From the NCBI RefSeq assembly GCF_000964225.1, contig NZ_BAMZ01000005.1:1-64000 (forward strand): a DNA stretch of 64,000 nucleotides, given 5' to 3'. The stretch is from Acetobacter syzygii (GTDB lineage Bacteria > Pseudomonadota > Alphaproteobacteria > Acetobacterales > Acetobacteraceae). This document shows, one piece after another, positions 1 to 64,000 of the stretch. Each line of letters opens with the position of its first letter. The stretch's first letter is position 1. The translations under genes and the position numbers were made by a program. The notes under the pieces were generated by a model. The model ran no database searches. It was not told where the DNA came from and worked only from the letters and a program-made list of their open reading frames with translations.

Positions 1-861
1 AACTTCGATACGGGTTGTCTGCACATGGGTGGAAGCCTGAGCCGCTTCTGCCACGATCTGACGTGCGCGTGTGCTCAGGACAGCTTTGTCCCAGTCAAAG
101 AACACGAGGTAGGAGCGTGCGGGCAGCGGAGCCGGGGCAGCAATAACCGGAGCTGCTGGCGGCGGGGGCGGGGGAGCCGTGTCGAACGCATAACGCAGGC
201 CAACCATGAACAGGTGGTTGAAGCGATGGTCAACGCTGGTCTGGTGGTTGCCGTTGATGTCGTACTGACCGTTACGGAAGGAACCCGGCTGGCCAATCAT
301 GCGGTACTGTGCAGTGACCTGAAAGCCCGGGATGCCCGTATCGAACGCAGCACCGGCAATGGCCTGGTAAGCAAAACCGCCTTTGGTGCCGTTAATGCCA
401 CCGCCGTTGCTGAAGCGGGCATGTTCCTGCGTCCACAGGTAGCCTGCACCAGCACCGATGAACGGCGTAACCGGAACGTTGTTGATGCCGAACTTCTTCA
501 GGTCGAAGTCATACAGAGCGTTAACAAAGCCACCATAAGAAGAGTCTTTGCCGCCAGCACGACCGCCCTGACCGGTGCTGCCGCTCAGGTTGGACCGCAG
601 GTAGGTGCCTTCCACTTCAGCGCGCAGGCCGTTGCCAAAGCCCCAGCCAAAGGAGCCGAAGCCGGTCCAGCCGCTTTTATGCCCGACTTTGTAGTCGCCC
701 GGGCTGCTGGTGTTTGCACCTTTGCTCTTGAACGTCTGGGTCTGGGTCAGGTCGTAGCCGCCGCCAATGTCAACATACGGACCGGTGATGGTGGTGGCAG
801 ATGCGGCCGCCGGAGCCGCTGCCATCAGTGTTGTTACGAGTAACGCCGTGCGGAGACGCAT
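1..861 (-). CDS. OmpA-like outer membrane beta-barrel protein (C-terminus outside window)
   Basis: Partial gene: 287 codons are visible and the frame is still open at the left edge. The start ATG (859-861) follows a GAGGG ribosome site. Residues 1-22 form a signal peptide ending ASA. A glycine- and aromatic-rich barrel follows (ITGPYVDIGGGYD, GWTGFGSFGWGFG, FIGAGAGYLW, ending near GLRYAF), typical of 8-stranded OmpA/Omp25-type porins. Next is a proline hinge (APPPPPPAAP), then the start of a peptidoglycan-binding OmpA_C domain (YLVFFDWDKAVLS, RQIVAEAA). By family knowledge the protein links the outer membrane to peptidoglycan; the C-terminal binding residues lie outside the window. Confidence 0.9.
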   Translation of the reverse strand, partial: MRLRTALLVTTLMAAAPAAASATTITGPYVDIGGGYDLTQTQTFKSKGANTSSPGDYKVGHKSGWTGFGSFGWGFGNGLRAEVEGTYLRSNLSGSTGQGGRAGGKDSSYGGFVNALYDFDLKKFGINNVPVTPFIGAGAGYLWTQEHARFSNGGGINGTKGGFAYQAIAGAAFDTGIPGFQVTAQYRMIGQPGSFRNGQYDINGNHQTSVDHRFNHLFMVGLRYAFDTAPPPPPPAAPVIAAPAPLPARSYLVFFDWDKAVLSTRARQIVAEAAQASTHVQTTRIEV

Positions 862-1215
862 TTTTTGCCCTCAATATTTCATCTAGGTGAAAACCTGATC
901 TGCCAATTGCTTGGCGGGGGCAAATCACCCGATGCACCAAAATTCGTACAAAAAGGTTGCTCCACCACTCTTTATGGCCAAGCGAACCGCTCATACGCGT
1001 GTCGACTAAAAGACACAGCAGTGTTTTCGTTGCAACAGATCATTTCGCAGTATGAATATGACCTGACTGCATGTGCCATGCTGTTGTTTTGATTGATGTG
1101 TCTTGTCGCTCTGCAACCGCAGATGTGGGCATGGTCTCGCTCTGGAATGAGGCAGAATTGAGGCCGGGTTGCAAATTTGCAACCCAGACTCAACCCATGC
1201 GCATGTAGCCCGGAT
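862..1215. other. Intergenic region between the OmpA-like gene and aroKB
   Basis: No convincing gene is seen in these 354 bases. The right side holds a 20-bp perfect palindrome (listed separately). The side next to the OmpA-like gene must carry its promoter and leader, because that gene reads leftward from 861. No tRNA or riboswitch fold was recognised. Confidence 0.6.
1166..1185. promoter_or_regulatory. 20-bp perfect palindrome (possible operator)
   Basis: GGGTTGCAAATTTGCAACCC reads the same on both strands with no spacer. Lacking a loop, it is a poor intrinsic terminator and more like a dimeric protein-binding site. It lies about 30 bp past the stop of aroKB and about 300 bp upstream of the OmpA-like gene. 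The binding protein is unknown. Confidence 0.45.
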
Positions 1216-2949
1216 CTAGCCCCGCGCGCCATCGGCAATAAGAATTGCCCTTACCGCCTCTGTCGGTACGTCCTGCGTGGTAAAGGCGCGACCGATTCCG
1301 TTAGCGAGTACAAAAGACAGGCGGCCATCCTGCATTTTTTTGTCACGCTGCATGTGGGCCATCAGATCGTCCACGTTAAAGGTCTGGGGGAGGTCGTGGA
1401 TATGCGCGGGCATAGCCAGAGTCTCCAGATGTCGGGTGACGCGGATTTGATCTTCCGCCGGGCAAAGCCCGAGCTTGACCGAGAGCGCAAAAGCCAGATT
1501 CAAGCCAATGGAGACGGCCTCGCCATGTAACAGGCGGCCATCGTAACCAAGCTCAGCCTCCAGCGCGTGCCCAAAGGTATGACCAAGGTTGAGCAGTGCG
1601 CGGCCGTTGCTTTTCTGCTCTTCGCGCTCATCTGCGGCCACAACGCGGGCTTTAAAGGCGCACGCCTGCCGGACGGCTTCTGCCAGAGCCTCGGGGTCCT
1701 GCTCCAGCACGGCAGCACCGTGTTTTTCGCACCAGTCAAACAGTGCGGGGTCACCAATCAGGCCGGATTTAACAATTTCGGCATAACCAGCCACCAACTC
1801 GCGCCGGGGGAGGGTGTTGAGCGTGGTTACGTCCGCCAGAACGCACAGGGGCTGGTGGAAGGCTCCAAGCAGGTTTTTGCCCCAGCGTGTGTTAATGCCG
1901 GTTTTACCACCTACTGAGGAATCAACCTGAGAGAGCAGGGTGGTAGGAATCTGCACAAAAGGCAGGCCACGCAGGGTTGTTGCTGCCACAAACCCGGCAA
2001 GATCCCCCACCACGCCCCCACCAAGGGCAATAATGGTGGTGCGCCGTTCCACCCCCTGTTCCAGAATGGCATCTGTCAGCTTCTGGTAAACAGTCAGGCA
2101 CTTGCTCTGTTCACCCGGTATTACGCGCAGGCTGCGAGTCCGAACGCCTGTTTCGTGGAGCGAGTCTTCCAGCTTTTGCAGGTAAAGCGGAGCAACAGTA
2201 TTGTCGGTAATGATGATGGCGTTTTTCTGCGGTAGAACAGGGGCCAGAAGGGCACCGGCACGCGCAACCAGATCTGTGCCAATCACAACATCGTAAGACG
2301 CTCTGGCCAACGAGACCGGCAGCCTGAGCGGGCGGCGGGACAGGGCGAGGGCCTCCATGACGCGGGTTGTGGTGTGTTCCACGTTGTTCTCTCCACAATC
2401 GACTATAATGTCGGCTTCGGCATAGATGGGGTGGCGGATGGTCATGAGCCTGTCCAGCACGTCCCGCGGCGATGCGGTGTTGAGCAGGGGGCGGTGTGTG
2501 CGCCCGACCACGCGGCGGAGCAGAACAGGCAGCGGGCAGCGCAACCAGACCGAAACAGCCTGCTTGCGAACAAGAGCCCTTGTCTGGGAATCCATGAACG
2601 CGCCGCCGCCAGTTGCCAGCACCATGGGGGGGCCTTCCAGCAGGCGGCGGATCACACGGCGCTCACCATCGCGGAACGCACTTTCGCCATAAAGCTGGAA
2701 AACATCGGCAATGGAGCAGCCTGCCGCCCGTTCAATCTCAACATCGGCATCAACAAAAGGGAGGCCGAGTCTGGTGGCCAGGTGGCGGCCAACGGTTGTT
2801 TTGCCAGCACCCATAAGGCCGACCAGCACAATGCTGCGTCCTGACGTCATGCCATTAGGGGCGGGGTTGCGCACAATCCGTTCCAGATCAAGCGGGATGG
2901 GCGGCGGGTCCGTGGTTTGGAGGGGGGGGGAGGATATACGTGATGACAT
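1216..2949 (-). CDS. aroKB: Bifunctional shikimate kinase / 3-dehydroquinate synthase (AroK-AroB fusion)
   Basis: Two shikimate-pathway enzymes are fused in one 577-residue cytosolic protein. The N-terminal part (about residues 35-200) is shikimate kinase, with P-loop GLMGAGKTT, substrate-binding DADVEIE and the ATGGGAF segment. The C-terminal part (about 205-570) is 3-dehydroquinate synthase, with GGGVVGDLAGFVAATTLRG, VDSSVGGKTGIN and the metal-site histidines in LNLGHTFGHALE and LLHGEAV. The order is kinase first. I chose ATG 2949 (MSSRIS); a start at 2982 would add 11 hydrophobic residues. The gene diverges from the small membrane-protein gene at 3015. AroE for the intervening step is encoded at 36320. 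Confidence 0.93.
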   Translation of the reverse strand: MSSRISSPPLQTTDPPPIPLDLERIVRNPAPNGMTSGRSIVLVGLMGAGKTTVGRHLATRLGLPFVDADVEIERAAGCSIADVFQLYGESAFRDGERRVIRRLLEGPPMVLATGGGAFMDSQTRALVRKQAVSVWLRCPLPVLLRRVVGRTHRPLLNTASPRDVLDRLMTIRHPIYAEADIIVDCGENNVEHTTTRVMEALALSRRPLRLPVSLARASYDVVIGTDLVARAGALLAPVLPQKNAIIITDNTVAPLYLQKLEDSLHETGVRTRSLRVIPGEQSKCLTVYQKLTDAILEQGVERRTTIIALGGGVVGDLAGFVAATTLRGLPFVQIPTTLLSQVDSSVGGKTGINTRWGKNLLGAFHQPLCVLADVTTLNTLPRRELVAGYAEIVKSGLIGDPALFDWCEKHGAAVLEQDPEALAEAVRQACAFKARVVAADEREEQKSNGRALLNLGHTFGHALEAELGYDGRLLHGEAVSIGLNLAFALSVKLGLCPAEDQIRVTRHLETLAMPAHIHDLPQTFNVDDLMAHMQRDKKMQDGRLSFVLANGIGRAFTTQDVPTEAVRAILIADGARG

Positions 2950-3014
2950 AAAGCCTAGCTTAACATAGAGCAGAAAGAACACACCTATATCTGTTGTTAG
3001 GGGAGCCTACCTGT

Positions 3015-3275
3015 ATGAGCCGTATGGTTCTGATCGTTTTTGCCGTTCTTGTTATTGGTGGGCTGGCTGGCTTTGCCGCTCTTGGGCTTACGGGCCACCC
3101 TCCTGTGCAGCAGGCGGTCCATCATGAACTGCCGTTTGCCGCCGATGCACAGGTGGCAGCCACATCCGTTGCGGTGCCTCCGGCTCCGGCGGCGCCTGTT
3201 GTAACGCCAGTTGTGCCTGCGGCTCCGGCCCAGCCCGTTATTTCTTCCACCGCGCCGGAACCTGCTCATCCGTGA
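3015..3275 (+). CDS. Small single-pass membrane protein with Ala/Pro/Val-rich tail, unknown function
   Basis: This 86-residue protein has one hydrophobic helix (about residues 4-24, rich in V, L, I, G) followed by a low-complexity tail of Pro, Ala and Val, probably extracytoplasmic and disordered. ATG 3015 is preceded by GGGGAG. The stop overlaps the next ATG (TGATG at 3273-3277), so it is probably translationally coupled to xerD. No catalytic motif is visible and I do not recognise a family. It may be a local accessory gene; coupling to a recombinase does not establish a shared role. Confidence 0.7.
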   Translation: MSRMVLIVFAVLVIGGLAGFAALGLTGHPPVQQAVHHELPFAADAQVAATSVAVPPAPAAPVVTPVVPAAPAQPVISSTAPEPAHP

Positions 3276-4204
3276 TGAGTGGGGCAGGGGGCGTTGAATT
3301 TTTTCTGGAAATGCAGGCCGCGGAACGGGCTGCCGCCCCCAATACTTTAGCCGCGTATCAATCCGACCTCGAGTCCTGTGCGCAGAGCCTGCTACGCGTG
3401 GGCCAGACGTTGCAGACGGCCAGTGCCGATGGCTTGCGTGACTGGCTGGCGGATCTTTCCGCTCAGGGGCAGTCACGCAGGACCGTTGCGCGCCGTCTGT
3501 CCTGCATACGGCAATTTTACCTGTTTTTGCTGCGTGAGGGGATTCGCACGGATAATCCTGCCGAGCACCTCGATTCTCCACAAGCCGAGCAGAGTCTGCC
3601 GCGCTTTTTGTCCGAATCGGAAGTGCTGGCTCTTCTGGATGCCTGTGTGGCCCCGCCAGATGCCTCGGCCGCCAAAAAACGCCGTGCACTGGTAGCGCGT
3701 GCAGCGCTGGAGCTTTTGTATGCGTCCGGGCTGCGTATTTCCGAACTGCTGGTACTGCCGCGGCAGGCTCTGGCGGGCGAGCAGCGAATGTTAAGCGTGC
3801 GTGGCAAAGGGGGGCGGGAACGACTTGTGCCCCTGTCCGAGAGTGCGCGTCAGGCGGTGCAGGCTCTTGTGCAGGTTGATAGGGCTTTGAACAGCCCCTA
3901 CCTTTTTCCCGGCAGGGAACCCACACGGGCCATGACCCGGCAGGCATTTGACCGGATTTTGCATGATGTGGGGCTAAAGGCCGGGTTAGACCCAGCGCGC
4001 CTGTCCCCCCATGTGTTGCGGCATTCTTTTGCAACCCACCTGCTTGCGCATGGTGCGGACCTGCGTGCCCTGCAAATGCTGCTTGGACATGCGGACATTG
4101 CGACAACTCAGATTTATACCCATGTGCAGACCGAGCGGCTTAAGCAGGCTGTGGCTCAGCATCACCCTCTGGCGACCTCCCAAAGCGATCTTTGTGACGA
4201 TTAA
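3275..4204 (+). CDS. xerD: Site-specific tyrosine recombinase XerD
   Basis: Tyrosine recombinase of 309 residues, the usual Xer length. The N-terminal SAM-like core-binding domain (about 5-95) is followed by the catalytic domain with the full R-H-R-H-Y set: the first Arg in ASGLRISELL, HVLRHSFATHLL, LLGHADIATTQIYTH. XerC and XerD resolve chromosome dimers at dif. XerD is preferred over XerC because of LPRFLSESEVLALL and the accA neighbour; the XerC/XerD call is inference. Start ATG 3275 overlaps the stop of the upstream gene; GTG 3272 is an alternative. Confidence 0.88.
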   Translation: MSGAGGVEFFLEMQAAERAAAPNTLAAYQSDLESCAQSLLRVGQTLQTASADGLRDWLADLSAQGQSRRTVARRLSCIRQFYLFLLREGIRTDNPAEHLDSPQAEQSLPRFLSESEVLALLDACVAPPDASAAKKRRALVARAALELLYASGLRISELLVLPRQALAGEQRMLSVRGKGGRERLVPLSESARQAVQALVQVDRALNSPYLFPGREPTRAMTRQAFDRILHDVGLKAGLDPARLSPHVLRHSFATHLLAHGADLRALQMLLGHADIATTQIYTHVQTERLKQAVAQHHPLATSQSDLCDD

Positions 4205-4284
4205 GGGCTAAAAAGCACGCCAGAACACGTTTGGTTGCACGAAGTGACTTGGCTTTAACTGCCATTGTGCTATCGGCTTTGCTC

Positions 4285-5241
4285 ATGCGTCAGTTCCTGG
4301 ATTTTGAAAAGCCCGTCGCCGAACTTGAGAACAAGATCGACGAGCTGCGGCAGATGACCGACCCCGAAGGGGTCAATATAGAAGAAGAAACGGCCCGCCT
4401 TTCTGAAAAGGCGGAAAAGCACCTGCGCACGATCTACGCCAAGCTTACGCCATGGCAGAAAGTGCAGGTGGCCCGTCATGCCCAGCGTCCGCATACGCAG
4501 GACTATATTGGTCGGCTCATAACGGACTTTACTCCGTTGGCCGGTGACCGGTTGTTCGGGGATGACAAGGCCATTATTGGGGGCATTGGTCGTTTTGACG
4601 GTATGCCCGTGGTGGTGATCGGGACCGAACGTGGTTCGGACCTGGAAACACGACTACAGCATAATTTTGGCATGGCCCGGCCAGAAGGATACCGGAAGGC
4701 CCAGCGCCTGATGAAAATGGCTGGCCAGTTCAAACTGCCGATTCTGACCTTTATCGATACCGCAGGTGCATGGCCGGGGATCGATGCCGAGCAGCGTGGG
4801 CAGGCAGAAGCCATTGCCCGCTCCATTGCGACCTGTTTTGATGCCCCGGTACCCCTTGTTGCCACGGTGATCGGGGAAGGTGGGTCAGGTGGTGCCGTTG
4901 CCTTGGGTGCGGGGGACCGGGTGCTTATGCTCGAGCACGCGATTTACTCCGTGATTTCGCCCGAAGCCTGTGCTTCCATTTTGTGGCGCGACCCCAAACA
5001 GGCCAGCACCGCGGCGGAAACCCTGCGCTTGACGGCACAGGACCTCAAGCGCCTTGGGCTGATTGATCAGATTATTCCTGAACCAGTCGGTGGTGCCCAG
5101 CGTGACCCCGCAGCAGCCATGGAGTCCGTGCGTGGCGTTCTGGCCGCCACTCTCAAGGATCTACTGCCACTTGCGCCAGAGCAGTTGAAAAACCTGCGAC
5201 GCGAGAAGTTTCTGGCCATGGGCCGCGAGGCCCTGCACTAA
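4285..5241 (+). CDS. accA: Acetyl-CoA carboxylase carboxyltransferase subunit alpha
   Basis: AccA pairs with AccD to move the carboxyl group from biotin-BCCP to acetyl-CoA, giving malonyl-CoA for fatty acid synthesis. ATG 4285 (MRQFLDFEKPVAELENKI) gives 318 residues, the usual length. The frame is open upstream, but that stretch (VLSALL) is not AccA-like. Family landmarks are the N-terminal coiled region, GRFDGMPVVVIGTERG, NFGMARPEGYRKAQRLM, FIDTAGAWPGIDAEQRGQ, GEGGSGGAVALG and SVISPEACASILW. It lies 80 bp behind xerD and converges on the CinA-like gene. Confidence 0.96.
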   Translation: MRQFLDFEKPVAELENKIDELRQMTDPEGVNIEEETARLSEKAEKHLRTIYAKLTPWQKVQVARHAQRPHTQDYIGRLITDFTPLAGDRLFGDDKAIIGGIGRFDGMPVVVIGTERGSDLETRLQHNFGMARPEGYRKAQRLMKMAGQFKLPILTFIDTAGAWPGIDAEQRGQAEAIARSIATCFDAPVPLVATVIGEGGSGGAVALGAGDRVLMLEHAIYSVISPEACASILWRDPKQASTAAETLRLTAQDLKRLGLIDQIIPEPVGGAQRDPAAAMESVRGVLAATLKDLLPLAPEQLKNLRREKFLAMGREALH

Positions 5242-5304
5242 CCTGATCCCCTCAACGAGCCAGTTGTGTTGCTGGCCCGTGCGTTTGCAAACCTGATTCC
5301 CAGA

Positions 5305-6060
5305 TCAGGCTGGCGGTTCCCCCTCCACGGGTGAGCCGCCTTTTTTTTCCAATAGATCATGAATGGCCTGTGCGGCCTCGTTGACATGCTGGAGGTCCTG
5401 CCCCTTGGCAACAAGGGCTACGCCGTGCCGGCCATCCTCACGATGGAATGGGTAGGAGCCAATATCTAGATCCGCAAAACGGTCCTGAATAGCTTCCAGC
5501 CCATCTGCCAGTGCGCCTTCGTAAAGGGAGGTGGTGTGCCATGTGCGTGAAAAAACCGGAGCTCCCTTTTGCAGGGAGGGAGCCAGCTCTTCAAACATGG
5601 CCCGCATAATCCGCGGTACACCTGCCAGAACGTGCACATTGCCAATGCTAAAGCCCGGCGCAATGGACACGGGGTTGGCAATAGGGGTTGCCCCTCTGGG
5701 AAGTTTGGCCATGCGCTGGCGGGCGGAATTGAAGTTATCCTTCCCAAAGCGTTCCTCCAGCAGGGCGAAGGTGGAGGGGTGAATTTCCCACGGTACGCCA
5801 AAGGCTTCTGCTACGCAGGGGGAGGTAATGTCATCATGTGTCGGGCCAATGCCGCCTGTTGTGAAAACCTCGTCAAAACGGGCCCGCAGCTCTGTGACCG
5901 TGGTGATGATGGTGGATTTGACATCGGGAATCACGCGGATTTCGACCAGTGGAATACCCAGCTCCCCTAACCGGAGGGCTAAAAACTGGATGTTGTCGTC
6001 CCGTGTGCGGCCAGAAAGGATTTCGTTACCAATAAGGATGAGTGCGGAAGTGCGGCGCAT
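5305..6060 (-). CDS. Molybdopterin-binding / CinA N-terminal domain protein
   Basis: This 251-residue protein matches the MoaB/Mog-like fold at the N-terminus of CinA. It has the opening ALILIGNEILSGRTRDDN, the central VFTTGGIGPTHDDIT motif (binds the pterin or nucleotide-like ligand in relatives) and a GVPRIMRAMFEEL segment. The C-terminal CinA deamidase (PncC) domain is absent, as in many alphaproteobacterial proteins annotated competence/damage-inducible protein A. The substrate is not established for this short form. It converges with accA, and a small inverted repeat (5292-5309) overlaps its stop codon. Confidence 0.85.
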   Translation of the reverse strand: MRRTSALILIGNEILSGRTRDDNIQFLALRLGELGIPLVEIRVIPDVKSTIITTVTELRARFDEVFTTGGIGPTHDDITSPCVAEAFGVPWEIHPSTFALLEERFGKDNFNSARQRMAKLPRGATPIANPVSIAPGFSIGNVHVLAGVPRIMRAMFEELAPSLQKGAPVFSRTWHTTSLYEGALADGLEAIQDRFADLDIGSYPFHREDGRHGVALVAKGQDLQHVNEAAQAIHDLLEKKGGSPVEGEPPA

Positions 6061-6215
6061 GACTCGGGTTTGACCTTTTGTTCTGGGCTTCTTGACTGGA
6101 GGGAAGGATGGAGCGGAGTGTTTGCGGGGTCAATGGGCGTAAAAATTACACCTCAAAGGCTGTCTTGCGCGTTTTTGCATTGACCGGGTGCCACGCAATT
6201 CATAGCTTCCCGCGC

Positions 6216-7835
6216 ATGTCAGATAGCCAAACAGCATCCGCTTCCGATCTTCCTCGCGCATGGCCCTTTGAAGAGGCGCGCAAACTGGCCGATCATGTTG
6301 CAACACGTAGCAGCACTGGTGCCGATGAGCGCCCGGCTCTGCTGGAAACCGGGTATGGCCCATCGGGCCTGCCGCATATTGGCACCTTTGGTGAGGTTGC
6401 ACGCACGTCCTGGGTACGTCAGGCCTACACGGCGCTGACTGGCCGCCCTTCGCGCCTGCTGGCTTTTTCGGACGATATGGATGCCCTGCGCAAGGTGCCC
6501 GATAACGTGCCCCAGCGGGACATGCTGCAAAAATACATAGGTCAGCCACTCTCCCGCGTGCCAGATCCTTTTGGCACGCACGAGTCGTTTGCAGCCCATA
6601 ACAATGCCCGTCTGTGTGCATTCCTGGACAGCTTTGGGTTTGAATACGAGTTTGCGTCCTCCACGCAGTATTATACTTCCGGCCGGTTTGACGCCGCGCT
6701 CAAGCGGGTGCTGGAAGTTCATGACCAGATTCTGGCTGTCATTCTGCCCACGCTGGGGCCGGACCGCCGGGCGACCTATTCCCCCGTGCTGCCCCTGCAC
6801 CCCCATACGGGGGAGGTCATGCAGGTTAAAATGGATGGGATTGACCCCGTAGCTGGCACGGTGCGCTGGACCGACCCTGCAACGGGTGAGGTGTTCGAAA
6901 CGCCCGTTACCGGCGGTCATGCCAAAATGCAGTGGAAGGCCGACTGGGCCATGCGGTGGTATGCGCTGGGCGTTGATTATGAGATGTCCGGCAAGGATCT
7001 GATTGATAGCGTGCGTCTGTCTGGCCGGATCTGCAAAATTCTGGGCGGCACACCACCTGCCGGGCTGACTTACGAACTGTTTCTGGATGAACAGGGGCAG
7101 AAAATTTCCAAATCCAAAGGCAATGGTCTGTCGGTGGAGGAATGGCTGCGTTACGCTCCGCCGGAAAGCCTGGGTCAGTTCATGTTCAATCAGCCGCAAC
7201 GTGCCAAGCGGCTGTATTTTGATGTCATTCCCAAAACGGCGGACGATTATCTGACCCATGCGGACAAAGCCCGTGTGTTGCAGTCCGATAATCCCACCGG
7301 TAACGACCTGCGGGCGAATCCGGCGTGGTTTATTCACAAAGGGATCATCCCCGATGATGCCGGAAGCCCGGTGCCGTTTGGAATGCTGCTTAATCTGGCC
7401 AGTGTGGCCAATGCGGATACGCCTGAAGTGCTGTGGGGCTTTATCCGCCGGTACGATGCGGCTGTTTCGCCACAAACGCATCCGATGCTGGCAGAACTGG
7501 TCAAGCACGCTATTGCCTATTACGCGGATTTTGTACGCCCCGCCAAAACCTTCCGTGCCCCTACGGACAAGGAACGGGCAGCACTGGTCGATCTGGCGGA
7601 AACCCTGCGTGGGTTTGAAGGAGAGGCAACCGATGCCTCAACCTTGCAGAATCTGGTGTTCGAAATAGGCAAAAGACATGCGTTTGAACCGCTGAGAAGC
7701 TGGTTTGGCTGCCTGTACGAAGTGCTTCTGGGGCAAAAGGAAGGGCCACGGTTTGGTGGCTTTGTGGCCCTGTACGGCGTGCCGGAGACAATCGCGCTGA
7801 TCGATGCTGCCCTCCTGCGAGACACGCAGGCTTAA
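6216..7835 (+). CDS. lysS: Class I lysyl-tRNA synthetase
   Basis: Charges tRNA-Lys with lysine. This is the class I (archaeal-type) enzyme found in many alphaproteobacteria, not the class II LysRS of enterics. The Rossmann catalytic core carries the HIGH-type motif PSGLPHIGTFGE and the KMSKS loop as KISKSKGNG, followed by an alpha-helical anticodon-binding region; 539 residues is normal. ATG 6216 (MSDSQTASA) is chosen; the frame is open for 36 more codons upstream without family similarity. An MprF-like gene follows 17 bp downstream, and MprF enzymes use Lys-tRNA, so the pairing is suggestive. Confidence 0.95.
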   Translation: MSDSQTASASDLPRAWPFEEARKLADHVATRSSTGADERPALLETGYGPSGLPHIGTFGEVARTSWVRQAYTALTGRPSRLLAFSDDMDALRKVPDNVPQRDMLQKYIGQPLSRVPDPFGTHESFAAHNNARLCAFLDSFGFEYEFASSTQYYTSGRFDAALKRVLEVHDQILAVILPTLGPDRRATYSPVLPLHPHTGEVMQVKMDGIDPVAGTVRWTDPATGEVFETPVTGGHAKMQWKADWAMRWYALGVDYEMSGKDLIDSVRLSGRICKILGGTPPAGLTYELFLDEQGQKISKSKGNGLSVEEWLRYAPPESLGQFMFNQPQRAKRLYFDVIPKTADDYLTHADKARVLQSDNPTGNDLRANPAWFIHKGIIPDDAGSPVPFGMLLNLASVANADTPEVLWGFIRRYDAAVSPQTHPMLAELVKHAIAYYADFVRPAKTFRAPTDKERAALVDLAETLRGFEGEATDASTLQNLVFEIGKRHAFEPLRSWFGCLYEVLLGQKEGPRFGGFVALYGVPETIALIDAALLRDTQA

Positions 7836-7852
7836 GCAGGGCCCGGCAGCAG

Positions 7853-9919
7853 ATGACGCAGAAGGTTCAGCCTCCCAGCCAGCAGCCTGATCTCCATGCT
7901 GGAGAAAAGGGATGGAAAAAAAGGCTGAAGCATCTGCCTCATCTGGTTGGGCTGCTGCTTATGGTCGCGGCCATTGCCGTGGTGCAGCATGAGGTGCGGC
8001 ACCTGAGCATGGCTGACATACGGCAGGCCATGGAGGCTATTCCCACCTCCCAGTTATGGGCGGCTGTTGGGTGTACGCTGCTTTCCTACTTTATTCTTTC
8101 TTTTTACGACCGTCTGGCAGCCATACAGGTTGGTTATGGCCAGTTGCCATTCCGCAGGTCGGCCTTTGCGGCGTTCTGTTCTTATGTGCTGTCGCATAAT
8201 CTGGGTTTTTCTGCGGTGTCTGGTGCCGCTGTCCGTTACAGGCTGTACCGCAACTGGGGTGTTAACGCCTTTGCCATTACACAGATCATAGCCTTCTGCT
8301 CGGCTACCTATCTGCTTGGTGCTGCGGTTCTTATTGGCGCGGTCCTTATTCTGGAACCTTCGGTTCTGCCCGGTATTGGCAATCGCGTCCCCCAATTTGT
8401 GCTGGCTTTTGTTGGCGTTGTGCTGTGGCTGATGGTTGCGGGGTATATTGGGCTGGCTTTTCGGGTGCGCGAATTCCGGTTCCGTAAATGGGTCATTGAA
8501 CTGCCATCTCCCCGTATGGCCATTATGCAGACTGTGGTGGCAACGGCAGAGGTGGCCGCTACGGCCAGCATAGCTTTTGTGCTGCTCCCCAAAGGCTGCC
8601 CGGTGGATTTTGGGTCTTTTCTGGCAATTTATATTGCATCCTACACGGCGGGGCTTGTTGCCAGCGTGCCCGGTGGGTTGGGTGTGTTTGATGGCGCCAT
8701 GCTGCTGGCTTTGGCACCTTATATGCCTGCCCCCCAGATTTTGGGCATGGTGCTGATATTCCGCCTTTTTTACTATATTATTCCTCTTTTTCTGGCGGGG
8801 ATCATGTTCGCCGGGCATGAGCTTTTTCTGCGGGGCGATGCGGCTCTGGCCAAAAAGAAGAACCGCAACCGCAGTGTGGACGCGCAGGTTACAAAGCGCA
8901 GGCCCAGTCAGGTTGTGCGGGAAAGCGAGGCTGCTTTTTCCGTTGCCGTAGCAACGGGTACGGTCTCGCTGTGTGGGGTGTTGCTGCTTTGCCTTGTGCT
9001 GATGGAGCCAGTTCCCAAGTTTTCCATGCTCCCCGATACATTTGCACGGCTGGTGCATGTGGGAGGGAACTATCTGCTTTCCCTTATGGGGGTTGCGCTG
9101 ATCAGTCTGGCTATTGGTCTGTCGCAGCGGGTGACACTGGCATGGCGTGGCGCTCTGGGGCTGTTGCTGCTTGCAACGGTTATGACCTTCCTGCGGGGTA
9201 ACACATTGTTTGTACCCCTTATGCTGGGGTTGTCCGCGCTGTTTATTGCGCCGTTCCGGAACTGTTATTATCGGCGCGCCAAGTTGCTGAGCGAACCGCT
9301 TTCACTGTCCAACCTCTTGTGTCTGCTGTTATTTTTTGGGTGCATTCTTGCCTTGTCCACCCGCCATGCCGGGGCGGGGAGCTGGTGGCAGCTTATGCTT
9401 GCCTCGCCCGCACATGGGGCCGTGCGCTGGACGGTGGCTCTATCTGTTCTGCTGGCGCTGGTTGTGCTGGCCCGCCTTATGTGGCCTGCCCGTATTCCCA
9501 TTCAGCCATGGACGGAAGAGGTGGCTGAACATTACCGCACACTCGAACATGCCTTGCCCAATATAGATGGCATGAAGCCATCCGGCTTTGTGGAAGGCGA
9601 GGCGGGGGAGGCGGTTATTCCCTTTATCAGCCGCAAAAACCTGCTGATCGGGTTGGGGGACCCCGCTGGTGGGGAGGACGACAGTATTTCCGCCATCTGG
9701 CGCTTGCGCGATCTGGCTCTGCAGCAGGGGTTAAGGTTTGCCTTCTGGCATGTGGGAGATAGTTTTGTCCGGATTTATAACGATATCGGGTTGAACGTCT
9801 GGCCATTGGAAGATGGCAGCAATGCCAACCTTTGTTACCCACCGGGCGATATTGCTCTGGTATCGCGTTTTGTAAAAACATATAAAGACAACGCGAGCGT
9901 AACGAACGTTCCTCTCTAA
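7853..9919 (+). CDS. MprF-like membrane protein with truncated synthetase domain
   Basis: The protein has 688 residues. About residues 25-550 are polytopic (a dozen or more hydrophobic helices). The first half matches the LPG_synthase_TM/UPF0104 flippase region (SGAAVRYRLYRNWG, ASVPGGLGVFDGAMLLAL). The soluble tail (about 555-688) starts like the DUF2156 aminoacyl-phosphatidylglycerol synthetase domain (SRKNLLIGLGDPAGG, FAFWHVGDSFVRIYNDIGL). It stops after about 130 residues where family members run roughly 300, so the second half of the transferase fold is missing. Only 54 bp separate the stop from marC. Lys-PG synthesis is therefore doubtful; flippase or another role is possible. Confidence 0.8.
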   Translation: MTQKVQPPSQQPDLHAGEKGWKKRLKHLPHLVGLLLMVAAIAVVQHEVRHLSMADIRQAMEAIPTSQLWAAVGCTLLSYFILSFYDRLAAIQVGYGQLPFRRSAFAAFCSYVLSHNLGFSAVSGAAVRYRLYRNWGVNAFAITQIIAFCSATYLLGAAVLIGAVLILEPSVLPGIGNRVPQFVLAFVGVVLWLMVAGYIGLAFRVREFRFRKWVIELPSPRMAIMQTVVATAEVAATASIAFVLLPKGCPVDFGSFLAIYIASYTAGLVASVPGGLGVFDGAMLLALAPYMPAPQILGMVLIFRLFYYIIPLFLAGIMFAGHELFLRGDAALAKKKNRNRSVDAQVTKRRPSQVVRESEAAFSVAVATGTVSLCGVLLLCLVLMEPVPKFSMLPDTFARLVHVGGNYLLSLMGVALISLAIGLSQRVTLAWRGALGLLLLATVMTFLRGNTLFVPLMLGLSALFIAPFRNCYYRRAKLLSEPLSLSNLLCLLLFFGCILALSTRHAGAGSWWQLMLASPAHGAVRWTVALSVLLALVVLARLMWPARIPIQPWTEEVAEHYRTLEHALPNIDGMKPSGFVEGEAGEAVIPFISRKNLLIGLGDPAGGEDDSISAIWRLRDLALQQGLRFAFWHVGDSFVRIYNDIGLNVWPLEDGSNANLCYPPGDIALVSRFVKTYKDNASVTNVPL

Positions 9920-9973
9920 CAGGCTGTCTCTGGTCAGGGATGGTCCTTTTATGTTGGTTTTCTGGGCAGGGTT

Positions 9974-10717
9974 ATGTCGGTTCATTTTCCCGAAGTTCTG
10001 CTAAGCGGCGGCATGGTCAGAACTGCGGTTTCGTCATTTTTGCTGGCGTTTCCCGCGCTGTTCTCCATAGTCAACCCGTTTGGTGCGGCCCTTATTTTTG
10101 CGCAGGCTTCCGCTGGTCGTTCCCAACGGGAGATTATGGCGCTTGCCCGTCTGGTTTCTTTTTACTCTTTTATGCTGGTCATTGTTTCGCTCTGGTTGGG
10201 CGGCATCGTTCTGGCATTTTTTGGCGTGACCGTTAACGCGCTGCGGGTTGCAGGCGGGCTGGTTGTAGCCGTGCGTGCGTGGGATCTGCTGCAAAGCCCG
10301 GAGAGTGTGGAAGCCCAAAAGGAAAAACAGGCTCTACAGGGTGGGCGCACCGTTATGGCCCCTAATTGGGCAGATTCCGCTTTTTTCCCTTTAGCCATGC
10401 CTTTTACCGTAGGGCCGGGCACCATTGCCGTAGCGATTGCCTTGGGTTCTGGCTGTCCATCCGGGCAGTCATTCTGGGCCTATTCTGTAGGGACAACTGT
10501 GGCTGCGGTTGGGGTGGTGCTGATAGTATGGGCGGCTTATTCCAGCTCGGAAAAACTGGTTTCCATGCTTGGAGTGACCGGCACGCGCATTGTAAGCCGT
10601 ATGGCGGCACTGGTTCTGCTGTGCATTGGGGTGCAGATTCTGGCAGCAGGCGTGCAGGGGTTTGCTATGGATATGTGGCAGAACATCCTTAAGGAAGCTG
10701 CACGCCACATGAACTGA
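9974..10717 (+). CDS. MarC family (UPF0056) inner membrane protein
   Basis: A 247-residue protein with about six hydrophobic helices and MarC-family landmarks: FPALFSIVNPFGAALIF near the N-terminus, LRVAGGLVVAVRAWDLL, and PLAMPFTVGPGTIAVAIAL in the middle. The family was once linked to multiple antibiotic resistance, but that role was not upheld and its function is unknown. An ATG at 9974 gives the family start. It lies downstream of the MprF-like gene on the same strand and converges on rlmJ. Confidence 0.9.
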   Translation: MSVHFPEVLLSGGMVRTAVSSFLLAFPALFSIVNPFGAALIFAQASAGRSQREIMALARLVSFYSFMLVIVSLWLGGIVLAFFGVTVNALRVAGGLVVAVRAWDLLQSPESVEAQKEKQALQGGRTVMAPNWADSAFFPLAMPFTVGPGTIAVAIALGSGCPSGQSFWAYSVGTTVAAVGVVLIVWAAYSSSEKLVSMLGVTGTRIVSRMAALVLLCIGVQILAAGVQGFAMDMWQNILKEAARHMN

Positions 10718-10732
10718 AAGGGATGGTAAGCC

Positions 10733-11554
10733 TTATTCCGGCACCAGTTCGCTTACCAATGCTTCATGTGCTCCCAGTGCTGCTTTTAAGCAGTTCAGTT
10801 GGTCCTGCGCCCGCTCTGCAAAACCGTAAGGCGGTTTAATAACCAGTAGTCCTGCGCCATTCAGCGTATCGGGGTTGTGGGGGGCGCGCATCAGCAGTTC
10901 CGCGACCAGCACATTGCGGTATCCGGCCTGCTCCACGCTGTTATGGAACTGTCTGATGGGTGTTCTGTGCTTGATCGGGTACCAGACAGCCACCATTGCA
11001 GCGGCAAAGCGGGAATGAATGGTCTGGAGTGCCGTTGCCAGCCTGTCGAACTCTCCCGGTTCTTCAAAGGGAGGGTCGATCAGCACAAGGCCGCGTCTGG
11101 CAGTTTTGGGGGGGAGCAGGGCGCGCAGGCTTTCGTACGCATCACGCTCATGGACGCTCACATTGGGTTGGCCCGCAAACAGGCGATACAGGGTGCGTTT
11201 ATCCACCGGGTGTTTTTCACAACAGATTAACAGATCCTGCGGACGGAGCATGAGTGATGTGAGTAAAGGTGAACCGGGGTAAAAGCGTGGCCCGCCAGCC
11301 TTGTGCACAAGTTCCAGCCACGGGGCTAATGGGCTGTCTGGTGGCTGGTTCCACAGTTTGCCTATGCCATCATGGTATTCCCCCGTTTTTTCAGCTTCAG
11401 CGCTTTCAAGGTCATACCGGCCAATGCCTGCGTGCGTATCCAGCACCAGAAAAGGCGAGTCCTTGCGCAAAAAATGCTGGAGCAGACTGACCAGCAGGGC
11501 GTGCTTCATACAGTCGGCAAAATTGCCCGCGTGGTAGATGTGTCGATAGTTCAT
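10733..11554 (-). CDS. rlmJ: 23S rRNA (adenine(2030)-N6)-methyltransferase RlmJ
   Basis: RlmJ methylates A2030 (E. coli numbering) of 23S rRNA using S-adenosylmethionine. The 273-residue protein opens with the family signature MNYRHIYHAGNFADCMKH, followed by the SAM-binding VLDTHAGIGRYDL and the catalytic DPPFE motif in VLIDPPFEEPGEF. Its ATG overlaps the tsaD stop (ATGA at 11551-11554), so the two are probably translationally coupled in one transcript. Confidence 0.93.
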   Translation of the reverse strand: MNYRHIYHAGNFADCMKHALLVSLLQHFLRKDSPFLVLDTHAGIGRYDLESAEAEKTGEYHDGIGKLWNQPPDSPLAPWLELVHKAGGPRFYPGSPLLTSLMLRPQDLLICCEKHPVDKRTLYRLFAGQPNVSVHERDAYESLRALLPPKTARRGLVLIDPPFEEPGEFDRLATALQTIHSRFAAAMVAVWYPIKHRTPIRQFHNSVEQAGYRNVLVAELLMRAPHNPDTLNGAGLLVIKPPYGFAERAQDQLNCLKAALGAHEALVSELVPE

Positions 11555-12657
11555 GCTGGTGCCTGACCGGGTTCAAAACGTTGCGCCATATCTTCCAGTG
11601 GCCAGCGCGGGCGTGGGCGCAAGGTTGTGTCGTTGGGCGGGGAGAGGTTGCGTTCGGCACTTTCGCGCCATGTTTCAAGGGCGGCCCAGCCGACCATGAC
11701 GGCATTGTCCGTGCAAAGCCTGAGCGGTGGCGCCGCAAAACGCAGGTCTCTGCGCCGGGCAACATCTTCCAGTCTGGCGCGCAGGGTTGTGTTGGCTGCA
11801 ACGCCACCAGCCGCCACCAGCAGGCGGGCCTGGGGCATCATATCCAGAGCATGGTTTATGCGGTCGGCCACAACATCGGCCACCGCCTGCTGGAAGGACG
11901 CGGCAAGGTCTGCTGCAAACTGATGGGGCAGCGGCTGGGCGCCAAATGGAGCCAGCTTTTGGGCAATGGCGGTTTTGAGGCCAGAAAAGGAGAAGTCACA
12001 CCCCGGTCTGTGCAACAGTGGGCGGGGGAGGGCAATGGCCGCAGGGTTGCCCTGTTTGGCCAGTTTTTCCAATGCAGGGCCACCGGGCCAGCCAAGGCCA
12101 AGCATTTTGGCAACCTTATCAAATGCTTCACCCGCGGCATCGTCTATGGTGCCGCCGAGTTTGCGGTAATGGCCGACACCTTCTACAGCAATGCACTGGC
12201 AATGCCCGCCCGAAACCAGCAACAGCAGGTAGGGAAAAGGCGCACCATCCGCCACAATACCGGGTAGGCGGGCAGTCAGGGCGTGAGCTTCCACGTGGTT
12301 AACCGCGACAAATGGAATATCCAGCGCCAGTGCAAGCCCCTTGGCAAAGCTCGTGCCTACAATTAACCCGCCAATCAGACCCGGTCCGGTGCTGGCGGCT
12401 ATAAAAGCAAGGTCTGTTGTGGCCAGTCCGGCATCCCGCAATGTAGCCTCTACCAGCCCCGGCAACAGAGCCAGATGGGCACGGGCGGCAATTTCTGGCA
12501 CCACGCCCCCAAAGTCCGCATGACCATCCTGGGACACAACTCTCTGGGCAAGGCAGGTACCATCGGGTGCCAGAATGGCACAGGCGGTCTCATCACAGGA
12601 GGATTCGATGGCCAGAACAGGGCCATGGGGTTGATTCCGGGTCAAAGAGTCCCTCAT
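11551..12657 (-). CDS. tsaD: tRNA N6-adenosine threonylcarbamoyltransferase
   Basis: TsaD (Gcp/YgjD/Kae1 family) transfers threonylcarbamoyl to A37 of ANN-decoding tRNAs, with TsaB, TsaE and TsaC. The 368-residue protein has the ASKHA ATPase fold: AIESSCDETACAIL at the N-terminus, the metal-binding histidines in NHVEAHAL, LLLVSGGHCQ, GGTIDDAAGEAFDKVAK, and GGVAANTTLR. It diverges from hemC (146-bp gap), a common alphaproteobacterial arrangement, and is coupled to rlmJ downstream. Confidence 0.96.
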   Translation of the reverse strand: MRDSLTRNQPHGPVLAIESSCDETACAILAPDGTCLAQRVVSQDGHADFGGVVPEIAARAHLALLPGLVEATLRDAGLATTDLAFIAASTGPGLIGGLIVGTSFAKGLALALDIPFVAVNHVEAHALTARLPGIVADGAPFPYLLLLVSGGHCQCIAVEGVGHYRKLGGTIDDAAGEAFDKVAKMLGLGWPGGPALEKLAKQGNPAAIALPRPLLHRPGCDFSFSGLKTAIAQKLAPFGAQPLPHQFAADLAASFQQAVADVVADRINHALDMMPQARLLVAAGGVAANTTLRARLEDVARRRDLRFAAPPLRLCTDNAVMVGWAALETWRESAERNLSPPNDTTLRPRPRWPLEDMAQRFEPGQAPA

Positions 12658-12803
12658 GGACGCCCCGCCAAAAAAGCGTTATTCTTGCAAGGATGCAACG
12701 GATGGGGAGGGGCGGAATGTTTTTCCGGTCGCGCAAGTTTTTCAGACCAGCCGGGCTTCATCGTATCTTGTCCTTTCTCCATTCCCGGTAATAGACACAT
12801 CTT

Positions 12804-13880
12804 ATGGATTCAGCCTACCCTTCCTCATCCGTCCTTTCTCCCGCTTTGCAGGAGGTTGCCGCGGAAGCTGCTGCACGCCAGAAAAAGGCAGGCAGTCATT
12901 CGGGACGTCATTCCCTGCCTTTGCGCGTGGGCACGCGGGGCTCGCCACTTGCGCTGGTGCAGACACGCGCGTTCCTGACAACGCTGACACGCTTTTGCCC
13001 CATATTGCGGGACATGAACGCTTTTCAGGAACACCAGATTAACACCACGGGTGATCAGGTGCAAAACCGGCGTCTGGCGGAAATCGGCGGTAAAGGGCTG
13101 TTTGCAAAGGAAATTCATGAGGCATTGGCTGACCGGCGGATTGATTTTGCCGTTCACAGCCTCAAGGATCTGGAAACAACCCTGCCTCCCGGTCTGGTGC
13201 TGGCCTGCACTCTCAAGCGCGAAGATGCGCGGGATGCGCTGATCCTCGGACCCCGACTGGAGCAGTCCGATCCGGATGATCCGTACTCGGCTCTGCCGCA
13301 GGGTGCGCTGGTCGGGTGTGCGTCTGTACGTCGGCAGGCGCAGATGCTGCATGTCCGCCCGGACCTTAAATTTGGTCTGCTGCGCGGCAATGTGCAAACC
13401 CGACTCGATAAGCTCGCAGCCCGCCAGTGCGATGCCACCTTGCTGGCCCTTGCTGGCCTGCGGCGTCTGGGCATGGCCGAGCGGGCCAGTATTGTGCTGT
13501 CTCCCACAGTTATGGTGCCAGCCGCAGGGCAGGGCATTGTTGGTGTTACAGTGCGTGAGGATGATGTTGAACTGCGCGAACTGTTGGCCGCTATTGAGGA
13601 TTACGAGGCCCGGGCCGTGGCTACAGCCGAGCGGGCCCTGCTGGCAGAGCTGGATGGTTCGTGCCGGACACCTATTGGTGGCTATGCCCAGATGATTCCG
13701 GTTGTAGCGGGGGATACGCCCAAGCTGCACTTAACCGGGCTTGTTGCGCGGGAGGATGGGTCATTCCTGCTCAAGCGCAGCATTAGTGGCGCTCCCGAAG
13801 ATGCAGCACGCCTTGGCCGCGAGCTTGGGTGCAGCCTGCGCAAGGATAGCCCTGCCGATATTTTTGAGGAAAACGCTTAA
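12804..13880 (+). CDS. hemC: Hydroxymethylbilane synthase (porphobilinogen deaminase)
   Basis: HemC joins four porphobilinogen molecules into hydroxymethylbilane for haem synthesis. The 358-residue protein has an N-terminal extension of about 40 residues before the family start LRVGTRGSPLALVQTR. Other landmarks are INTTGDQVQNRRLAEIGGKGLFAKEI (here in two parts, TGDQ and GGKGLF), FAVHSLKDLETTLP and LRGNVQTRLDKL. The cofactor cysteine is C287 in LDGSCRTPIGGY. The extension may mean the true start lies further in, but no better-placed ribosome site was found. hemD follows 12 bp downstream. Confidence 0.95.
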   Translation: MDSAYPSSSVLSPALQEVAAEAAARQKKAGSHSGRHSLPLRVGTRGSPLALVQTRAFLTTLTRFCPILRDMNAFQEHQINTTGDQVQNRRLAEIGGKGLFAKEIHEALADRRIDFAVHSLKDLETTLPPGLVLACTLKREDARDALILGPRLEQSDPDDPYSALPQGALVGCASVRRQAQMLHVRPDLKFGLLRGNVQTRLDKLAARQCDATLLALAGLRRLGMAERASIVLSPTVMVPAAGQGIVGVTVREDDVELRELLAAIEDYEARAVATAERALLAELDGSCRTPIGGYAQMIPVVAGDTPKLHLTGLVAREDGSFLLKRSISGAPEDAARLGRELGCSLRKDSPADIFEENA

Positions 13881-13892
13881 CAGGCTCTTTCC

Positions 13893-14606
13893 ATGCAACC
13901 GCGTGGCGTCATTATCACCCGGCCAGAGCCGGGGTTGAGCGAGAGTGCTGCCGATGTTGCCCGGCTTGGCTGGGTGCCTGTTCTGGCCCCTGCGCTGCAT
14001 GTCCGCCAGTGTGTGCTAACGGGACTGCCCAAGCAGTCTGCCGCAGTAGTGCTGACCAGCGGGCAGGCTGTGGCGGCTGCGGCGCAATCGGTTGCGTTAT
14101 CTGTGCCAGTTTTTGCCGTTGGCAATGCCACGGCCCATAAAGCCCGCATGGCGGGATTTACCACAGTGTGGAGTGCGCAGGGTAATGCGCAGGATCTGGC
14201 AGCCATGCTGGTTCGCCAGTGTGCGCCTGTGCGGGGGTCTCTGCTGCTTTTGTCCGGTGCGGGGCAGGGGGTGGAACTGGCGGCAAGTCTGCGTGTGCAC
14301 GGATTTGCCGTGGTGCGGAGGGTGGCCTATCGGACCGCTCCGGTTGTGGAGTGCCCGGAATCCGTTTGCCATGGGTTACAGGCGCAGCAGCTTGGAACCA
14401 TTTTGTTTTTCTCGGCCCGGAGTGCGCAGAGCTGGTTGAATATGGTGCGCCAGAGTTCCATGTGGCATCAGCTTCTGGCTTTGCGGGCGGTGGTCATTTC
14501 TGCCGTTGTTGCGCAAACGCTGCATAAAGCTGGATGGACTGGCCCTGTGCAGGTTGCTGCCAGGCCGGATGCTCCTGCCATGCTGGCAGCTCTTGGCAGG
14601 GTTTGA
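13893..14606 (+). CDS. hemD: Uroporphyrinogen-III synthase
   Basis: HemD closes and inverts ring D of hydroxymethylbilane to make uroporphyrinogen III. HemD proteins are poorly conserved. The call rests on length (237 residues), the opening GVIITRPEPGLSESA typical of the two-lobed fold, the VLTSGQAVAAAA and ILFFSARSAQSW segments, and the position 12 bp after hemC. An intrinsic terminator follows directly, so hemC-hemD is probably a two-gene operon. Confidence 0.88.
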   Translation: MQPRGVIITRPEPGLSESAADVARLGWVPVLAPALHVRQCVLTGLPKQSAAVVLTSGQAVAAAAQSVALSVPVFAVGNATAHKARMAGFTTVWSAQGNAQDLAAMLVRQCAPVRGSLLLLSGAGQGVELAASLRVHGFAVVRRVAYRTAPVVECPESVCHGLQAQQLGTILFFSARSAQSWLNMVRQSSMWHQLLALRAVVISAVVAQTLHKAGWTGPVQVAARPDAPAMLAALGRV

Positions 14607-14611
14607 GCCAT

Positions 14612-14645
14612 AAAAAAACCCGGTGCTGGTAAGCACCGGGTTTTT
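14612..14645. terminator. Bidirectional intrinsic terminator between hemD and secB
   Basis: A 9-bp perfect stem (CCCGGTGCT at 14619-14627, AGCACCGGG at 14632-14640) closes a 4-nt loop. It is flanked by seven A on the left and five T on the right, so it can stop transcription from both converging genes. Confidence 0.92.
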
Positions 14646-14673
14646 ACAGGGATCACCAAAAAAGCAGAAACGC

Positions 14674-15171
14674 TTATGCGTGGCCTGCAGCTTCGGGGAA
14701 CTCTGCACGGCGACTCTGCCACAGAGCCACAAAGTCGATCGGCTGTAGCACAATGGGGGGAAAACCACCGTCACGCGTAACATCGCTGATGATGTTGCGG
14801 GCGAAGGGGAAGATCAGCCGGGGCACTTCAACCAGCAGGATCGGTTCGACCAGTTCGGGCGGTGGGTTGGTCAGGGTGACCACGGCAGCATAAACCAGTT
14901 CGGTCAGGAACACGGTGCGGCCTGCGGGGCCGTTTTCGGTTTCTGGCGCTTCTTTGGCTTCTGCCTTGATGCTCAGAGTGACCTCGTAAATCATCTGGTC
15001 ATCCTGCAGGCGGTTGGCCTGCACATCAATGTTCACACCAATCTGGGGCTGGGCGCGCAGGGTGGCAAAAATTTCTGCCCCAACGGGCACTTCAAAGGAA
15101 AGATCGCGCGTGTACTGGAGATTAATGGCCAGTGGCAGGGCGGGCGGAACGGACTGGGCAGTATCGGACAT
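14674..15171 (-). CDS. secB: Protein-export chaperone SecB
   Basis: SecB is a cytosolic tetrameric chaperone that keeps preproteins unfolded and hands them to SecA. From ATG 15171 (MSDTAQSV) it has 165 residues, the usual length; the frame is open upstream for 68 codons without similarity. Family landmarks are INLQYTRDLSFEVP, YEVTLSIKAEA, VFLTELVYAAVVTL and the C-terminal FPFARNIISDVTRDGGFPP segment. It stands alone on the minus strand between the hemD terminator and the histidine phosphatase gene. Confidence 0.95.
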   Translation of the reverse strand: MSDTAQSVPPALPLAINLQYTRDLSFEVPVGAEIFATLRAQPQIGVNIDVQANRLQDDQMIYEVTLSIKAEAKEAPETENGPAGRTVFLTELVYAAVVTLTNPPPELVEPILLVEVPRLIFPFARNIISDVTRDGGFPPIVLQPIDFVALWQSRRAEFPEAAGHA

Positions 15172-15308
15172 TGATGACAGCTTCCTGCTCTCAAACGTAT
15201 TGGGTTCCCCTAACGCGGTAGCATGACCTGCGGGGTTAGCCAACACTCCAATCGGCTGATTTTGGGCAGGAATTGCCTTGCGGGGCCTAGCTTCATCCTG
15301 CTCTGATT

Positions 15309-15827
15309 TTATGGGGAAAGATGGAGCCAGTCCCCATTTTCCAAACTTTGACCGCTGAGTTCGAGTAAAAACCACCAGTGGGAGACCACAAGTGTCTGCC
15401 CGTCATGGCGGGTTTGGCGCATGGTCTGGCGGAACTGCCGTGCACGCAGGCTTAGGGCGTGGTCTGGCTCAGGTTGGGGAGACCACCACTGTTCGGGCAC
15501 ATGGGCAAAATCCAGATCGGGCCAGTCCTGCGCCAGAGTGGAAGCGGGGGAGCCTATATCGCACGAGTACATGCCCCGTTCGCGCACAAGCGGCGTAATC
15601 TGGGGGGTAAGGCCCAGTGCACGGGCAATGGGGGTAGCTGTTTGCAAAGCCCGCGTAAAAGGCGAGACCAGAATGCGGTTAATGCCTTTGTGGCTGAGTT
15701 CATCCACCAAAGCGTAAGCATGGTCCTGCCCTTGGGCGGAAAGGGCCGGATCAGGAACATGAGGGTCCCGTCCGCTCAGATTATACAGGCGGTTGAACTC
15801 GCTTTCACAGTGGCGGAGTATGATCAT
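15309..15827 (-). CDS. Histidine phosphatase (phosphoglycerate mutase-like) family protein
   Basis: A 172-residue protein starting MIILRHCESEFN, a variant of the RHG motif (RHC here) with the phosphorylated histidine. The second arginine lies in ILVSPFTRALQTA, and the acid/base residues and second catalytic histidine follow (VRERGMYSCD, TLVVSHWWFLLEL). This makes it a small branch-2-like phosphatase. The substrate cannot be told from sequence. It sits between secB and timA and reads away from timA. Confidence 0.85.
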   Translation of the reverse strand: MIILRHCESEFNRLYNLSGRDPHVPDPALSAQGQDHAYALVDELSHKGINRILVSPFTRALQTATPIARALGLTPQITPLVRERGMYSCDIGSPASTLAQDWPDLDFAHVPEQWWSPQPEPDHALSLRARQFRQTMRQTRHDGQTLVVSHWWFLLELSGQSLENGDWLHLSP

Positions 15828-15940
15828 GGTTTCCGGGCTGGTTTTTAAAACAGGAATGGTCTTTTACAAGGGCGGACAGACTGGTATTCATTGTAACCGC
15901 AGTCGGTCATGACTATGTAATAAAGACAGCCCAAGGGAAA

Positions 15941-15970
15941 GCAGGTTTCCCTGACAATATATAAACCTGC
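15941..15970. repeat. Inverted repeat upstream of timA
   Basis: GCAGGTTT (15941-15948) and AAACCTGC (15963-15970) are perfect 8-bp arms around a 14-nt AT-rich spacer, 39 bp before the timA ATG. It could be an operator or a leader hairpin. No T-run follows. Confidence 0.35.
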
Positions 15971-16008
15971 AAAAGCTTTGTGCAGGCAGCTTGGTGGACG
16001 TTCAACAG

Positions 16009-16689
16009 ATGGATTTTTCTCTCGACCACTTTCCGGTCGATCTGGTTCTTCTGGCTTTGGTAGCCGCTTTTCTGGCTCTGCGGTTGCGGAGTGTTCTGGG
16101 TAAGCGCGTTGGCATCCAGCCCCCCACCATGCCGGTTCCCCCACGTGCGGAAGCTGCGCCACGTGTGGTGGAAAACAAGGTGGAACCAGCAGGCCCCACG
16201 GTTGAGTACGATGTACCGGCCCCCGGTACGCGCGTTGGGCAGTTGCTGGTTAATATCCACCAGCAGGATTCAGGCTTTAACCCCCAGCAGTTCCTGATGA
16301 GTGTGCAGACCGTTTTTGCACAGGTTGTTGGTGCATATGCGCAGGGTAACCGCGATGTGCTGAAAACCTACCTGACCCCGGCTGTTTATGCCTCGTTTGA
16401 TGCCGCCATTACCGAGCGTGAAGCCGCAGGCCACAAACAGCGGACCGAAATTCAGGCCGTGCGTTCACTGGCAATCGAGGACGTGCGCTTAACCCAGCTG
16501 GAGGTTGGCACGGGTGCGGCCATAGATGTCCGGATTGTTTCCGACCAGATCAGTCTGGTGGAAGATCAGGCCGGTCAGCCTGTAACCGGCACGGATGCGG
16601 TTACCGAGTTTTCAGATATGTGGACGCTGGAACGCCTGCTGGGTGTTGGTGGGAGTGGTTGGCGTCTTGCGGCGGCGCGTAGTGCGTGA
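16009..16689 (+). CDS. timA: Tim44/TimA family inner-membrane-associated protein
   Basis: A 226-residue protein: one N-terminal membrane helix (VDLVLLALVAAFLAL) followed by a linker and a C-terminal Tim44-like domain (FNPQQFLMSVQTVFAQVVGAY, VLKTYLTPAVYASF, EIQAVRSLAIEDVRL, FSDMWTLERLL). Alphaproteobacterial TimA/Tim44-like proteins resemble the mitochondrial import-motor adaptor and typically lie near secB and smr; their bacterial role is little studied. ATG 16009 is preferred; GTG 15994 and TTG 15991 are in frame. Its stop overlaps the methyltransferase start (GTGA). Confidence 0.82.
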   Translation: MDFSLDHFPVDLVLLALVAAFLALRLRSVLGKRVGIQPPTMPVPPRAEAAPRVVENKVEPAGPTVEYDVPAPGTRVGQLLVNIHQQDSGFNPQQFLMSVQTVFAQVVGAYAQGNRDVLKTYLTPAVYASFDAAITEREAAGHKQRTEIQAVRSLAIEDVRLTQLEVGTGAAIDVRIVSDQISLVEDQAGQPVTGTDAVTEFSDMWTLERLLGVGGSGWRLAAARSA

Positions 16690-17543
16690 GCGCGGACAAA
16701 CCGGTCGCGGGTTCCGCAGTAACGCCTCCCTTAAGGGCAAAACGGTATAAGGTCGGTCGTCAGGACATTGTTCTGGGCGACTGCCTGCGTGCGCTGCGGC
16801 GTATGCAGGCCGAAAGTGTGGATGTTATTGTTACGTCCCCTCCCTATAATATAGGCCTGTCCTATCGGAGTTACCCCGACCGGCGGGAGGAAAACGACTA
16901 TCTGGACTGGATGGTGCAGGTTGCAACCGAGTTGCAGCGGGTGCTCAAGGCGGATGGGTCGTTTTTTTTGAATATCTCGGGGTCTTCTGCCCAGCCGTGG
17001 CTACCGTTTGAACTGGTTGTGCGTTTGCGCGACCTGTTTGTGCTGCAAAATCATATTGCATGGGTCAAGTCGATTTCGGTTGGGGAGGATAGTTTCGGGC
17101 ATTTCAAGCCCATGAACAGCCAGCGGTTTTTGCACCGTGGGCACGAGCATCTTTTTCATTTTACCCTTAAAGGCGATGTGGCACTCGACCGATTGAGTGC
17201 GGGTGTTCCTTACAAGGATAAAACCAACATCGCGCGCCGTGGCCACAGGCAGGACCGCCGGTGCAGGGGAGATGCGTGGTTTATCCCCTATGAGACCGTG
17301 CGGGGGAGGGCCGAAAAATTTGACCATCCCGGGACATTCCCCATTGCTTTGCCCGAACAGTGCATTTTGCTCCACGGCAAACAGAAAGCCAGAGTGCTTG
17401 ACCCGTTCATGGGGACAGGCACCACCCTGCTTGCAGCACAGCGCCTTGGGTGCAGTGGCATGGGTATGGAAATTGATGCGGAATACGTAGCCATTGCCCG
17501 CGCCCGGCTGATGCATGACCTGGTGAACAGCCCATTAGGCTGA
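16686..17543 (+). CDS. Orphan DNA methyltransferase (N4-cytosine or N6-adenine)
   Basis: A 285-residue SAM-dependent DNA methyltransferase of the beta-type motif order. Catalytic motif IV (TSPPYN, residues 50-55) precedes a variable target-recognition region, and SAM motif I comes near the C-terminus (DPFMGTGTT, about residue 239). The SPPY form is common in N4-cytosine enzymes but also occurs in N6-adenine enzymes. It is too short and the wrong motif (not DPPY) for CcrM. No restriction gene is adjacent, so it looks solitary. GTG 16686 overlaps the timA stop, so it is coupled to timA. Target site unknown. Confidence 0.88.
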   Translation: MSADKPVAGSAVTPPLRAKRYKVGRQDIVLGDCLRALRRMQAESVDVIVTSPPYNIGLSYRSYPDRREENDYLDWMVQVATELQRVLKADGSFFLNISGSSAQPWLPFELVVRLRDLFVLQNHIAWVKSISVGEDSFGHFKPMNSQRFLHRGHEHLFHFTLKGDVALDRLSAGVPYKDKTNIARRGHRQDRRCRGDAWFIPYETVRGRAEKFDHPGTFPIALPEQCILLHGKQKARVLDPFMGTGTTLLAAQRLGCSGMGMEIDAEYVAIARARLMHDLVNSPLG

Positions 17544-17587
17544 TCGGTTTTATCTATTATTACGATAAAAATAATCGCTTTGACATT

Positions 17588-17601
17588 TTGATGTGCATCA
17601 A
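17588..17601. promoter_or_regulatory. FNR/FixK-type binding site upstream of the tri-haem peroxidase
   Basis: TTGATGTGCATCAA is a perfect match to the FNR-family consensus TTGAT-N4-ATCAA. Its centre is about 71 bp before the peroxidase start codon, with an A/T-rich stretch (17620-17636) where a -10 box could lie. It predicts activation under low oxygen by an FNR, ANR or FixK protein. Confidence 0.85.
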
Positions 17602-17665
17602 ACACAACAAGACCAAGAATGAATAAAACGTATAAGAGAAAGAAATATAACCGGGGGATCGGGGT

Positions 17666-19084
17666 TTGAAGCGTATATTAGTTTCTTTGGCAGGCGCAGG
17701 TTTGTTGGCTTATGGTGGTACAGTTGCATTTTTGCAGCATTACGACCATGTAACGGCAACTGTTCTGGTGGAAAATTCACCAACACATAAAGACCCTGTT
17801 GCTTTGGCTGCATTTAATGCGCTTAACGAAGCGCGTTGCGATTACTGCCACGCAACTGGTCGTGACCTGCCGTTTTACTTCCACCTGCCTGTTGCAAACA
17901 GCATTATGGAAAAAGACCTTAATGCAGGCTTGCGCCACTTCCGTATAGAGCCGGTTTTGTCCGCGTTTGAGCACGGTACGCCACCTTCGGAGGAGGAACT
18001 GTCTCGTATTGAGGAAGTCATTGTGCAGAACCGGATGCCACCAGCGCAGTACCTGCTGCTGCATTGGCATGCCCATCTGTCCAATGCCGAGCGGCAGGCC
18101 ATTCTGACATGGGTGCAGCAGACCCGCCGCAAATATTATGCCAATACGGGTGCGACCGAAGCTCTGGCAGCCGAGCCTGTGCGGCCTGTGCCAGAAAGTG
18201 TGCCGGTTGATCCGGTAAAAGTGGCGCTGGGCCGTAAGCTGTTTTTTGATAAAAAACTGTCAGGCGATAACACATTGAACTGTGCCAGCTGCCATGGGCT
18301 GGATAAGGGTGGTGTGGATAATCTGGTTACGGCCACTGGTATTGGCGGGCAAAAAGGCCCGATCAACGTGCCAACCGTTTACGATGCGTACTTTAAAGTA
18401 GCCCAGTTCTGGAATGCCCGTGCACCCGATCTGGCCGCACAGGCGGCTGGTCCGGTTATGAACCCGCTGGAAATGGGTTCGCACGACTGGTCCGAGGTTG
18501 CCAGCAAGCTGGAGACAGATCCGGAATATGCAGGCCTGTTCAAAGCTGCATTCGGGCCGGATGTGCAGGTTGGCCAGCAGACCATTACGGCCGCCATTGC
18601 CGAGTTTGAAAAAACCCTGATCACGCCAGATAGCCCGTTTGATGAATATCTGAAGGGCAAGCAGGACGCGATTAGTGCGCAGGCCAAGCGGGGGTATGAG
18701 CGGTTTAAGGCCATTGGCTGCTCGGGCTGTCATAGCGGTATTGGTGTTGGCGGCGGTGGCTATGAAGTGATGGGGCTGGAGTCCGATTACTTCAAAGACC
18801 GTGGTGGCAAGGAAACAGACGCGGATGAAGGCATTTACGCAATTAGCCACAATACCGCAGACCGCAACCGCTTTGTGGTGCCAACCTTGCGTAACATTGC
18901 CCTGAGTGCGCCATATTTCCACGATGGCAGTGTTAAAACGCTGGACGAGGCCGTGCGTAAAATGGCGCATTACCAGACGCCGGATAGCAATCCGTCCGAT
19001 CAGGATGTGGCGGATATTGTTGCCTTCCTTCAGACATTGACTGGCAAATATGACGGTCACGTGCTGACGGATATTAAACAGTAA
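17666..19084 (+). CDS. Tri-haem cytochrome c peroxidase (quinol peroxidase type)
   Basis: A 472-residue exported protein with an N-terminal hydrophobic helix (about residues 4-24). It has three CxxCH haem sites: CDYCH (58-62) in an N-terminal haem-binding domain, then CASCH (206-210) and CSGCH (352-356) of the classic di-haem CCP/MauG fold. This architecture and length match E. coli YhjA (Ccp) and the quinol peroxidase of Aggregatibacter, which reduce periplasmic H2O2 with quinol electrons. The start is TTG 17666 after a GGGG-rich ribosome site. A perfect FNR box lies upstream and a terminator follows, so it is a single-gene unit. Confidence 0.9.
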   Translation: MKRILVSLAGAGLLAYGGTVAFLQHYDHVTATVLVENSPTHKDPVALAAFNALNEARCDYCHATGRDLPFYFHLPVANSIMEKDLNAGLRHFRIEPVLSAFEHGTPPSEEELSRIEEVIVQNRMPPAQYLLLHWHAHLSNAERQAILTWVQQTRRKYYANTGATEALAAEPVRPVPESVPVDPVKVALGRKLFFDKKLSGDNTLNCASCHGLDKGGVDNLVTATGIGGQKGPINVPTVYDAYFKVAQFWNARAPDLAAQAAGPVMNPLEMGSHDWSEVASKLETDPEYAGLFKAAFGPDVQVGQQTITAAIAEFEKTLITPDSPFDEYLKGKQDAISAQAKRGYERFKAIGCSGCHSGIGVGGGGYEVMGLESDYFKDRGGKETDADEGIYAISHNTADRNRFVVPTLRNIALSAPYFHDGSVKTLDEAVRKMAHYQTPDSNPSDQDVADIVAFLQTLTGKYDGHVLTDIKQ

Positions 19085-19099
19085 AGCAGCGTAACGGAG

Positions 19100-19130
19100 G
19101 CGGGTATCGGATCAGATACCTGCTTTCTTT
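19100..19130 (+). terminator. Intrinsic terminator after the peroxidase gene
   Basis: A 9-bp stem (19100-19108 with 19115-19123, one G-U pair) and a 6-nt loop are followed by TTTCTTT. It lies 16 bp after the stop codon. Confidence 0.75.
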
Positions 19131-19242
19131 GCTTGAATAACGGCTTGCGCGCAGGCGATAAAGCTTGTGGAGCAGGCCGTTTGTGTTTGCAGGGTATTTT
19201 GCACAGGCCAGATCTGCTGGCATAAAAACGGTAGGGAACAGG

Positions 19243-19869
19243 GTGGCAAAAAGGCGGCGGCAGTTACAGGAGGCGGAAAAGCAGCTCTGGGCGCTGGTGG
19301 TGCGTGATGTTGCCCCCTTGACCAGTGCCAGCCTTGTGCCCCCCACAGCAGATGCGCCGTTTGTGGTGGATGAGCCAGAACCAGCAGATGCAGGGCAGAC
19401 CATTCCACAAAAAAACTATAAAAAACAGCCGGTTCCGGTTAGCGGCGGGGGGAGTTTGCTGTGGACTCATGCACCCATGCCACCCGCACCAGCTTCCATG
19501 AGGGTTCATCGCGCCCCCCCGGTTGCGGAAAAAATTGGCCAGCGGCAACCCGGCGTGGATGATTACAGCTGGCGGCGCTTCCATCAGGGGGACATGCGGG
19601 TGGAAAAACGCCTCGACCTGCACGGTATGGTGGCGCAGGAAGCCTATGTGCGTCTGATGGAGTTTATGGATGTTGCAGCGCACCGTGGTTTACGGTGTGT
19701 GGAAATTATTACCGGTCTGGGTACCGGGCAGGAGGGGGGTATTTTGCGCCGCGAACTTCCTCACTGGCTGGAAAAACCGGAAATTCGCTCCCGCATTCTG
19801 GGGCTGGCATACCCCCATATGAGTAATAAAGGATCCGTCCGGGTGTTACTGCGCAAGCGCAGGCGGTAG
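19243..19869 (+). CDS. Smr domain protein
   Basis: A 208-residue protein with a basic N-terminus, a proline-rich variable middle and a C-terminal Smr domain (the MutS2 C-terminal nuclease fold). The domain shows LDLHGM (about residue 124), the acidic and basic helix positions, and the GLGTG loop followed by ILRRELPHWL. Smr domains bind or nick nucleic acid; the substrate here is unknown. GTG 19243 is chosen because AGGGAA lies just upstream; the frame is open 26 codons further. The 3' end overlaps the converging gene by 24 bp. Confidence 0.87.
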   Translation: MAKRRRQLQEAEKQLWALVVRDVAPLTSASLVPPTADAPFVVDEPEPADAGQTIPQKNYKKQPVPVSGGGSLLWTHAPMPPAPASMRVHRAPPVAEKIGQRQPGVDDYSWRRFHQGDMRVEKRLDLHGMVAQEAYVRLMEFMDVAAHRGLRCVEIITGLGTGQEGGILRRELPHWLEKPEIRSRILGLAYPHMSNKGSVRVLLRKRRR

Positions 19870-21015
19870 GGCGCGCACGGGCGGAGTAGTGCTTTTCCAG
19901 CGGGGCAGGTTGAGTGCCAGCCAGCGACGGAGCGCCATGCCCACATTCACATCCGGCATGGTCATGCTGTACGCCGTAATGCATTTTGCACCCGAGAGTA
20001 CGGTCAGGCCATTGGCTAACGCTATTTGCTGGATGCCGAGTTTGGTTGCGCAGTTATCTGCCGCGTGGCGCCAGCGTGCCACTTTGGCTGGCGGGGTCAG
20101 CAAGGGCAGAACCAGAGCGGCTTTAAGGCTGGTAGCCGCAGCCAGTGCCTGCCATGCAAGTGGCAAAAATGCCGGTGTGGATGTTCTGCGCTCCCTCAGC
20201 AATATGCTGGGGAATATGGGCGGGAGTGCCATATCGGCCTGTGCAGGCGTTTGTGGTGCCGTGCTGTTGAGGAAAAGCGGTATAAACCCTTTTGCACCCA
20301 GCATATTCAGCCGGTCTTTGAGTGCGGCATCCACCGGAAGCTGAATGGCATCAACCAACCCACCGGTCAGGGCTGCCATGGCAGCATCTGGCGTTGCATA
20401 ACCACTGACAGGCAGAGGCCGCAAAGCCAGAAGGTCAAAGGCAAGCAGAGTAGGGAGTTCCGGCCCCGTTGGGGTGGAAACCGCAACCCGTGTGGTTCTG
20501 TTCCCCAGAATGGCCCCGATTGAGCGGTGGAGGTTAACATGCCCCACAACAAGACTCGGCTGGAACATGGTCAGGACCGGTAGCCAGCGCTGGTAAGCAT
20601 AATGGACGCGGCTATCTCCGGTCATGGCGGCGAGAAGTGCCGTGCCGGGGACCAGGAGCGTGCTGGAAGCACTGCTGAGCTGCTCCTGCGCGTCAAACAG
20701 GTTGGCCCCTGTTACTCCATCCCACCCTGTGGTGTAGGCAAGTTCAAAAGGGGGTTGCCCCAGTTCTTCTGCCATATCCGGAGCAAGGCGGCTGGCCCAT
20801 GTGCCACAGGGCGTTTCCGCGCTGCCTGCCACGATCAGTTTTGTGGTCTGCTCGGATGTTGGGGTGGCAATCGGGCCAACCAGAATATCATCCGCAGCAT
20901 GGGCGATGCCGGTTGTGGACAAACACCCCAGCGCGCCGCCTAAAAAAAGACGGCGGGAGAGGGAAGCGCCTTGGTGCTGGCGTATTGCAGAAGTGGGGTG
21001 GAGGAGGTCAGACAA
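19846..21015 (-). CDS. Tat-exported periplasmic binding protein-like (TctC/Bug-like), no transporter nearby
   Basis: This 389-residue protein begins with a twin-arginine signal (SRRLFLGGALG, cleavage near AHA-AD). The mature part resembles tripartite tricarboxylate receptors (TctC/Bug): KLIVAGSAETPCGTWASRLAPDMAEELGQPP, in place of the usual PFAPGG segment, then a G-D-Q-like lobe (VDAIQLPVDAAL). The similarity is weak and the family call is inference. No TctA/TctB genes are adjacent, so it may work with a distant transporter or as a sensor. TTG 21015 is the only start-like codon seen in front of the signal. Confidence 0.6.
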   Translation of the reverse strand: MSDLLHPTSAIRQHQGASLSRRLFLGGALGCLSTTGIAHAADDILVGPIATPTSEQTTKLIVAGSAETPCGTWASRLAPDMAEELGQPPFELAYTTGWDGVTGANLFDAQEQLSSASSTLLVPGTALLAAMTGDSRVHYAYQRWLPVLTMFQPSLVVGHVNLHRSIGAILGNRTTRVAVSTPTGPELPTLLAFDLLALRPLPVSGYATPDAAMAALTGGLVDAIQLPVDAALKDRLNMLGAKGFIPLFLNSTAPQTPAQADMALPPIFPSILLRERRTSTPAFLPLAWQALAAATSLKAALVLPLLTPPAKVARWRHAADNCATKLGIQQIALANGLTVLSGAKCITAYSMTMPDVNVGMALRRWLALNLPRWKSTTPPVRALPPALAQ

Positions 21016-21089
21016 ACACCAATAGCCTTCATTATGGTTATCGCCGTTATATACTATGCGTAATTAACGGCAGAAACACGGCCAATTTA

Positions 21090-22004
21090 TTACGGCCATT
21101 TAACCTCTGGGGGCATACTCATCAGAATGGCTTCGGTATGGCCACCGGTCTTGAGCCCAAACAGGGTGCCCCGGTCATGCAGGAGGTTGAATTCCACATA
21201 GCGGCCACGGCGAACAAGCTGTGCTTCGCGCTGCTCAGGGGTCCATTTTTCCATCATGCGGCCACGGATAATGCGCGGGTACGCGTCCAGAAAAGCCAGC
21301 CCGACATCCCTGGTAAAAGCAAAATCCTCGTCTGCGTTGCCGCTATCCAGCCGGTCGTAAAAAATGCCACCAAGGCCGCGAGGTTCGTTGCGGTGGGGAA
21401 GATAGAAGTATTTGTCGCACCATGCCTTGAAACGGGGATAGTATTCCGGGTCATGCGCATTGCACGCCTGCGCAAAAGCCGCGTGGAAGGTTGTCGCATC
21501 ATCAATCGCGTCTGCACTGGCGGGGAACATGGGGGTAATGTCTCCCCCCCCACCAAACCAGCCCTGTGTTGTAATGATCATGCGGGTGTTAAAATGGGCC
21601 GCAGGAACGAGCGGGTTGCACATATGGGCAACCAGACTGATTCCGGTTGCAAAAAAATGCGGGTTTTCCAACGCTCCGGGTATGGAGCCTGCAAAGTCGG
21701 GGGAAAATGTACCTTCTACGGTGGAGACGTTAACGCCTACTTTTTCAAACACCCGGCCCCGCATCAGACTCATGACCCCACCACCACCGGGGGTTCCATC
21801 CTCATTCAGGCGGTTCCAGCTTTTGCGTTCAAACTGGCCTGGCTGATCAAGGTCACGCAGGACCGGGCTGTTCTGTGCTGCGGCATCCACCTCTATCGCC
21901 TCAAAGGCGGCACAGATCTGGTCACGCAGATTTTCAAACCATGCGCGGGCTGCTTCCTTGAGCTTGTCGTGCGAGGGAACGGAGGCAGGCTTGGTTGGCG
22001 TCAT
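21090..22004 (-). CDS. hemF: Oxygen-dependent coproporphyrinogen-III oxidase
   Basis: HemF uses O2 to decarboxylate coproporphyrinogen III to protoporphyrinogen IX in haem synthesis. From ATG 22004 it has 304 residues, close to the family length. ATGs at 22022 and 22064 are also in frame; 22004 is favoured by a GGAAAGAG ribosome site. Landmarks are [20 protein letters not shown] (read in two parts: GGGVMS and FEKVGVN), [27 protein letters not shown], and [16 protein letters not shown]. It diverges from the cytochrome b gene with 167 bp between. Confidence 0.95.
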
Positions 22005-22171
22005 AGATAAAGCTCTTTCCATACAGGTCTGCTGCCCGGCAAGCAGAGAATCGGCTTTGGGCATTTTTTCAAGGGGTGCGCCTTAGGGGCGGTCATTGCA
22101 AGATCACCCGGTTCATCGTTAAACGGGAGCCGTGACCATCCGGGTCAGGTGGGCCATGGAGGAAAAGCGGT

Positions 22172-23350
22172 ATGGCGGGCAAACCCTTCTGCCAGAATGG
22201 GCAGGATACGGAACAGGCAGCGCAAAGCGGTCTTGGCGCGCGGGCCATGGCTTATGGACGCCTGCCACTTCCTGCGGATCTGAACTGGCTGTGGGTTGTT
22301 GGGGCGGTGCTGTGCGCCGTGCTTGCCCTTATGGTGCTGACCGGCCTGAGTCTGACATTGGCTTACACGCCCGATGCTACATTGGCTTTTGGCTCGGTCG
22401 AGGGGATTGAGCGCCGCCTGCCAGCAGGCTGGCTGCTCCGCGCCATGCACATGACCGGCGCCTCTTTTTTTATGCTGGCTTTATATATTCATCTCCTGCG
22501 GGGGCTCTATTACCGGTCTTACCAGCCGCCCCGTATGGGAGTGTGGATTAGCGGGTGCGTTCTGCTGGTTATGGCCATGGTTACGGCTTTTGCAGGCTAT
22601 GTGCTGCCATGGGGGCAGATGTCCTATTGGGGAGCGGATGTGGCAGGTAAAGCCGTGGGTGCGCTCCCCTTGATTGGCGGGTGGCTGGAAGGTGTTTTTT
22701 TAGGAGGGGATACTCCGGGTACACCAACCCTGCACCGCATGTTTGCGCTACATTTTGGTCTGGCTTTTCTGATTATGGCTATGGTGGTGGGGCATATTAC
22801 TGCTGTTCATGCGCGGGGGAGTTCCAGCCCATCCGGTCGCCCAATCACGCAAACGGGTGCGCTGCCTTTTCATCCTTACTTTACCGTGCGCGATATGCTG
22901 GCCACCGTGCTGGTGGCGCTGGGGTTTGTTGCGGTTCTGTGCTTCTGGCCAGATATTATTGTGGAATCCGCTAATTATCGCCCGGCTAACCCGCTGCATA
23001 CGCCTGCGGATATTGAGCCTGAGTGGTACTTTTTACCCTTTTACGGAATGATGCAGGCTGTGCCGTTCAAACTGGGGGGGCTGCTACTCTCGGGGGGGGC
23101 GGTGGCCGTTCTGTTTGCCGTGCCATGGCTGGACCGCGCAGCCGGGTCGTTGCGGCCTGTTCCCACTATGGTCAAAGCTGGTGCTTTGTTTTTGCTTGTC
23201 GTGTCTGCTGTGGCAACGGCATGTGCGGGTTTGCACCATATGCAGGGGGGCTGGCTGCTGGTGGCCCGGCTGGGTATGGTGGGGTACTACGCTTATTTTG
23301 TATTATACCTGCCGCTTTGTAGCCGCTGGCAGCAAGGCAAAACAGCATGA
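22172..23350 (+). CDS. petB: Cytochrome b subunit of cytochrome bc1 complex
   Basis: Integral membrane subunit that carries haems bL and bH and the quinol sites. The 392-residue protein has 8-9 hydrophobic helices. Both haem-ligand pairs are present with 13-residue spacing: the His of RAMHMTGA with that of LYIHLLRG, and LHFGL with VGHIT. The Qo-site motif PEWY is in EPEWYFLPFYGMM. ATG 22172 follows a GGAGG ribosome site. The stop overlaps the cytochrome c1 start (ATGA). No Rieske gene (petA) precedes it, although petA-petB-petC is the usual order. Confidence 0.93.
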   Translation: MAGKPFCQNGQDTEQAAQSGLGARAMAYGRLPLPADLNWLWVVGAVLCAVLALMVLTGLSLTLAYTPDATLAFGSVEGIERRLPAGWLLRAMHMTGASFFMLALYIHLLRGLYYRSYQPPRMGVWISGCVLLVMAMVTAFAGYVLPWGQMSYWGADVAGKAVGALPLIGGWLEGVFLGGDTPGTPTLHRMFALHFGLAFLIMAMVVGHITAVHARGSSSPSGRPITQTGALPFHPYFTVRDMLATVLVALGFVAVLCFWPDIIVESANYRPANPLHTPADIEPEWYFLPFYGMMQAVPFKLGGLLLSGGAVAVLFAVPWLDRAAGSLRPVPTMVKAGALFLLVVSAVATACAGLHHMQGGWLLVARLGMVGYYAYFVLYLPLCSRWQQGKTA

Positions 23351-24108
23351 GCGCGCGCATGTTCCTGACCATGGCGGCAGGGCTGCTGTGGGGTAGTTCG
23401 GTTTTGGCGCAACCTGCGGGTATGCCTGCACAGGCTGCGCGCCAGCATTGGTCCTTTGCGGCTCCGTTAGGGCATTTTGACCTGGCAGCGGTGCAACGTG
23501 GCTATGCCGTGTTTGCCGGGTCCTGCGCATCCTGCCATAGCTTATCCCAACTGCATTTTTCCGATTTTGCTGGGATGGGGTTGCAAACGCCCGAGGTGGT
23601 GGCGCTGGCGGCAACATGGCAGGTGCCTGATGGGCTGGATGCGGAGGGGCGATTAAAACATCGGGCTGCGCGCCCGGACGATGCGTTGCCATCCCCCTAT
23701 TCTGGGCCAGAGGCGGCTCTGCTCGCCAATCAGGGCGTTGTGCCACCTGATCTGTCCCGTATTCTCAAGGTTTATCCGGGTGGGGCGGACAGGTTGTATG
23801 CCCTGCTGTGCGGTTATGGCCCACAGAGCGAACGGCAGAAGGGGCGTGGTTTTTTTAATCCCTATGCCATTGGCCACTTTACGGCCATGCCTCCGCCGTT
23901 GCATGGCAACGAAGTCAAATATGCAGATGGTACCGTGCCGGATGTGCAGGCCGAAGCGCGGGACGTTACAACATTTTTGGCATGGGTTTCCGCCCCTCAT
24001 CAGGACCAGCGGCGCAGGTTGGGTGTGGGAGTGGGGCTGTATCTGTGCTTTCTTGCCGTGCTGTTTGCGATTTTAAACCGGAGAATCTGGTCTGATGTCA
24101 GAAAATGA
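23347..24108 (+). CDS. petC: Cytochrome c1 subunit of cytochrome bc1 complex
   Basis: A 253-residue exported cytochrome with a signal peptide (AAGLLWGSSVLAQPA), a single CASCH haem site, the axial methionine region FTAMPPPLHG, and a C-terminal membrane anchor (YLCFLAVLFAILNRRIW). It would pass electrons from the Rieske protein to a soluble or bound cytochrome c. The start overlaps the cytochrome b stop and the 3' end overlaps mtnP by 14 bp, so all three are co-transcribed. It looks full length and intact. Confidence 0.93.
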   Translation: MSARMFLTMAAGLLWGSSVLAQPAGMPAQAARQHWSFAAPLGHFDLAAVQRGYAVFAGSCASCHSLSQLHFSDFAGMGLQTPEVVALAATWQVPDGLDAEGRLKHRAARPDDALPSPYSGPEAALLANQGVVPPDLSRILKVYPGGADRLYALLCGYGPQSERQKGRGFFNPYAIGHFTAMPPPLHGNEVKYADGTVPDVQAEARDVTTFLAWVSAPHQDQRRRLGVGVGLYLCFLAVLFAILNRRIWSDVRK

Positions 24109-24982
24109 AGTTGTGGAACCCGTTATTGGTCTTATTGGCGGGTCCGGTCTGTACGATATTGATGGTCTGGAAGATAAGGAATGGCGCACGGTGGAAACCC
24201 CGTGGGGCTTGCCTTCCGACCAGTTGCTGTTTGGTCGGCTGGATGGCGTAAAATGCGTGTTTCTGCCCCGCCATGGTCGTGGCCACCCCATTCCGCCGTC
24301 CCGCCTGAATTATAAGGCCAATATTGCAGCACTTAAAATTTCTGGCGTGACGGATATCGTCTCCCTTTCCGCCGTTGGGTCGCTCAAGGAGGAACTGCCG
24401 CCGGGACGGTTTGTTATTATTGACCAGTTTATTGACCGCACCATAGCGCGTGACAAAAGCTTTTTTGATACGGGATGTGTGGCCCATATTTCCATGGCAG
24501 ACCCGCTGTGCAACCGCGTGGGCGATGTGCTCAAGGCCGAGGCGGACAAGCTGGGGATCGAGGCGACCCGCAAAGGCACGTATCTGGTTATGGAAGGTCC
24601 GCAGTTTTCCACCCGTGCCGAGAGTGAACTTTACCGCACATGGGGCTGCTCGGTTATTGGGATGACCAATATGCCCGAAGCCAGCCTGGCGCGTGAGGCC
24701 GAGATTTGTTACGCCACCGTGGCCATGGTGACAGATTATGATTGCTGGCACACCGAGCATGATAACGTGACCGTGGAGAGCGTTGTTAAAATCATGCAAG
24801 CCAATTCCGCCAAAGCCAAAGCGCTGGTTAAGGCCGTTATTCCAGCACTGGGTGGCAAAAAGCGTGGGTTGTGCAGCGCAGGGTGTGACCGTGCGCTGGA
24901 ATATGCACTGATTACCGCCCCAGAGGCCCGTGACCCGGAATTGATGAGCAAGCTGAAAACCATTGCAGCGCGCGTTATTTAA
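24095..24982 (+). CDS. mtnP: S-methyl-5'-thioadenosine phosphorylase
   Basis: MtnP splits methylthioadenosine with phosphate into adenine and 5-methylthioribose-1-phosphate for methionine salvage. The 295-residue protein has the PNP/UDP phosphorylase type 2 features: GLIGGSGLYDIDGLE at the start, FLPRHGRGHPIPPSRLNYKAN, SLSAVGSLKEELPPG, and YLVMEGPQFSTRAES with GMTNMPEA in the purine site. ATG 24095 lies within the end of the cytochrome c1 gene, so translation is coupled. A hairpin follows the stop. Confidence 0.95.
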   Translation: MSENEVVEPVIGLIGGSGLYDIDGLEDKEWRTVETPWGLPSDQLLFGRLDGVKCVFLPRHGRGHPIPPSRLNYKANIAALKISGVTDIVSLSAVGSLKEELPPGRFVIIDQFIDRTIARDKSFFDTGCVAHISMADPLCNRVGDVLKAEADKLGIEATRKGTYLVMEGPQFSTRAESELYRTWGCSVIGMTNMPEASLAREAEICYATVAMVTDYDCWHTEHDNVTVESVVKIMQANSAKAKALVKAVIPALGGKKRGLCSAGCDRALEYALITAPEARDPELMSKLKTIAARVI

Positions 24983-24995
24983 TATGTGACTAAAC

Positions 24996-25023
24996 GCGCC
25001 CTCTGCATAACGTTGGAGGGCGC
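24996..25023 (+). terminator. Hairpin after mtnP
   Basis: GCGCCCTC (24996-25003) and GAGGGCGC (25016-25023) make an 8-bp GC-rich stem with a 12-nt loop, 14 bp after the mtnP stop. No T-run follows, so termination is likely but not certain. Confidence 0.5.
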
Positions 25024-25149
25024 AATAACGGGCAGGCTGGCAGCTTGCCTGTATTGCACAGGTCTGCGCGTCCATGCTCCAGCTTCGCACGCAAAAAGCA
25101 CGGAAAACCTGTAACAGGCTGTAAAAGCGTTTTTTATTTTTAGGAAACA

Positions 25150-25235
25150 TGGTGGAGGGGGTTGGATTCGAACCAACGTAGGCGTACGCCAGCGGATTTA
25201 CAGTCCGCCCCCTTTAGCCACTCGGGCACCCCTCC
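25150..25235 (-). tRNA. tRNA-Tyr (anticodon GTA)
   Basis: An 86-nt class II tRNA. The acceptor stem GGAGGGG/CCCCTCC leads to an encoded CCA end (25150-25152). The anticodon stem-loop is CGGACTGTAAATCCG with anticodon GTA. There is a long variable arm, and the T loop GGTTCGAATCC is canonical. It lies between mtnP and panB on the opposite strand. Confidence 0.97.
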
Positions 25236-25450
25236 GACTTGTTGAGCACTGACCTAAAGCCTGCGCCGGGGGTTGTCAATGGCCTTGATGAATATTCTTT
25301 ACCCTTGGTGGGTTAGAAGGCTTTTTCCATGCCGTGTCGGGGGTATGGCCTGGCAAAAGTTTTATGGGCTGTGGGGTGGACAGATGCACGGGTTCGGGGA
25401 AAAGCTGCACCCGGTTTTTGACCATCCGAGAGTTACGGGGAGTTCAGGTT

Positions 25451-26269
25451 TTGAGTAAACACCACACAGTCCGGCGGCACACGCCCCGTTCGCTGGCCGC
25501 GCTGGATACACCCATTGTCTCCCTGACCGCCTATACAACGCCCATGGCGCGCCTGCTGGACCCCCATTGCGACCTGCTGCTGGTCGGAGATTCTTTGGGC
25601 ATGGTGGTATATGGCATGGACTCAACGCTGGCAGTCAGTGTGGAGATGATGATTGCCCACGGGCAGGCAGTTGTGCGCGGCAGCCAAAAAGCCTGTGTTG
25701 CGGTGGATATGCCCTTTGGCAGTTATCAGGAAAGTCCACAGCAGGCATTCCGGGTGGCGGCGGATATTATGGCCAGAACCGGGGCAGGGTGCGTCAAGCT
25801 CGAAGGTGGGCAGGAAATGGCGGAAACCATTGCTTTTCTGGTCCAGCGGGGCATTCCGGTTATTGGGCATATCGGGCTTAAACCGCAGGCTGTGCATGCG
25901 CATGGCGGGTTCCGTACCGTTGGGCGTGGTCATGAGGCCGATCAGGTTATGGCAGATGCACAGGCAGTGGAAAAAGCGGGGGCTTTTGCCGTTGTGATCG
26001 AAAGCACAATGGAGCCACTTTCACGCGCGATAACCGAAGCGCTGAGCATTATGACCATTGGCATAGGGGCCTCGCCCTTGTGCGATGGGCAGATTCTGGT
26101 GGCGGAAGATATGCTGGGTCTGTTCCCGGATTTTACACCGCGGTTTGTGCGTAAATTTGCCAATCTGGGGCAGGAGGTGGACCGTGCCGTGGCGGATTAC
26201 GCCCATGCGGTGCGCACACGCAGTTTTCCCGGCCCGGCGGAATGTGTGGGTATGGCCAAGCCGGAATAA
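25451..26269 (+). CDS. panB: 3-methyl-2-oxobutanoate hydroxymethyltransferase
   Basis: PanB makes ketopantoate from alpha-ketoisovalerate and methylene-tetrahydrofolate, the first step to pantothenate. TTG 25451 follows GGGGAG at 9-10 nt and gives 272 residues, the family length. The frame is open for 39 codons upstream, but that part is not PanB-like. Landmarks are [32 protein letters not shown] with the metal-binding Asp, the VDMPFGSY loop, VKLEGG, and [11 protein letters not shown] strong hairpin follows the stop. Confidence 0.93.
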
Positions 26270-26281
26270 CATGAGGCTGTT

Positions 26282-26314
26282 ACTTACCCAGCTCTTTTAA
26301 AGTGCTGGGTAAGT
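26282..26314. terminator. Hairpin between converging panB and old yellow enzyme genes
   Basis: ACTTACCCAGC (26282-26292) and GCTGGGTAAGT (26304-26314) form an 11-bp perfect stem around an 11-nt A/T-rich loop. It sits between two converging genes and could serve both, although no long T-run follows. Confidence 0.6.
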
Positions 26315-26363
26315 GCTGGTGGCCTATGTGTAGGCGGTCTGTGTCCGGTATGGTGCGGGCGTG

Positions 26364-27455
26364 TTACTGGTAACGCGACAGCCACCATGCGTAGGACGGT
26401 GGCAGAACAGACTGCGCATTTTTGGCGTGCAGAATGCGGGCTGCCTCGTGCGGCCAGTGCGGGTTGGCCAGCAATGGCCGCCCCAGTGTGGCCACGTCCA
26501 GAATAGTGTTGCGGATAAACCCATCCGCTTGCCGACCTTCGCTGATGTACCAGGAGGTGGTGACCGGTAGCCCCGCTTCCTGCCGGACCTTGCTGGCAAT
26601 GGGGGTCATAAAGCCAGCACCCCATGGAATGGTGGCGTCAGGGGTGGAAAACCCGATGCTGACATCCATAAAATCCAGACCGTGTTCCTTCATTTTACGA
26701 ACAAGGGTTATGGATTCTTCAAGCGTTTGCTCATCGTTGCCGTCAAATTCGATCACGCCAAATCGTGCGCTAAGGGGGCGGTCTTCTGGCCAGACGGCTC
26801 TTACGGCTGCCAGTGTTTCAAGCAAAAAGCGACCTCTGTTTTCAGCCGAGCCACCATAACGGTCCGTACGCTTGTTGGAATGCGTGGACCAGAAGCTCTG
26901 TGCCAGATAGCCATGTGCAAAATGCAGCATAAGCCATTCAAACCCGGCATCGCGTGCACGTTTGGCGGCTTCTACAAAATCATTTTTAACGCGCTCAATA
27001 TCCGCAAGGCTCATTTCGTGCGGGACGCGGGACAGGTCGGGGCCAAAAGCAATGGGGGATGGGGCTATGGGCTGCCAGCTCCGTGGGTCGGAGGCGGGAA
27101 TATGGTCATCGCCTTCCCACGGAACATTGGCGCTGGCCTTGCGACCTGCATGGGCGATCTGAATGCCCGGTGTTGCTCCGGTTTTGCGGATGCTTGCAAC
27201 AATGGGGGCAAAGGCCTGCGCCTGCTCGTCGTTCCACAGGCCAAGGCAGTTCGGGGTAATACGGCCTTCGGGGGAGACAGCGGTCGCTTCCAGCGTGACC
27301 AGTCCGGCCCCACCACGGGCAAGGGAGGCATAATGCACACTGTGCCAGTCATTTGGCATACCATCGTGCGCCTGATACTGGCACATGGGACCAACGGCAA
27401 TGCGGTTGCGCAGTGTGATGCTTTTTAGGGTATAAGGGTCAAAAAGCGTTGGCAT
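26364..27455 (-). CDS. Old yellow enzyme family NADH:flavin oxidoreductase (YqjM/NamA-like ene reductase)
   Basis: An FMN-dependent TIM-barrel oxidoreductase of 363 residues from ATG 27455 (MPTLFDPYTL). It belongs to the YqjM/NamA class by the cysteine and tyrosine in VGPMCQYQAHDG. Other landmarks are the HAGRK FMN loop, LHFAHGYLAQSF, the NKRTDRYGGSAENRGRF signature and ATLGRPLLANPHWP. Such enzymes reduce activated alkenes, quinones and nitro compounds. It diverges from an ArsR-type regulator across a shared 32-bp inverted repeat. Confidence 0.92.
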   Translation of the reverse strand: MPTLFDPYTLKSITLRNRIAVGPMCQYQAHDGMPNDWHSVHYASLARGGAGLVTLEATAVSPEGRITPNCLGLWNDEQAQAFAPIVASIRKTGATPGIQIAHAGRKASANVPWEGDDHIPASDPRSWQPIAPSPIAFGPDLSRVPHEMSLADIERVKNDFVEAAKRARDAGFEWLMLHFAHGYLAQSFWSTHSNKRTDRYGGSAENRGRFLLETLAAVRAVWPEDRPLSARFGVIEFDGNDEQTLEESITLVRKMKEHGLDFMDVSIGFSTPDATIPWGAGFMTPIASKVRQEAGLPVTTSWYISEGRQADGFIRNTILDVATLGRPLLANPHWPHEAARILHAKNAQSVLPPSYAWWLSRYQ

Positions 27456-27488
27456 GGACCATGCTCCTGTTATGTAGGGCACCATAGC

Positions 27489-27520
27489 CCCATTAGTTCG
27501 ATTATAGTCGAACTAATGGG
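27489..27520. promoter_or_regulatory. 32-bp inverted-repeat operator between ene reductase and ArsR gene
   Basis: Two perfect 13-bp arms (CCCATTAGTTCGA and TCGAACTAATGGG) flank a 6-bp centre TTATAG. The repeat lies 33 bp from the reductase start and 34 bp from the regulator start, almost symmetrical. That is what a dimeric winged-helix repressor controlling both genes would need. Confidence 0.85.
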
Positions 27521-27554
27521 CAAAGCAAGATGATGAGGCCAGTCAAGGATAAAC

Positions 27555-27869
27555 ATGAAGCATTATGACCATCCATTGGCGGAAGACCTGCAACTGTCCT
27601 GCCTTTTGTACGCGTTATCCGACCCGTTCCGGCTGGAAGTGGTGCGTAAGCTGGCCGTTTGCCAGCCTCAGCCGTGCGCGCCCTTGCAGGATGGTCGGCC
27701 CAAGTCGTCCGTGTCCCACCATTTTTCTGTTCTGCGTAAGGCTGGTGTTATCCGCACGGAGGTCGTGGGGGTCACGCACATGAACTCCCTGCGTGAGCAG
27801 GAGCTGCAAAGTCGCTTCCCCGGTGTGTTGAGCGCTATTCTGGCAGCCCTTGAGGTGCCCCAGCCTTAG
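27555..27869 (+). CDS. ArsR-family winged-helix transcriptional regulator
   Basis: A 104-residue DNA-binding protein with an ArsR fold: LLYALSDPFRLEVVRKLA (helices 1-2) and recognition helix region KSSVSHHFSVLRKAGVIRTEVVG followed by the wing. It lacks the classic CVC metal box. It does have three cysteines near the N-terminus (in LSCLL and VCQPQPC) that could sense electrophiles or thiol stress, which is inference. It reads away from the ene reductase across a shared operator and overlaps the converging dehydrogenase by 4 bp. Confidence 0.88.
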   Translation: MKHYDHPLAEDLQLSCLLYALSDPFRLEVVRKLAVCQPQPCAPLQDGRPKSSVSHHFSVLRKAGVIRTEVVGVTHMNSLREQELQSRFPGVLSAILAALEVPQP

Positions 27870-28849
27870 GGCACCAGCACGGCCGCACCGTCAAACCGAC
27901 CATGGCGCAAATCATCCAACGCCTTGTTGGCATCCTTGAGTGCATAGGTTGTGGTAGTTGTGCGAATGCCAATTTTGGGCGCGAGGGAGAGAAAATCCAG
28001 CCCATCCTCTCTGGTCAGATTGGCAACAGAGACAATATCGCGCTCTTCCCATAATGTATCGTAGGAGAAAGCGGGAATTTCGCTCATATGAATGCCCGCG
28101 CAAACCACACGTCCGCCTTTGCGCAGGGTTTTAAGGGCTGCTGGCACCAACGCACCATCGGGCGCAAAAATAATGGCGGCGTCCAGTTGTTCTGGTGGCA
28201 GTTCATCTGAGCCACCAGCCCATGTGGCGCCTAACGAGCGGGCAAATTCCTGCGTTTTTGTGTCGTTCGGGCGAGTAAAGGCGTAAACCTGCCGCTTTTG
28301 CCAGACCAGCACCTGCGCAATAATATGTGCAGCCGCACCAAAGCCATATAAGCCCACTTTTTGGGCATTACCGGTTTTACCCAGTGACCGCCAGCCAATC
28401 AGCCCCGCGCAAAGCAGGGGAGCAAGCGAGACATCCGACCCTTCCTCCCCCATTGGAAATGCAAAATGAGCATCGGCAACTGCCATGGTGGCGTAACCAC
28501 CATCGCGCGTGTAGCCAGTAAAAATGGGGTGGTCGCACAGGTTTTCGTGCTGGCTGGCACAATAGGGGCAGTGGCCGCATGTATGACCCAGCCAGGGAAT
28601 ACCCACGCGCTGCCCAACCTTAAGGTCGGTTACGCCGCTGCCCAGCATATCAATCCGGCCAATAATTTCGTGCCCCGGTGTTACGGGCAGTTTGGGGTGG
28701 GTTAAATCGCCATCGACCACATGCAGGTCGGTCCGGCATACGCCGCAGGCCAGTACCTTGACCCGTATTTCGCCCGGACCGGGTGTGGGGTCTGGCAGTT
28801 CCTCCCATTGGAGTGGGGTCCGTGGGCTGTGCAGGCGCATGGCGAACAT
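27866..28849 (-). CDS. Zinc-dependent alcohol dehydrogenase family protein
   Basis: A 327-residue medium-chain dehydrogenase from ATG 28849 (MFAMRLHSP); the frame is open 19 codons upstream. Catalytic zinc ligands are in ACGVCRTDLH and TPGHEIIG. The structural zinc loop is the CGHCPYC segment with ENLC. The cofactor Rossmann fold is VGLYGFGAAAHIIAQV, a GFGAAA form of the usual GxGxxG. It belongs to the AdhA-like/YogA group of NAD(P)-linked alcohol dehydrogenases; substrate and cofactor preference cannot be read from the sequence. It converges on the ArsR gene. Confidence 0.88.
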   Translation of the reverse strand: MFAMRLHSPRTPLQWEELPDPTPGPGEIRVKVLACGVCRTDLHVVDGDLTHPKLPVTPGHEIIGRIDMLGSGVTDLKVGQRVGIPWLGHTCGHCPYCASQHENLCDHPIFTGYTRDGGYATMAVADAHFAFPMGEEGSDVSLAPLLCAGLIGWRSLGKTGNAQKVGLYGFGAAAHIIAQVLVWQKRQVYAFTRPNDTKTQEFARSLGATWAGGSDELPPEQLDAAIIFAPDGALVPAALKTLRKGGRVVCAGIHMSEIPAFSYDTLWEERDIVSVANLTREDGLDFLSLAPKIGIRTTTTTYALKDANKALDDLRHGRFDGAAVLVP

Positions 28850-29052
28850 GAAGGTTCTCTCCCTTGCTGGGTCAGTGGGCCTGCGGGTCAGGTGCGCCGC
28901 ACCCATCTGTTAAGCCGCGTTCAGGTGGCCTGCTTCTTTATGTGCCGCAGTGCTGCATGATGCGGGAAGAGGGATGTTGCGCATTGCGGGGTCACTGTAA
29001 CAGCATAACCCGGCTTGCAATCCGGTAACGGCTTATCAAAAATGGCAGGGTA

Positions 29053-31851
29053 TCAGAACGGTTTAAGCAGGCGGTCCAGATAATCCAGCTCCTGTTGTGG
29101 GCGGGTACGGTCTGAATCGCGGCGGCGCAATTCCTGCTCGATTTCACGCGCGCGCTGGCGGGCAACCGTGTCGGGGATATGGGTGCTGTCATCGCTATTC
29201 TGGTCAGCACCTTCGCCCTGTTTGCGGCCAAGCGGGTCTTTGCCTGTCGTGTTGTCATCACCCGCATCGTCTGCTTCATCGGATGGTTGACCATTGCCGT
29301 TTTCGCCAGACCCGGTACTGCCTGTTCCAGACGATCCTTCGCTTTTACCCCCAAAAGACGGCAAAAAGCTGGGCGTACTGTTCTGGCCATTGCCCTTCAT
29401 GCTCTCCTGCATCTGCTTGCGGCTTTTACGCAGGGATTCAAGCGCTTTTTCTTCCGCTGTAGCGGCGGCGGCATCATCTCCATCGGCTAGCGCCTTGCGG
29501 GCTGCGGCCATGTTTTTATGGGCTTCTTCAAACGCATCGGGCGTTTTACCCGTGAGTTCCTTAAATTCGTCCTTTAACTCGCTTAGGGCCTGTTCCAGCG
29601 CGTGTTGGGTGGCCCGTTCCGTGCGGCGTGCTGCGGCCTGAGCCTCGGCCTTGGCCGGGTCTGGCATATTGCTATTCCCCGCAGGAGGCTGCGTACCGCT
29701 GGGGGCAGGCTGTGGGGGTGCTCCCATATCCGGTGGCGCGCTTAGCCCCAACCTGCGCAACAGCTCGGATGTGGGCAGGTTGGCATATTCCGCAGCTTCG
29801 CCATCGCCATCATCCGCAAGATCGCTCTGCTGTTGGGACAGGTTGCGTAAATGTTCGTCCAGACGGGACTGGGCGTGGTCCAGCAGGCTGGATTCCTTGG
29901 TTGTCAGGTCATGCAGGGCGGCGGCCTGCTCGCGGGCTTTCTGCTGGGCCAGCATCTGCTGGGCCAAGGCTGCAAGGTCCTGCGGGGTGGCGTTGCGCAT
30001 ACGCTCGGTGGCGTTTTCCATTTCCTGCAGGCGTTGCATGGCATCACCTTCGCGCCCGTTGGCGGCATCGGCCTGCAACTGCTTCATCAGCCGTTCAAAT
30101 GCCTTGTTCCCGGCGGAGGAAAAACCGGGCAGGTCGGGAATAGCGGTATGGTTGCGCAGGGCTGCATCGGCCAGTGCCTGCATTTTGCGGGCAATGGCGT
30201 TCTGGAGTTCCTTCAGGCTTTGTTCCAGTGCTTCCTGCGCTTGCTGGTTGTGTGTGCCATCGTGTTTCATTCTGGCCAGTTTTTGTGCCACATCCGCCTG
30301 CGCGGCCCGGACATCTATCGAGGCCTGGGCACTGGCGTTATCGCCCGTGCGTCGGTCCTCTATATCTAACGCCAGATCCCACAGCAGGTTGGTTGCGCTG
30401 GTACGGGCGGTCGGGGTGTCTATATCCGCATTGTCCAGCAGGGCGACAATGCTGGTCAGGTTAAGGAACATGCCGGTATGGTCCCGCACAGGGCCCGGTG
30501 CCTCGCCCAGAGCTTCCAGATCCTGCGCGGTATCTTCGCGTTTTTCCTGTTCCAGAGCAAAGCGCCTGCGGACATCCAGAATGGCGCGGGCGATGGGAGA
30601 ATGGAAAACGCGCCCACCTAACCTGAATGTGGCAGAGGCACTTTCCGCCTTGTGGCCGCTTGTGGCGGTTGCAACAATTTGCCCCGTGACCTCCTGCCCG
30701 GCCCACGGATCTTCCGACAGGTCAGGGGCAACCATGTTTTTAACGGATTTTGGGTGACCGCTCAGCGGGAGCGGAATGCTCAGTTCACGCTTGGTGTTTG
30801 CTCCACGTGCAGGGTGGGCTGCATGCAGCACAACATGCAGATCCGACAGGCCATACGCATGGCTGGCCGCGTAGGGCAGGCGTGTGTGCCAGTCCCCTTT
30901 TTGGGGTGCTCCGGGGGATGGCCCCCATGCAACCTGTGGTGCCAGATCTGGCAGAACGGTAATGGGCCAGCGGGCAAGAGTGCGCCCACGCCCTGTAAGG
31001 CGAAGGAGCCCGCTGTGGGTTAAGGTAACCTCCAGCTTCCAGCTATGAGCGTCCAGCTTCTGGCGTTTTTCGTCCTGCGCAATCAGGCCCTGCATGGCCT
31101 GCAGGGTCGGGTGGGAGGCCAGACCGTTGACAATAACGCTCAACCGCGCCCCCTCCTGCACCTGTGGAACAGGGTGGCCTGCACTTAAAAACACCGGAGC
31201 GTCCGGGGCATAGGCTGGCGGGGTAATCCACGCATCAATGTGGGGTAGGGGAACGTCCGGATCGTCACGGCCGGGAATAAAGGCTGCCAGAACGCGCCCC
31301 GGTGCGGAGGAGCCAGCGAGTGTTGTGCCAATACCAAGCCCTGCAACCAGCAGTGCGGCTGTAATGCGGCGTGTACGGCCTTTGGGCATCAGGGCCGGCC
31401 AGCCTGCGCGCAAGGTGCCCAAAGATGCCAGCAGGCGCTGCCGGTGGGCCTGCCACAATATGGTGCTGCTGGTGTGGGGGAGCGGAGCGGGAGTATCTGT
31501 CAGGCTGGCAAGGGGGCGGTTGGGCAGGCGGGAGGCCTGTTCAATCTGGCGGTCAATCTCCTCAGGGGTTGCTTTATGCAAGCGGCCAAGGTCGGTGTGG
31601 AGCCGCCATCCGCACAGGCTCAGCCAGCCCGCAACGCCGACCAGGCGCAACCCATCGGGGAGTTGCTGGGGCAGGCGCAGCAGGCCTGCCAGCGTGTAAA
31701 GGCCCAGCATGGCCAACGTTGGCTGGAGCGCAGGCCAAAGCTGTTCAATATGCAGCACAAGACCAGCCTGGCGGCGCACATGGGCCAGACGGACGGCCAG
31801 TGCACCGTCCTGCGCGGTTGACGCGGTCAGATCATGCTTCAGACCGCCCAT
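29053..31851 (-). CDS. TIGR02302 / DUF4175 family membrane protein
   Basis: A 932-residue protein with three hydrophobic segments in the first 180 residues (about 40-60, 68-84, 163-182). A long periplasmic region follows, with beta-rich segments up to about 400. After that come long charged helices with heptad character (DLEALGEAPG, LQEMENATERM, LEQALSELKDEFKEL) and a Gly/Ser/Asn/acidic low-complexity tail. The protein matches the alphaproteobacterial TIGR02302 family, usually next to lysA, of unknown function. Its start lies 3 bp past the lysA stop, so the two are co-transcribed. Confidence 0.85.
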   Translation of the reverse strand: MGGLKHDLTASTAQDGALAVRLAHVRRQAGLVLHIEQLWPALQPTLAMLGLYTLAGLLRLPQQLPDGLRLVGVAGWLSLCGWRLHTDLGRLHKATPEEIDRQIEQASRLPNRPLASLTDTPAPLPHTSSTILWQAHRQRLLASLGTLRAGWPALMPKGRTRRITAALLVAGLGIGTTLAGSSAPGRVLAAFIPGRDDPDVPLPHIDAWITPPAYAPDAPVFLSAGHPVPQVQEGARLSVIVNGLASHPTLQAMQGLIAQDEKRQKLDAHSWKLEVTLTHSGLLRLTGRGRTLARWPITVLPDLAPQVAWGPSPGAPQKGDWHTRLPYAASHAYGLSDLHVVLHAAHPARGANTKRELSIPLPLSGHPKSVKNMVAPDLSEDPWAGQEVTGQIVATATSGHKAESASATFRLGGRVFHSPIARAILDVRRRFALEQEKREDTAQDLEALGEAPGPVRDHTGMFLNLTSIVALLDNADIDTPTARTSATNLLWDLALDIEDRRTGDNASAQASIDVRAAQADVAQKLARMKHDGTHNQQAQEALEQSLKELQNAIARKMQALADAALRNHTAIPDLPGFSSAGNKAFERLMKQLQADAANGREGDAMQRLQEMENATERMRNATPQDLAALAQQMLAQQKAREQAAALHDLTTKESSLLDHAQSRLDEHLRNLSQQQSDLADDGDGEAAEYANLPTSELLRRLGLSAPPDMGAPPQPAPSGTQPPAGNSNMPDPAKAEAQAAARRTERATQHALEQALSELKDEFKELTGKTPDAFEEAHKNMAAARKALADGDDAAAATAEEKALESLRKSRKQMQESMKGNGQNSTPSFLPSFGGKSEGSSGTGSTGSGENGNGQPSDEADDAGDDNTTGKDPLGRKQGEGADQNSDDSTHIPDTVARQRAREIEQELRRRDSDRTRPQQELDYLDRLLKPF

Positions 31852-31854
31852 GCG

Positions 31855-33198
31855 TCATGCTTTTCCGGTCGGGTGGGCTGGTATGGTTTCATCCTGCCAC
31901 AATTCTTCCAGTGTCTGCCGGTGGCGTATAACCGTCCATTGGCCGTTTTCTACCAGAACCTGCGTTGCCAGCGGGCGACTGTTGTAGGTGGAACTCATGA
32001 CTGCACCATAAGCGCCCGTGTCCAGAATGGCTATACGGGATGCGCGTTCAAGCGGTGGCAACAGCCGGTCCCGCGCAAATGTATCGCCACTTTCACACAC
32101 CGGACCAACTACATGTGTGGGCGTTACGGGCTGGTTGAAAGCCTGGGGAGCAAGGGGGAGAATACCGTGCCATGCGTCATACATGCTGGGGCGGACCATG
32201 TCGTTCATAGCGGCATCAAGCACCACAAACGGGGCGGGTAGCCCTTCCTGCTTGCGCAGGACGACGCTGCTCAGCAGCACACCGGCTGGCCCCACAGGCC
32301 ACCGCCCCGGCTCAATGCTCAGGCGTACACCCAGTTCGCCCAGTTCTGCCCGGATGGCACCGGCCAGTGCTTCGGGCTGCCCTTCCACCTCGTTGCGGTA
32401 ACAGATGCCCAGACCGCCACCGCAGTCCACGGCCTCTACGCTCAGGCCGCTGGCGCGGACAGTGCGTACCAGTTCCGCTACGCGGGCGTAAGCGGCATGG
32501 TAAGGAGCGGTGGAAACAATCTGGCTGCCAATGTGGGTGGCAAAGCCAACCGGCTTAAGCCCCGGCAGGGTAAAGGCACGGGCATAAAGAGCGGCTGCGT
32601 TATCAAACGGAATGCCAAATTTGTTGGCGGCAAGGCCAGTGGTAATTTTGGCGTGCGTTTTGGCATCCACATCGGGGTTGATGCGCAGTGTTATGGTGGC
32701 CTGTTTGCCAAGGCGCGTTGCAATGGCAGAAATAATGCCCAGTTCCTCGGCACTTTCCACGTTAATCTGGCCAATACCCAGACCAATGGCATATTCCAGT
32801 TCCGCATCGCTTTTGCCAACGCCGGAAAAAACGACGCGGTTTGCAGGAATGCCCGCTTTTTGTGTGCGGGCCAGTTCACCACCACTCACAATATCCACGC
32901 CATATCCTTCCTGCCCGATAAGGGAGAGAATGGACAGGTGGTCGTTGGCCTTGACCGCGTAATGGATGCTCACATCCAGCCCGGCGTCCACCATGGCGGT
33001 CTGCATCCGTTTAAGGCGCTGGCGCAGCGTGCCAGCGCCCAGTACCCAGCATGGAGTGCCAACCGCATCTGCAATGGCGTTAAGGGGAACGCCCTCAAAC
33101 ATAAGTCCGCACATGGGGTCTGTGGTCAGGTGCGGATGTGTGGCCAGAAGTTCGGCCATGGAGGGATCAGCGTCGGTATAAACAGGTAAGTCAGCCAT
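31855..33198 (-). CDS. lysA: Diaminopimelate decarboxylase
   Basis: LysA makes lysine from meso-diaminopimelate using pyridoxal phosphate. The 447-residue protein has the alanine-racemase-type barrel with the PLP lysine in SIHYAVKANDHL, the glycine-rich phosphate loop DCGGGLGI, SIEPGRW, and the dimer-partner cysteine and aspartate in GPVCESGDTFARDR. It lies in the alphaproteobacterial order argH-lptM-lysA-TIGR02302, with the latter immediately downstream. Confidence 0.96.
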   Translation of the reverse strand: MADLPVYTDADPSMAELLATHPHLTTDPMCGLMFEGVPLNAIADAVGTPCWVLGAGTLRQRLKRMQTAMVDAGLDVSIHYAVKANDHLSILSLIGQEGYGVDIVSGGELARTQKAGIPANRVVFSGVGKSDAELEYAIGLGIGQINVESAEELGIISAIATRLGKQATITLRINPDVDAKTHAKITTGLAANKFGIPFDNAAALYARAFTLPGLKPVGFATHIGSQIVSTAPYHAAYARVAELVRTVRASGLSVEAVDCGGGLGICYRNEVEGQPEALAGAIRAELGELGVRLSIEPGRWPVGPAGVLLSSVVLRKQEGLPAPFVVLDAAMNDMVRPSMYDAWHGILPLAPQAFNQPVTPTHVVGPVCESGDTFARDRLLPPLERASRIAILDTGAYGAVMSSTYNSRPLATQVLVENGQWTVIRHRQTLEELWQDETIPAHPTGKA

Positions 33199-33264
33199 GA
33201 GGCGAACAGAGCCTTGGAAAAGAGAGGGTGGGATGTGATGCGGAGCAGAAAGGCTGGCTCCTCC

Positions 33265-33292
33265 CCCTCCCTGCGTGCAGATGCAGGGAGGG
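33265..33292 (-). promoter_or_regulatory. Strong hairpin between lptM and lysA
   Basis: CCCTCCCTGC (33265-33274) and GCAGGGAGGG (33283-33292) form a 10-bp perfect stem with an 8-nt loop, in the 108-bp gap between the lptM stop and the lysA start. No T-run is seen. It may be a processing or attenuation element, or a weak terminator. Confidence 0.45.
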
Positions 33293-33306
33293 CGAGGCCG
33301 GTTTGA

Positions 33307-33447
33307 TTATTCCGGTGGATAGATCCGGGGGTAGGTAATCTTGTTTTGTGGTCCCGGAGCCTGATTAGGCCCCTTTTTGCCACAGGCAGCCAGCGGCAGG
33401 CACAGGGATGTTGCCACAAGCAGGCCAACAAACAGGCGGAAGGTCAT
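33307..33447 (-). CDS. lptM: Small lipoprotein, LptM (YifL)-like
   Basis: A 46-residue lipoprotein precursor that is easily missed. Its signal peptide (MTFRLFVGLLVATSLCLPLAAC) ends in the lipobox LAAC, and GKKGP follows the cysteine, the typical LptM/YifL start. In E. coli LptM helps assemble the LptDE lipopolysaccharide translocon; the same role here is inference. It sits between argH (stop 5 bp upstream) and lysA, the usual alphaproteobacterial position. Confidence 0.88.
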   Translation of the reverse strand: MTFRLFVGLLVATSLCLPLAACGKKGPNQAPGPQNKITYPRIYPPE

Positions 33448-33452
33448 GGCGC

Positions 33453-34904
33453 TCAGCCTTCTGAAGAACGAGAAGCAGGAGAACCCAGCGTATCCAGCCA
33501 GCGTGTGGCCTGCGCTGCAACATTGCTGGAGGCTGTTCCCCCCTCGCTTGTGCGCGAGGCAATGGAGGCGTCAACCGTTAGAACAGAGTAAATATCCTGC
33601 GTAATGCCGGGTTCTTCGGCCTGCATTTCTTCTAAAGTCAGGTCTGCCAGACCAACATTTCTGGCTTCTGCGCGGGCGACAAGGCGGCCGGTAACATGGT
33701 GCGCCGTGCGGAAAGGAACTTTGAGCACACGGACCAGCCAGTCCGCTATGTCGGTTGCCGTGGAATAGCCCGAACCGGCCAGCGCGCGCATCTGCTCCGT
33801 GTTGGCGGTCATGTCACGCACCATGCCGTCGCACGCGGCAAGGCAGAGGGCAGCGGCATCGGTTGCGGCAAAAACGGGTTCTTTGTCTTCCTGCATGTCT
33901 TTGGCATAGGCCAGCGGCAGACCCTTCATAACCGTCAGCAGGCCAATCAGGCTGCCGTTAATGCGGCCTGTTTTGGCCCGAACCAGTTCCGCAGCATCCG
34001 GGTTGCGTTTTTGCGGCATAATGGAAGAGCCGGTTGTAAACGCATCCGACAGGCGGATGAACGAGAAGGGGGATGAGCACCAGATGACAATTTCTTCCGC
34101 CATGCGGGAGAGGTGCATGGCCAGAATGGACAGGGCGGATAGATATTCCAGTGCAAAATCCCGGTCAGAGACGGCATCGAGCGAATTGGCGGTCGGGCGG
34201 TCAAAGTGCAGGAGTTCGGCTGTCATCTTCCGGTCAATGGGGAAGGATGTGCCAGCCAATGCGGCAGAGCCAAGCGGGCATTCGTTCAAACGGCGGCGGG
34301 TATCTGCCAGACGTCCGCGGTCCCGGGCGAGCATTTCCACATAGGCCATCAGATGGTGGCCAAAGGTAACGGGCTGGGCTGTTTGCAGGTGTGTAAAGCC
34401 GGGCATGGGGTCTGCTGCGTGCTCCAGTGCCCGCTGCGCCAGCCCGCGCATGAGTGAGGCTACCTGCTGGTCCAGCCCATCTATGGCATCGCGCACCCAG
34501 AGCCGGAAGTCGGTTGCGACCTGGTCATTGCGGGAGCGGGCGGTGTGCAGCCGCTTGCCAGCCTCGCCAATCCGTTCGGACAGGCGGGCTTCGATGTTCA
34601 TGTGAATATCTTCAAGCGCTTCAGAAAAAGGAAAATCGCCAGCAGCAATTTCAGCGCCTATTTCGGTCAGCCCATTGCGGATTGCGGCTTCATCTTCCCC
34701 GGAGATAATACCAACGTGGGCCAGCATGGCGGCATGGGCCAAAGAGCCTGCAATGTCCTGCTTCCATAAAGCCTTGTCAAAGCTGATGGAGGCATTGATG
34801 GCCTGCATAATGTCAGAAGGTCCACCTGCAAATCGTCCGCCCCACTGCACGTTGGCATTGGCTGTGGTGGCGGCTTGGGCCGGAGGCTGGTTCTTCAAAG
34901 ACAT
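33453..34904 (-). CDS. argH: Argininosuccinate lyase
   Basis: ArgH splits argininosuccinate into arginine and fumarate. The 483-residue protein belongs to the fumarase/aspartase superfamily and carries its signature [16 protein letters not shown] with the catalytic serine. It also has the [16 protein letters not shown] motif, [17 protein letters not shown] and [16 protein letters not shown]. The first 20 residues are a family-atypical Gln/Ala-rich leader before [12 protein letters not shown]. lptM starts 5 bp downstream. Confidence 0.96.
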
Positions 34905-35162
34905 GGTTGGCTGACCTGTTCGTTTGCATGGTATCGTTTTGTGCCGCAGCCATAATACCGGAGCGGGCTGAATGCAAAGCCCATCCTACCGGCGCATTCT
35001 TTGGCGCGCAAACCGCGATGGGGGGAGGCTGGGGTGGCAGGTCATGCCAGTGCTGCGGTGTGGGCGGGGGTTTTCTGCTCGTCAAAGCGCTGGCAGGGGT
35101 GGTTGCCTGAGCAATTCTCTGCTTATAAAGTGTGTAAATTACAAGGAGTTCAGGAAAAGACC

Positions 35163-35471
35163 ATGTCTCACGAACTTGCAACTTTTGGTGTGATCGATCC
35201 GGGGGTAAATGTGCTGCTCGAAGTGATCCGGGCAGAAAATCCCCTTACTGCCGTACGTCGGCTGGAAGAAAAGATGCGCGGGCCAGAATACGTGGCCGCA
35301 CGTAGCTATATTGAAGGCGGTGAAGAATCGCTCGATGGCACAGATCCGGCTTATCTGGTTTACAGGCTGGATGGCAGCGGGCTGGATGCGGAAGGTCTGA
35401 GCGGTGAAGACGCCGGGCGCGTCAGGGCTGAGGCAGAGCTGGCTGCGGTTATTGTATCCTCCGTCAAATAA
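35163..35471 (+). CDS. Hypothetical acidic protein of 102 residues
   Basis: A small soluble acidic protein beginning MSHELATFGVIDPGVNVLLEVIRAENPLT (quoted in part: VIDPGVNVLLEVIRAENPL) with no signal peptide or membrane helix. An AAGGAG-like site lies upstream, though somewhat far, and a closer AGGAAAAG is also present. I do not recognise a family and see no catalytic motif. It stands alone between argH and the formylglutamate amidohydrolase gene, followed by a GC-rich hairpin. Confidence 0.7.
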   Translation: MSHELATFGVIDPGVNVLLEVIRAENPLTAVRRLEEKMRGPEYVAARSYIEGGEESLDGTDPAYLVYRLDGSGLDAEGLSGEDAGRVRAEAELAAVIVSSVK

Positions 35472-35496
35472 ACGCTTTTTTGTATTCAGGCAGGCT

Positions 35497-35517
35497 GGGG
35501 GGATTACCCTTCCCCCC
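35497..35517 (+). terminator. GC-rich hairpin after the 102-residue hypothetical gene
   Basis: GGGGGGA (35497-35503) and TCCCCCC (35511-35517) form a 7-bp stem with a 7-nt loop, 26 bp after the stop. There is no T-run after it. Confidence 0.45.
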
Positions 35518-35552
35518 TAGCTGCGCCAAAACAGGGCACATGCTAAACGCTG

Positions 35553-36323
35553 ATGACAAACGTTTTGGCTGAGAGTTTTAAAGTTTACGGGCAGGATCAG
35601 GGCGGGCCGTTTGTGCTGGTCAGCGACCATGCCGGGCAGGCTATTCCCTCATCCCTCGATGGTCTGGGGCTGAGTGCACAAGAGCGTGCCCGCCATATCG
35701 GGTGGGATATCGGTATCGATGGTGTAGGCCAGCAACTGGCTCAAACCCTGCCTGCAGTTCTGATCGAGCAGGTTTATTCCCGGCTGGTGATTGACTGTAA
35801 CCGTGCCCCCGGCCACCCAACTTCCATTGTGGCGCAAAGCGATGGCACACCAGTGCCCCGGAACCAGAGCATAAGTGCAGCGGACGTTGCATGGCGCGAG
35901 CAGACCATTCTGCACCCGTACCATCAGCGCATCCAGCAGGAGCTTGATGTGCGTCTGGCGCAGGGGCGACTCACTGCCGTTGTGGCGCTGCATAGTTTTA
36001 CGCCCATTATGCGTGGCGTAGCGCGACCGTGGCATGTGGGGCTTTTGCACAACCACGACCCCCGTCTGGCCCATATCATGATCGATCTGCTACGGGCCGA
36101 GGGGCTGGTCGTGGGGGATAACGAGCCATATGCGCTGACCGATACATCGGATTATACGGTTCCCCTCCATGGGGAGCGGCGCTCCTTGCCGTATATTGAA
36201 ATTGAAATCCGCCAGGATCTGATCGTCCATGCGCAGGGGCAGGCGGAATGGGCTGCTTTGCTGGCTCGTTTGCTCCCTCAAGCATGGCAGATTTTTTGCA
36301 CAAGGTACCCTCACTCCTCATGA
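35553..36323 (+). CDS. N-formylglutamate amidohydrolase family protein
   Basis: A 256-residue protein of the N-formylglutamate deformylase (HutG/FGase) fold: VLVSDHAGQAIPSSL near the start, RLVIDCNRAPGHPTSIV, VVALHSFTPIMRG and YIEIEIRQDLI. The His and Glu ligands of a zinc centre are plausible. Classic members finish histidine degradation, but no hut genes are present here, so the substrate may differ. Its stop overlaps the aroE start (ATGA at 36320-36323), so it is the first gene of an aroE-coaE-dnaQ unit. Confidence 0.86.
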   Translation: MTNVLAESFKVYGQDQGGPFVLVSDHAGQAIPSSLDGLGLSAQERARHIGWDIGIDGVGQQLAQTLPAVLIEQVYSRLVIDCNRAPGHPTSIVAQSDGTPVPRNQSISAADVAWREQTILHPYHQRIQQELDVRLAQGRLTAVVALHSFTPIMRGVARPWHVGLLHNHDPRLAHIMIDLLRAEGLVVGDNEPYALTDTSDYTVPLHGERRSLPYIEIEIRQDLIVHAQGQAEWAALLARLLPQAWQIFCTRYPHSS

Positions 36324-37189
36324 CCCAATCTTCCAACACGCCACCTTCGCAGATCATTACAGGCAAGGCCCGGCTGGCAGGTGTGCTGGGTTGGCCAGTT
36401 GGGCATTCGCGCTCACCAGCACTCCATAATTACTGGTTGCGGCGCTATGGGGTGGATGGAGCCTATGTGCCGTTACCCGCCACACCGGAGAATTTTGTGG
36501 CAGCAGTTATGGGGTTGAAGGCGGCGGGCTTTAGGGGTGCTAATGTGACCATCCCGCATAAGGAGGCCGCTTACAGGCTGGCTGATGAGCTGGATCATTC
36601 TGCCCGGCGGGCAGGGGCGGTTAACACGCTTGTTTTTCGCGACGATGGAAAAATTCTTGGCCTGTCCACGGATGGGGATGGCTTCCTTGCCAGTCTGGAA
36701 GCCTGCGGGATGCTTCCACAACCGCAAAGTCGGGCTATTCTGCTGGGTGCTGGCGGAGCAGCCCGTTCCGTGGCAGCGGCCTTGCAGGACCGGGGAATAC
36801 AGGTTGCCATAACCAACCGGACGCAGGAGCGTGCCATGGCTCTGGCCAAAACCTTGCCCGGCGTTGAGGTGCTGCCATGGAACGAGTGGGAGCAAAAGCT
36901 TGGCATGTTCTCCCTGCTGGTCAACACGACTTCGCTTGGCATGGAAGGGGGGCCGGACCCGTTATTCTGCCCCGATCTGGGGCAGGCCGCACCCGAGTTG
37001 GTGGTGGCGGATATCGTGTATGTGCCTCAGATAACACCATTACTGGCCAGTGCGGGGCAGCATGGCCTGCGGACGGTTGGTGGGTTGGGTATGCTGCTGC
37101 ATCAGGCCCGTCTGGGGTTTAGGGAATGGTTTGGCGTTGACCCGCAAGTGGATGATGCAACACAAAAATATGTTCTGAACAGCTTTTGA
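36320..37189 (+). CDS. aroE: Shikimate dehydrogenase
   Basis: AroE reduces 3-dehydroshikimate to shikimate with NADPH. From ATG 36320 (MTQSSN) it has 289 residues. Landmarks are GWPVGHSRSPALHNYW, the catalytic lysine in NVTIPHKEAAY, GAVNTL, the Rossmann loop LLGAGGAARSVA, NRTQERA (NADPH 2'-phosphate site) and NTTSLGM. It is coupled to the upstream amidohydrolase and followed after 39 bp by coaE. The other shikimate enzymes AroK and AroB are the fusion at 1216. Confidence 0.95.
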   Translation: MTQSSNTPPSQIITGKARLAGVLGWPVGHSRSPALHNYWLRRYGVDGAYVPLPATPENFVAAVMGLKAAGFRGANVTIPHKEAAYRLADELDHSARRAGAVNTLVFRDDGKILGLSTDGDGFLASLEACGMLPQPQSRAILLGAGGAARSVAAALQDRGIQVAITNRTQERAMALAKTLPGVEVLPWNEWEQKLGMFSLLVNTTSLGMEGGPDPLFCPDLGQAAPELVVADIVYVPQITPLLASAGQHGLRTVGGLGMLLHQARLGFREWFGVDPQVDDATQKYVLNSF

Positions 37190-37228
37190 GGGCACATTGA
37201 CCTCCACGGATTGCGGCGGGGTTGCATA

Positions 37229-37816
37229 ATGCGGGTTCTGGGCCTGACCGGCGGTATGGGTATGGGCAAAAGCACGGTTGCAGCCTTGTTGCGCCGCGCT
37301 GGTCTGCCGGTGTTTGATGCGGATGCAGTGGTCCACCGCCTTCAGGCGCAGGGGGGGGAGGCTCTGCCAGCCATTGCCCGGCTTGTGCCCGATGCAGTCA
37401 GGAATGGATGTCTGGACCGGGCGGCGCTGCGGCAGGTCGTGCTGGGCCAACCCGGTCTGTTAAAAAAGCTGGAAGCGATTATGCACCCTTTGGTGCGCCG
37501 CGAGCGTGCCCGTTTTTTGCAGCATTACCGCAAGCTGGGTGCACCTTGGGTTGTGCTGGATATACCGCTCCTGTTTGAGACAGGAGCCGACCATTTGTGC
37601 GATAAGGTTGTTGTGGTGTCCGCCCCCTACTGGGTGCAGTGCCGGCGTGTGGCGCTCCGGCGCAGAATGCCCCATGCGCAGGTGCTCCGCCTGATTGCCT
37701 GCCAGATGCCAGATGCCCGCAGGGTGCAAAAAGCGGATGCGGTCATTCGTACCGGCTTGTCCATGAAGGAAACAGAACGGCAGGTCCGCCGCTTTATCAG
37801 GAGTTTGAGGGCATGA
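37229..37816 (+). CDS. coaE: Dephospho-CoA kinase
   Basis: CoaE phosphorylates dephospho-CoA, the last step of CoA synthesis. The 195-residue P-loop kinase starts at ATG 37229 (MRVLGLTGGMGMGKST); the frame is open six codons upstream. Other landmarks are VFDADAVVHRL, LEAIMHPLV and LDIPLLFETG. The coaE stop overlaps the dnaQ ATG at 37813. In many alphaproteobacteria aroE-coaE-dnaQ continues into secB; here secB lies about 20 kb away. Confidence 0.94.
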   Translation: MRVLGLTGGMGMGKSTVAALLRRAGLPVFDADAVVHRLQAQGGEALPAIARLVPDAVRNGCLDRAALRQVVLGQPGLLKKLEAIMHPLVRRERARFLQHYRKLGAPWVVLDIPLLFETGADHLCDKVVVVSAPYWVQCRRVALRRRMPHAQVLRLIACQMPDARRVQKADAVIRTGLSMKETERQVRRFIRSLRA

Positions 37817-38490
37817 AACGATCCATCCTGTTTGATACGGAAACGACAGGTCTGGACCCGGCAACCGGGGACCGGGTGATTGAAATTGCAGCCCTTGAAC
37901 TGGTGGGCGACCTGCCAACAGGCAAAAGCTACCACGTGCTGCTCGACCCCGAACGCGACGTGCCGGAAGAGGCAAGCCGCGTGCATGGCTTTACGCGCGC
38001 GGACTTGGAAGGCAAACCCAAGTTTGCCGATGTTGCGGACAAGTTTTTGGCGTTTGTGGGGGACGATGATGCGCTGATTGCGCACAATGCCCGGTTTGAC
38101 TTTGGCTTTTTAAATGCCGAACTCAAACGTGCAGGCCGTAAACCACTGGATATGGACCGTATGGTGGATACGCTGGATATGGCGCGTGAGCGCTTTCCCG
38201 GTATGCCCAACAGTCTGGATGCCTTGTGCCGCCGTTTTGGCGTGGATCTGTCCGCCCGTACAACCCACAATGCCCTGCTGGACTGCAAGCTGCTGGCCGA
38301 AGTGTATGTGGAGCTTATGGGGGGACGCCAGCATGGCCTTGGGCTTATGGCGGATGGGGAGCAGGCTCCCGCAGTCGTGTACGATGGACCTGCTGAGCGC
38401 ACGGTAGTGCGGGTCCACCCCAGTGCCGCAGCACTGGCCGCACACGCCAGTTTTGTGGAAAAGCTTAAAGACCCGATCTGGAACAGCTAA
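37813..38490 (+). CDS. dnaQ: DNA polymerase III epsilon subunit (3'-5' proofreading exonuclease)
   Basis: A 225-residue DEDDh exonuclease that proofreads for the replicative polymerase. Exo I is LFDTETTGLD, Exo II is HNARFDFGFL and Exo III is HNALLDCKLLAEVY. The C-terminal stretch after about residue 180 is the alpha-subunit-binding tail. ATG 37813 overlaps the coaE stop by 4 bp (ATGA). Confidence 0.94.
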   Translation: MKRSILFDTETTGLDPATGDRVIEIAALELVGDLPTGKSYHVLLDPERDVPEEASRVHGFTRADLEGKPKFADVADKFLAFVGDDDALIAHNARFDFGFLNAELKRAGRKPLDMDRMVDTLDMARERFPGMPNSLDALCRRFGVDLSARTTHNALLDCKLLAEVYVELMGGRQHGLGLMADGEQAPAVVYDGPAERTVVRVHPSAAALAAHASFVEKLKDPIWNS

Positions 38491-38585
38491 GCCAGTCAAC
38501 CATGACAGAGCATGGCCGAAAAGGCTATGCAGCGGCAAAAGCCTATGCCATGTTTGAAGTGTCCCGAATACAAGGAGCATTTTTG

Positions 38586-39071
38586 ATGCGTTTAGCATCC
38601 TGCCGTTTTCTTGCTGCTTTGGCTCTGTCCGTGTGGGCCATACCCGCAGGGGCGGAAACCGTTCTGGGCGATCCCATGGCGGAGGTTACCTTTAAAACCC
38701 GCTCTGCCGATCTGGGTGTGGGGTACACATGGGGTAACGGTGTGCTGACCTATGGCGGACATGATTATCCGTTTGAAGTCAGTGGTGCTTCGGCCGCAGC
38801 CATTGGCTTTTCTTCCGGTAATAGCGTTGGCAAGGTTTATAACCTTCAGCGACTGGAAGATTTTGCCGGGACTTACTGGTCTCTCTCGGGCGAGACCACG
38901 GTTGGCAAAGGTGTTGCCGGGCATCTGATGGAAAATGACTCGGGTGTGCGTATCCGTCTGGACGAAATCCGGACAGGGGGCCGCCTTGCTGCCTCTCCCT
39001 CACGCCTGACCATCCGTTTTTTACCCGAAGCCAAAAAAGCCATTACGGACGCAGCAGCCAAAAAGAACTAA
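38586..39071 (+). CDS. Conserved-looking secreted protein of unknown function
   Basis: A 161-residue protein with a clear signal peptide (FLAALALSVWAIPAGAE). The mature part is small, beta-rich and Gly/Ser-rich: VGYTWGNGVLTYGGHDYPFEV, VYNLQRLEDFAGTYWSLSG, GVRIRLDEIRTGGRL. The W-G-x-G-x-L-x-x-x-G-x-x-Y-P-F pattern suggests a defined fold, but I do not recognise the family. ATG 38586 is chosen because it places the signal peptide at the N-terminus. It follows dnaQ after 95 bp and converges on the glycosyltransferase gene. Confidence 0.75.
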   Translation: MRLASCRFLAALALSVWAIPAGAETVLGDPMAEVTFKTRSADLGVGYTWGNGVLTYGGHDYPFEVSGASAAAIGFSSGNSVGKVYNLQRLEDFAGTYWSLSGETTVGKGVAGHLMENDSGVRIRLDEIRTGGRLAASPSRLTIRFLPEAKKAITDAAAKKN

Positions 39072-39086
39072 ATTCGCGTTTACTGC

Positions 39087-40217
39087 TTATCCGCGGGGGA
39101 TATTTTTCCCCTGCGTGAGCAGTTGTACCGTTCTGTTCAGGATGTTGCGTTCTTCATAAAATTCGAGTGCGCGCGCCCGGCCACTTCTGCCCATGCTGTG
39201 GCGCAGGTCGGGTTGGTTTACAAGGCTGCGTAACGCACGGGCAAGCGGTGTTACTGTTGCCGGAGGCACCAGCAAACCAGTCCTGCCTTCCACAACAAGT
39301 TCCCGCGAACCACGGATATCGGTGGCCACAACTGGCAAGCCTGTCATCATCGCTTCGATAATAGACATGGGCAGCCCTTCAAAATGGCTGGGCAGGGTGT
39401 AAATATCCGCAGCAGCCAAAAGGGCGGGAATATCGGTCCGGTAGCCAAGGCATTTAAGCCGGGGGCCAAGCTCTTTGCGGGCTTGCGCCAAAACTTCGTC
39501 CAACGATACGCCGTGATCGCTGGCAAGGCGTTCTCCAACAATCCAGAGTTCCGCATCTGGTACGTCCCGCATGGCTGCCAGCAGTTCGGGGTGGCCCTTG
39601 TGGCGTACAAGGCGGGAGACAGCGATAATGACCACAGCTTGCGGGTCAGTTCCCACTTCCGCGCGAATACGGGTGCGTGCCTGTTCATCGGGATGAAAAA
39701 CACTGCTGTCACGCCCGTTCCCTATGGCTATGGGATGGGGGTGGATATGCAGGCGTTTGGCATCCGCCGCTTCTTCCTGCGAGACGGTCATATAAATATC
39801 GGTAATGCCCCCACAGCCGCGCTCCAGCAGTTTTGCCAGCAGGTGCCGCGCCCGTGAACCAGGCTGGTTAAACAAAAAACCATGGCACGTGTAGGCAATA
39901 CACGGCACGCCACAGATTTTAGCCGCTACCCGTGCCAGAATACCGCTAATGGGCATGTGCGCATGAACCATATCCGGTTTTTCCCGCCGGATAAGTCGAA
40001 TGAGCGCCCATAGGGCACGGGTCTGGGCGATGGGGGAAAAAGAGCGTGCCAAAGGCGGGGTTTCAACACGAAAACCCTCAGCTCTCGCATTTTCCAGCAA
40101 AGGACCATCCGCGCAAACGCCGACAACCTCATGTCCATCCGCACGGAGGGTACGCATGAGGGGAAGCAAAAAATGGACGAGTGCAAAATCGACGTTTGTA
40201 ATTTCGAGTATTTTCAC
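39087..40217 (-). CDS. Glycosyltransferase family 4 protein
   Basis: A GT-B glycosyltransferase of 376 residues, GTG start at 40217. The N-terminal acceptor lobe (MKILEITNVDFALVHFLLP, DMVHAHMPISGILARVAA) is followed by the GT4 donor lobe (VIIAVSRLVRHKGHPELL, LGYRTDIPALLAAADIYTLPSHFEGLPMSIIEAM, with the E-x7-E motif). It probably adds a sugar to a polysaccharide or lipid carrier; specificity unknown. It lies 8 bp after the heparinase II/III gene, so the two are probably co-transcribed. Confidence 0.87.
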   Translation of the reverse strand: MKILEITNVDFALVHFLLPLMRTLRADGHEVVGVCADGPLLENARAEGFRVETPPLARSFSPIAQTRALWALIRLIRREKPDMVHAHMPISGILARVAAKICGVPCIAYTCHGFLFNQPGSRARHLLAKLLERGCGGITDIYMTVSQEEAADAKRLHIHPHPIAIGNGRDSSVFHPDEQARTRIRAEVGTDPQAVVIIAVSRLVRHKGHPELLAAMRDVPDAELWIVGERLASDHGVSLDEVLAQARKELGPRLKCLGYRTDIPALLAAADIYTLPSHFEGLPMSIIEAMMTGLPVVATDIRGSRELVVEGRTGLLVPPATVTPLARALRSLVNQPDLRHSMGRSGRARALEFYEERNILNRTVQLLTQGKNIPRG

Positions 40218-40225
40218 AGTGTGAC

Positions 40226-42139
40226 TTATTCGCTGATCAGAGACAGGGCCCAGTGGAGGGGAGGCGGCGGAGTCAGCTGGCTGGCAGCCGGTAGGGGCTG
40301 AGGTACCGCAGGAATGGGGGGCTGTGGTAAAGCCACATCAGCCTTGGCAGCTTCCGCCGCAAAATCATCCTCCTGCGGGGTGGGGATGGGGTCTGCCGTT
40401 GTGCTTTCTGGTTCTGTGGTGGCGGCAGATTGTTCCTGTGTCTGGGCCTCATCCTGTTCTGCCGTAGCTCTGGTCTGTGCATCCTCCGGTATGGATGTGG
40501 AGGCTGATTCCTGCGTTGCTTCGGGCAAAGGGGCATCCTGCCGTGGCGGCAAAGGCGGGGTTAGCACAAGTTGCAAGGTGGCCTCTTTGGTGCCTTGCCC
40601 AAGATAGACGCTTTCTTCCACGCTGATGTGGCCATCGGATTGGAACAGCCAGCTTTCTTCCTCGCTATGCAGCAGGTACCCATTTTCGGTGGGTTCAACC
40701 ATAATGTCCGGGTGGAGGTGGAAGCGCACGCAGGGCGAGCGCACCAGAGTTGCCTCTTCCAGCCGCTCTTCTCCGCGGAGTGTTCGTCCGTCTTTGCCCA
40801 GATAAAGCTGACGGTGGTACACGCCACCCCCCTGACTTTCGTACCCGTTATGGGTCATGTCCAGCCAGTGCGCCCCATCCTGCGTTGCATGGGTGCGGGT
40901 GACGTGGGGCGGCCTGCTGGTGGTACCGTTGGATTCGAATGTCATGGGGGACATGCCCCCCAATTCCAGCACGGAATGCGCGGCAGGGTAGCGTAGTGCT
41001 TCTGCCCAGCCTTTTTGCGTGCTGCTGCCACAATTAACGATCAGCCGCTGTTTACCGGACGAAAACTCGAACGATAACATGCCCGCGTGGGCTGTATGGT
41101 CAAACCCTTTGGGGGCAGGTGCCGCGGCATCGGCAATAAGGAGTGCGCGACCGCTACTCAAACGGGCAAACCCGCTTTCTGGCAGTCCCGCGGCAACGAC
41201 CCGTGCGCGGGATGCGCGGTTGAGCACAAGCTCCACCAGTTGTGGGTCCCGCTCTTTGCTGCCGTTAAAAAGGGCCAGCCCCCCATCTCCATGCCGCATG
41301 GCGCGCAGGGCTGGTACGGTCCGGTTGGCGGCATCGACCAGTGTTGTCGGCAGAGGCAGGCGTGCGACCTGAAGAATATAAAGCATTTCCGCCAGTTCCT
41401 TTACGCTGAGGAACAGGTCTTCAGGATTGCGCGTTATATGACCACCATCTGGTAAAATCTGGCTGGTTATGACCTCATCAATCAGGCGTAAATACCGGGT
41501 CAGAAATTCCGGATAATCAGGAATGGACACGGCAACCGCAAGCAGGCCCTTGAGTGCGCACAAAGCCTGCCAGCCATAAACCGCTTCGGGCATCAGCACC
41601 ATTATGGAGCGGGCTTCCATAATAAGGGAGGCCATAAGGTTCTGGCGGAAAGTATCATCCGCGGAAGCGGCAAAAAATTCGTAACAGCCCAACCATGCGC
41701 AAAGACGGGCTCCGGTTATGGAAGGGTCCATGGTTGCCCGCTCAGCCGCAGGCTGGCGGATCCAGTGCGATACGAGCGTGCGCGCCTTGATCCGGGCAGA
41801 TTCTGCTCCCAGTTCGCGTAGGTCCTGTAACCAGCCAAAACCCTGCAACCAGCGCCGGTAAGCCGCAGGCCATGTGGGGTCCTCCCATATGCCGGACTGG
41901 AGCGAGCGCGGGGTGCCATCAAACTCGGTCCGGTTGCGGACCAGCTTTTCCCCCACCATGGCGTTGCCCGGCCACAGGTCGCGCAGGACCACGGCTGGTG
42001 CGGCAGGAACACGGGCAAATCCACCAAGCGGATTGCGCATGGCATAAGCAAGGCGGGGTCCACGGGTCCAGCGGCGAAGGGGCATTAGATGAATGTGACT
42101 CCAAGGCTGGGTCGTTATTGAGGTAGCAACTCTACCCAC
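40226..42139 (-). CDS. Heparinase II/III family protein with long acidic/proline-rich insertion
   Basis: A 637-residue protein. The N-terminal alpha/alpha toroid (about 60-320: WAAYRRWLQGF-like helices, ILPDGGHITRNPED, MRHGDGGLALFNGSKE) is followed by the heparinase II/III beta domain (FDHTAHAGMLSFEFSSGKQRLIVNCG, FHLHPDI). Alphaproteobacterial members sit next to rpe and rsmB as here, and their substrate is unknown. Unusual: residues about 523-622 are a Pro/Glu/Gln/Thr/Ala-rich, likely disordered stretch between the beta domain and the family-type end LHWALSL. GTG 42139 is the longest start; ATG 42085 is an alternative. Confidence 0.82.
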   Translation of the reverse strand: MGRVATSITTQPWSHIHLMPLRRWTRGPRLAYAMRNPLGGFARVPAAPAVVLRDLWPGNAMVGEKLVRNRTEFDGTPRSLQSGIWEDPTWPAAYRRWLQGFGWLQDLRELGAESARIKARTLVSHWIRQPAAERATMDPSITGARLCAWLGCYEFFAASADDTFRQNLMASLIMEARSIMVLMPEAVYGWQALCALKGLLAVAVSIPDYPEFLTRYLRLIDEVITSQILPDGGHITRNPEDLFLSVKELAEMLYILQVARLPLPTTLVDAANRTVPALRAMRHGDGGLALFNGSKERDPQLVELVLNRASRARVVAAGLPESGFARLSSGRALLIADAAAPAPKGFDHTAHAGMLSFEFSSGKQRLIVNCGSSTQKGWAEALRYPAAHSVLELGGMSPMTFESNGTTSRPPHVTRTHATQDGAHWLDMTHNGYESQGGGVYHRQLYLGKDGRTLRGEERLEEATLVRSPCVRFHLHPDIMVEPTENGYLLHSEEESWLFQSDGHISVEESVYLGQGTKEATLQLVLTPPLPPRQDAPLPEATQESASTSIPEDAQTRATAEQDEAQTQEQSAATTEPESTTADPIPTPQEDDFAAEAAKADVALPQPPIPAVPQPLPAASQLTPPPPLHWALSLISE

Positions 42140-42189
42140 ACTTTATGACATCATTTGGTACGATTTTGCGTTAAGGACCATGTGATAGG

Positions 42190-42852
42190 TCAAATGGCAC
42201 GGAGCGATGCAATGGCAGCCGTATAATCGGGCTTGCCATAAACAGCACTCCCCGCGATCAGCACATCCGCACCCGCTTTTACGGCCAGAGGGGCTGTTGT
42301 GGCATCTATCCCCCCATCGACCGCCAGACGGATATCGCGCCCGCTCTGGCTGATCATATCCCGGATGCGGGTAATTTTTGGCAACTGACTGGCCAAAAAT
42401 TTCTGCCCTCCAAATCCGGGGTTTACGGTCATGACCAAAATGACATCCACAAGGTCCATAACCTCAGCAATAGCCTCGGCTGGTGTAGCAGGGCACAACA
42501 CAATGCCCGGCTTTGCACCAAGCTGGCGAATAAGCTGGAGCGAGCGGTGGGTGTGTGGTCCGGCTTCTATGTGAATGAGAATCTGGTCTGCCCCGGCTTT
42601 GGCAAAAGCTTCCAGATAAAGGTCAACAGGTGCAATCATCAGATGCACGTCAAAGGGGAGGGTCGTGCTCCCCCGCAGTGCCTGAACAACAGCCGGACCA
42701 AAGGAAATATTTGGCACAAAATGGCCGTCCATCACATCCAGATGGATCCAGTCCGCTCCGGCCTGTGCAACGGCTTTGACTTCTTCTCCCAGCCGCGCAA
42801 AATCCGCAGCCAGAATACTTGGGGCAATCAGGGGGAATGGTGCAGAACTCAT
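42190..42852 (-). CDS. rpe: Ribulose-phosphate 3-epimerase
   Basis: Rpe interconverts ribulose-5-phosphate and xylulose-5-phosphate in the pentose phosphate pathway, central in acetic acid bacteria. The 220-residue TIM barrel has APSILAADFARLGEE, metal-binding HLDVMDGHFVPNISFGP, HLMI, VMTVNPGFGGQKF and VDGGID. It lies between rsmB and the heparinase gene on the same strand. Confidence 0.96.
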   Translation of the reverse strand: MSSAPFPLIAPSILAADFARLGEEVKAVAQAGADWIHLDVMDGHFVPNISFGPAVVQALRGSTTLPFDVHLMIAPVDLYLEAFAKAGADQILIHIEAGPHTHRSLQLIRQLGAKPGIVLCPATPAEAIAEVMDLVDVILVMTVNPGFGGQKFLASQLPKITRIRDMISQSGRDIRLAVDGGIDATTAPLAVKAGADVLIAGSAVYGKPDYTAAIASLRAI

Positions 42853-42944
42853 TCCCCGTTTATCCGCAATAGCAGCCGCCTGCGCAACTGGAGAAAAACG
42901 GTTTGTGCGCTTTTAATGCCAGGGCAGGGTGCGCAGGGGGTGGC

Positions 42945-44270
42945 TCAGGTTGCGCGGGTAAAGCGGGCGGCAAAAAATCCGTCCATGCCGCCTTTGTCCA
43001 GCCATAGGCCGGGGTGGGTGCGTAGCCAGCCTTCGGGTGTAAGTGCCTCCGGTAAAAAGGCGAGTTCTTCCGGCGTAAAGGGAGCGGGAATAAGGCCCAT
43101 GGCTTGTGCAGCACGGGCGCGGGCAGGCCCTTCCTCCTCCTGGAGGGAGCATACGGCATAAACCAGTCTGCCGCCGGGGCGGAGCATATCCCTTGCCGCG
43201 GCCAACAGCTTGTCCTGCATGGCAGTCAGGTTGGTCAGGTCCCGCGGGCGTTTGACCCACAGCACATCCGGGTGGCGGCGGGCCGTGCCTGTGGCAGAGC
43301 AGGGGGCATCCAGCAAAATGGCGTCCAGTGGTGCATCGGGCTGCCATGTGGCGGCATCGGCCTGCAAAGTGCGGACATTTGCCAGCCCAAGGCGTGCCAT
43401 GTTTTCCTTCAGGCGCAGCAGGCGGGCCGGGTTATTTTCAACCGCAGTCACGTTTGCGCCAGTTATGGCAAGCTGGGCCGTTTTGCCACCGGGAGCCGCG
43501 CACAGGTCGGCGACCTGCTCGTTGGGCTGAACATTCAAAAGGCGGGCAGGCAGGGTTGCGGCGGCATCCTGCACCCAAAAAGCTCCCTCTTCGTAACCGG
43601 GCAGTTCCGCAACCCTTGTGCCAGCAGGCAGACGGACGGAACCATTGGGGAGCACAACACCACCCTCGGGTGCCTGCGCGCCGGGGCGGAGGGTAATGTC
43701 TAACGGGGCTTCATGGCTTATTCCCTGCGCAATGGCGCGTGGCACGCCTTTGCCAAGCCCGGTCCAGGAACTCCACAACCATGCCGGAATGTCCAGCCGG
43801 GGTTGGTCCAGCCCGTCCAGCGCACTGGTGCCATTGGCCGCTATGCGGCGGAGCACCGCGTTGGCCAGCCCGGCAAACGGAGCCAGCTTGCGCCTGCGTA
43901 AAAGGGAGACTGTGGTGCCAACGGCTGCATGGGGTGGTGTTTCCAGAAACAGGAGCTGGGCGCACCCCATCATCAGGGCTACCCGTACCGGTTCGGGCGG
44001 TTCTTTTTTCAAAAACGGTTCCAGAACCGTGCGCAGGGTTCCCATATGGCGCAGGGTTGCTGCGGCCAGCCGGTGGGCGGCCGCACGGTCGCGCGCTTCG
44101 GCCTGATGCGCCGTTGCCGAGCGGGAAAGGCTGTTTTCCAGCATTCGGCGGTGTTCGACCACACCACACAGAATATCAAACGCCACATCCCGTGTTGCGT
44201 CGGGCTGGGGTGGTGCGGGGCGGAACTTGCCGCGCTGTTTGGAAGAGGATGGGCGCGCAGGTGTGGTCAT
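42945..44270 (-). CDS. rsmB: 16S rRNA (cytosine(967)-C5)-methyltransferase
   Basis: RsmB/Sun methylates C967 of 16S rRNA. The 441-residue protein has an N-terminal NusB-like RNA-binding domain (about 25-150: ATRDVAFDILCGVVEHRRML, RVALMMGCAQLLFLE). The SAM-dependent Rossmann domain follows, with VADLCAAPGGKTAQLA, motif IV DAPCSATGTARRHPDVLW and the catalytic cysteine in YAVCSLQEEEG. It is first in an rsmB-rpe-heparinase-GT4 series. Confidence 0.93.
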   Translation of the reverse strand: MTTPARPSSSKQRGKFRPAPPQPDATRDVAFDILCGVVEHRRMLENSLSRSATAHQAEARDRAAAHRLAAATLRHMGTLRTVLEPFLKKEPPEPVRVALMMGCAQLLFLETPPHAAVGTTVSLLRRRKLAPFAGLANAVLRRIAANGTSALDGLDQPRLDIPAWLWSSWTGLGKGVPRAIAQGISHEAPLDITLRPGAQAPEGGVVLPNGSVRLPAGTRVAELPGYEEGAFWVQDAAATLPARLLNVQPNEQVADLCAAPGGKTAQLAITGANVTAVENNPARLLRLKENMARLGLANVRTLQADAATWQPDAPLDAILLDAPCSATGTARRHPDVLWVKRPRDLTNLTAMQDKLLAAARDMLRPGGRLVYAVCSLQEEEGPARARAAQAMGLIPAPFTPEELAFLPEALTPEGWLRTHPGLWLDKGGMDGFFAARFTRAT

Positions 44271-44312
44271 AGGTGCAGGAAAACCGTTCGGGAAAGCAGG
44301 GTATAAGGTAGC

Positions 44313-44936
44313 TTACGCCACCACAAGCGCGGCACCATTGGCCGCCGTTGCCGGGTTTTGCGTTAAAAAATGCCGCAAGGCCAGAGGGTAAAGTCGATGT
44401 TCCTGCTCCAGCACGCGTGCAGCCAGCATGTCGGCTGTATCATCGGGTAAAACAGGAACTGCGGCCTGCCCCAGAATAGGGCCTTCATCCATACCTTCGG
44501 TGACCAGATGCACCGTACAGCCGTGCAGGCGTACACCCGCATCCAGCGCGCGTTCATGCGTATGCAGGCCGGGGAAGGAGGGGAGGAGACTGGGGTGGAT
44601 ATTGAGCATCCGTCCCGCCCATGCGGTGGTCAGGTACGGGGTGAGCAGGCGCATATACCCTGCCAGGCACACGGCCTCTGCTCCGGCGGCCTGTAGGGCA
44701 GCATCAATGGCGCGCTCATGGGCTTCGCGGTTTTTGCCAAAGCTGCGGTGGTCAATGGCCTGTGCGGGCAGGCCGGCCCGGCGTGCCATGTCCAACCCCG
44801 GAGCATCGGGGTTGTTACTGAGTACAAGGCATATCCGGGCGGGAAAAGCAGGGTCCCGCGCAGCTTCAATCAGAGCCGTGGCATTGCTGCCCCGGCCGCT
44901 GAGCAGAATGGCGACAGGCGTTTTTTCCATGCTCAT
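44313..44936 (-). CDS. purN: Phosphoribosylglycinamide formyltransferase (folate-dependent)
   Basis: PurN adds a formyl group from 10-formyl-THF to GAR in purine synthesis. The 207-residue protein has [28 protein letters not shown] with the catalytic Asn region, and the family signature [21 protein letters not shown] with catalytic His, then [17 protein letters not shown] with the Asp. Its ATG overlaps the purM stop (44933-44936). Confidence 0.95.
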
Positions 44937-46015
44937 ACTGCGCGAAAATCCGGGGTTGCCAGCATTTTAAGGTCTGGTTTGCTGTCCGCACTTTCGGCGT
45001 TGGCAATGTAACCAATACGGAAGGCCTGCTCGCCCTGTTCGGCCAGCATGGCCAGAACCTTGTCCGGTTCAGGGGTAATCAGGATCATGCCAATTCCGCA
45101 GTTGAACACACGCAGCATTTCCGCCCCGTCCACATTGCCGGTGCGGGCCAGCCATTTGAATACGGGCGGCATGGGCCATGTCTGGTCAATAACCGCATCC
45201 AGCCCGTTCGGTAGCACGCGGGGCAGGTTGCCGGGCAGACCGCCACCTGTAATGTGGGCTGCACCATGCAGCAGACCGGCCTTGTGCAGGGCCAGTACCG
45301 GGCGCACGTACAGGCGGGTGGGTTCAAGGAATGCTTCGCCCAGTGTGCGACCAGCGGCAAAGGCTGCCGGGTCGGTCCATGTCAGGTGGGCATCTGCAAC
45401 AATGCGGCGCACGAGCGAAAAGCCGTTGGAATGCACACCAGAGGAGGGCAGGGCAATAAGCGCATCCCCTGCAGCAATGCCTGCGGGCAGCAGGGCCGTG
45501 CGCTCTGCTGCACCAACGGAAAAGCCTGCAAGGTCATAGTGGCCATCGGCATACATGCCGGGCATTTCTGCCGTTTCGCCGCCCACAAGGGCACAGCCGG
45601 ACTGTTCGCATCCTGCGGCAATGCCACGGACAACCTTGGCAGCGGATGCAACAGACAAACGGCCCGTGGCAAAGTAGTCGAGGAAGAAGAGCGGTTCCGC
45701 ACCCTGGACGATCAGGTCGTTGACGCACATGGCAACAAGGTCAATGCCCACGGTTTCGTGCAGGTCATTATCAATGGCCACGGTCAGCTTGGTGCCAACG
45801 CCATCGGTGCAGGAAACCAGAACCGGGTCGGTAAAGCCTGCGGCCTTTAGGTCGAACAGAGCGCCAAAGCCGCCAAGACCACCCATGGTGCCGGGCCGGT
45901 CCGTGGCTTTTGCTGCCGGGCGAATGGCGTCAACAAGGGCTTCGCCTGCCTCAATGTCCACGCCGGAATCACGGTAGGTGAGGCCGGAGGAAGGGGTGCT
46001 AGGAGAAGACGTCAT
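44933..46015 (-). CDS. purM: Phosphoribosylformylglycinamidine cyclo-ligase
   Basis: PurM (AIR synthetase) closes the imidazole ring of purines with ATP. The 360-residue protein has [32 protein letters not shown], the [10 protein letters not shown] nucleotide loop and FFLDYFATG, and [11 protein letters not shown]. It is translationally coupled to purN downstream and diverges from hda (106-bp gap). Confidence 0.96.
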
Positions 46016-46121
46016 GGGTGCGCTCTTGGTCAGAATGAGAATAAGGTCGATGCCGGGAACAGGGTGAGTTAGGATTCCCGCGAACAGTCTTTACGGCAGG
46101 AGACGCGGCGCGCAAAGCGGC

Positions 46122-46898
46122 ATGACACGGTTTGATGAAACAAAAGCATCTTCCGGCACCACAAAAAAGGGCTGGAAGCGGCGTATAAGCGAAGGTGACG
46201 GGGTGGCGCAGATTGCTTTGCCATTTATATACCGCCCCCGATTCGGGCGGTCGGACTTTGTCGCAGCCCCCTCCAACGCGGCCGCACGTGCATGGGTTTT
46301 GGATGCGGAGGCCCCCTACCGCTGGCCGGAAGGACGCATGGCGTTATGGGGAGAAGGCGGAACAGGCAAGACTCACCTGCTCACCATATGGGCGGGGCGA
46401 TATGGCGCACCGGTTATGGCCGGGGAGCGGCTGAATGAGCGCGAGGTCGCCACTTTGTTCGAACAGGGTGGGTTCCGCGCCGTGGCGTTGGACAATGCGG
46501 ACTGTGTGCCTTGCGAGCATGATCTGCTGCATCTGATCAATCTGGTGCGCGAGCGCCGGGTACTGCTGCTTATGGCAGGCCGTTTGCCCCCTGCACGCTG
46601 GCCTGCCGCCCTGCCGGATCTGGAGAGTCGTTTGCGGGCAACCTCTTCCGTACCGCTGGGGCGCGCGGAGGAAGATCTGTTGCACCGGCTGCTGTTGCGT
46701 TTGCTTGCAGAGCGGCAGATTGTGGTGGCGCCGCAGGTAACCAAATGGCTGCTCCGGCATCTGCCACGCCGAGCCAGCGCGGTGCGGGACTGCGTTGCTG
46801 CACTGGACCACGCGGCCATGGCCTCAGGCGGCAAAGTCACGCGTACGCTGGCTGCCAGTGTTATGGACGGGCTTTTTGCGCACGATGGTGAAGCATGA
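46122..46898 (+). CDS. hda: DnaA-related regulatory inactivator Hda (HdaA)
   Basis: A 258-residue AAA+ protein related to DnaA domain III. With the sliding clamp, HdaA stimulates ATP hydrolysis by DnaA and limits re-initiation. The Walker A is LWGEGGTGKTHLL, the Walker B/sensor region AVALDNAD, and AGRLPPARWPAALPDLESRLRA matches the sensor 1-box VII region. A likely clamp-binding sequence is near QIALPF (about residues 30-36). It lies in the alphaproteobacterial order purN-purM opposite hda-ppk-ppx. Confidence 0.9.
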   Translation: MTRFDETKASSGTTKKGWKRRISEGDGVAQIALPFIYRPRFGRSDFVAAPSNAAARAWVLDAEAPYRWPEGRMALWGEGGTGKTHLLTIWAGRYGAPVMAGERLNEREVATLFEQGGFRAVALDNADCVPCEHDLLHLINLVRERRVLLLMAGRLPPARWPAALPDLESRLRATSSVPLGRAEEDLLHRLLLRLLAERQIVVAPQVTKWLLRHLPRRASAVRDCVAALDHAAMASGGKVTRTLAASVMDGLFAHDGEA

Positions 46899-47031
46899 AA
46901 AGATTATTTCAGTTTTATGACATGATGCCGATTTGAAGCTCCTTAACATTCCGGGGCTACCATGTTTGGGATATGTTGACGGATATACGGTTTGTCTGTG
47001 TGTTTTTTTGAGCAAACGACCGGATTGAGTG

Positions 47032-49344
47032 ATGCAGGAGAGGGAGCGCAAGCCAGTGGCGGTACAGGATAAAAAGAAGACAACTCCCGTCAGTCGTGCC
47101 CGTGCGCCAGCCAAACGAGCACCTTCACGTACCAGAACACCCACTGCTGGCAGTCGTGCCAAAAAAGTGGTTGAGCCAAAAGTAACCCTGCAAACGCCCT
47201 CGCGCTTTATCAATCGGGAACTATCATGGCTCGATTTTAACCAGCGCGTGGTGGAAGAGGCGGACAACGCCCGGAACCCTCTGCTCGAACGCCTGCGCTT
47301 TTTGTCCATCAGTGCCAGTAATCTGGACGAATTTTATTCCGTGCGTGTAGCAGGGCTTGTAGGGCAGGTCCGTGAGGGACTGACCAAAATTTCGCCCGAT
47401 GGGCGCACGCCAGCCCAGCAGCTGGAGGCCGTGCGGGAACGCTGTGCCCTGCTGCTGCGCGAACAGCAGCGGATATGGGTGGAACTGCGCGGTCTGCTGG
47501 CCAAGTCCCAGGTCACCCTGTGCGAAACGCAGGATCTGGACGATACGGACCGCGAATGGCTGCAAAAATGCTTTATGGATCGTATTTTTCCGGTGCTGAC
47601 GCCTCTGGCGGTCGATCCGGCGCACCCGCTCCCCTTTATTCCCAATATGGGGCTGGCACTTGGGCTGCGCCTTTTATACGAAGGCACGGGCCTGTTCGCC
47701 ATGAACGCGCTTATTCTGCTGCCTGCGCAGGTTGAACGCTTTATTCGCCTGCCATCGAATGTGCCGCAGGTGGCGGGTGAACCCGCCGCAGTGCGCTTTA
47801 TTCGTCTGGAAGATCTGATCTCCCTGTTTATTGACCGGCTGTTTGCCGGGCTGGTTGTGGGGGAGAGCGGTGTGCTGCGCGTTGTGCGCGACACGGACGT
47901 GGAATTTGAGGACGAAGCAGAGGATCTGGTCCGCTCGTACGAGACGGCGCTCAAGCGCCGCCGCCGTGGCGTGGTGATCCATCTGGATATGGAAAAGCGT
48001 GTTCCTGCCGAACTGGCGGAAGCCATTGCCTCCGATCTGGATTTACCACCTGAAGAAATTGCCGTGCATTCAGGCATGATCGGGGTGGTGGACCTGAAGC
48101 AGATGATCGTGGATGACCGCCCCGACCTGCTGTTCCCCCCCTATACGCCGCGTTTTCCCGAACGGATACTCGACTTTAACGGAGACTGCTTTGCGGCCAT
48201 TCGGGCCAAGGACCTGCTGGTGCATCACCCGTTCGAAAGTTTTGACGTGGTGGTGCAGTTCCTGCGGCAGGCTGCACTTGACCCCAATGTTATTGCAATC
48301 AAGCAGACCCTGTACCGCACATCGCGCGATTCACCCATTGTTAAAGCACTGATCGAAGCGGCTGAAGCCGGTAAGTCCGTAACGGCGATGGTGGAGTTGC
48401 GTGCGCGCTTTGATGAGGAAGCCAATATCCGTCTGGCCCGTGCGCTTGAGGCGGCGGGTGTGCAGGTGGTCTTTGGCTTTGCCGACCTTAAAACCCACGC
48501 CAAGCTGAGCCTTGTTGTGCGGAGGGAGGGGGCGCAGGTTCGTTCCTATGCCCATTTTGGTACCGGAAACTACCACCCCATAACGGCCCGTATTTACACG
48601 GATTTGTCGTTTTTTACCTGCAATCCGGCGCTGGCGCGGGATTCGGCGCGCCTGTTCAACTATGTAACGGGTTACGCCATGCCAGCGCAGATGGAGGAAA
48701 TAGCTTTTTCCCCCATGACCATCCGCAGCACCCTCAAAGAACTGATTGAGGAGGAGATTGCGCATGTCAAAGCAGGCCGGTCGGGTACGATCTGGCTTAA
48801 AATGAATGCGCTGGTGGACCCGGACCTGATCGACTGCCTCTACCGTGCCTCTTGCGCGGGGGTTAAGATTGTCGGGGTTATACGCGGTATCTGCTGCCTG
48901 AGACCGGGTGTTCCCGGTTTGTCGGAGAATATCCGTATTAAATCGGTTGTGGGCCGGTTTTTGGAACATTCGCGCATTTTTGCCTTTGGCAACGGGCACC
49001 GCGTGCCCTCGCGCCATGCCAAGGTCTTTATTTCTTCCGCGGACTGGATGACCCGTAATATGGACTGGCGGGTGGAGAGCATGGTGCCCATTACCAACCC
49101 CACGGTTCATGCGCAGGTGTTGGACCAGATCATGGTTTCCAACATGCGTGACACCCTTCAGTCATGGCTGCTGGAACAAAATGGTGTGTGGCGCAGGTTA
49201 CATGCGGGGGCCAAGCCTTTTTCCGCCCATGAATGGTTTATGACCCATCCCTCCCTTTCCGGGCGGGGTTCTGCTGCGCATGAGACGCTCTCCAGAGCAC
49301 CGGCATCCCTGTCTCAGGCAAAAGACCTGATGCTGGATGATTGA
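47032..49344 (+). CDS. ppk: Polyphosphate kinase 1
   Basis: PPK1 makes polyphosphate from ATP. From ATG 47032 the protein has 770 residues, with a basic Lys/Arg/Pro/Thr-rich N-terminal extension of about 55 before the family start [20 protein letters not shown]. Landmarks are [14 protein letters not shown], the phosphorylated histidine in [34 protein letters not shown], and the second catalytic histidine in [19 protein letters not shown] 47056 is a possible start, since GGAGAGGGAG sits 9 nt before it while ATG 47032 has no clear ribosome site. ppx follows after 90 bp. Confidence 0.94.
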
Positions 49345-49434
49345 AAACGGGGTTTATTTTTCCGGCATGTCGCGTATGTCTGTGCGCTTTCGTACTGCCG
49401 GGCAGCATAATGGCCTGTCCGGGAACGGCTGGTA

Positions 49435-50925
49435 ATGGAGACGGACATGCAGCGTCGTTCAGCGGTGGTTGACCTTGGGTCCAATTCGGTCCGTCTGGTT
49501 GTGTTCGAAGGGGTATCGCGCAATCCGCTGCCCATTTTTAACGAAAAAGCCGTGCTGCGGCTTGGGCGTGGGTTAACAACCACAGGCCGCCTGAATGAAG
49601 AGGGCGTGGGCATGGCCATGGAGGTGCTCAGCCGCTTCCATGCCATTGCACGGGCCATGCAGGCTGACCCGTTTGAGGTATTGGCGACCGCCGCCGTGCG
49701 TGATGCCACCAATGGTCCCGCATTTGTGGAAATGCTGCGCCAGAGTATGCCCGGTGTGCCGGTGCGTATTCTCTCCGGTAAGGAAGAGGCTGACCATTCG
49801 GCCATTGGCGTTATGTGCGGCATCCCCGGTGCTGACGGGCTGGTGGCGGACGTAGGCGGGGGATCGCTTGAGCTTATTCATCTGACCGAGACCGGGCGGC
49901 ATGATGCCACAACCCTGCCATTGGGCATGATCCGGCTTGCAGACCGCTCGGAAGGGGATCTGGACGCAGCCAAACTCCTGACTGATCAGGATATTGATGG
50001 TGTGGAATGGTTGTCCGGGGTCAAGGGGCGGCCGCTGTATCTGGTTGGTGGGGCGTTCCGTGCGCTTGCACGCCTCCAGATTGCCCGGACCCAGTATCCG
50101 CTCAATATTGTGCATTATTACACGCTGGATGTGCAGGAAGCGCGCGAGATGACGGGCTGGCTCCAGAACAGCTCCCGCCGTAGCCTTGAACGCCTGCCCG
50201 GCGCGCCCCGCAAACGGCTGGATGATATTCCCTTTGCTGCCGTAGTGCTGCGCCGGTTGATGAAAAAGGTGCAGCCCAGCAAAATTGTGTTCTGCGTGGA
50301 TGGCCTGCGTGAAGGCTGGTACATGATGAACGTGGCCCCGAGTTGCCTGCCGCAGGACCCGATGGAAACCGTTGCGCGCGATATGTGCGCCCGCTTTGGC
50401 CGTAGCAATACGCTGCCAGAAGTGCTGTGGACGTGGACAGGCTTTATCAAACCGGAGGAAACACCAGAGGAGCAGCGCCTGCGCCGCATAGCCTGCTGGT
50501 TGTCCGATATTGGAAGTCACGACCACCCGGAATACCGTGCGGAGCAGACATACCTGCGGATCCTGCGCGTGCAGGGTGCCGGTTTTGACCACCGCGCACG
50601 GGTCTGGCTGTCTTTGGCGCTTGCTGTCCGGTATTCGGTGGATATGAGTTCGCCAGCACTTATGCCGTCTTTTGCGTTGCTGACAGATGAAGAGAGGCGT
50701 GATGCCGTGGCATGTGGTCTGGCGTTACGTTTGGCCTATTCGCTCTCCGGCGGGGCAGGGAGTCTGCTGGAAGGCACGTCTTTGGCGTGGGAAGGAGCCG
50801 AACTGGTGCTGACCCTGACATCCGCCCGTGTCGCCGTAAAAGGCGAAAGTGTGCGCCGTGGGCTGGAGCGGCTGGGGCAGGCGCTAGGCGTGCAAACACG
50901 GTTTGAGGTGGAACTGGCAGTCTGA
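49435..50925 (+). CDS. ppx: Exopolyphosphatase / Ppx-GppA family phosphatase
   Basis: A 496-residue ASKHA-fold phosphatase that degrades polyphosphate, or pppGpp in GppA members. Domain I carries AVVDLGSNSVRLVVFEG, domain II ILSGKEEADHSAIG and VADVGGGSLELIHL, and a C-terminal HD-like helical region follows (about 310-496). It stands directly behind ppk, so synthesis and breakdown of polyphosphate are encoded together. Ppx versus GppA activity cannot be told by eye. A short C5/G5 hairpin (50934-50947) follows the stop. Confidence 0.9.
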   Translation: METDMQRRSAVVDLGSNSVRLVVFEGVSRNPLPIFNEKAVLRLGRGLTTTGRLNEEGVGMAMEVLSRFHAIARAMQADPFEVLATAAVRDATNGPAFVEMLRQSMPGVPVRILSGKEEADHSAIGVMCGIPGADGLVADVGGGSLELIHLTETGRHDATTLPLGMIRLADRSEGDLDAAKLLTDQDIDGVEWLSGVKGRPLYLVGGAFRALARLQIARTQYPLNIVHYYTLDVQEAREMTGWLQNSSRRSLERLPGAPRKRLDDIPFAAVVLRRLMKKVQPSKIVFCVDGLREGWYMMNVAPSCLPQDPMETVARDMCARFGRSNTLPEVLWTWTGFIKPEETPEEQRLRRIACWLSDIGSHDHPEYRAEQTYLRILRVQGAGFDHRARVWLSLALAVRYSVDMSSPALMPSFALLTDEERRDAVACGLALRLAYSLSGGAGSLLEGTSLAWEGAELVLTLTSARVAVKGESVRRGLERLGQALGVQTRFEVELAV

Positions 50926-51099
50926 TCTGCCTCCCCCCAATAGGGGGTGGACAACTCATGCGCTGGCAGGCACGTTACCAATTATACATCTCTGTTGTAT
51001 GATAACTTTTTTGTCTTTGTCATTGTGCCATCCGGTCAAGGGGCACAATGGTGGCATGGACGGGGTTGTTCCTGACCAACAGGCAGTGGAATTTGGTGC

Positions 51100-53418
51100 G
51101 TGTCTTCTGAAGAGATCATAGACCCGACTGTCCAGCATGATGCATCCGTTCGTCGGGTGCTGCTGCACATGGTCCTCCCTTTTGTTCTGATCATTATGAC
51201 GGTGGGCGCTATTGCGTGGGTGGGTATTAATTCATACCGCACCACAAGCGAGGGCGTATCCGTTCTGACCCGCGAGCTTATGGAGGCAACCCAGCAGTAT
51301 ATTGGGCAGGAGGTGGGAGATTACATTGCCCCATCCGCCGCCGGGAATCTGATTGCTGGCGGGATGATCGAACATGCCCCGCCTCTTGTGTCGGACAAGG
51401 TGTTCTATTCCTACGGCAGCGTCATGCTGCAAAAAATTCCCCAGTTGCAGTCTTTTTACCTGGCGGATGATCAGGGGAATTTTACGCTCATTACCCGCTC
51501 GCCCGACAAAGGCGTACAGGACCGTGAGCGTCTTGTTGTTGGGGCGGATGGCAAAAAGTCTTTCCATCATAGTCTTTTCAATGAGGCAGGGCAGAAGCTT
51601 CGGGAGTTTGAGACCCCCGCAGGCGAATACGACCCGCGCACCCGCCCGTGGTATAAAAACACGGAAAAAAAAGACAGCATCCAGTGGACACAGCCTTACC
51701 TGTTTCCGTCCGATAAGCAGTTTGTCATGACCAGCTCGCTCCGCTTTAAGCGTGATGATGGGCACGAAATGGTTTTTGCCACCAACATTTCGTTGAATGA
51801 GCTGAGCGCTTTTCTGGATAAAATAAAGATCGGCAAGACCGGCAGCGCCATGATCGTGGATGCGAACGGTCGGGTTATTGCCGGTCGTAATCTGATGCAA
51901 CATGCCGAGGCGGCTGGGTGGGACCCCAACAAAATGGTGTTGGACCCTAAAACCTATCCGATTTTTGCGTTGGGGTATGACCATTACAGGGTACGGGGCT
52001 TTGGCCCCAAGCATGTGGAATGGGACGGTAAAACCTATATTGCCATGGCATCGGCCCTGCCACGCTATTCGCAGGGCTGGATTTTGCTGATTGTTGCCCC
52101 CGAGAATGATTTTGGCAGCTTTGCCCACCAAAGCAGCCGGCAGAGCCTCCAGTTTGCCGGGATTGTAACGGTGTTTTCCCTCACTCTGGGGGCATTATAC
52201 ATTCGCCAGCTCCGCAGGACGGAGGCAGGTAACCGCAGGCTGGCCGTGCAGCAGTCCCAGCTTGCGCAGGAGAGCGGAGCCCTGCAGCAGGTTGCCATTG
52301 CACCCAACCTGTTTGATCCTTCTGCAGAGCCATTGGCCATTACCGAGCAACTGGCGCAGGTTACAGGTGCGCGCAGGGCCAGCCTGTGGCGGTTCCTCCA
52401 CGATGGTGCCGCCATGGTGTGCGATGATACTTACGACCGTACCCAGAATACCCATTCCGGTGGGTTTGAAATGGGGCGTGAGGAACTGGGCAAGTTCTTT
52501 GATGCCATAGAAGAAGGCACACCTTTTTCCGTCAGTAATGCCGCAACGGATGAGCGGACAACCCGTTTTGAACGGCTGGTCATGCGGGAAGTGGGGACGC
52601 ACGCTCTGGCAGTTTATCCGGTTCATGGCCCCCATGGCGCGTTGGGAATGCTTGCGCTGGAAGAGCCGGTCATGCTGCCGCATCTTCTGTATTTTGTGGA
52701 GCTGATGGCCAGTATTGCTGGCACGCGTTTTGCTGCGCAGAGCGCGGTTGAAGCCCAGCAGACAACATCTGTGGAAAATACGGCACTTGCGCCCGTGCAG
52801 GCCTTTGGTGCGCCAAAATCTGATAATCTGCTCATGCACGCGGAGGAAATGGCCGCAGTTACTGGTGCGAGTATTTACCCCAGTGTGGCTGTGCTTGTGG
52901 TGAGTTTTGCCGACCCGGTGGTGGAAGGCAGCAAGGAGACCGCAACTCTTATTGCGCTGATCAACCAGTTGGCCACACAGGTGCAGACCGTTGCACAGGA
53001 AGAGCAGCTTTTTGCTGTGGAAGTGGCCGGTCATCGCATGATCTGCATGGCGGGCTGCACAACAGAACCTGACCCCACAGCCTTGTTCCGCCTTGCCAAT
53101 GCGGCGCTTAAAATGCGCGAAACGTTTATGGGTGCTCTTGCCGCTGCGGATCTGGAGCCGGTCTTTACCATGGGTATGGATTATGGACCTGCTTTTGGTG
53201 GTGCAGTCGGGCAGTCGCCAACGGTGTTCAACCTGTGGGGGCAAACCGTCTCGCTGGCCGAGCTGATGGCCGAAAGTGCGATTGACCCCGGTACCATTCA
53301 GGTAACGGAGCGCGTGTACGCCAATCTGCGTGACCGGTATCTGTTCCGCAGTCGTGGGGCGTTCTTTGTACCGCATCTGGGGCTTGGACGGGCGTATACT
53401 CTGGCGGCACGCCGATGA
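51100..53418 (+). CDS. Membrane sensor with Cache, GAF and degraded class III cyclase domains
   Basis: A 772-residue protein. TM1 is about residues 22-44, a periplasmic double-Cache-like domain about 45-340 (PRTRPWYKNTEKK, GKTGSAMIVDANGRVIAG), TM2 about 348-366, then a GAF-like domain (about 400-545) and a class III cyclase fold (about 590-770). The cyclase keeps the first metal Asp (D605 in SFADP). The second is His (H645 in VAGHRM, normally GD), and the WGDTVNLASRM motif is WGQTVSLAELM (residues 713-723), losing the catalytic Asn and Arg. It is probably a non-catalytic sensor. The stop overlaps the MlaE start (ATGA), tying it to the MCE operon. Confidence 0.85.
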   Translation: MSSEEIIDPTVQHDASVRRVLLHMVLPFVLIIMTVGAIAWVGINSYRTTSEGVSVLTRELMEATQQYIGQEVGDYIAPSAAGNLIAGGMIEHAPPLVSDKVFYSYGSVMLQKIPQLQSFYLADDQGNFTLITRSPDKGVQDRERLVVGADGKKSFHHSLFNEAGQKLREFETPAGEYDPRTRPWYKNTEKKDSIQWTQPYLFPSDKQFVMTSSLRFKRDDGHEMVFATNISLNELSAFLDKIKIGKTGSAMIVDANGRVIAGRNLMQHAEAAGWDPNKMVLDPKTYPIFALGYDHYRVRGFGPKHVEWDGKTYIAMASALPRYSQGWILLIVAPENDFGSFAHQSSRQSLQFAGIVTVFSLTLGALYIRQLRRTEAGNRRLAVQQSQLAQESGALQQVAIAPNLFDPSAEPLAITEQLAQVTGARRASLWRFLHDGAAMVCDDTYDRTQNTHSGGFEMGREELGKFFDAIEEGTPFSVSNAATDERTTRFERLVMREVGTHALAVYPVHGPHGALGMLALEEPVMLPHLLYFVELMASIAGTRFAAQSAVEAQQTTSVENTALAPVQAFGAPKSDNLLMHAEEMAAVTGASIYPSVAVLVVSFADPVVEGSKETATLIALINQLATQVQTVAQEEQLFAVEVAGHRMICMAGCTTEPDPTALFRLANAALKMRETFMGALAAADLEPVFTMGMDYGPAFGGAVGQSPTVFNLWGQTVSLAELMAESAIDPGTIQVTERVYANLRDRYLFRSRGAFFVPHLGLGRAYTLAARR

Positions 53419-54314
53419 GTGAGAGTGATCCCGGCCCCGCCCAGACCCCTCCGCCACCAACCGATACAACGCGCGACCCCGTGCTGGCCGGGCAGACCGA
53501 GCGAGGGACGGCGGTGGCACCTGCCCAGTGGGCGGTAGGCAAGCTGGGCTGGCTTGGACGGTTAACACGCAGGCAGGCGCGTTTTCTGCTGATCATGCTT
53601 GGTGCTTCGTGGGGGGTTATTTTCGAGAGTTTCCGCGCTCACTCATGGCGCAGGACGGTCCGGTACGAATTTATCAGCACCATGAACAACATCATTCGTG
53701 GCGGGCTGATTGCGACCATGTTTGCGGGGGTCCTAACCGGGGTTGCTGCGGTTTCTCAGGTTATTTACTGGCTGGGGCTGACCGGCCTTGCCACCATGAC
53801 AGGCTCCATCCTGATCAATGTGGTCGTGCGCGAAATTGCGCCTATTCTGGTGGGAATGCTCCTGCTGGGGCGTAACGGCATGTTGTCCACCACGGAACTG
53901 GGGCTTTTGAGCATAGGGGGGGAAATCCGCTCCATGCAGGCTGTGGGCATAGACCCGTTCCTGCTGCTGGTTCTGCCCCGTACACTGGCGTTTACCGTAG
54001 CCGGGTTTACGCTGGGCATTCTGTTTTCGTTCGCATCGCTGGTCACAGGGTATGTTATGAGCCGCCTGTCCGGGGTTATTAACAACCCTGTCTGGGTTTT
54101 TCTGGATGATGTGGCAACGGCCATGTCGGGCACGGATTACATTATTATCCCGCTCAAATTCATTACTGTCGGGTTTGTTGTGGGGCTTGGTGGCTGCATT
54201 ACCGGACTGACCGCTACAAACGAGGATTCACTCCGCACATTACTGCCCCGTGGCTTTTCGCGCGGGATGCTGATTGTGATGGTGGTGAGCGTGCTGTTCA
54301 GTCTGGATATATAA
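53415..54314 (+). CDS. MlaE family ABC permease (MCE system)
   Basis: A 299-residue inner-membrane permease of the MlaE/YrbE family, with a 50-residue proline-rich cytosolic N-terminal extension. Family landmarks are FISTMNNIIRGGL, the VVREIAPILVGMLLLGRNGMLSTTELG segment (in place of the usual GRVGSAIAAELG) and SMQAVGIDPFLLLVLPRTLAF. There are about five helices. MlaE dimers form the membrane core of lipid transporters that pair with MlaF ATPases and a hexamer of MlaD. It is coupled to the sensor upstream and is 1 bp from the ABC subunit gene downstream. Confidence 0.88.
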   Translation: MSESDPGPAQTPPPPTDTTRDPVLAGQTERGTAVAPAQWAVGKLGWLGRLTRRQARFLLIMLGASWGVIFESFRAHSWRRTVRYEFISTMNNIIRGGLIATMFAGVLTGVAAVSQVIYWLGLTGLATMTGSILINVVVREIAPILVGMLLLGRNGMLSTTELGLLSIGGEIRSMQAVGIDPFLLLVLPRTLAFTVAGFTLGILFSFASLVTGYVMSRLSGVINNPVWVFLDDVATAMSGTDYIIIPLKFITVGFVVGLGGCITGLTATNEDSLRTLLPRGFSRGMLIVMVVSVLFSLDI

Positions 54315-54315
54315 G

Positions 54316-55017
54316 ATGGAAGTCTATGCCGCAGGCCCACTGCTTGAACTGAACAAGGCCGTTCCATCGTTTGATGAAAGTGGTCTGCCACCCGTGCCAT
54401 TCAGCATGAAAGTGATGCCCGGCGACTGCATGGTGGTGGAAGCGCGCGATGTGGGGCACGCAACCATGTTTGCAGATCTGTGCAGTGGCCTTATTCCACT
54501 CGATGATGGATCGGTCCGGTTTATGGGGCTGGACTGGACCGAATTGGGTGACCGGGAGTTGAATGCGCTGCGTGGCCGCATTGGTCGCGTAACCCATAGG
54601 GCAAGCTGGCCGGAGTTTGTGCCTGTTCACCTTGCCATTGTGTTGCAGCAGTTACACCATACAACCCGCCCGATTGATGATCTGGTGCAGGATGCCGCCA
54701 ATCTGGCGGAAAGGTTTGGCCTGCCTGGCCTGCCAACAGAAAACCCCAGTTTTTTGCCGGAGGATGATCTGCTGCGCGCTAGTTGCGCACGGGCATTTCT
54801 GGGCCAACCCCATTTGTTGCTGCTGGAAGACCCGCTTGAGGGTGGCCCGGCAGAGTTGAGCAATTCTTTTCTGGCTGCAATAACCGAAGCACGCGATAGA
54901 GGTGCCGGGGTTATCTGGCTGGTAAGGAATAACGCAGTCTGGCAGGAATATCGGCAGGGTATTACGGCAACCTGGCGGCTTGCAGATGATGGTCTTGTAG
55001 CAGTACGGATGGGATAA
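54316..55017 (+). CDS. ABC-type subunit (MlaF-like) with all catalytic motifs degraded
   Basis: A 233-residue protein in the MlaF position with an ABC ATPase outline. Walker A, normally GPSGSGKST, is EARDVGHAT (42-50), with Lys replaced by His48. The LSGGQ signature is LPEDD (147-151). Walker B LLLLDEP is LLLLEDP (167-173), with the acidic pair swapped. The switch histidine region is WLVRNNAVW, with no His. The framework between motifs is kept (GLIPLDDGSVRFMGLDW, LNALRGRIGRVTH), so this is not random decay. It cannot be expected to hydrolyse ATP. It may be a structural subunit of the MCE transporter, or pair with an ATPase encoded elsewhere. Confidence 0.82.
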   Translation: MEVYAAGPLLELNKAVPSFDESGLPPVPFSMKVMPGDCMVVEARDVGHATMFADLCSGLIPLDDGSVRFMGLDWTELGDRELNALRGRIGRVTHRASWPEFVPVHLAIVLQQLHHTTRPIDDLVQDAANLAERFGLPGLPTENPSFLPEDDLLRASCARAFLGQPHLLLLEDPLEGGPAELSNSFLAAITEARDRGAGVIWLVRNNAVWQEYRQGITATWRLADDGLVAVRMG

Positions 55018-55967
55018 TGTTCCAACTCCGCATACGACAGAAAGTAAAACCATTGATTTCTCTGCGTTATGCAGATGAATGGGTGGGTTTTCTCGTGCTT
55101 CTGAGCATACTCATATTCGGGGGCGCGGTTATCGAGGCTGGCGTGCTGCGTGACTGGCTGACTCCTCCAGCACGGCTACGGGTTGTGTTGCCGGCCTCTG
55201 GTGTGGGCGGGTTAACCGTTGGGGGCGATGTGCAGCTTATGGGGGCCCATGCGGGCACTATTCGCAGTATCAAGCTCAATCCATCGGGCAACATGTACGC
55301 CATGGTCGATCTGGACCCACAGGCAAAACCTTTTATCCGGCGCGATAGTACGGCTCTTATTCGCAAACAGCTTATTGTGACCGGTGCATCCTATCTGGAT
55401 CTCAGTCGCGGGCATGGCGATCCAATGGACTGGAGCTACGCTGTTGTTACGGCAACGCCTGCGCCTAACCCTGCGGACCAGATTACCGCAACCCTGAACA
55501 GTATTCAGGCCGAAATTATGCCTGCACTGGCGAGTGCACGGCATATGATGGCGCAGTTGGATGGCACCATAACCGATATGCACGCCGGTAAAGGCACAAT
55601 CGGGCAGCTTATGACCAACGACCAGCTTATCCGCCAGTCCGAAGCCACGATTGCGTCCTTGGATGCGGTGATCGAGCGGCTTAAGCCGATTGAAAAGCAG
55701 GTTTCAGGGATCATGAACAAAACGGACGCCACTATGGGCAACCTGAATGCGGCAACCAGAGATGTTAAGAACGCCACGCCACACCTGCCAGCCATTGCCA
55801 GCAATGTGGAGGCCAGCACATCCGACCTGCCAGCCCTGTTGGCGCAGGCCCAGACCACTCTTTATGGTCTGCAACAACTGACCGATCAGTTGCGTGGCAT
55901 GTGGCTGCTGGGGGGGCATAAGGTTACGCACCATAAACGTCTGGCACCACAGCAGGTGCGGCCATGA
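55017..55967 (+). CDS. MCE-domain protein, MlaD-like
   Basis: A 316-residue inner-membrane-anchored periplasmic protein. One TM helix (about 24-45) is followed by one MCE domain (about 50-130: VGGLTVGGDVQLMGAHAGTIRSIKL, VDLDPQAKPFIRRDSTALIRKQLIVTGASYLDL). A long helical, heptad-rich tail (about 150-295) ends in a short basic segment. MlaD-type proteins form hexameric rings with a hydrophobic lipid channel. The start overlaps the preceding stop (TAATG) and the stop overlaps the lipoprotein ATG. Confidence 0.9.
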   Translation: MFQLRIRQKVKPLISLRYADEWVGFLVLLSILIFGGAVIEAGVLRDWLTPPARLRVVLPASGVGGLTVGGDVQLMGAHAGTIRSIKLNPSGNMYAMVDLDPQAKPFIRRDSTALIRKQLIVTGASYLDLSRGHGDPMDWSYAVVTATPAPNPADQITATLNSIQAEIMPALASARHMMAQLDGTITDMHAGKGTIGQLMTNDQLIRQSEATIASLDAVIERLKPIEKQVSGIMNKTDATMGNLNAATRDVKNATPHLPAIASNVEASTSDLPALLAQAQTTLYGLQQLTDQLRGMWLLGGHKVTHHKRLAPQQVRP

Positions 55968-56902
55968 GACGGCTCACACATCTTCTGGTTCTGGCAACGC
56001 CGCTGCTGCTTGGCGGGTGTGGTGGAGCTGACCAGACCAAACCGACAGCGCAGGATGATGCCGCGTGGGATCAGGCTATGGCGGCCGGGCGGAATTCTTT
56101 TGAGCTTGGGCGTTATACGGTAGCTGTATCCCAGTACCGTAAGGCGGCCAACCTTGCCCTTGTGCGTGATGATGGAGATGCCGTGGCAGAGGCGGGGTAT
56201 GACCTTGCGGTATCGCAACTGGCAGCCAATACGCCAGCGGAGGCATTGCAAACAACGCAGGCAACCCGGCAGGCCGTGGCACTGCGTGGCGGGCAGGATC
56301 AGTTCTCGCTTGATCTGGTGGAAGCCGCAAGCCACTATCGGTTAGGGCAGTATGCGCAGGCTCTGCCGCTGGCCCAACATGCCATGCAAGCGCCAGACCC
56401 CGCCGTGGGTGCACGGGCCGCTCTTGTTCTGGGCCTTGCTGCGGATGCGCAGGGTGATCGTAGCGCCTTGCAACTGGCTGCATCTTACCTGAACGGCCTT
56501 AAGCCGCCTCTTACCCCCGCGCAGCAGGCGGATAAGGCGGAAATTCAGGCACGGCTTATCCGCCAGTCCAGTCCGGCACAGGCAGAGCAGTTGGCTGAGG
56601 CGGCAGCAGGCCTGCGCCAGAGCGAAGGCGCATACCATGACATGACGCGTGCTTTGGCCCTTGCCGCCCAGATTGCTGGCAGCCAGGGTGACCAGGCCCG
56701 TGCTCATGCACTTTGGGCACGGGCTGCCCAGAGTGCAGCTGCTCAGTCTGGCAAGCTCAACAGGATGGATGCGCAAACGCTGGCTCATGGTAATCTGACC
56801 AAAGGCAATGCCGCTCCGCCTGAGGATGATGCGCAGATATGGGCGCGCAACGCAGGCAACATTGTGCTGCGTCCATTCGACCAGAACGACACCAGCAACT
56901 AA
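55964..56902 (+). CDS. TPR-type lipoprotein of the MCE operon
   Basis: A 312-residue lipoprotein: signal peptide with lipobox LLGGC (cysteine near residue 19), then GGADQTK and a series of helical TPR-like repeats (WDQAMAAGRNSFELGRYTVAVSQYRKA, YDLAVSQLAANTPAEALQTTQA, ALPLAQHAMQAPDPAVGARAALVLG). MCE operons often end with a lipoprotein (for example MlaA-like or PqiC-like). This one resembles neither, so it may be a new outer-membrane partner of the MlaD-like ring. It is the last gene of the five-gene unit. Confidence 0.82.
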   Translation: MRRLTHLLVLATPLLLGGCGGADQTKPTAQDDAAWDQAMAAGRNSFELGRYTVAVSQYRKAANLALVRDDGDAVAEAGYDLAVSQLAANTPAEALQTTQATRQAVALRGGQDQFSLDLVEAASHYRLGQYAQALPLAQHAMQAPDPAVGARAALVLGLAADAQGDRSALQLAASYLNGLKPPLTPAQQADKAEIQARLIRQSSPAQAEQLAEAAAGLRQSEGAYHDMTRALALAAQIAGSQGDQARAHALWARAAQSAAAQSGKLNRMDAQTLAHGNLTKGNAAPPEDDAQIWARNAGNIVLRPFDQNDTSN

Positions 56903-57142
56903 ACCTCTCCCGCTGTAGTGGGCCGGGTGCATGGGGTGGTGGATCAAGTTGCGGTGTATTGCTGGCCGGGTTGCCTGCGTGTTTTTGCAGGCGTTTCCTG
57001 CAAAACGGGCACCAGCTTAAAATAACCGCAGGTCAAGCAGGTCTTCCATGCAGAATCCATGGATCACAGGGACCATTTGCTGTGTAACACCGCAACCTAA
57101 GCGCAGGTCCATGTGCATGGCTGTGCGCACGGAGCGGTGATT

Positions 57143-58150
57143 ATGAAAAGACTTTTCCACCATTACAGAAAACGTAACCGTCAGGGAGAAGCGGAGCGCC
57201 ATACCAAACTGGAGGATGTGGCGCCAGAACCCAGTGGCAAAGGGAATGGGCGTTTCCACCTGAGTACCAAGGAGGCGGTCAGGCGTTTTCGTGCCCATGC
57301 GCTGGTGGAAGAAAAAAACCACCGCGATGTTGTGCGTGTCGGTTTGAAAGATAGCGTGTGGGCGGACCTTTACCACCATGCGCTTACGGCAAGCTGGCCC
57401 GCTTTTGCGGCCATTGCCGTTGTTTCATACATCGTGATCAATCTTGTGTTTGCCCTGCTGTATCTGGTTGCACCAGACCAGATTACGGGCCTGTCGCACG
57501 GCAAGCTGTTATCCCTGTTCTTTTTTAGCGTTCAAACACTCTCCACCGTGGGTTACGGCACCATGAGCCCGATTGGCGCGTACGCCAACGCGGTTGTTTC
57601 GGTTGAAGTGTTTGTAGGCATGATGCTCACAGCCCTTGCAACTGGTGTGGTTTTTGCTCGGTTTGCGCGCCCCCGGGCGCGGCTTATGTTCAGCAATATG
57701 GCTGTTATCAGTAACGAAGGGGGCATTCCCGCTTTGTGCATCCGCATTGCCAACCTGCGGATGAGTGTGATTTTATCGGTTGATATTGAAGTCGCCTTGT
57801 CCCGTCTGGTTATGAGCGACAATGGGCACTTGGTCCGTAAATTTGACCAGCTTCTGCTTATGCAATCCCATGTGCCTGTGCTGCGGTTTGCTTTTGTCAT
57901 GGCTCATGTCATTACCCCTGACAGCCCTTTGCACGGCAAAACGGTTGCGGAACTGGAAAAAGAAGAAGCCGAGATTATTGTCACCGTTACAGGCACGGAC
58001 GAGGCGCTGGGCCAGACTGTATTTGCCAGAACGGCATACCGGTTTGATCGGGTGCAGCATAACCATCGGTTTGTGGATATTGTGCTTTCCCGCCCGGATG
58101 GACGCATTACAGTGGATTACACCCGCTTCCATGATGTGGAGGCGCATTAG
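57143..58150 (+). CDS. Inward-rectifier potassium channel (KirBac family)
   Basis: A 335-residue channel from ATG 57143 (MKRLFHHY). The N-terminal slide-helix region (DVVRVGLKDSVWADLYHHALTAS, partly quoted) precedes TM1 (WPAFAAIAVVSYIVINLVFAL), the pore helix with filter TVGYG (about residues 135-139), and TM2. A beta-rich cytosolic Kir domain follows (about 190-335: FSNMAVISNEGGIPALCIRIANLRM). KirBac channels pass K+ and respond to phospholipid or ligand. It ends 10 bp from the converging FUSC gene. Confidence 0.92.
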   Translation: MKRLFHHYRKRNRQGEAERHTKLEDVAPEPSGKGNGRFHLSTKEAVRRFRAHALVEEKNHRDVVRVGLKDSVWADLYHHALTASWPAFAAIAVVSYIVINLVFALLYLVAPDQITGLSHGKLLSLFFFSVQTLSTVGYGTMSPIGAYANAVVSVEVFVGMMLTALATGVVFARFARPRARLMFSNMAVISNEGGIPALCIRIANLRMSVILSVDIEVALSRLVMSDNGHLVRKFDQLLLMQSHVPVLRFAFVMAHVITPDSPLHGKTVAELEKEEAEIIVTVTGTDEALGQTVFARTAYRFDRVQHNHRFVDIVLSRPDGRITVDYTRFHDVEAH

Positions 58151-58160
58151 TATTCCCGCC

Positions 58161-60365
58161 TTAAATGGGCTTGAACCGCCTTGTTGTGTCCATAAAAACA
58201 GCATTGGCTGCAAATTCTGCCTGCATGACCTCCAATGCGCCAATAGCCCGACCAAAGTCGATCTGGGCGGACAGGTTGGTCATGTGTACCGTGGCTGGCA
58301 GCAGGTTTGCCAAGGCCTGCCGGGCTGCCTGTGCCGGGGCTAGAGTGTAGCCCTGCATGGTGTGGATACTATGGAGCAGGCTTTGCAAAGCCGCCCGCTG
58401 TGGTTCTGGCAGCAGGTTATGGAACAGCACATTATGCAGCCGTAGAATGAGAATGCCGGTCATCATGCATCCAATCGCACCGCTCAGGTAAGCTTCTGTG
58501 AGCTTGTTCGGGGCGGCGTCCATGTGCCGAATAATCTGGGCTAGACGTTCGCCAGAGCGGGCTATCCATTCTGCTGAGCTGAGGGATAATGTGCCAGAAG
58601 CCAGATGTTGCAGATCTCCCACCATTTTGCGGCGGAGTCTCCAGCGCTCATTGGCTGGACTAAATGGCAGCACAAGCTGAAAAACAAGCACACCCAGACC
58701 AATCCCCAGCACAACAGCGGGGGTGGTATTAAGCCAGTTGAGTTCATCCAGCCTGTGATGGTTGGCAGGGCCAACCATAAACGGCAGAAAATTGTTGTAA
58801 GCAGCGGCTGTTGCAGCCAATGCTCCCGGCGCGCGTAAAGCCAGCCCCCCGACCAGCATGGGTATGAACAGGGAGGCCAGAAGAGTCTCAATACTGGCCT
58901 GATCAGGTAGTATCCAGAACACCAGAAAGAAGGAAACAACCGCAGCCCAGACTGCTCCACGCAAAAAACCACTGGCTGCAACAACCGGATTTTCAAATGA
59001 TGAAAAACGGGTGCTTGTCACGGCTACAAACATGGCCAGGGTGGAGCCTTCGGGCCATGCGGTAACCTCCCACAGTAATCCTCCCATACAAAGGGCGGCT
59101 GCTGCGCGTAAGCCGTTATTGAACGCCAAGGTCACATCTTTTTCAGGGTGGCGGTCAAAGCGGAAGTGGTCTTTTGGGGTGTCTGCCTGTGCGGCAATAA
59201 TATGTGCCAGAACCCGGTCCAGTTCGACCAGAAGCTTGGCTATGGCAGCTTGCAGTATTCTGCTTTCCAGTAGGGCATGGCTGGCGGGAGAAGGGCCGGG
59301 TGCGCGTTTTTGCAAAATCTGGAACTGGGCCAGCATGTCCATGCCTTGTTGTTTGCTCAGAGTCATATGGCTGCGCAACATGCTGCGGGCCTGCTGCGCC
59401 GTGGTGATTGAGGGAGTATTGGCAAACTGCTCTGCCAGTTGGGCTATTAGGTCCAGTATACTATTGAGCTGTGGAGCAAACCCTTCAGGCAGGGGAGACG
59501 TTGCCTGCATATGAATGTTCAGCGCAATGCCACGGGCCAGAAAGCCGGAAATAGCGGCTAGTCCAGCACGGGCATGGTCGCCTGCATGGGAATATGGCCC
59601 CATTTCTATTTCGCTGAATTCGGTCTGGTCGGCCATGCTGGGAATACTGCTGAGCAGTGCGCGGGAGCGGAGCAGACCATCGGCTTGCCCGCGCAACAGA
59701 TCCCCGACACCAAGACATGCCGCGTGGAGCGCACCAAACAGATGAGCACGGATTTGCGCACGGGCCACAGTTTCCAGCTTGGGCGCAAATAAGGCGGCCA
59801 GAAAACTTTCGCAGACAATACCAAGCGTTATGTATGTGGCGCGGGAAAGGGCGATCATAAAAATATTGTCAGGCTGGTTGGCCCCGCTCAGCACAATAAT
59901 GGTGGTGGTAAAAGCCACCAGAACCAGTGCATAGGAACGGAAATTCCGCAAAAATGTTGCAAAGGCGCAGCACCCTCCGGTCCATATGGCCAGAATGGGA
60001 AAAAGTACCCATGGTTCCTGCGGAAGTGCGCACAGTAAGGCAACACCGGCACAGGCACCAAGGCACGTACCAATCAACCGCCATTTGGCTTTGGACAGGC
60101 TTTGCCCGCGCGAATTCTGCGCCACAATCCATGTGGTCATGGCAGCCCATTGTGGACTGTCCATTTCCATCCATAGTGCCAGCGTAAGCGCTAAAAAAGC
60201 TGCGCAGGTTGTACGGAGCGCAAACCCAAGATCCGTTGCTTTGGGGGCCAGCAACCATCTGAGCGGCATTTTGGAGAACGGGTCTGGTTCTCCCGCTTTG
60301 GGTGCAAGTCGCAGGACTGTGGATTGGAAGCGTGAAAATATAGAGGAAACAGACACCGTAGCCAC
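58161..60365 (-). CDS. FUSC family membrane protein (AaeB-like exporter), downstream copy
   Basis: A 734-residue protein with two blocks of hydrophobic helices. Block one is about 40-195, with the FUSC signature ALRTTCAAFLALTLALWMEMDSPQWAAMTTW (shown in part) and a SKAKWRLIGTCLGA motif. Block two is about 430-590. A soluble helical region lies between them and another at the C-terminus. This matches aromatic-acid/fusaric-acid efflux proteins. It is a diverged paralogue of the gene at 60449, which lies 83 bp upstream on the same strand. GTG 60365 is used. Substrate unknown. Confidence 0.87.
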   Translation of the reverse strand: MATVSVSSIFSRFQSTVLRLAPKAGEPDPFSKMPLRWLLAPKATDLGFALRTTCAAFLALTLALWMEMDSPQWAAMTTWIVAQNSRGQSLSKAKWRLIGTCLGACAGVALLCALPQEPWVLFPILAIWTGGCCAFATFLRNFRSYALVLVAFTTTIIVLSGANQPDNIFMIALSRATYITLGIVCESFLAALFAPKLETVARAQIRAHLFGALHAACLGVGDLLRGQADGLLRSRALLSSIPSMADQTEFSEIEMGPYSHAGDHARAGLAAISGFLARGIALNIHMQATSPLPEGFAPQLNSILDLIAQLAEQFANTPSITTAQQARSMLRSHMTLSKQQGMDMLAQFQILQKRAPGPSPASHALLESRILQAAIAKLLVELDRVLAHIIAAQADTPKDHFRFDRHPEKDVTLAFNNGLRAAAALCMGGLLWEVTAWPEGSTLAMFVAVTSTRFSSFENPVVAASGFLRGAVWAAVVSFFLVFWILPDQASIETLLASLFIPMLVGGLALRAPGALAATAAAYNNFLPFMVGPANHHRLDELNWLNTTPAVVLGIGLGVLVFQLVLPFSPANERWRLRRKMVGDLQHLASGTLSLSSAEWIARSGERLAQIIRHMDAAPNKLTEAYLSGAIGCMMTGILILRLHNVLFHNLLPEPQRAALQSLLHSIHTMQGYTLAPAQAARQALANLLPATVHMTNLSAQIDFGRAIGALEVMQAEFAANAVFMDTTRRFKPI

Positions 60366-60448
60366 AAGCCCTCTTGAAGAGGGTCTTGTTATAACACTAC
60401 CTGTCAGGTTGGTAAAAAAGAAAGTGTTGTATGGGTGTAAAGGGTTGC

Positions 60449-62632
60449 TCAGACGGCGCGGTAAGGGCGGCTTGCATCCAAAAATACGGCATTGGCATCC
60501 AGTTCGTGGGAGACCACAATCAGGTACGCAATGGCACGGGTGAGCTCAATACGGGTGGAAATATTGGGCTCTGCTGCTTCCATCCGGCGTAATGCAGTGG
60601 TCGCCACGCGGGCAGCGTGGGCAGTATGGCCATATTTGCCTGTAAACTGGCTCATCCGCTTCATAACAATTTCTATGGCTCTGCGTGCCGGTGGGGGAAT
60701 TTGGTTGCGGTGGAGGAGTGCGCGTAGACGAATAATATTGAGCCCAATGGTCATGGCCGCCAAGGTGCCTTGCAGGCAGCCTTCAATAGTGGGCGAAGGT
60801 GTTGGGCCAGCATGGCGGATCAGTCTGGCAAAACGGTCGATATTCCGGCCAATCCAGTCCCGTGTCATGGGGGTGGGTTCGGCTGATGCCAGCGTGCGCA
60901 GGTCGCGCAGCAGGGTGCGGCGCATACGCCAGCGTTCCGCAGCACTGTTGAACGGCAGGACCGCACGGAAAATAAGCACTGCAAAAAACACACCAAGCAG
61001 AATGGCCCAGGTGGAGTTAAACCACGTTACCTCGTCCACGCGACCCTGATTGAGCGGGTGAACAAAGTTGGGCAGCAATAGGGTATAGGCAGCAGAATGG
61101 AGCGCTGTGCCAGCATTCCGCGCAGCCAGCCCGCCCGCAAACATGGGGATGGCCAGTGTTGCTACCAGCATTTCGTAGTTGGCTTGTGTGGGCAGTACAA
61201 AAAAGACCAGAAAAAACGCAACCAGAGCGGCCCATATGCCGCCGATCATAAACTGGGTTGTTGCCACAACCGGGTTCTCACGGGTGGCAAACAGCCCGCA
61301 CACAATGGCAACAAAGGTTATAAACCCAAGCCCCGTGGGCCAGGCCGTGCACTCCCACACCAGCCCGGCTGCGCTCAGTGCTACAGCCGCGCGTACACCA
61401 TTATAGGCGGCCTCGCGCTTGTCCACGTGGGACTGGAGGCGGAAATGGAAGTGATCACCCCGAATAAAGTGCTGGCTGGCATCGTATTCACGGATGGCCT
61501 GCTCCAGTTCGCCAAGCAGTTCATCCATGGCGTTGTGCAGGATTCGTCCATCCAGCAGGGCGGAAATCTGGCTGTTTTCGTCCTCTACGGCAAAAGCGGA
61601 GCCGATTTCGTGCGTTAAGGCATCCACAATCTGCTGGTGGCATTCTGCCCGGAGCAGTTGCAGGTCGCGCAGAATGCCACGCACGCCGGTTTCGGTATTC
61701 AGGCGGTTTGGCAGCCCGCTCAGGAATGTACTGACCTTGGAGGCTGTCTCGCGGAATATGGGCTGGTCGGTCTGCACGTATTGCAGGCGGACGGTCATCC
61801 CCAATCCGCGCGACAGCAGAACGGACACCGCAGCCAGAGCCGCACGGGCATGGTCGCCCTCATGCCCATGGGGGCCCATTTCCGCCTCGGAAAACTCAAT
61901 CTGGTCATTAATGGACAGGATCGGACCGAACATGGCGCGCGAGCGGATCAGGGCTTCATCATCCCCAGCCAGCAAGCTTGCTACCGCTTCGGACACGTTG
62001 CTCAGGGCCGTGCGGAGCTTGTCGCGGATGTTGCGGCGCGCCGTTTCAGACAGGTTGTGGGCAAACAGGCCCGCTACCGTGCTTTCGCACACAATACCCA
62101 ACACAATGTAGGTTGCGCGCGACATGGCGGTCATGAACACGTTTTCGGGGTGAGGAATGGCCCCAATGGCAATAATGGCAGTCGTATAGCCTGCCAGCAC
62201 AAGCGCGTAGGAGCGGAAGTTGCGGACCAGTGTGGCCAGCGCGCAGCATAACCCCAGCCAGATTGATAGCGCAGGGAAGAACAGCCACGCAGTCTGGTTA
62301 AAGGCCGAAATAAGGGTGATGGACATAACCACCCCAATACCCGTGCCCACCAGACGCCACCGCGCCTTGGACATGCTCTCCCCGCGGGAGCCCTGGGCCA
62401 CAATCCATACGGTCATGGCTGCCCATTGCGGATCGTCCAGTTCCATCCACAGGGCAATGACCAGTGCAATCAGGGCGGCGGCTGTTGTGCGCAGCGCAAA
62501 TCCGATTGCCGAGGGGGATGGCGCAAGCAGCCAGCTGAATGGCAGTTTGCGCTGTACACCGGGCGGGCCTAACGGGCGGAAGGTGCGCAGGCGACCGATC
62601 CTGTCAAGCAGGGGAAAAGAAAGACTGGGCAC
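60449..62632 (-). CDS. FUSC family membrane protein (AaeB-like exporter), upstream copy
   Basis: A 727-residue paralogue of the downstream FUSC protein with the same plan. The first helix block shows ALRTTAAALIALVIALWMELDDPQWAAMTVW (shown in part), KARWRLVGTGIGV and NFRSYALVLAGYTTAIIA; the second block is about 430-580. The shared D-P/S-Q-W-A-A-M-T-x-W-I-V-A-Q core shows the duplication. GTG 62632 is the longest start. No membrane-fusion partner gene (aaeA-like) is next to the pair. Confidence 0.87.
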   Translation of the reverse strand: MPSLSFPLLDRIGRLRTFRPLGPPGVQRKLPFSWLLAPSPSAIGFALRTTAAALIALVIALWMELDDPQWAAMTVWIVAQGSRGESMSKARWRLVGTGIGVVMSITLISAFNQTAWLFFPALSIWLGLCCALATLVRNFRSYALVLAGYTTAIIAIGAIPHPENVFMTAMSRATYIVLGIVCESTVAGLFAHNLSETARRNIRDKLRTALSNVSEAVASLLAGDDEALIRSRAMFGPILSINDQIEFSEAEMGPHGHEGDHARAALAAVSVLLSRGLGMTVRLQYVQTDQPIFRETASKVSTFLSGLPNRLNTETGVRGILRDLQLLRAECHQQIVDALTHEIGSAFAVEDENSQISALLDGRILHNAMDELLGELEQAIREYDASQHFIRGDHFHFRLQSHVDKREAAYNGVRAAVALSAAGLVWECTAWPTGLGFITFVAIVCGLFATRENPVVATTQFMIGGIWAALVAFFLVFFVLPTQANYEMLVATLAIPMFAGGLAARNAGTALHSAAYTLLLPNFVHPLNQGRVDEVTWFNSTWAILLGVFFAVLIFRAVLPFNSAAERWRMRRTLLRDLRTLASAEPTPMTRDWIGRNIDRFARLIRHAGPTPSPTIEGCLQGTLAAMTIGLNIIRLRALLHRNQIPPPARRAIEIVMKRMSQFTGKYGHTAHAARVATTALRRMEAAEPNISTRIELTRAIAYLIVVSHELDANAVFLDASRPYRAV

Positions 62633-62874
62633 AGTGGCTACTTTGTTGCAACAGAGGAAGGTCGGGAGTCTGATGATAACCGTAGCCCTTTTTTCCCTTT
62701 TTTCCTTGTGGGTTCAGACGCATATCAGCTATCGCTTCTCAAACGGGAAAAGGGCAGTCTGGGACCAGTTTCTGCTTATGACTATCGCACAGAGCAGTTA
62801 TTCGGTCCATGATGAAACAGGACCGCACCATCCGGTCGGTCACCTTGATGGCGCATATGGGAAAGATGGTGGAT

Positions 62875-63246
62875 ATGTCTGATTTCTTTCAGAATCTTGT
62901 AGGTAAGGTCGAGAGCGTTCTGGGTGGAGATGTCCAGACTCTTGTCAAACAGCAGCTTCAGGCGCTCACGCAGCCACAGACAATCCAGACCCTACTGGAC
63001 AGAGCCGATCAGGCCGGGCTGGGCGACAAGGTGCGTTCATGGATTAGCCAGAGCGGGAATGTGCCTGCCACTCCGGACGAAATTCGCGCCATTCTGGGGA
63101 GCGGCACCGTCCATGATCTGGTGGAAAAAACCGGTCTGCCAGCCGATGCGGTGGTGACAGCACTGGTCCACTTTCTGCCCGACGCTGTGGACAAGAACAC
63201 GCCAGAAGGCGTGCTGCCTGCCGCGGGTACCACAAAGAGCGCCTGA
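62875..63246 (+). CDS. YidB family (DUF937) protein
   Basis: A 123-residue protein, start ATG 62875 (MSDFFQNLVGKV); the frame is open 22 codons upstream. The YidB pattern is clear: LLDRADQAGLGDKVRSWIS, LGSGTVHDLVEKTGLPADAVV, LPDAVDKNTPEGVLP. The family is widespread, small and soluble, of unknown function. It diverges from the FUSC pair over 242 bp, in which I see no gene or RNA. Confidence 0.87.
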   Translation: MSDFFQNLVGKVESVLGGDVQTLVKQQLQALTQPQTIQTLLDRADQAGLGDKVRSWISQSGNVPATPDEIRAILGSGTVHDLVEKTGLPADAVVTALVHFLPDAVDKNTPEGVLPAAGTTKSA

Positions 63247-63265
63247 TCCGTAATTAAGCTGCACG

Positions 63266-63298
63266 TGTGTGATGCGCGGCATTTTCGTGCATCACACA
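63266..63298 (+). terminator. Hairpin after the YidB-family gene
   Basis: TGTGTGATGC (63266-63275) and GCATCACACA (63289-63298) form a 10-bp perfect stem with a 13-nt loop, 20 bp after the stop. No T-run follows, so it may be a terminator or a leader structure of the next gene. Confidence 0.5.
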
Positions 63299-63322
63299 GT
63301 GTAATCCGTTATAGATACTGCC

Positions 63323-63853
63323 ATGACCTTGGGTGAACGTATAACGCGGATTGATAACTGGCTGCTTGATGATGTGTGCCAGCCCATAGCGGACAGGCTA
63401 CCAGAGCGCTTTCCCGCTTTTGATGCGGGTATGAGCTGCCAGTTTGGTTCTCTGCTGCTTTCTGCTGTTTCCATTATTGCCGTGTTTGTGCTGACCGGCA
63501 TGAACGATTTTGGAAACATGATCTTTAATGTGCTGGTCTGGTGCCTGTGCGTCAGCTTTTTTATTGGCCTCAGCCGCCTGCGCGTGCTGGTCAAACCGGG
63601 AAAACCCAATCCGCTGCGGCATATGCTTGTGAGCGTGCGGATTATTTCCATTCCATTCGCGTTGTATGTTGTCTATCAGGCGGTCACATCTCCACCCACG
63701 TTTGGGACGGCGGTCTGGTTTAACGCATTTTCAAATATTGTTTTTGTGGTCGGGCTTTATCTTATTTCGTGTCAGCCACGGCCACCGCGTGTACGCACGA
63801 AGGAAGAGGTATGGGGGCATCAGTTTGCCCCCCGTCCCGGTGGTGGTTTTTAA
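63323..63853 (+). CDS. Small polytopic membrane protein, unknown function
   Basis: A 176-residue protein with four likely helices (about 43-60, 66-84, 101-119, 129-148), an amphipathic N-terminus and a basic, proline-containing C-terminus (RPPRVRTKEEVWGHQF, GGGF end). The N-terminal segment WLLDDVCQPIADRLPERFP looks cytosolic. I do not recognise a family. It lies 76 bp after the YidB-family gene with a hairpin between, so co-transcription is uncertain. Confidence 0.72.
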   Translation: MTLGERITRIDNWLLDDVCQPIADRLPERFPAFDAGMSCQFGSLLLSAVSIIAVFVLTGMNDFGNMIFNVLVWCLCVSFFIGLSRLRVLVKPGKPNPLRHMLVSVRIISIPFALYVVYQAVTSPPTFGTAVWFNAFSNIVFVVGLYLISCQPRPPRVRTKEEVWGHQFAPRPGGGF

Positions 63854-63877
63854 CAGACCATAAACGCGCAGGATGCG

Positions 63878-63899
63878 TGATCAGGGGTTTTCCTGATCA
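63878..63899. terminator. Hairpin over the stop codon of the right-edge gene
   Basis: TGATCAGG (63878-63885) and CCTGATCA (63892-63899) form an 8-bp perfect stem around GGTTTT. It overlaps the stop codon of the minus-strand gene and lies between two converging genes. Confidence 0.45.
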
Positions 63900-64000
63900 T
63901 GCTCACCTTGTGCAATGCGGCCCTGTACCGCAGGCCGCCAGTCTGCATCCTTGGGGGCAGCATCCAGCGCTTTGCGAAAGAGTGCCAGAGCCTGAGCGCT
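63881..64000 (-). CDS. C-terminal end of a TPR protein, possibly CcmI (cytochrome c biogenesis)
   Basis: Only the last 39 codons are inside the window. The frame reads AQALALFRKALDAAPKDADW then RPAVQGRIAQGEH, a TPR-like repeat followed by a short tail, which resembles the end of CcmI/CycH proteins (RKAL..AP.DAPWRPAVQARI). The identification rests on this short piece alone. Confidence 0.5.
   Translation of the reverse strand, partial: SAQALALFRKALDAAPKDADWRPAVQGRIAQGEHDQENP

Follow-up and report, generated by a model that had tools for sequence, protein, structure and literature searches.

A five-gene block in Acetobacter syzygii encodes an MlaE-family permease, an MCE protein, and a TPR lipoprotein together with an ABC-fold subunit and a cyclase-bearing sensor that have both lost their active sites, and the block is conserved among relatives under purifying selection. 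We favor, with about even confidence, the reading that it is a conserved MCE lipid conduit derived from an ABC transporter of the MlaEFD or Mpc type, with a pseudo-ATPase and a pseudo-cyclase that act through the mechanism proposed below.

The five-gene block and its distribution

A sequence-only reading of the window (the whole 64,000-nucleotide stretch of DNA analyzed) had claimed five overlapping or abutting genes at this locus, and the coordinates bear this out (Table 1). The sensor and mlaE genes overlap by 4 bp, mlaE and abc are separated by 1 bp, abc and mce overlap by 1 bp, and mce and the lipoprotein gene overlap by 4 bp. Pfam domains back the identities that it gave to the sensor (dCache_1, GAF, and Guanylate_cyc), the permease (MlaE), the MCE protein (MlaD), and the lipoprotein (weak TPR), with ABC_tran matching the ABC protein only below threshold (13.8 bits; cut-off, 25). 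Pfam matched neither STAS nor MlaC in the five proteins, in agreement with the claimed absence of MlaB and MlaC; MlaC matches lie elsewhere in the genome. A promoter and terminator scan gave sites no commoner than in shuffled sequence.

Table 1. Features of the block in window coordinates.
Feature	Coordinates	Strand	Remarks
Sensor with pseudo-cyclase (dCache, GAF, class III cyclase fold), 772 aa	51100..53418	+	GTG start; full-length relatives
dCache_1 domain, aa 110-331	51427..52092	+	Pfam E=9.9e-15
GAF domain, aa 414-541	52339..52722	+	Pfam E=2.8e-8
Pseudo-cyclase domain, about aa 590-772	52867..53415	+	Six canonical positions all changed
MlaE-family permease, 299 aa	53415..54314	+	Pfam PF02405 E=1.2e-33; matches solved MlaE
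Stretch at MlaE coupling-helix place (presumed), aa 165-174, LSIGGEIRSM	53907..53936	+	Acidic to Gly; Asp to Arg/Lys
ABC-fold pseudo-ATPase subunit, 233 aa	54316..55017	+	MlaF-like by position and best Foldseek match
Former Walker A, aa 43-50	54442..54465	+	ARDVGHAT in place of GGSGSGKS; Ala replaces Lys
Former signature to Walker B, aa 147-172	54754..54831	+	Invariant Asp151; Glu171 at the Walker B Asp position
MCE (MlaD-type) protein, 316 aa	55017..55967	+	N-terminal helix, MCE domain, long helical tail
Helical tail of MCE protein, aa 152-298	55470..55910	+	Model, block-mean pLDDT about 58-84
TPR lipoprotein, 312 aa, lipobox Cys19	55964..56902	+	Weak Pfam TPR; aligned Cys column

The abc gene was found in 60 of 199 other Acetobacteraceae genomes sampled, and homologues of cyc, mlaE, and mce adjoin it in 60 of 60; the block genes stay together across relatives, and all 60 loci have a sensor gene. 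The commonest flanking cluster occurs at 23 of the 60 loci and the next at 21, so that a conserved outside partner gene was rejected and the block itself is the unit. Separately, of the 60 stretches retrieved from relatives, just 2 have ppk or ppx next to the block. In another order, 5 of 17 genomes likewise carry the abc gene next to cyc, mlaE, and mce homologues. A permease tree (FastTree, one gene, rooted on the two intact paralogues, with eight rows left out) placed these five loci inside the family, which suggests, as far as one gene's sequences allow, that they were acquired by transfer; ancestral presence in that order was rejected on the same nesting. Intermediates with intact motors were likewise rejected: when 278 genomes of the class (that of the block included) were searched at E<=1e-32 for matches to the permease profile, five came up, namely, four from the family and G339.

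The permease matched PF02405 at 117 bits (cut-off, 22.5), with 86 aa preceding the MlaE domain. At the stretch that we take to be the coupling helix, the block permeases have exchanged an acidic residue for Gly (51 of 57) and an Asp for Arg or Lys (49 of 57), and both of these positions are acidic in the two intact permeases of the genome. The MCE domain, the MlaE fold, and the lipobox Cys are conserved across relatives. The column of Cys19 holds Cys in 58 of 59 aligned relatives, with one gap, and a loose lipobox pattern fits 42 of 59. The MCE protein has long helices, with Mce1 and MlaD as its top matches, and its tail, which is modeled with moderate confidence, may form a needle, judging from Mce1 and MpcD.

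The sequence-only reading had raised the matter of a second intact mla operon, and the same genome in fact holds two MlaE-MlaF pairs with intact motifs (the C86 and C87 clusters). Outside the block it also has two MlaC matches, one MlaA match, and a PqiB-like protein. The block is therefore an extra system. The C87 cluster carries a PqiC-like protein (PF03886), whereas the block lipoprotein gives weak TPR only; in the C87 permease, 190 aa precede the MlaE domain, and Pfam gave no STAS match at E<=1e-3. At least two MlaE matches were counted, by eye, in each of the 60 carriers, the best in G126 reaching only E=1.6e-30.

Loss of both active sites

Walker A and LSGGQ are missing from the ABC protein of the window, as are the Q-loop Gln, D-loop Asp, and H-loop His. 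The claim that every catalytic motif had been lost stands for these five but is slightly too strong overall, because a vestige of Walker B survives (LLLLED in place of LLLLDE). Among 84 ABC sequences (that of the window and 83 others, some of them duplicates), none has the Walker A Lys, which is missing from all family carriers with the region present (59 of 60); no GK[ST] occurs in the window protein or in 59 family rows. At most three of nine motif residues are retained in any row. Those that persist are the signature Ser (61 of the 84 rows), the Q-loop Gln (20), the Walker B Glu (10) and Asp (2), and the H-loop His (2). Variability in the catalytic columns was 2.27 bits, against a protein mean of 1.85 (excess, P=0.059). 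Invariant residues in a 45-row alignment are W74, R86, G90, P137-G138-P140, D151, R159, and A160.

The model of the subunit is confident (pLDDT 93.5), and the modeled fold is that of an ABC ATPase, in which a strand (38-43) is followed by a helix (46-56) with hardly any loop between them where Walker A used to be. With this model, the best Foldseek match in the PDB by E-value was E. coli MlaF (6xgz, TM 0.79), and FtsE and MacB chains gave TM-scores of up to 0.83, as high as those of MlaF. By sequence, the ABC profile scored best with MacB (71 bits; MlaF, 58.8), and the window protein alone scored best with FtsE (36.2 bits; MlaF, 14.7). Descent from MlaF would rest on the partner and on Foldseek, with FtsE and MacB scoring above MlaF by sequence.

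Homology of the cyclase domain is apparent from Pfam (PF00211, E=5.8e-16) and from alignment to solved cyclases. In that alignment, residues 602, 639, 645, 711, 718, and 722, which we take to be catalytic (metal Asp, substrate, and transition-state positions), all differ from the canonical ones in the window, upholding the earlier description of a degraded class III cyclase with one reservation. Asp605, three residues past 602 in an FAD triplet and found in 54 of 83 cyclase rows, may represent the first metal Asp in a shifted register, although this would still leave five positions lost. Counted strictly, each of the 83 rows (one of which is largely unaligned) retains at most one of the six residues, or at most two if the register is shifted to Asp605. 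Excess variability at the cyclase sites gave P=0.31 for all six and P=0.09 without the fixed Asn711. Upstream in the same protein, the dCache_1 domain is a probable ligand sensor that would face the periplasm.

These counts exclude the broken L093 (ABC, cyclase, and permease), L057 (cyclase and permease), and L040 (permease). For the variability tests, near-identical rows were dropped, which left 50 of 59 ABC rows and 49 of 58 rows for the cyclase. Of the 60 relatives, alignments A1 and A2 hold 44, A3 holds 15, and A4 holds 43.

A proposed lipid path and its rivals

Both active sites have been lost while the genes are still under selection, and the block therefore probably works without ATP of its own. 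In the reading that we favor, an MlaE dimer, an MCE hexamer, and the TPR lipoprotein would form a path from the inner to the outer membrane, and the ABC-fold subunit, docked under MlaE, would be a structural latch. The dCache domain would sense a ligand or the state of lipids in the periplasm; its signal would be relayed by the GAF domain and the dead cyclase through protein contact, opening or closing the path. Lipid flow would follow the lipid gradient itself or have a driving force other than local ATP hydrolysis. A bolder form of this reading, which we put forward tentatively, is that a whole lineage of ABC lipid transporters gave up ATP permanently and kept an inert latch and a dead-cyclase sensor that gates a passive lipid bridge by contact; in that form, the two former enzymes would therefore now be only protein-binding parts.

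Recent decay, or pseudogenes in a single strain, might be suspected from the broken genes of G126 (L093) and the fragmented genes of L040 and L057. For the window it is refuted, along with sequencing error. The abc gene occurs in 60 of 199 other family genomes, with the Walker A Lys absent wherever the region is present, and dN/dS in the relatives tested is far below 1: values for abc against seven relatives (7 of 19 named loci) were 0.055 to 0.135, near the 0.035 to 0.137 of the neighboring ppx gene. Relatives with intact motifs, which the sequence-only reading had named as the sign of such decay, did not appear (Walker A Lys in 0 of 83 others; cyclase residues, at most one of six strictly); the block and its cyclase and ABC changes are instead conserved. 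Cryptic catalysis at a rewired site in the ABC subunit or the cyclase would make sense of the strong conservation of Glu171, Asp151, and Asn711 at or beside the former sites and of Asp605 in 54 of 83 rows, but with almost no modeled loop at the former Walker A and most former ABC catalytic columns varying freely, we consider it very improbable.

Two further explanations carry more weight. The permease might draw its power from the intact MlaF encoded in the C86 or C87 cluster, acting either by itself or paired with the pseudo-subunit in a heterodimer. The gene content is compatible with this, because MlaE is matched at least twice in each of the 60 carriers, and the genome of the window has two intact-motif MlaF genes; moreover, ATPases are shared in other MCE systems (MceG). 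The change of the acidic coupling-helix positions to Gly and to Arg or Lys would nevertheless tell against a borrowed motor, and a replaced motor would not need a pseudo-subunit that is under selection and kept in every carrier examined, so that we regard a borrowed ATPase as unlikely. Alternatively, the block might be no transporter but a sensor or scaffold, in which MlaE, the pseudo-ABC subunit, and the MCE protein serve to signal the condition of the membrane or to keep an envelope assembly in place. That both enzymes look dead, and that a dCache sensor is the first gene and present at all 60 loci, would fit; the conserved MCE domain, MlaE fold, and lipobox Cys would not, and the described MCE systems known to us bind or move lipids, which together make this explanation rather unlikely. 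Lipid binding or movement is described for Mpc, PqiB, and YebT in the accessible text of the sources.

The lipid conduit that we favor bears on the passage of phospholipids across the periplasm, on its direction, and on the need for ATP in some MCE systems versus others. A conserved MlaE complex whose motor looks dead in all members examined amounts to a natural experiment: should the block still move lipids, local ATP hydrolysis is unnecessary for MlaE-MCE conduits. A pseudo-ATPase and a pseudo-cyclase are kept jointly in one operon across many genera, and the carriers include acetic acid bacteria that are open to culture and genetic alteration.

Comparison with described MCE systems

Like E. 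coli Mla (MlaFEDB), the block has an MlaE-family permease, an MCE domain, and an ABC subunit for which MlaF is the best Foldseek match. It differs in missing MlaB and MlaC, which are part of the E. coli system, and in having an ABC subunit without intact Walker A and B; the ATPase motifs are intact in E. coli Mla. PqiAB and YebST/LetAB resemble the block as MCE systems without an ABC ATPase of their own but, in the accessible text, have a PqiA-type membrane partner, multi-MCE proteins, and no ABC-fold subunit (PMC5561183). Like the minimal MlaEFD core of Veillonella, the block has E, F, and a long D but neither MlaA nor MlaC; that source, in its accessible part, reports no catalytically dead F and gives its D a C-terminal beta-barrel, which the block MCE model lacks (PMC10665443).

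A search of open-access journal papers found no description of the block. No known MCE subtype matched it there, in keeping with the claim of an undescribed system, although that claim left unnamed a close relative, Mpc (MpcEFDA), which occurs in Brucella and Hyphomicrobiales and is a chimera of Mla and Pqi (PMC12436622). Both have MlaE, an MlaF-like subunit, a long-tailed MCE protein (331 aa in Mpc and 316 aa in the block), and a lipoprotein, with no MlaC in the set (PMC12436622). Brucella Mpc is the nearest described relative that we found, and the block differs from it in ATPase, permease, lipoprotein, and sensor: going by the accessible text of that source, the Mpc ABC transporter is well conserved, whereas the ABC subunit of the block is a pseudo-ATPase; MpcE carries an additional N-terminal STAS domain, whereas the block permease has none by Pfam; MpcA is PqiC-like (PF03886), whereas the block has a TPR lipoprotein; and the Mpc operon comprises four genes with no mention of a sensor, whereas the block comprises five, a sensor among them (PMC12436622).

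Gene order and other MCE systems of the genome

The block comprises a sensor (cyc), a permease (mlaE), an ABC-fold subunit (abc), an MCE protein (mce) and a lipoprotein (tpr), with ppk and ppx upstream and, downstream, genes for a potassium channel and a FUSC protein. For the ABC gene, the nearest named relatives (91-94%) are Acetobacter okinawensis, lambici, fabarum and lovaniensis. The two long genes beyond the channel are alike in appearance and might, at a guess, be a tandem duplication.

Features of the block and its downstream side, with two loci discussed in the text
Feature	Coordinates	Strand	Detail
Five-gene block	51100-56902	+	junctions -4, +1, -1, -4 bp
Gene 1 (sensor)		+	Pfam dCache_1, GAF, Guanylate_cyc
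Gene 2		+	Pfam MlaE
Gene 3 (ABC)		+	sub-threshold Pfam ABC_tran match only
Gene 4		+	Pfam MlaD
Gene 5		+	weak Pfam TPR
Inward-rectifier-type potassium channel, adjoining the block	57113-58150		IRK_C, E=2.1e-23
Two adjoining long genes	58161-62632	-	734 and 727 aa; first FUSC/AaeB-like
C87 cluster, same genome (L095)	G000 C87:4637-8200		extended MlaE, intact MlaF, 318-aa MCE protein, PF03886 lipoprotein
Sensor match in genome G220	C5:25698-28030		two pieces, stop within the second

The sequence-only reading had raised the question of a second, intact mla set in this genome, and such a set is present twice over. There are three MlaE genes, and the two outside the block, in a pair on contig C86 and the cluster on C87, each accompany an MlaF with intact motifs. 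We also found further MCE matches on C76, C81 and C87 (on C87, three in one PqiB-like 600-aa frame), two MlaC matches and one MlaA match. The block is thus an addition to the other MCE genes of the genome and not a replacement for them.

Active sites of the ABC subunit and the cyclase

Compared with the two intact MlaE-adjoining ABC subunits of the same genome, the block's ABC protein has lost Walker A (ARDVGHAT versus GGSGSGKS), lacks the Q-loop glutamine, LSGGQ and the H-loop histidine, and has ED for DE at Walker B. The Walker A lysine is missing from all 59 family loci, all 19 named Acetobacter and Gluconacetobacter loci and all 5 loci of another alphaproteobacterial order; among the named loci at least L134 and L135 seem to duplicate contigs of G174 and G042. 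Single residues persist in some of 84 aligned rows, the window's included: most often the signature Ser (61 rows), then the Q-loop Gln (20) and the Walker B Glu (10), and rarely the two signature Gly (3 and 6), the Walker B Asp (2) and the H-loop His (2). No single row keeps more than 3 of the 9 motif residues. Variability at the catalytic columns exceeds the mean of the protein (2.27 versus 1.85 bits; P=0.059), an exception being Glu171, at the Walker B Asp position, which is well conserved (0.42 bits); Glu occupies this position in 55 of 59 family loci. Residues W74, R86, G90, P137, G138, P140, D151, R159 and A160 are invariant in a 45-row alignment; going by ABC domains in general, the conserved stretches would face the permease.

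The AlphaFold2 model of the ABC subunit is confident (mean pLDDT 93.5). In it only residues 44 and 45 separate the end of a strand (43) from the start of a helix (46), which implies that the phosphate-binding loop is mostly gone. By Foldseek E-value the top PDB match is E. coli MlaF (6xgz; TM 0.79, 20% identity), closely followed by MacB, FtsE and YbbA chains, some with higher TM-scores. MlaF does not come top by sequence: FtsE scores higher in an NCBIfam scan (36.2 versus 14.7 bits), as does MacB with the family profile (71 versus 58.8 bits). Judged from its partner, the subunit is thus likely, although not proven, to descend from MlaF.

We aligned the sensor's cyclase domain to solved class III cyclases. 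At the six canonical catalytic positions the window has S602, A639, H645, N711, S718 and L722, and the W713-G714 stretch is retained. The first metal Asp (602) is missing from 58 of 58 family rows, 5 of 5 other-order rows and 18 of 19 named rows, the last being a gap in a fragment (L125). Three residues further on, 54 of 83 rows have Asp605, which could be this Asp in a shifted register; even when it is counted, two of the six residues would be the most in any row. L086, L087 and L145 retain the second metal Asp, while 2 rows retain the Asn and 5 the Arg. A test for excess variability over all six sites was not significant (P=0.31), owing to the near-fixed Asn711; without it, P=0.09.

The genes were compared by dN/dS with those of seven named loci out of 19, all seven from Acetobacter, the distant pairs being near saturation at silent sites. 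Values were 0.055-0.135 for abc, 0.020-0.069 for mce, 0.070-0.184 for mlaE, 0.062-0.213 for cyc and 0.035-0.137 for the upstream gene ppx; tpr gave 0.103-0.156 in six pairs, one not being computable.

Distribution and inheritance

A search with the ABC protein (E≤1e-8) over 200 Acetobacteraceae genomes, the window's own included, matched 77, of which 61 were strong (at least 93.8 bits; the window's own and 60 others) and 16 weak only (36-42 bits). In all 60 loci of the other strong-match genomes cyc, mlaE, abc and mce matches lie on one strand, and 59 also have tpr, the exception being L076, where the contig ends; block genes are fragmented in L040 and L057. The sensor profile (E≤1e-80) matched 119 of 200 genomes in the order sample, own included, and the matches listed are all from the family. 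Every sensor carrier common to the ABC and order samples (49/49) also has the ABC gene, whereas the 16 listed non-carriers common to both samples all lack it.

Of 289 genomes sampled across the class, 5, own included, matched the sensor, one of them (G339) from outside the family. Within G339's order the sensor is present in 5 of 17 genomes, G339 included, and all five have the five genes (loci L101 and L145-L148). In a phylum sample of 398 genomes (E≤1e-25), matches beyond the family and G339 cover only parts of the sensor. With the two intact paralogues as root, the permease tree places L086-L092 at the base and nests the other-order loci inside the family, so that the whole operon probably moved horizontally to that order. 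The remnants of the motifs, scattered across rows, fit an old loss rather than recent decay. Elsewhere, the block genes are in pieces at L093, in a 2.0-Mb genome (G126), and intact in G046 of the same genus, possibly a natural loss of the whole block; the interrupted sensor of G220, another small genome, may likewise be decaying.

A possible mechanism and described systems

The carriers examined have lost both active sites, yet the genes are under selection; the retained parts are therefore most simply explained as kept for binding. The simplest model, we infer, is a lipid path through MlaE and the MCE protein, passive or otherwise driven, in which the ABC fold would serve as a docking latch and the sensor would gate the path through protein contact. 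In its predicted structure (mean pLDDT 79.3, with lower values in the tail) the MCE protein starts with a helix, and its MCE domain is followed by some 145 helical residues; Foldseek places Mce1 and MlaD chains at the top, and the best sequence match of its family to a solved structure, a 312-aa Mce/MlaD protein (13hr_I), covers the helical tail. Among 59 relatives, 58 share the lipobox Cys of the TPR protein and one has a gap there. The main alternative among transport models is that a borrowed ATPase powers the block. The altered stretch of MlaE at the place of the coupling helix would speak against this: over 57 rows (3 of 60 were dropped), Gly has replaced an acidic residue in 51, and Arg or Lys has replaced an Asp in 49.

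No description of the five-gene block was found among the publications searched. MlaEFD has been proposed as the ancestral core in PMC10665443, where MlaF was assigned by synteny and its annotation called uncertain. The closest described system found is Mpc of Brucella, which according to the text of PMC12436622 occurs across Hyphomicrobiales and consists of MlaF, a long MCE protein, a PqiC-like lipoprotein and an MlaE that carries an additional STAS domain, all of which copurify. The C87 cluster has an Mpc-like gene layout; Pfam STAS was not detected in the N-terminal extension of its permease at E≤1e-3. As far as that text describes Mpc, the block shares its E-F-D-lipoprotein logic but lacks an intact F, the STAS extension and a PqiC-like lipoprotein, and the sensor is what the block has in addition.
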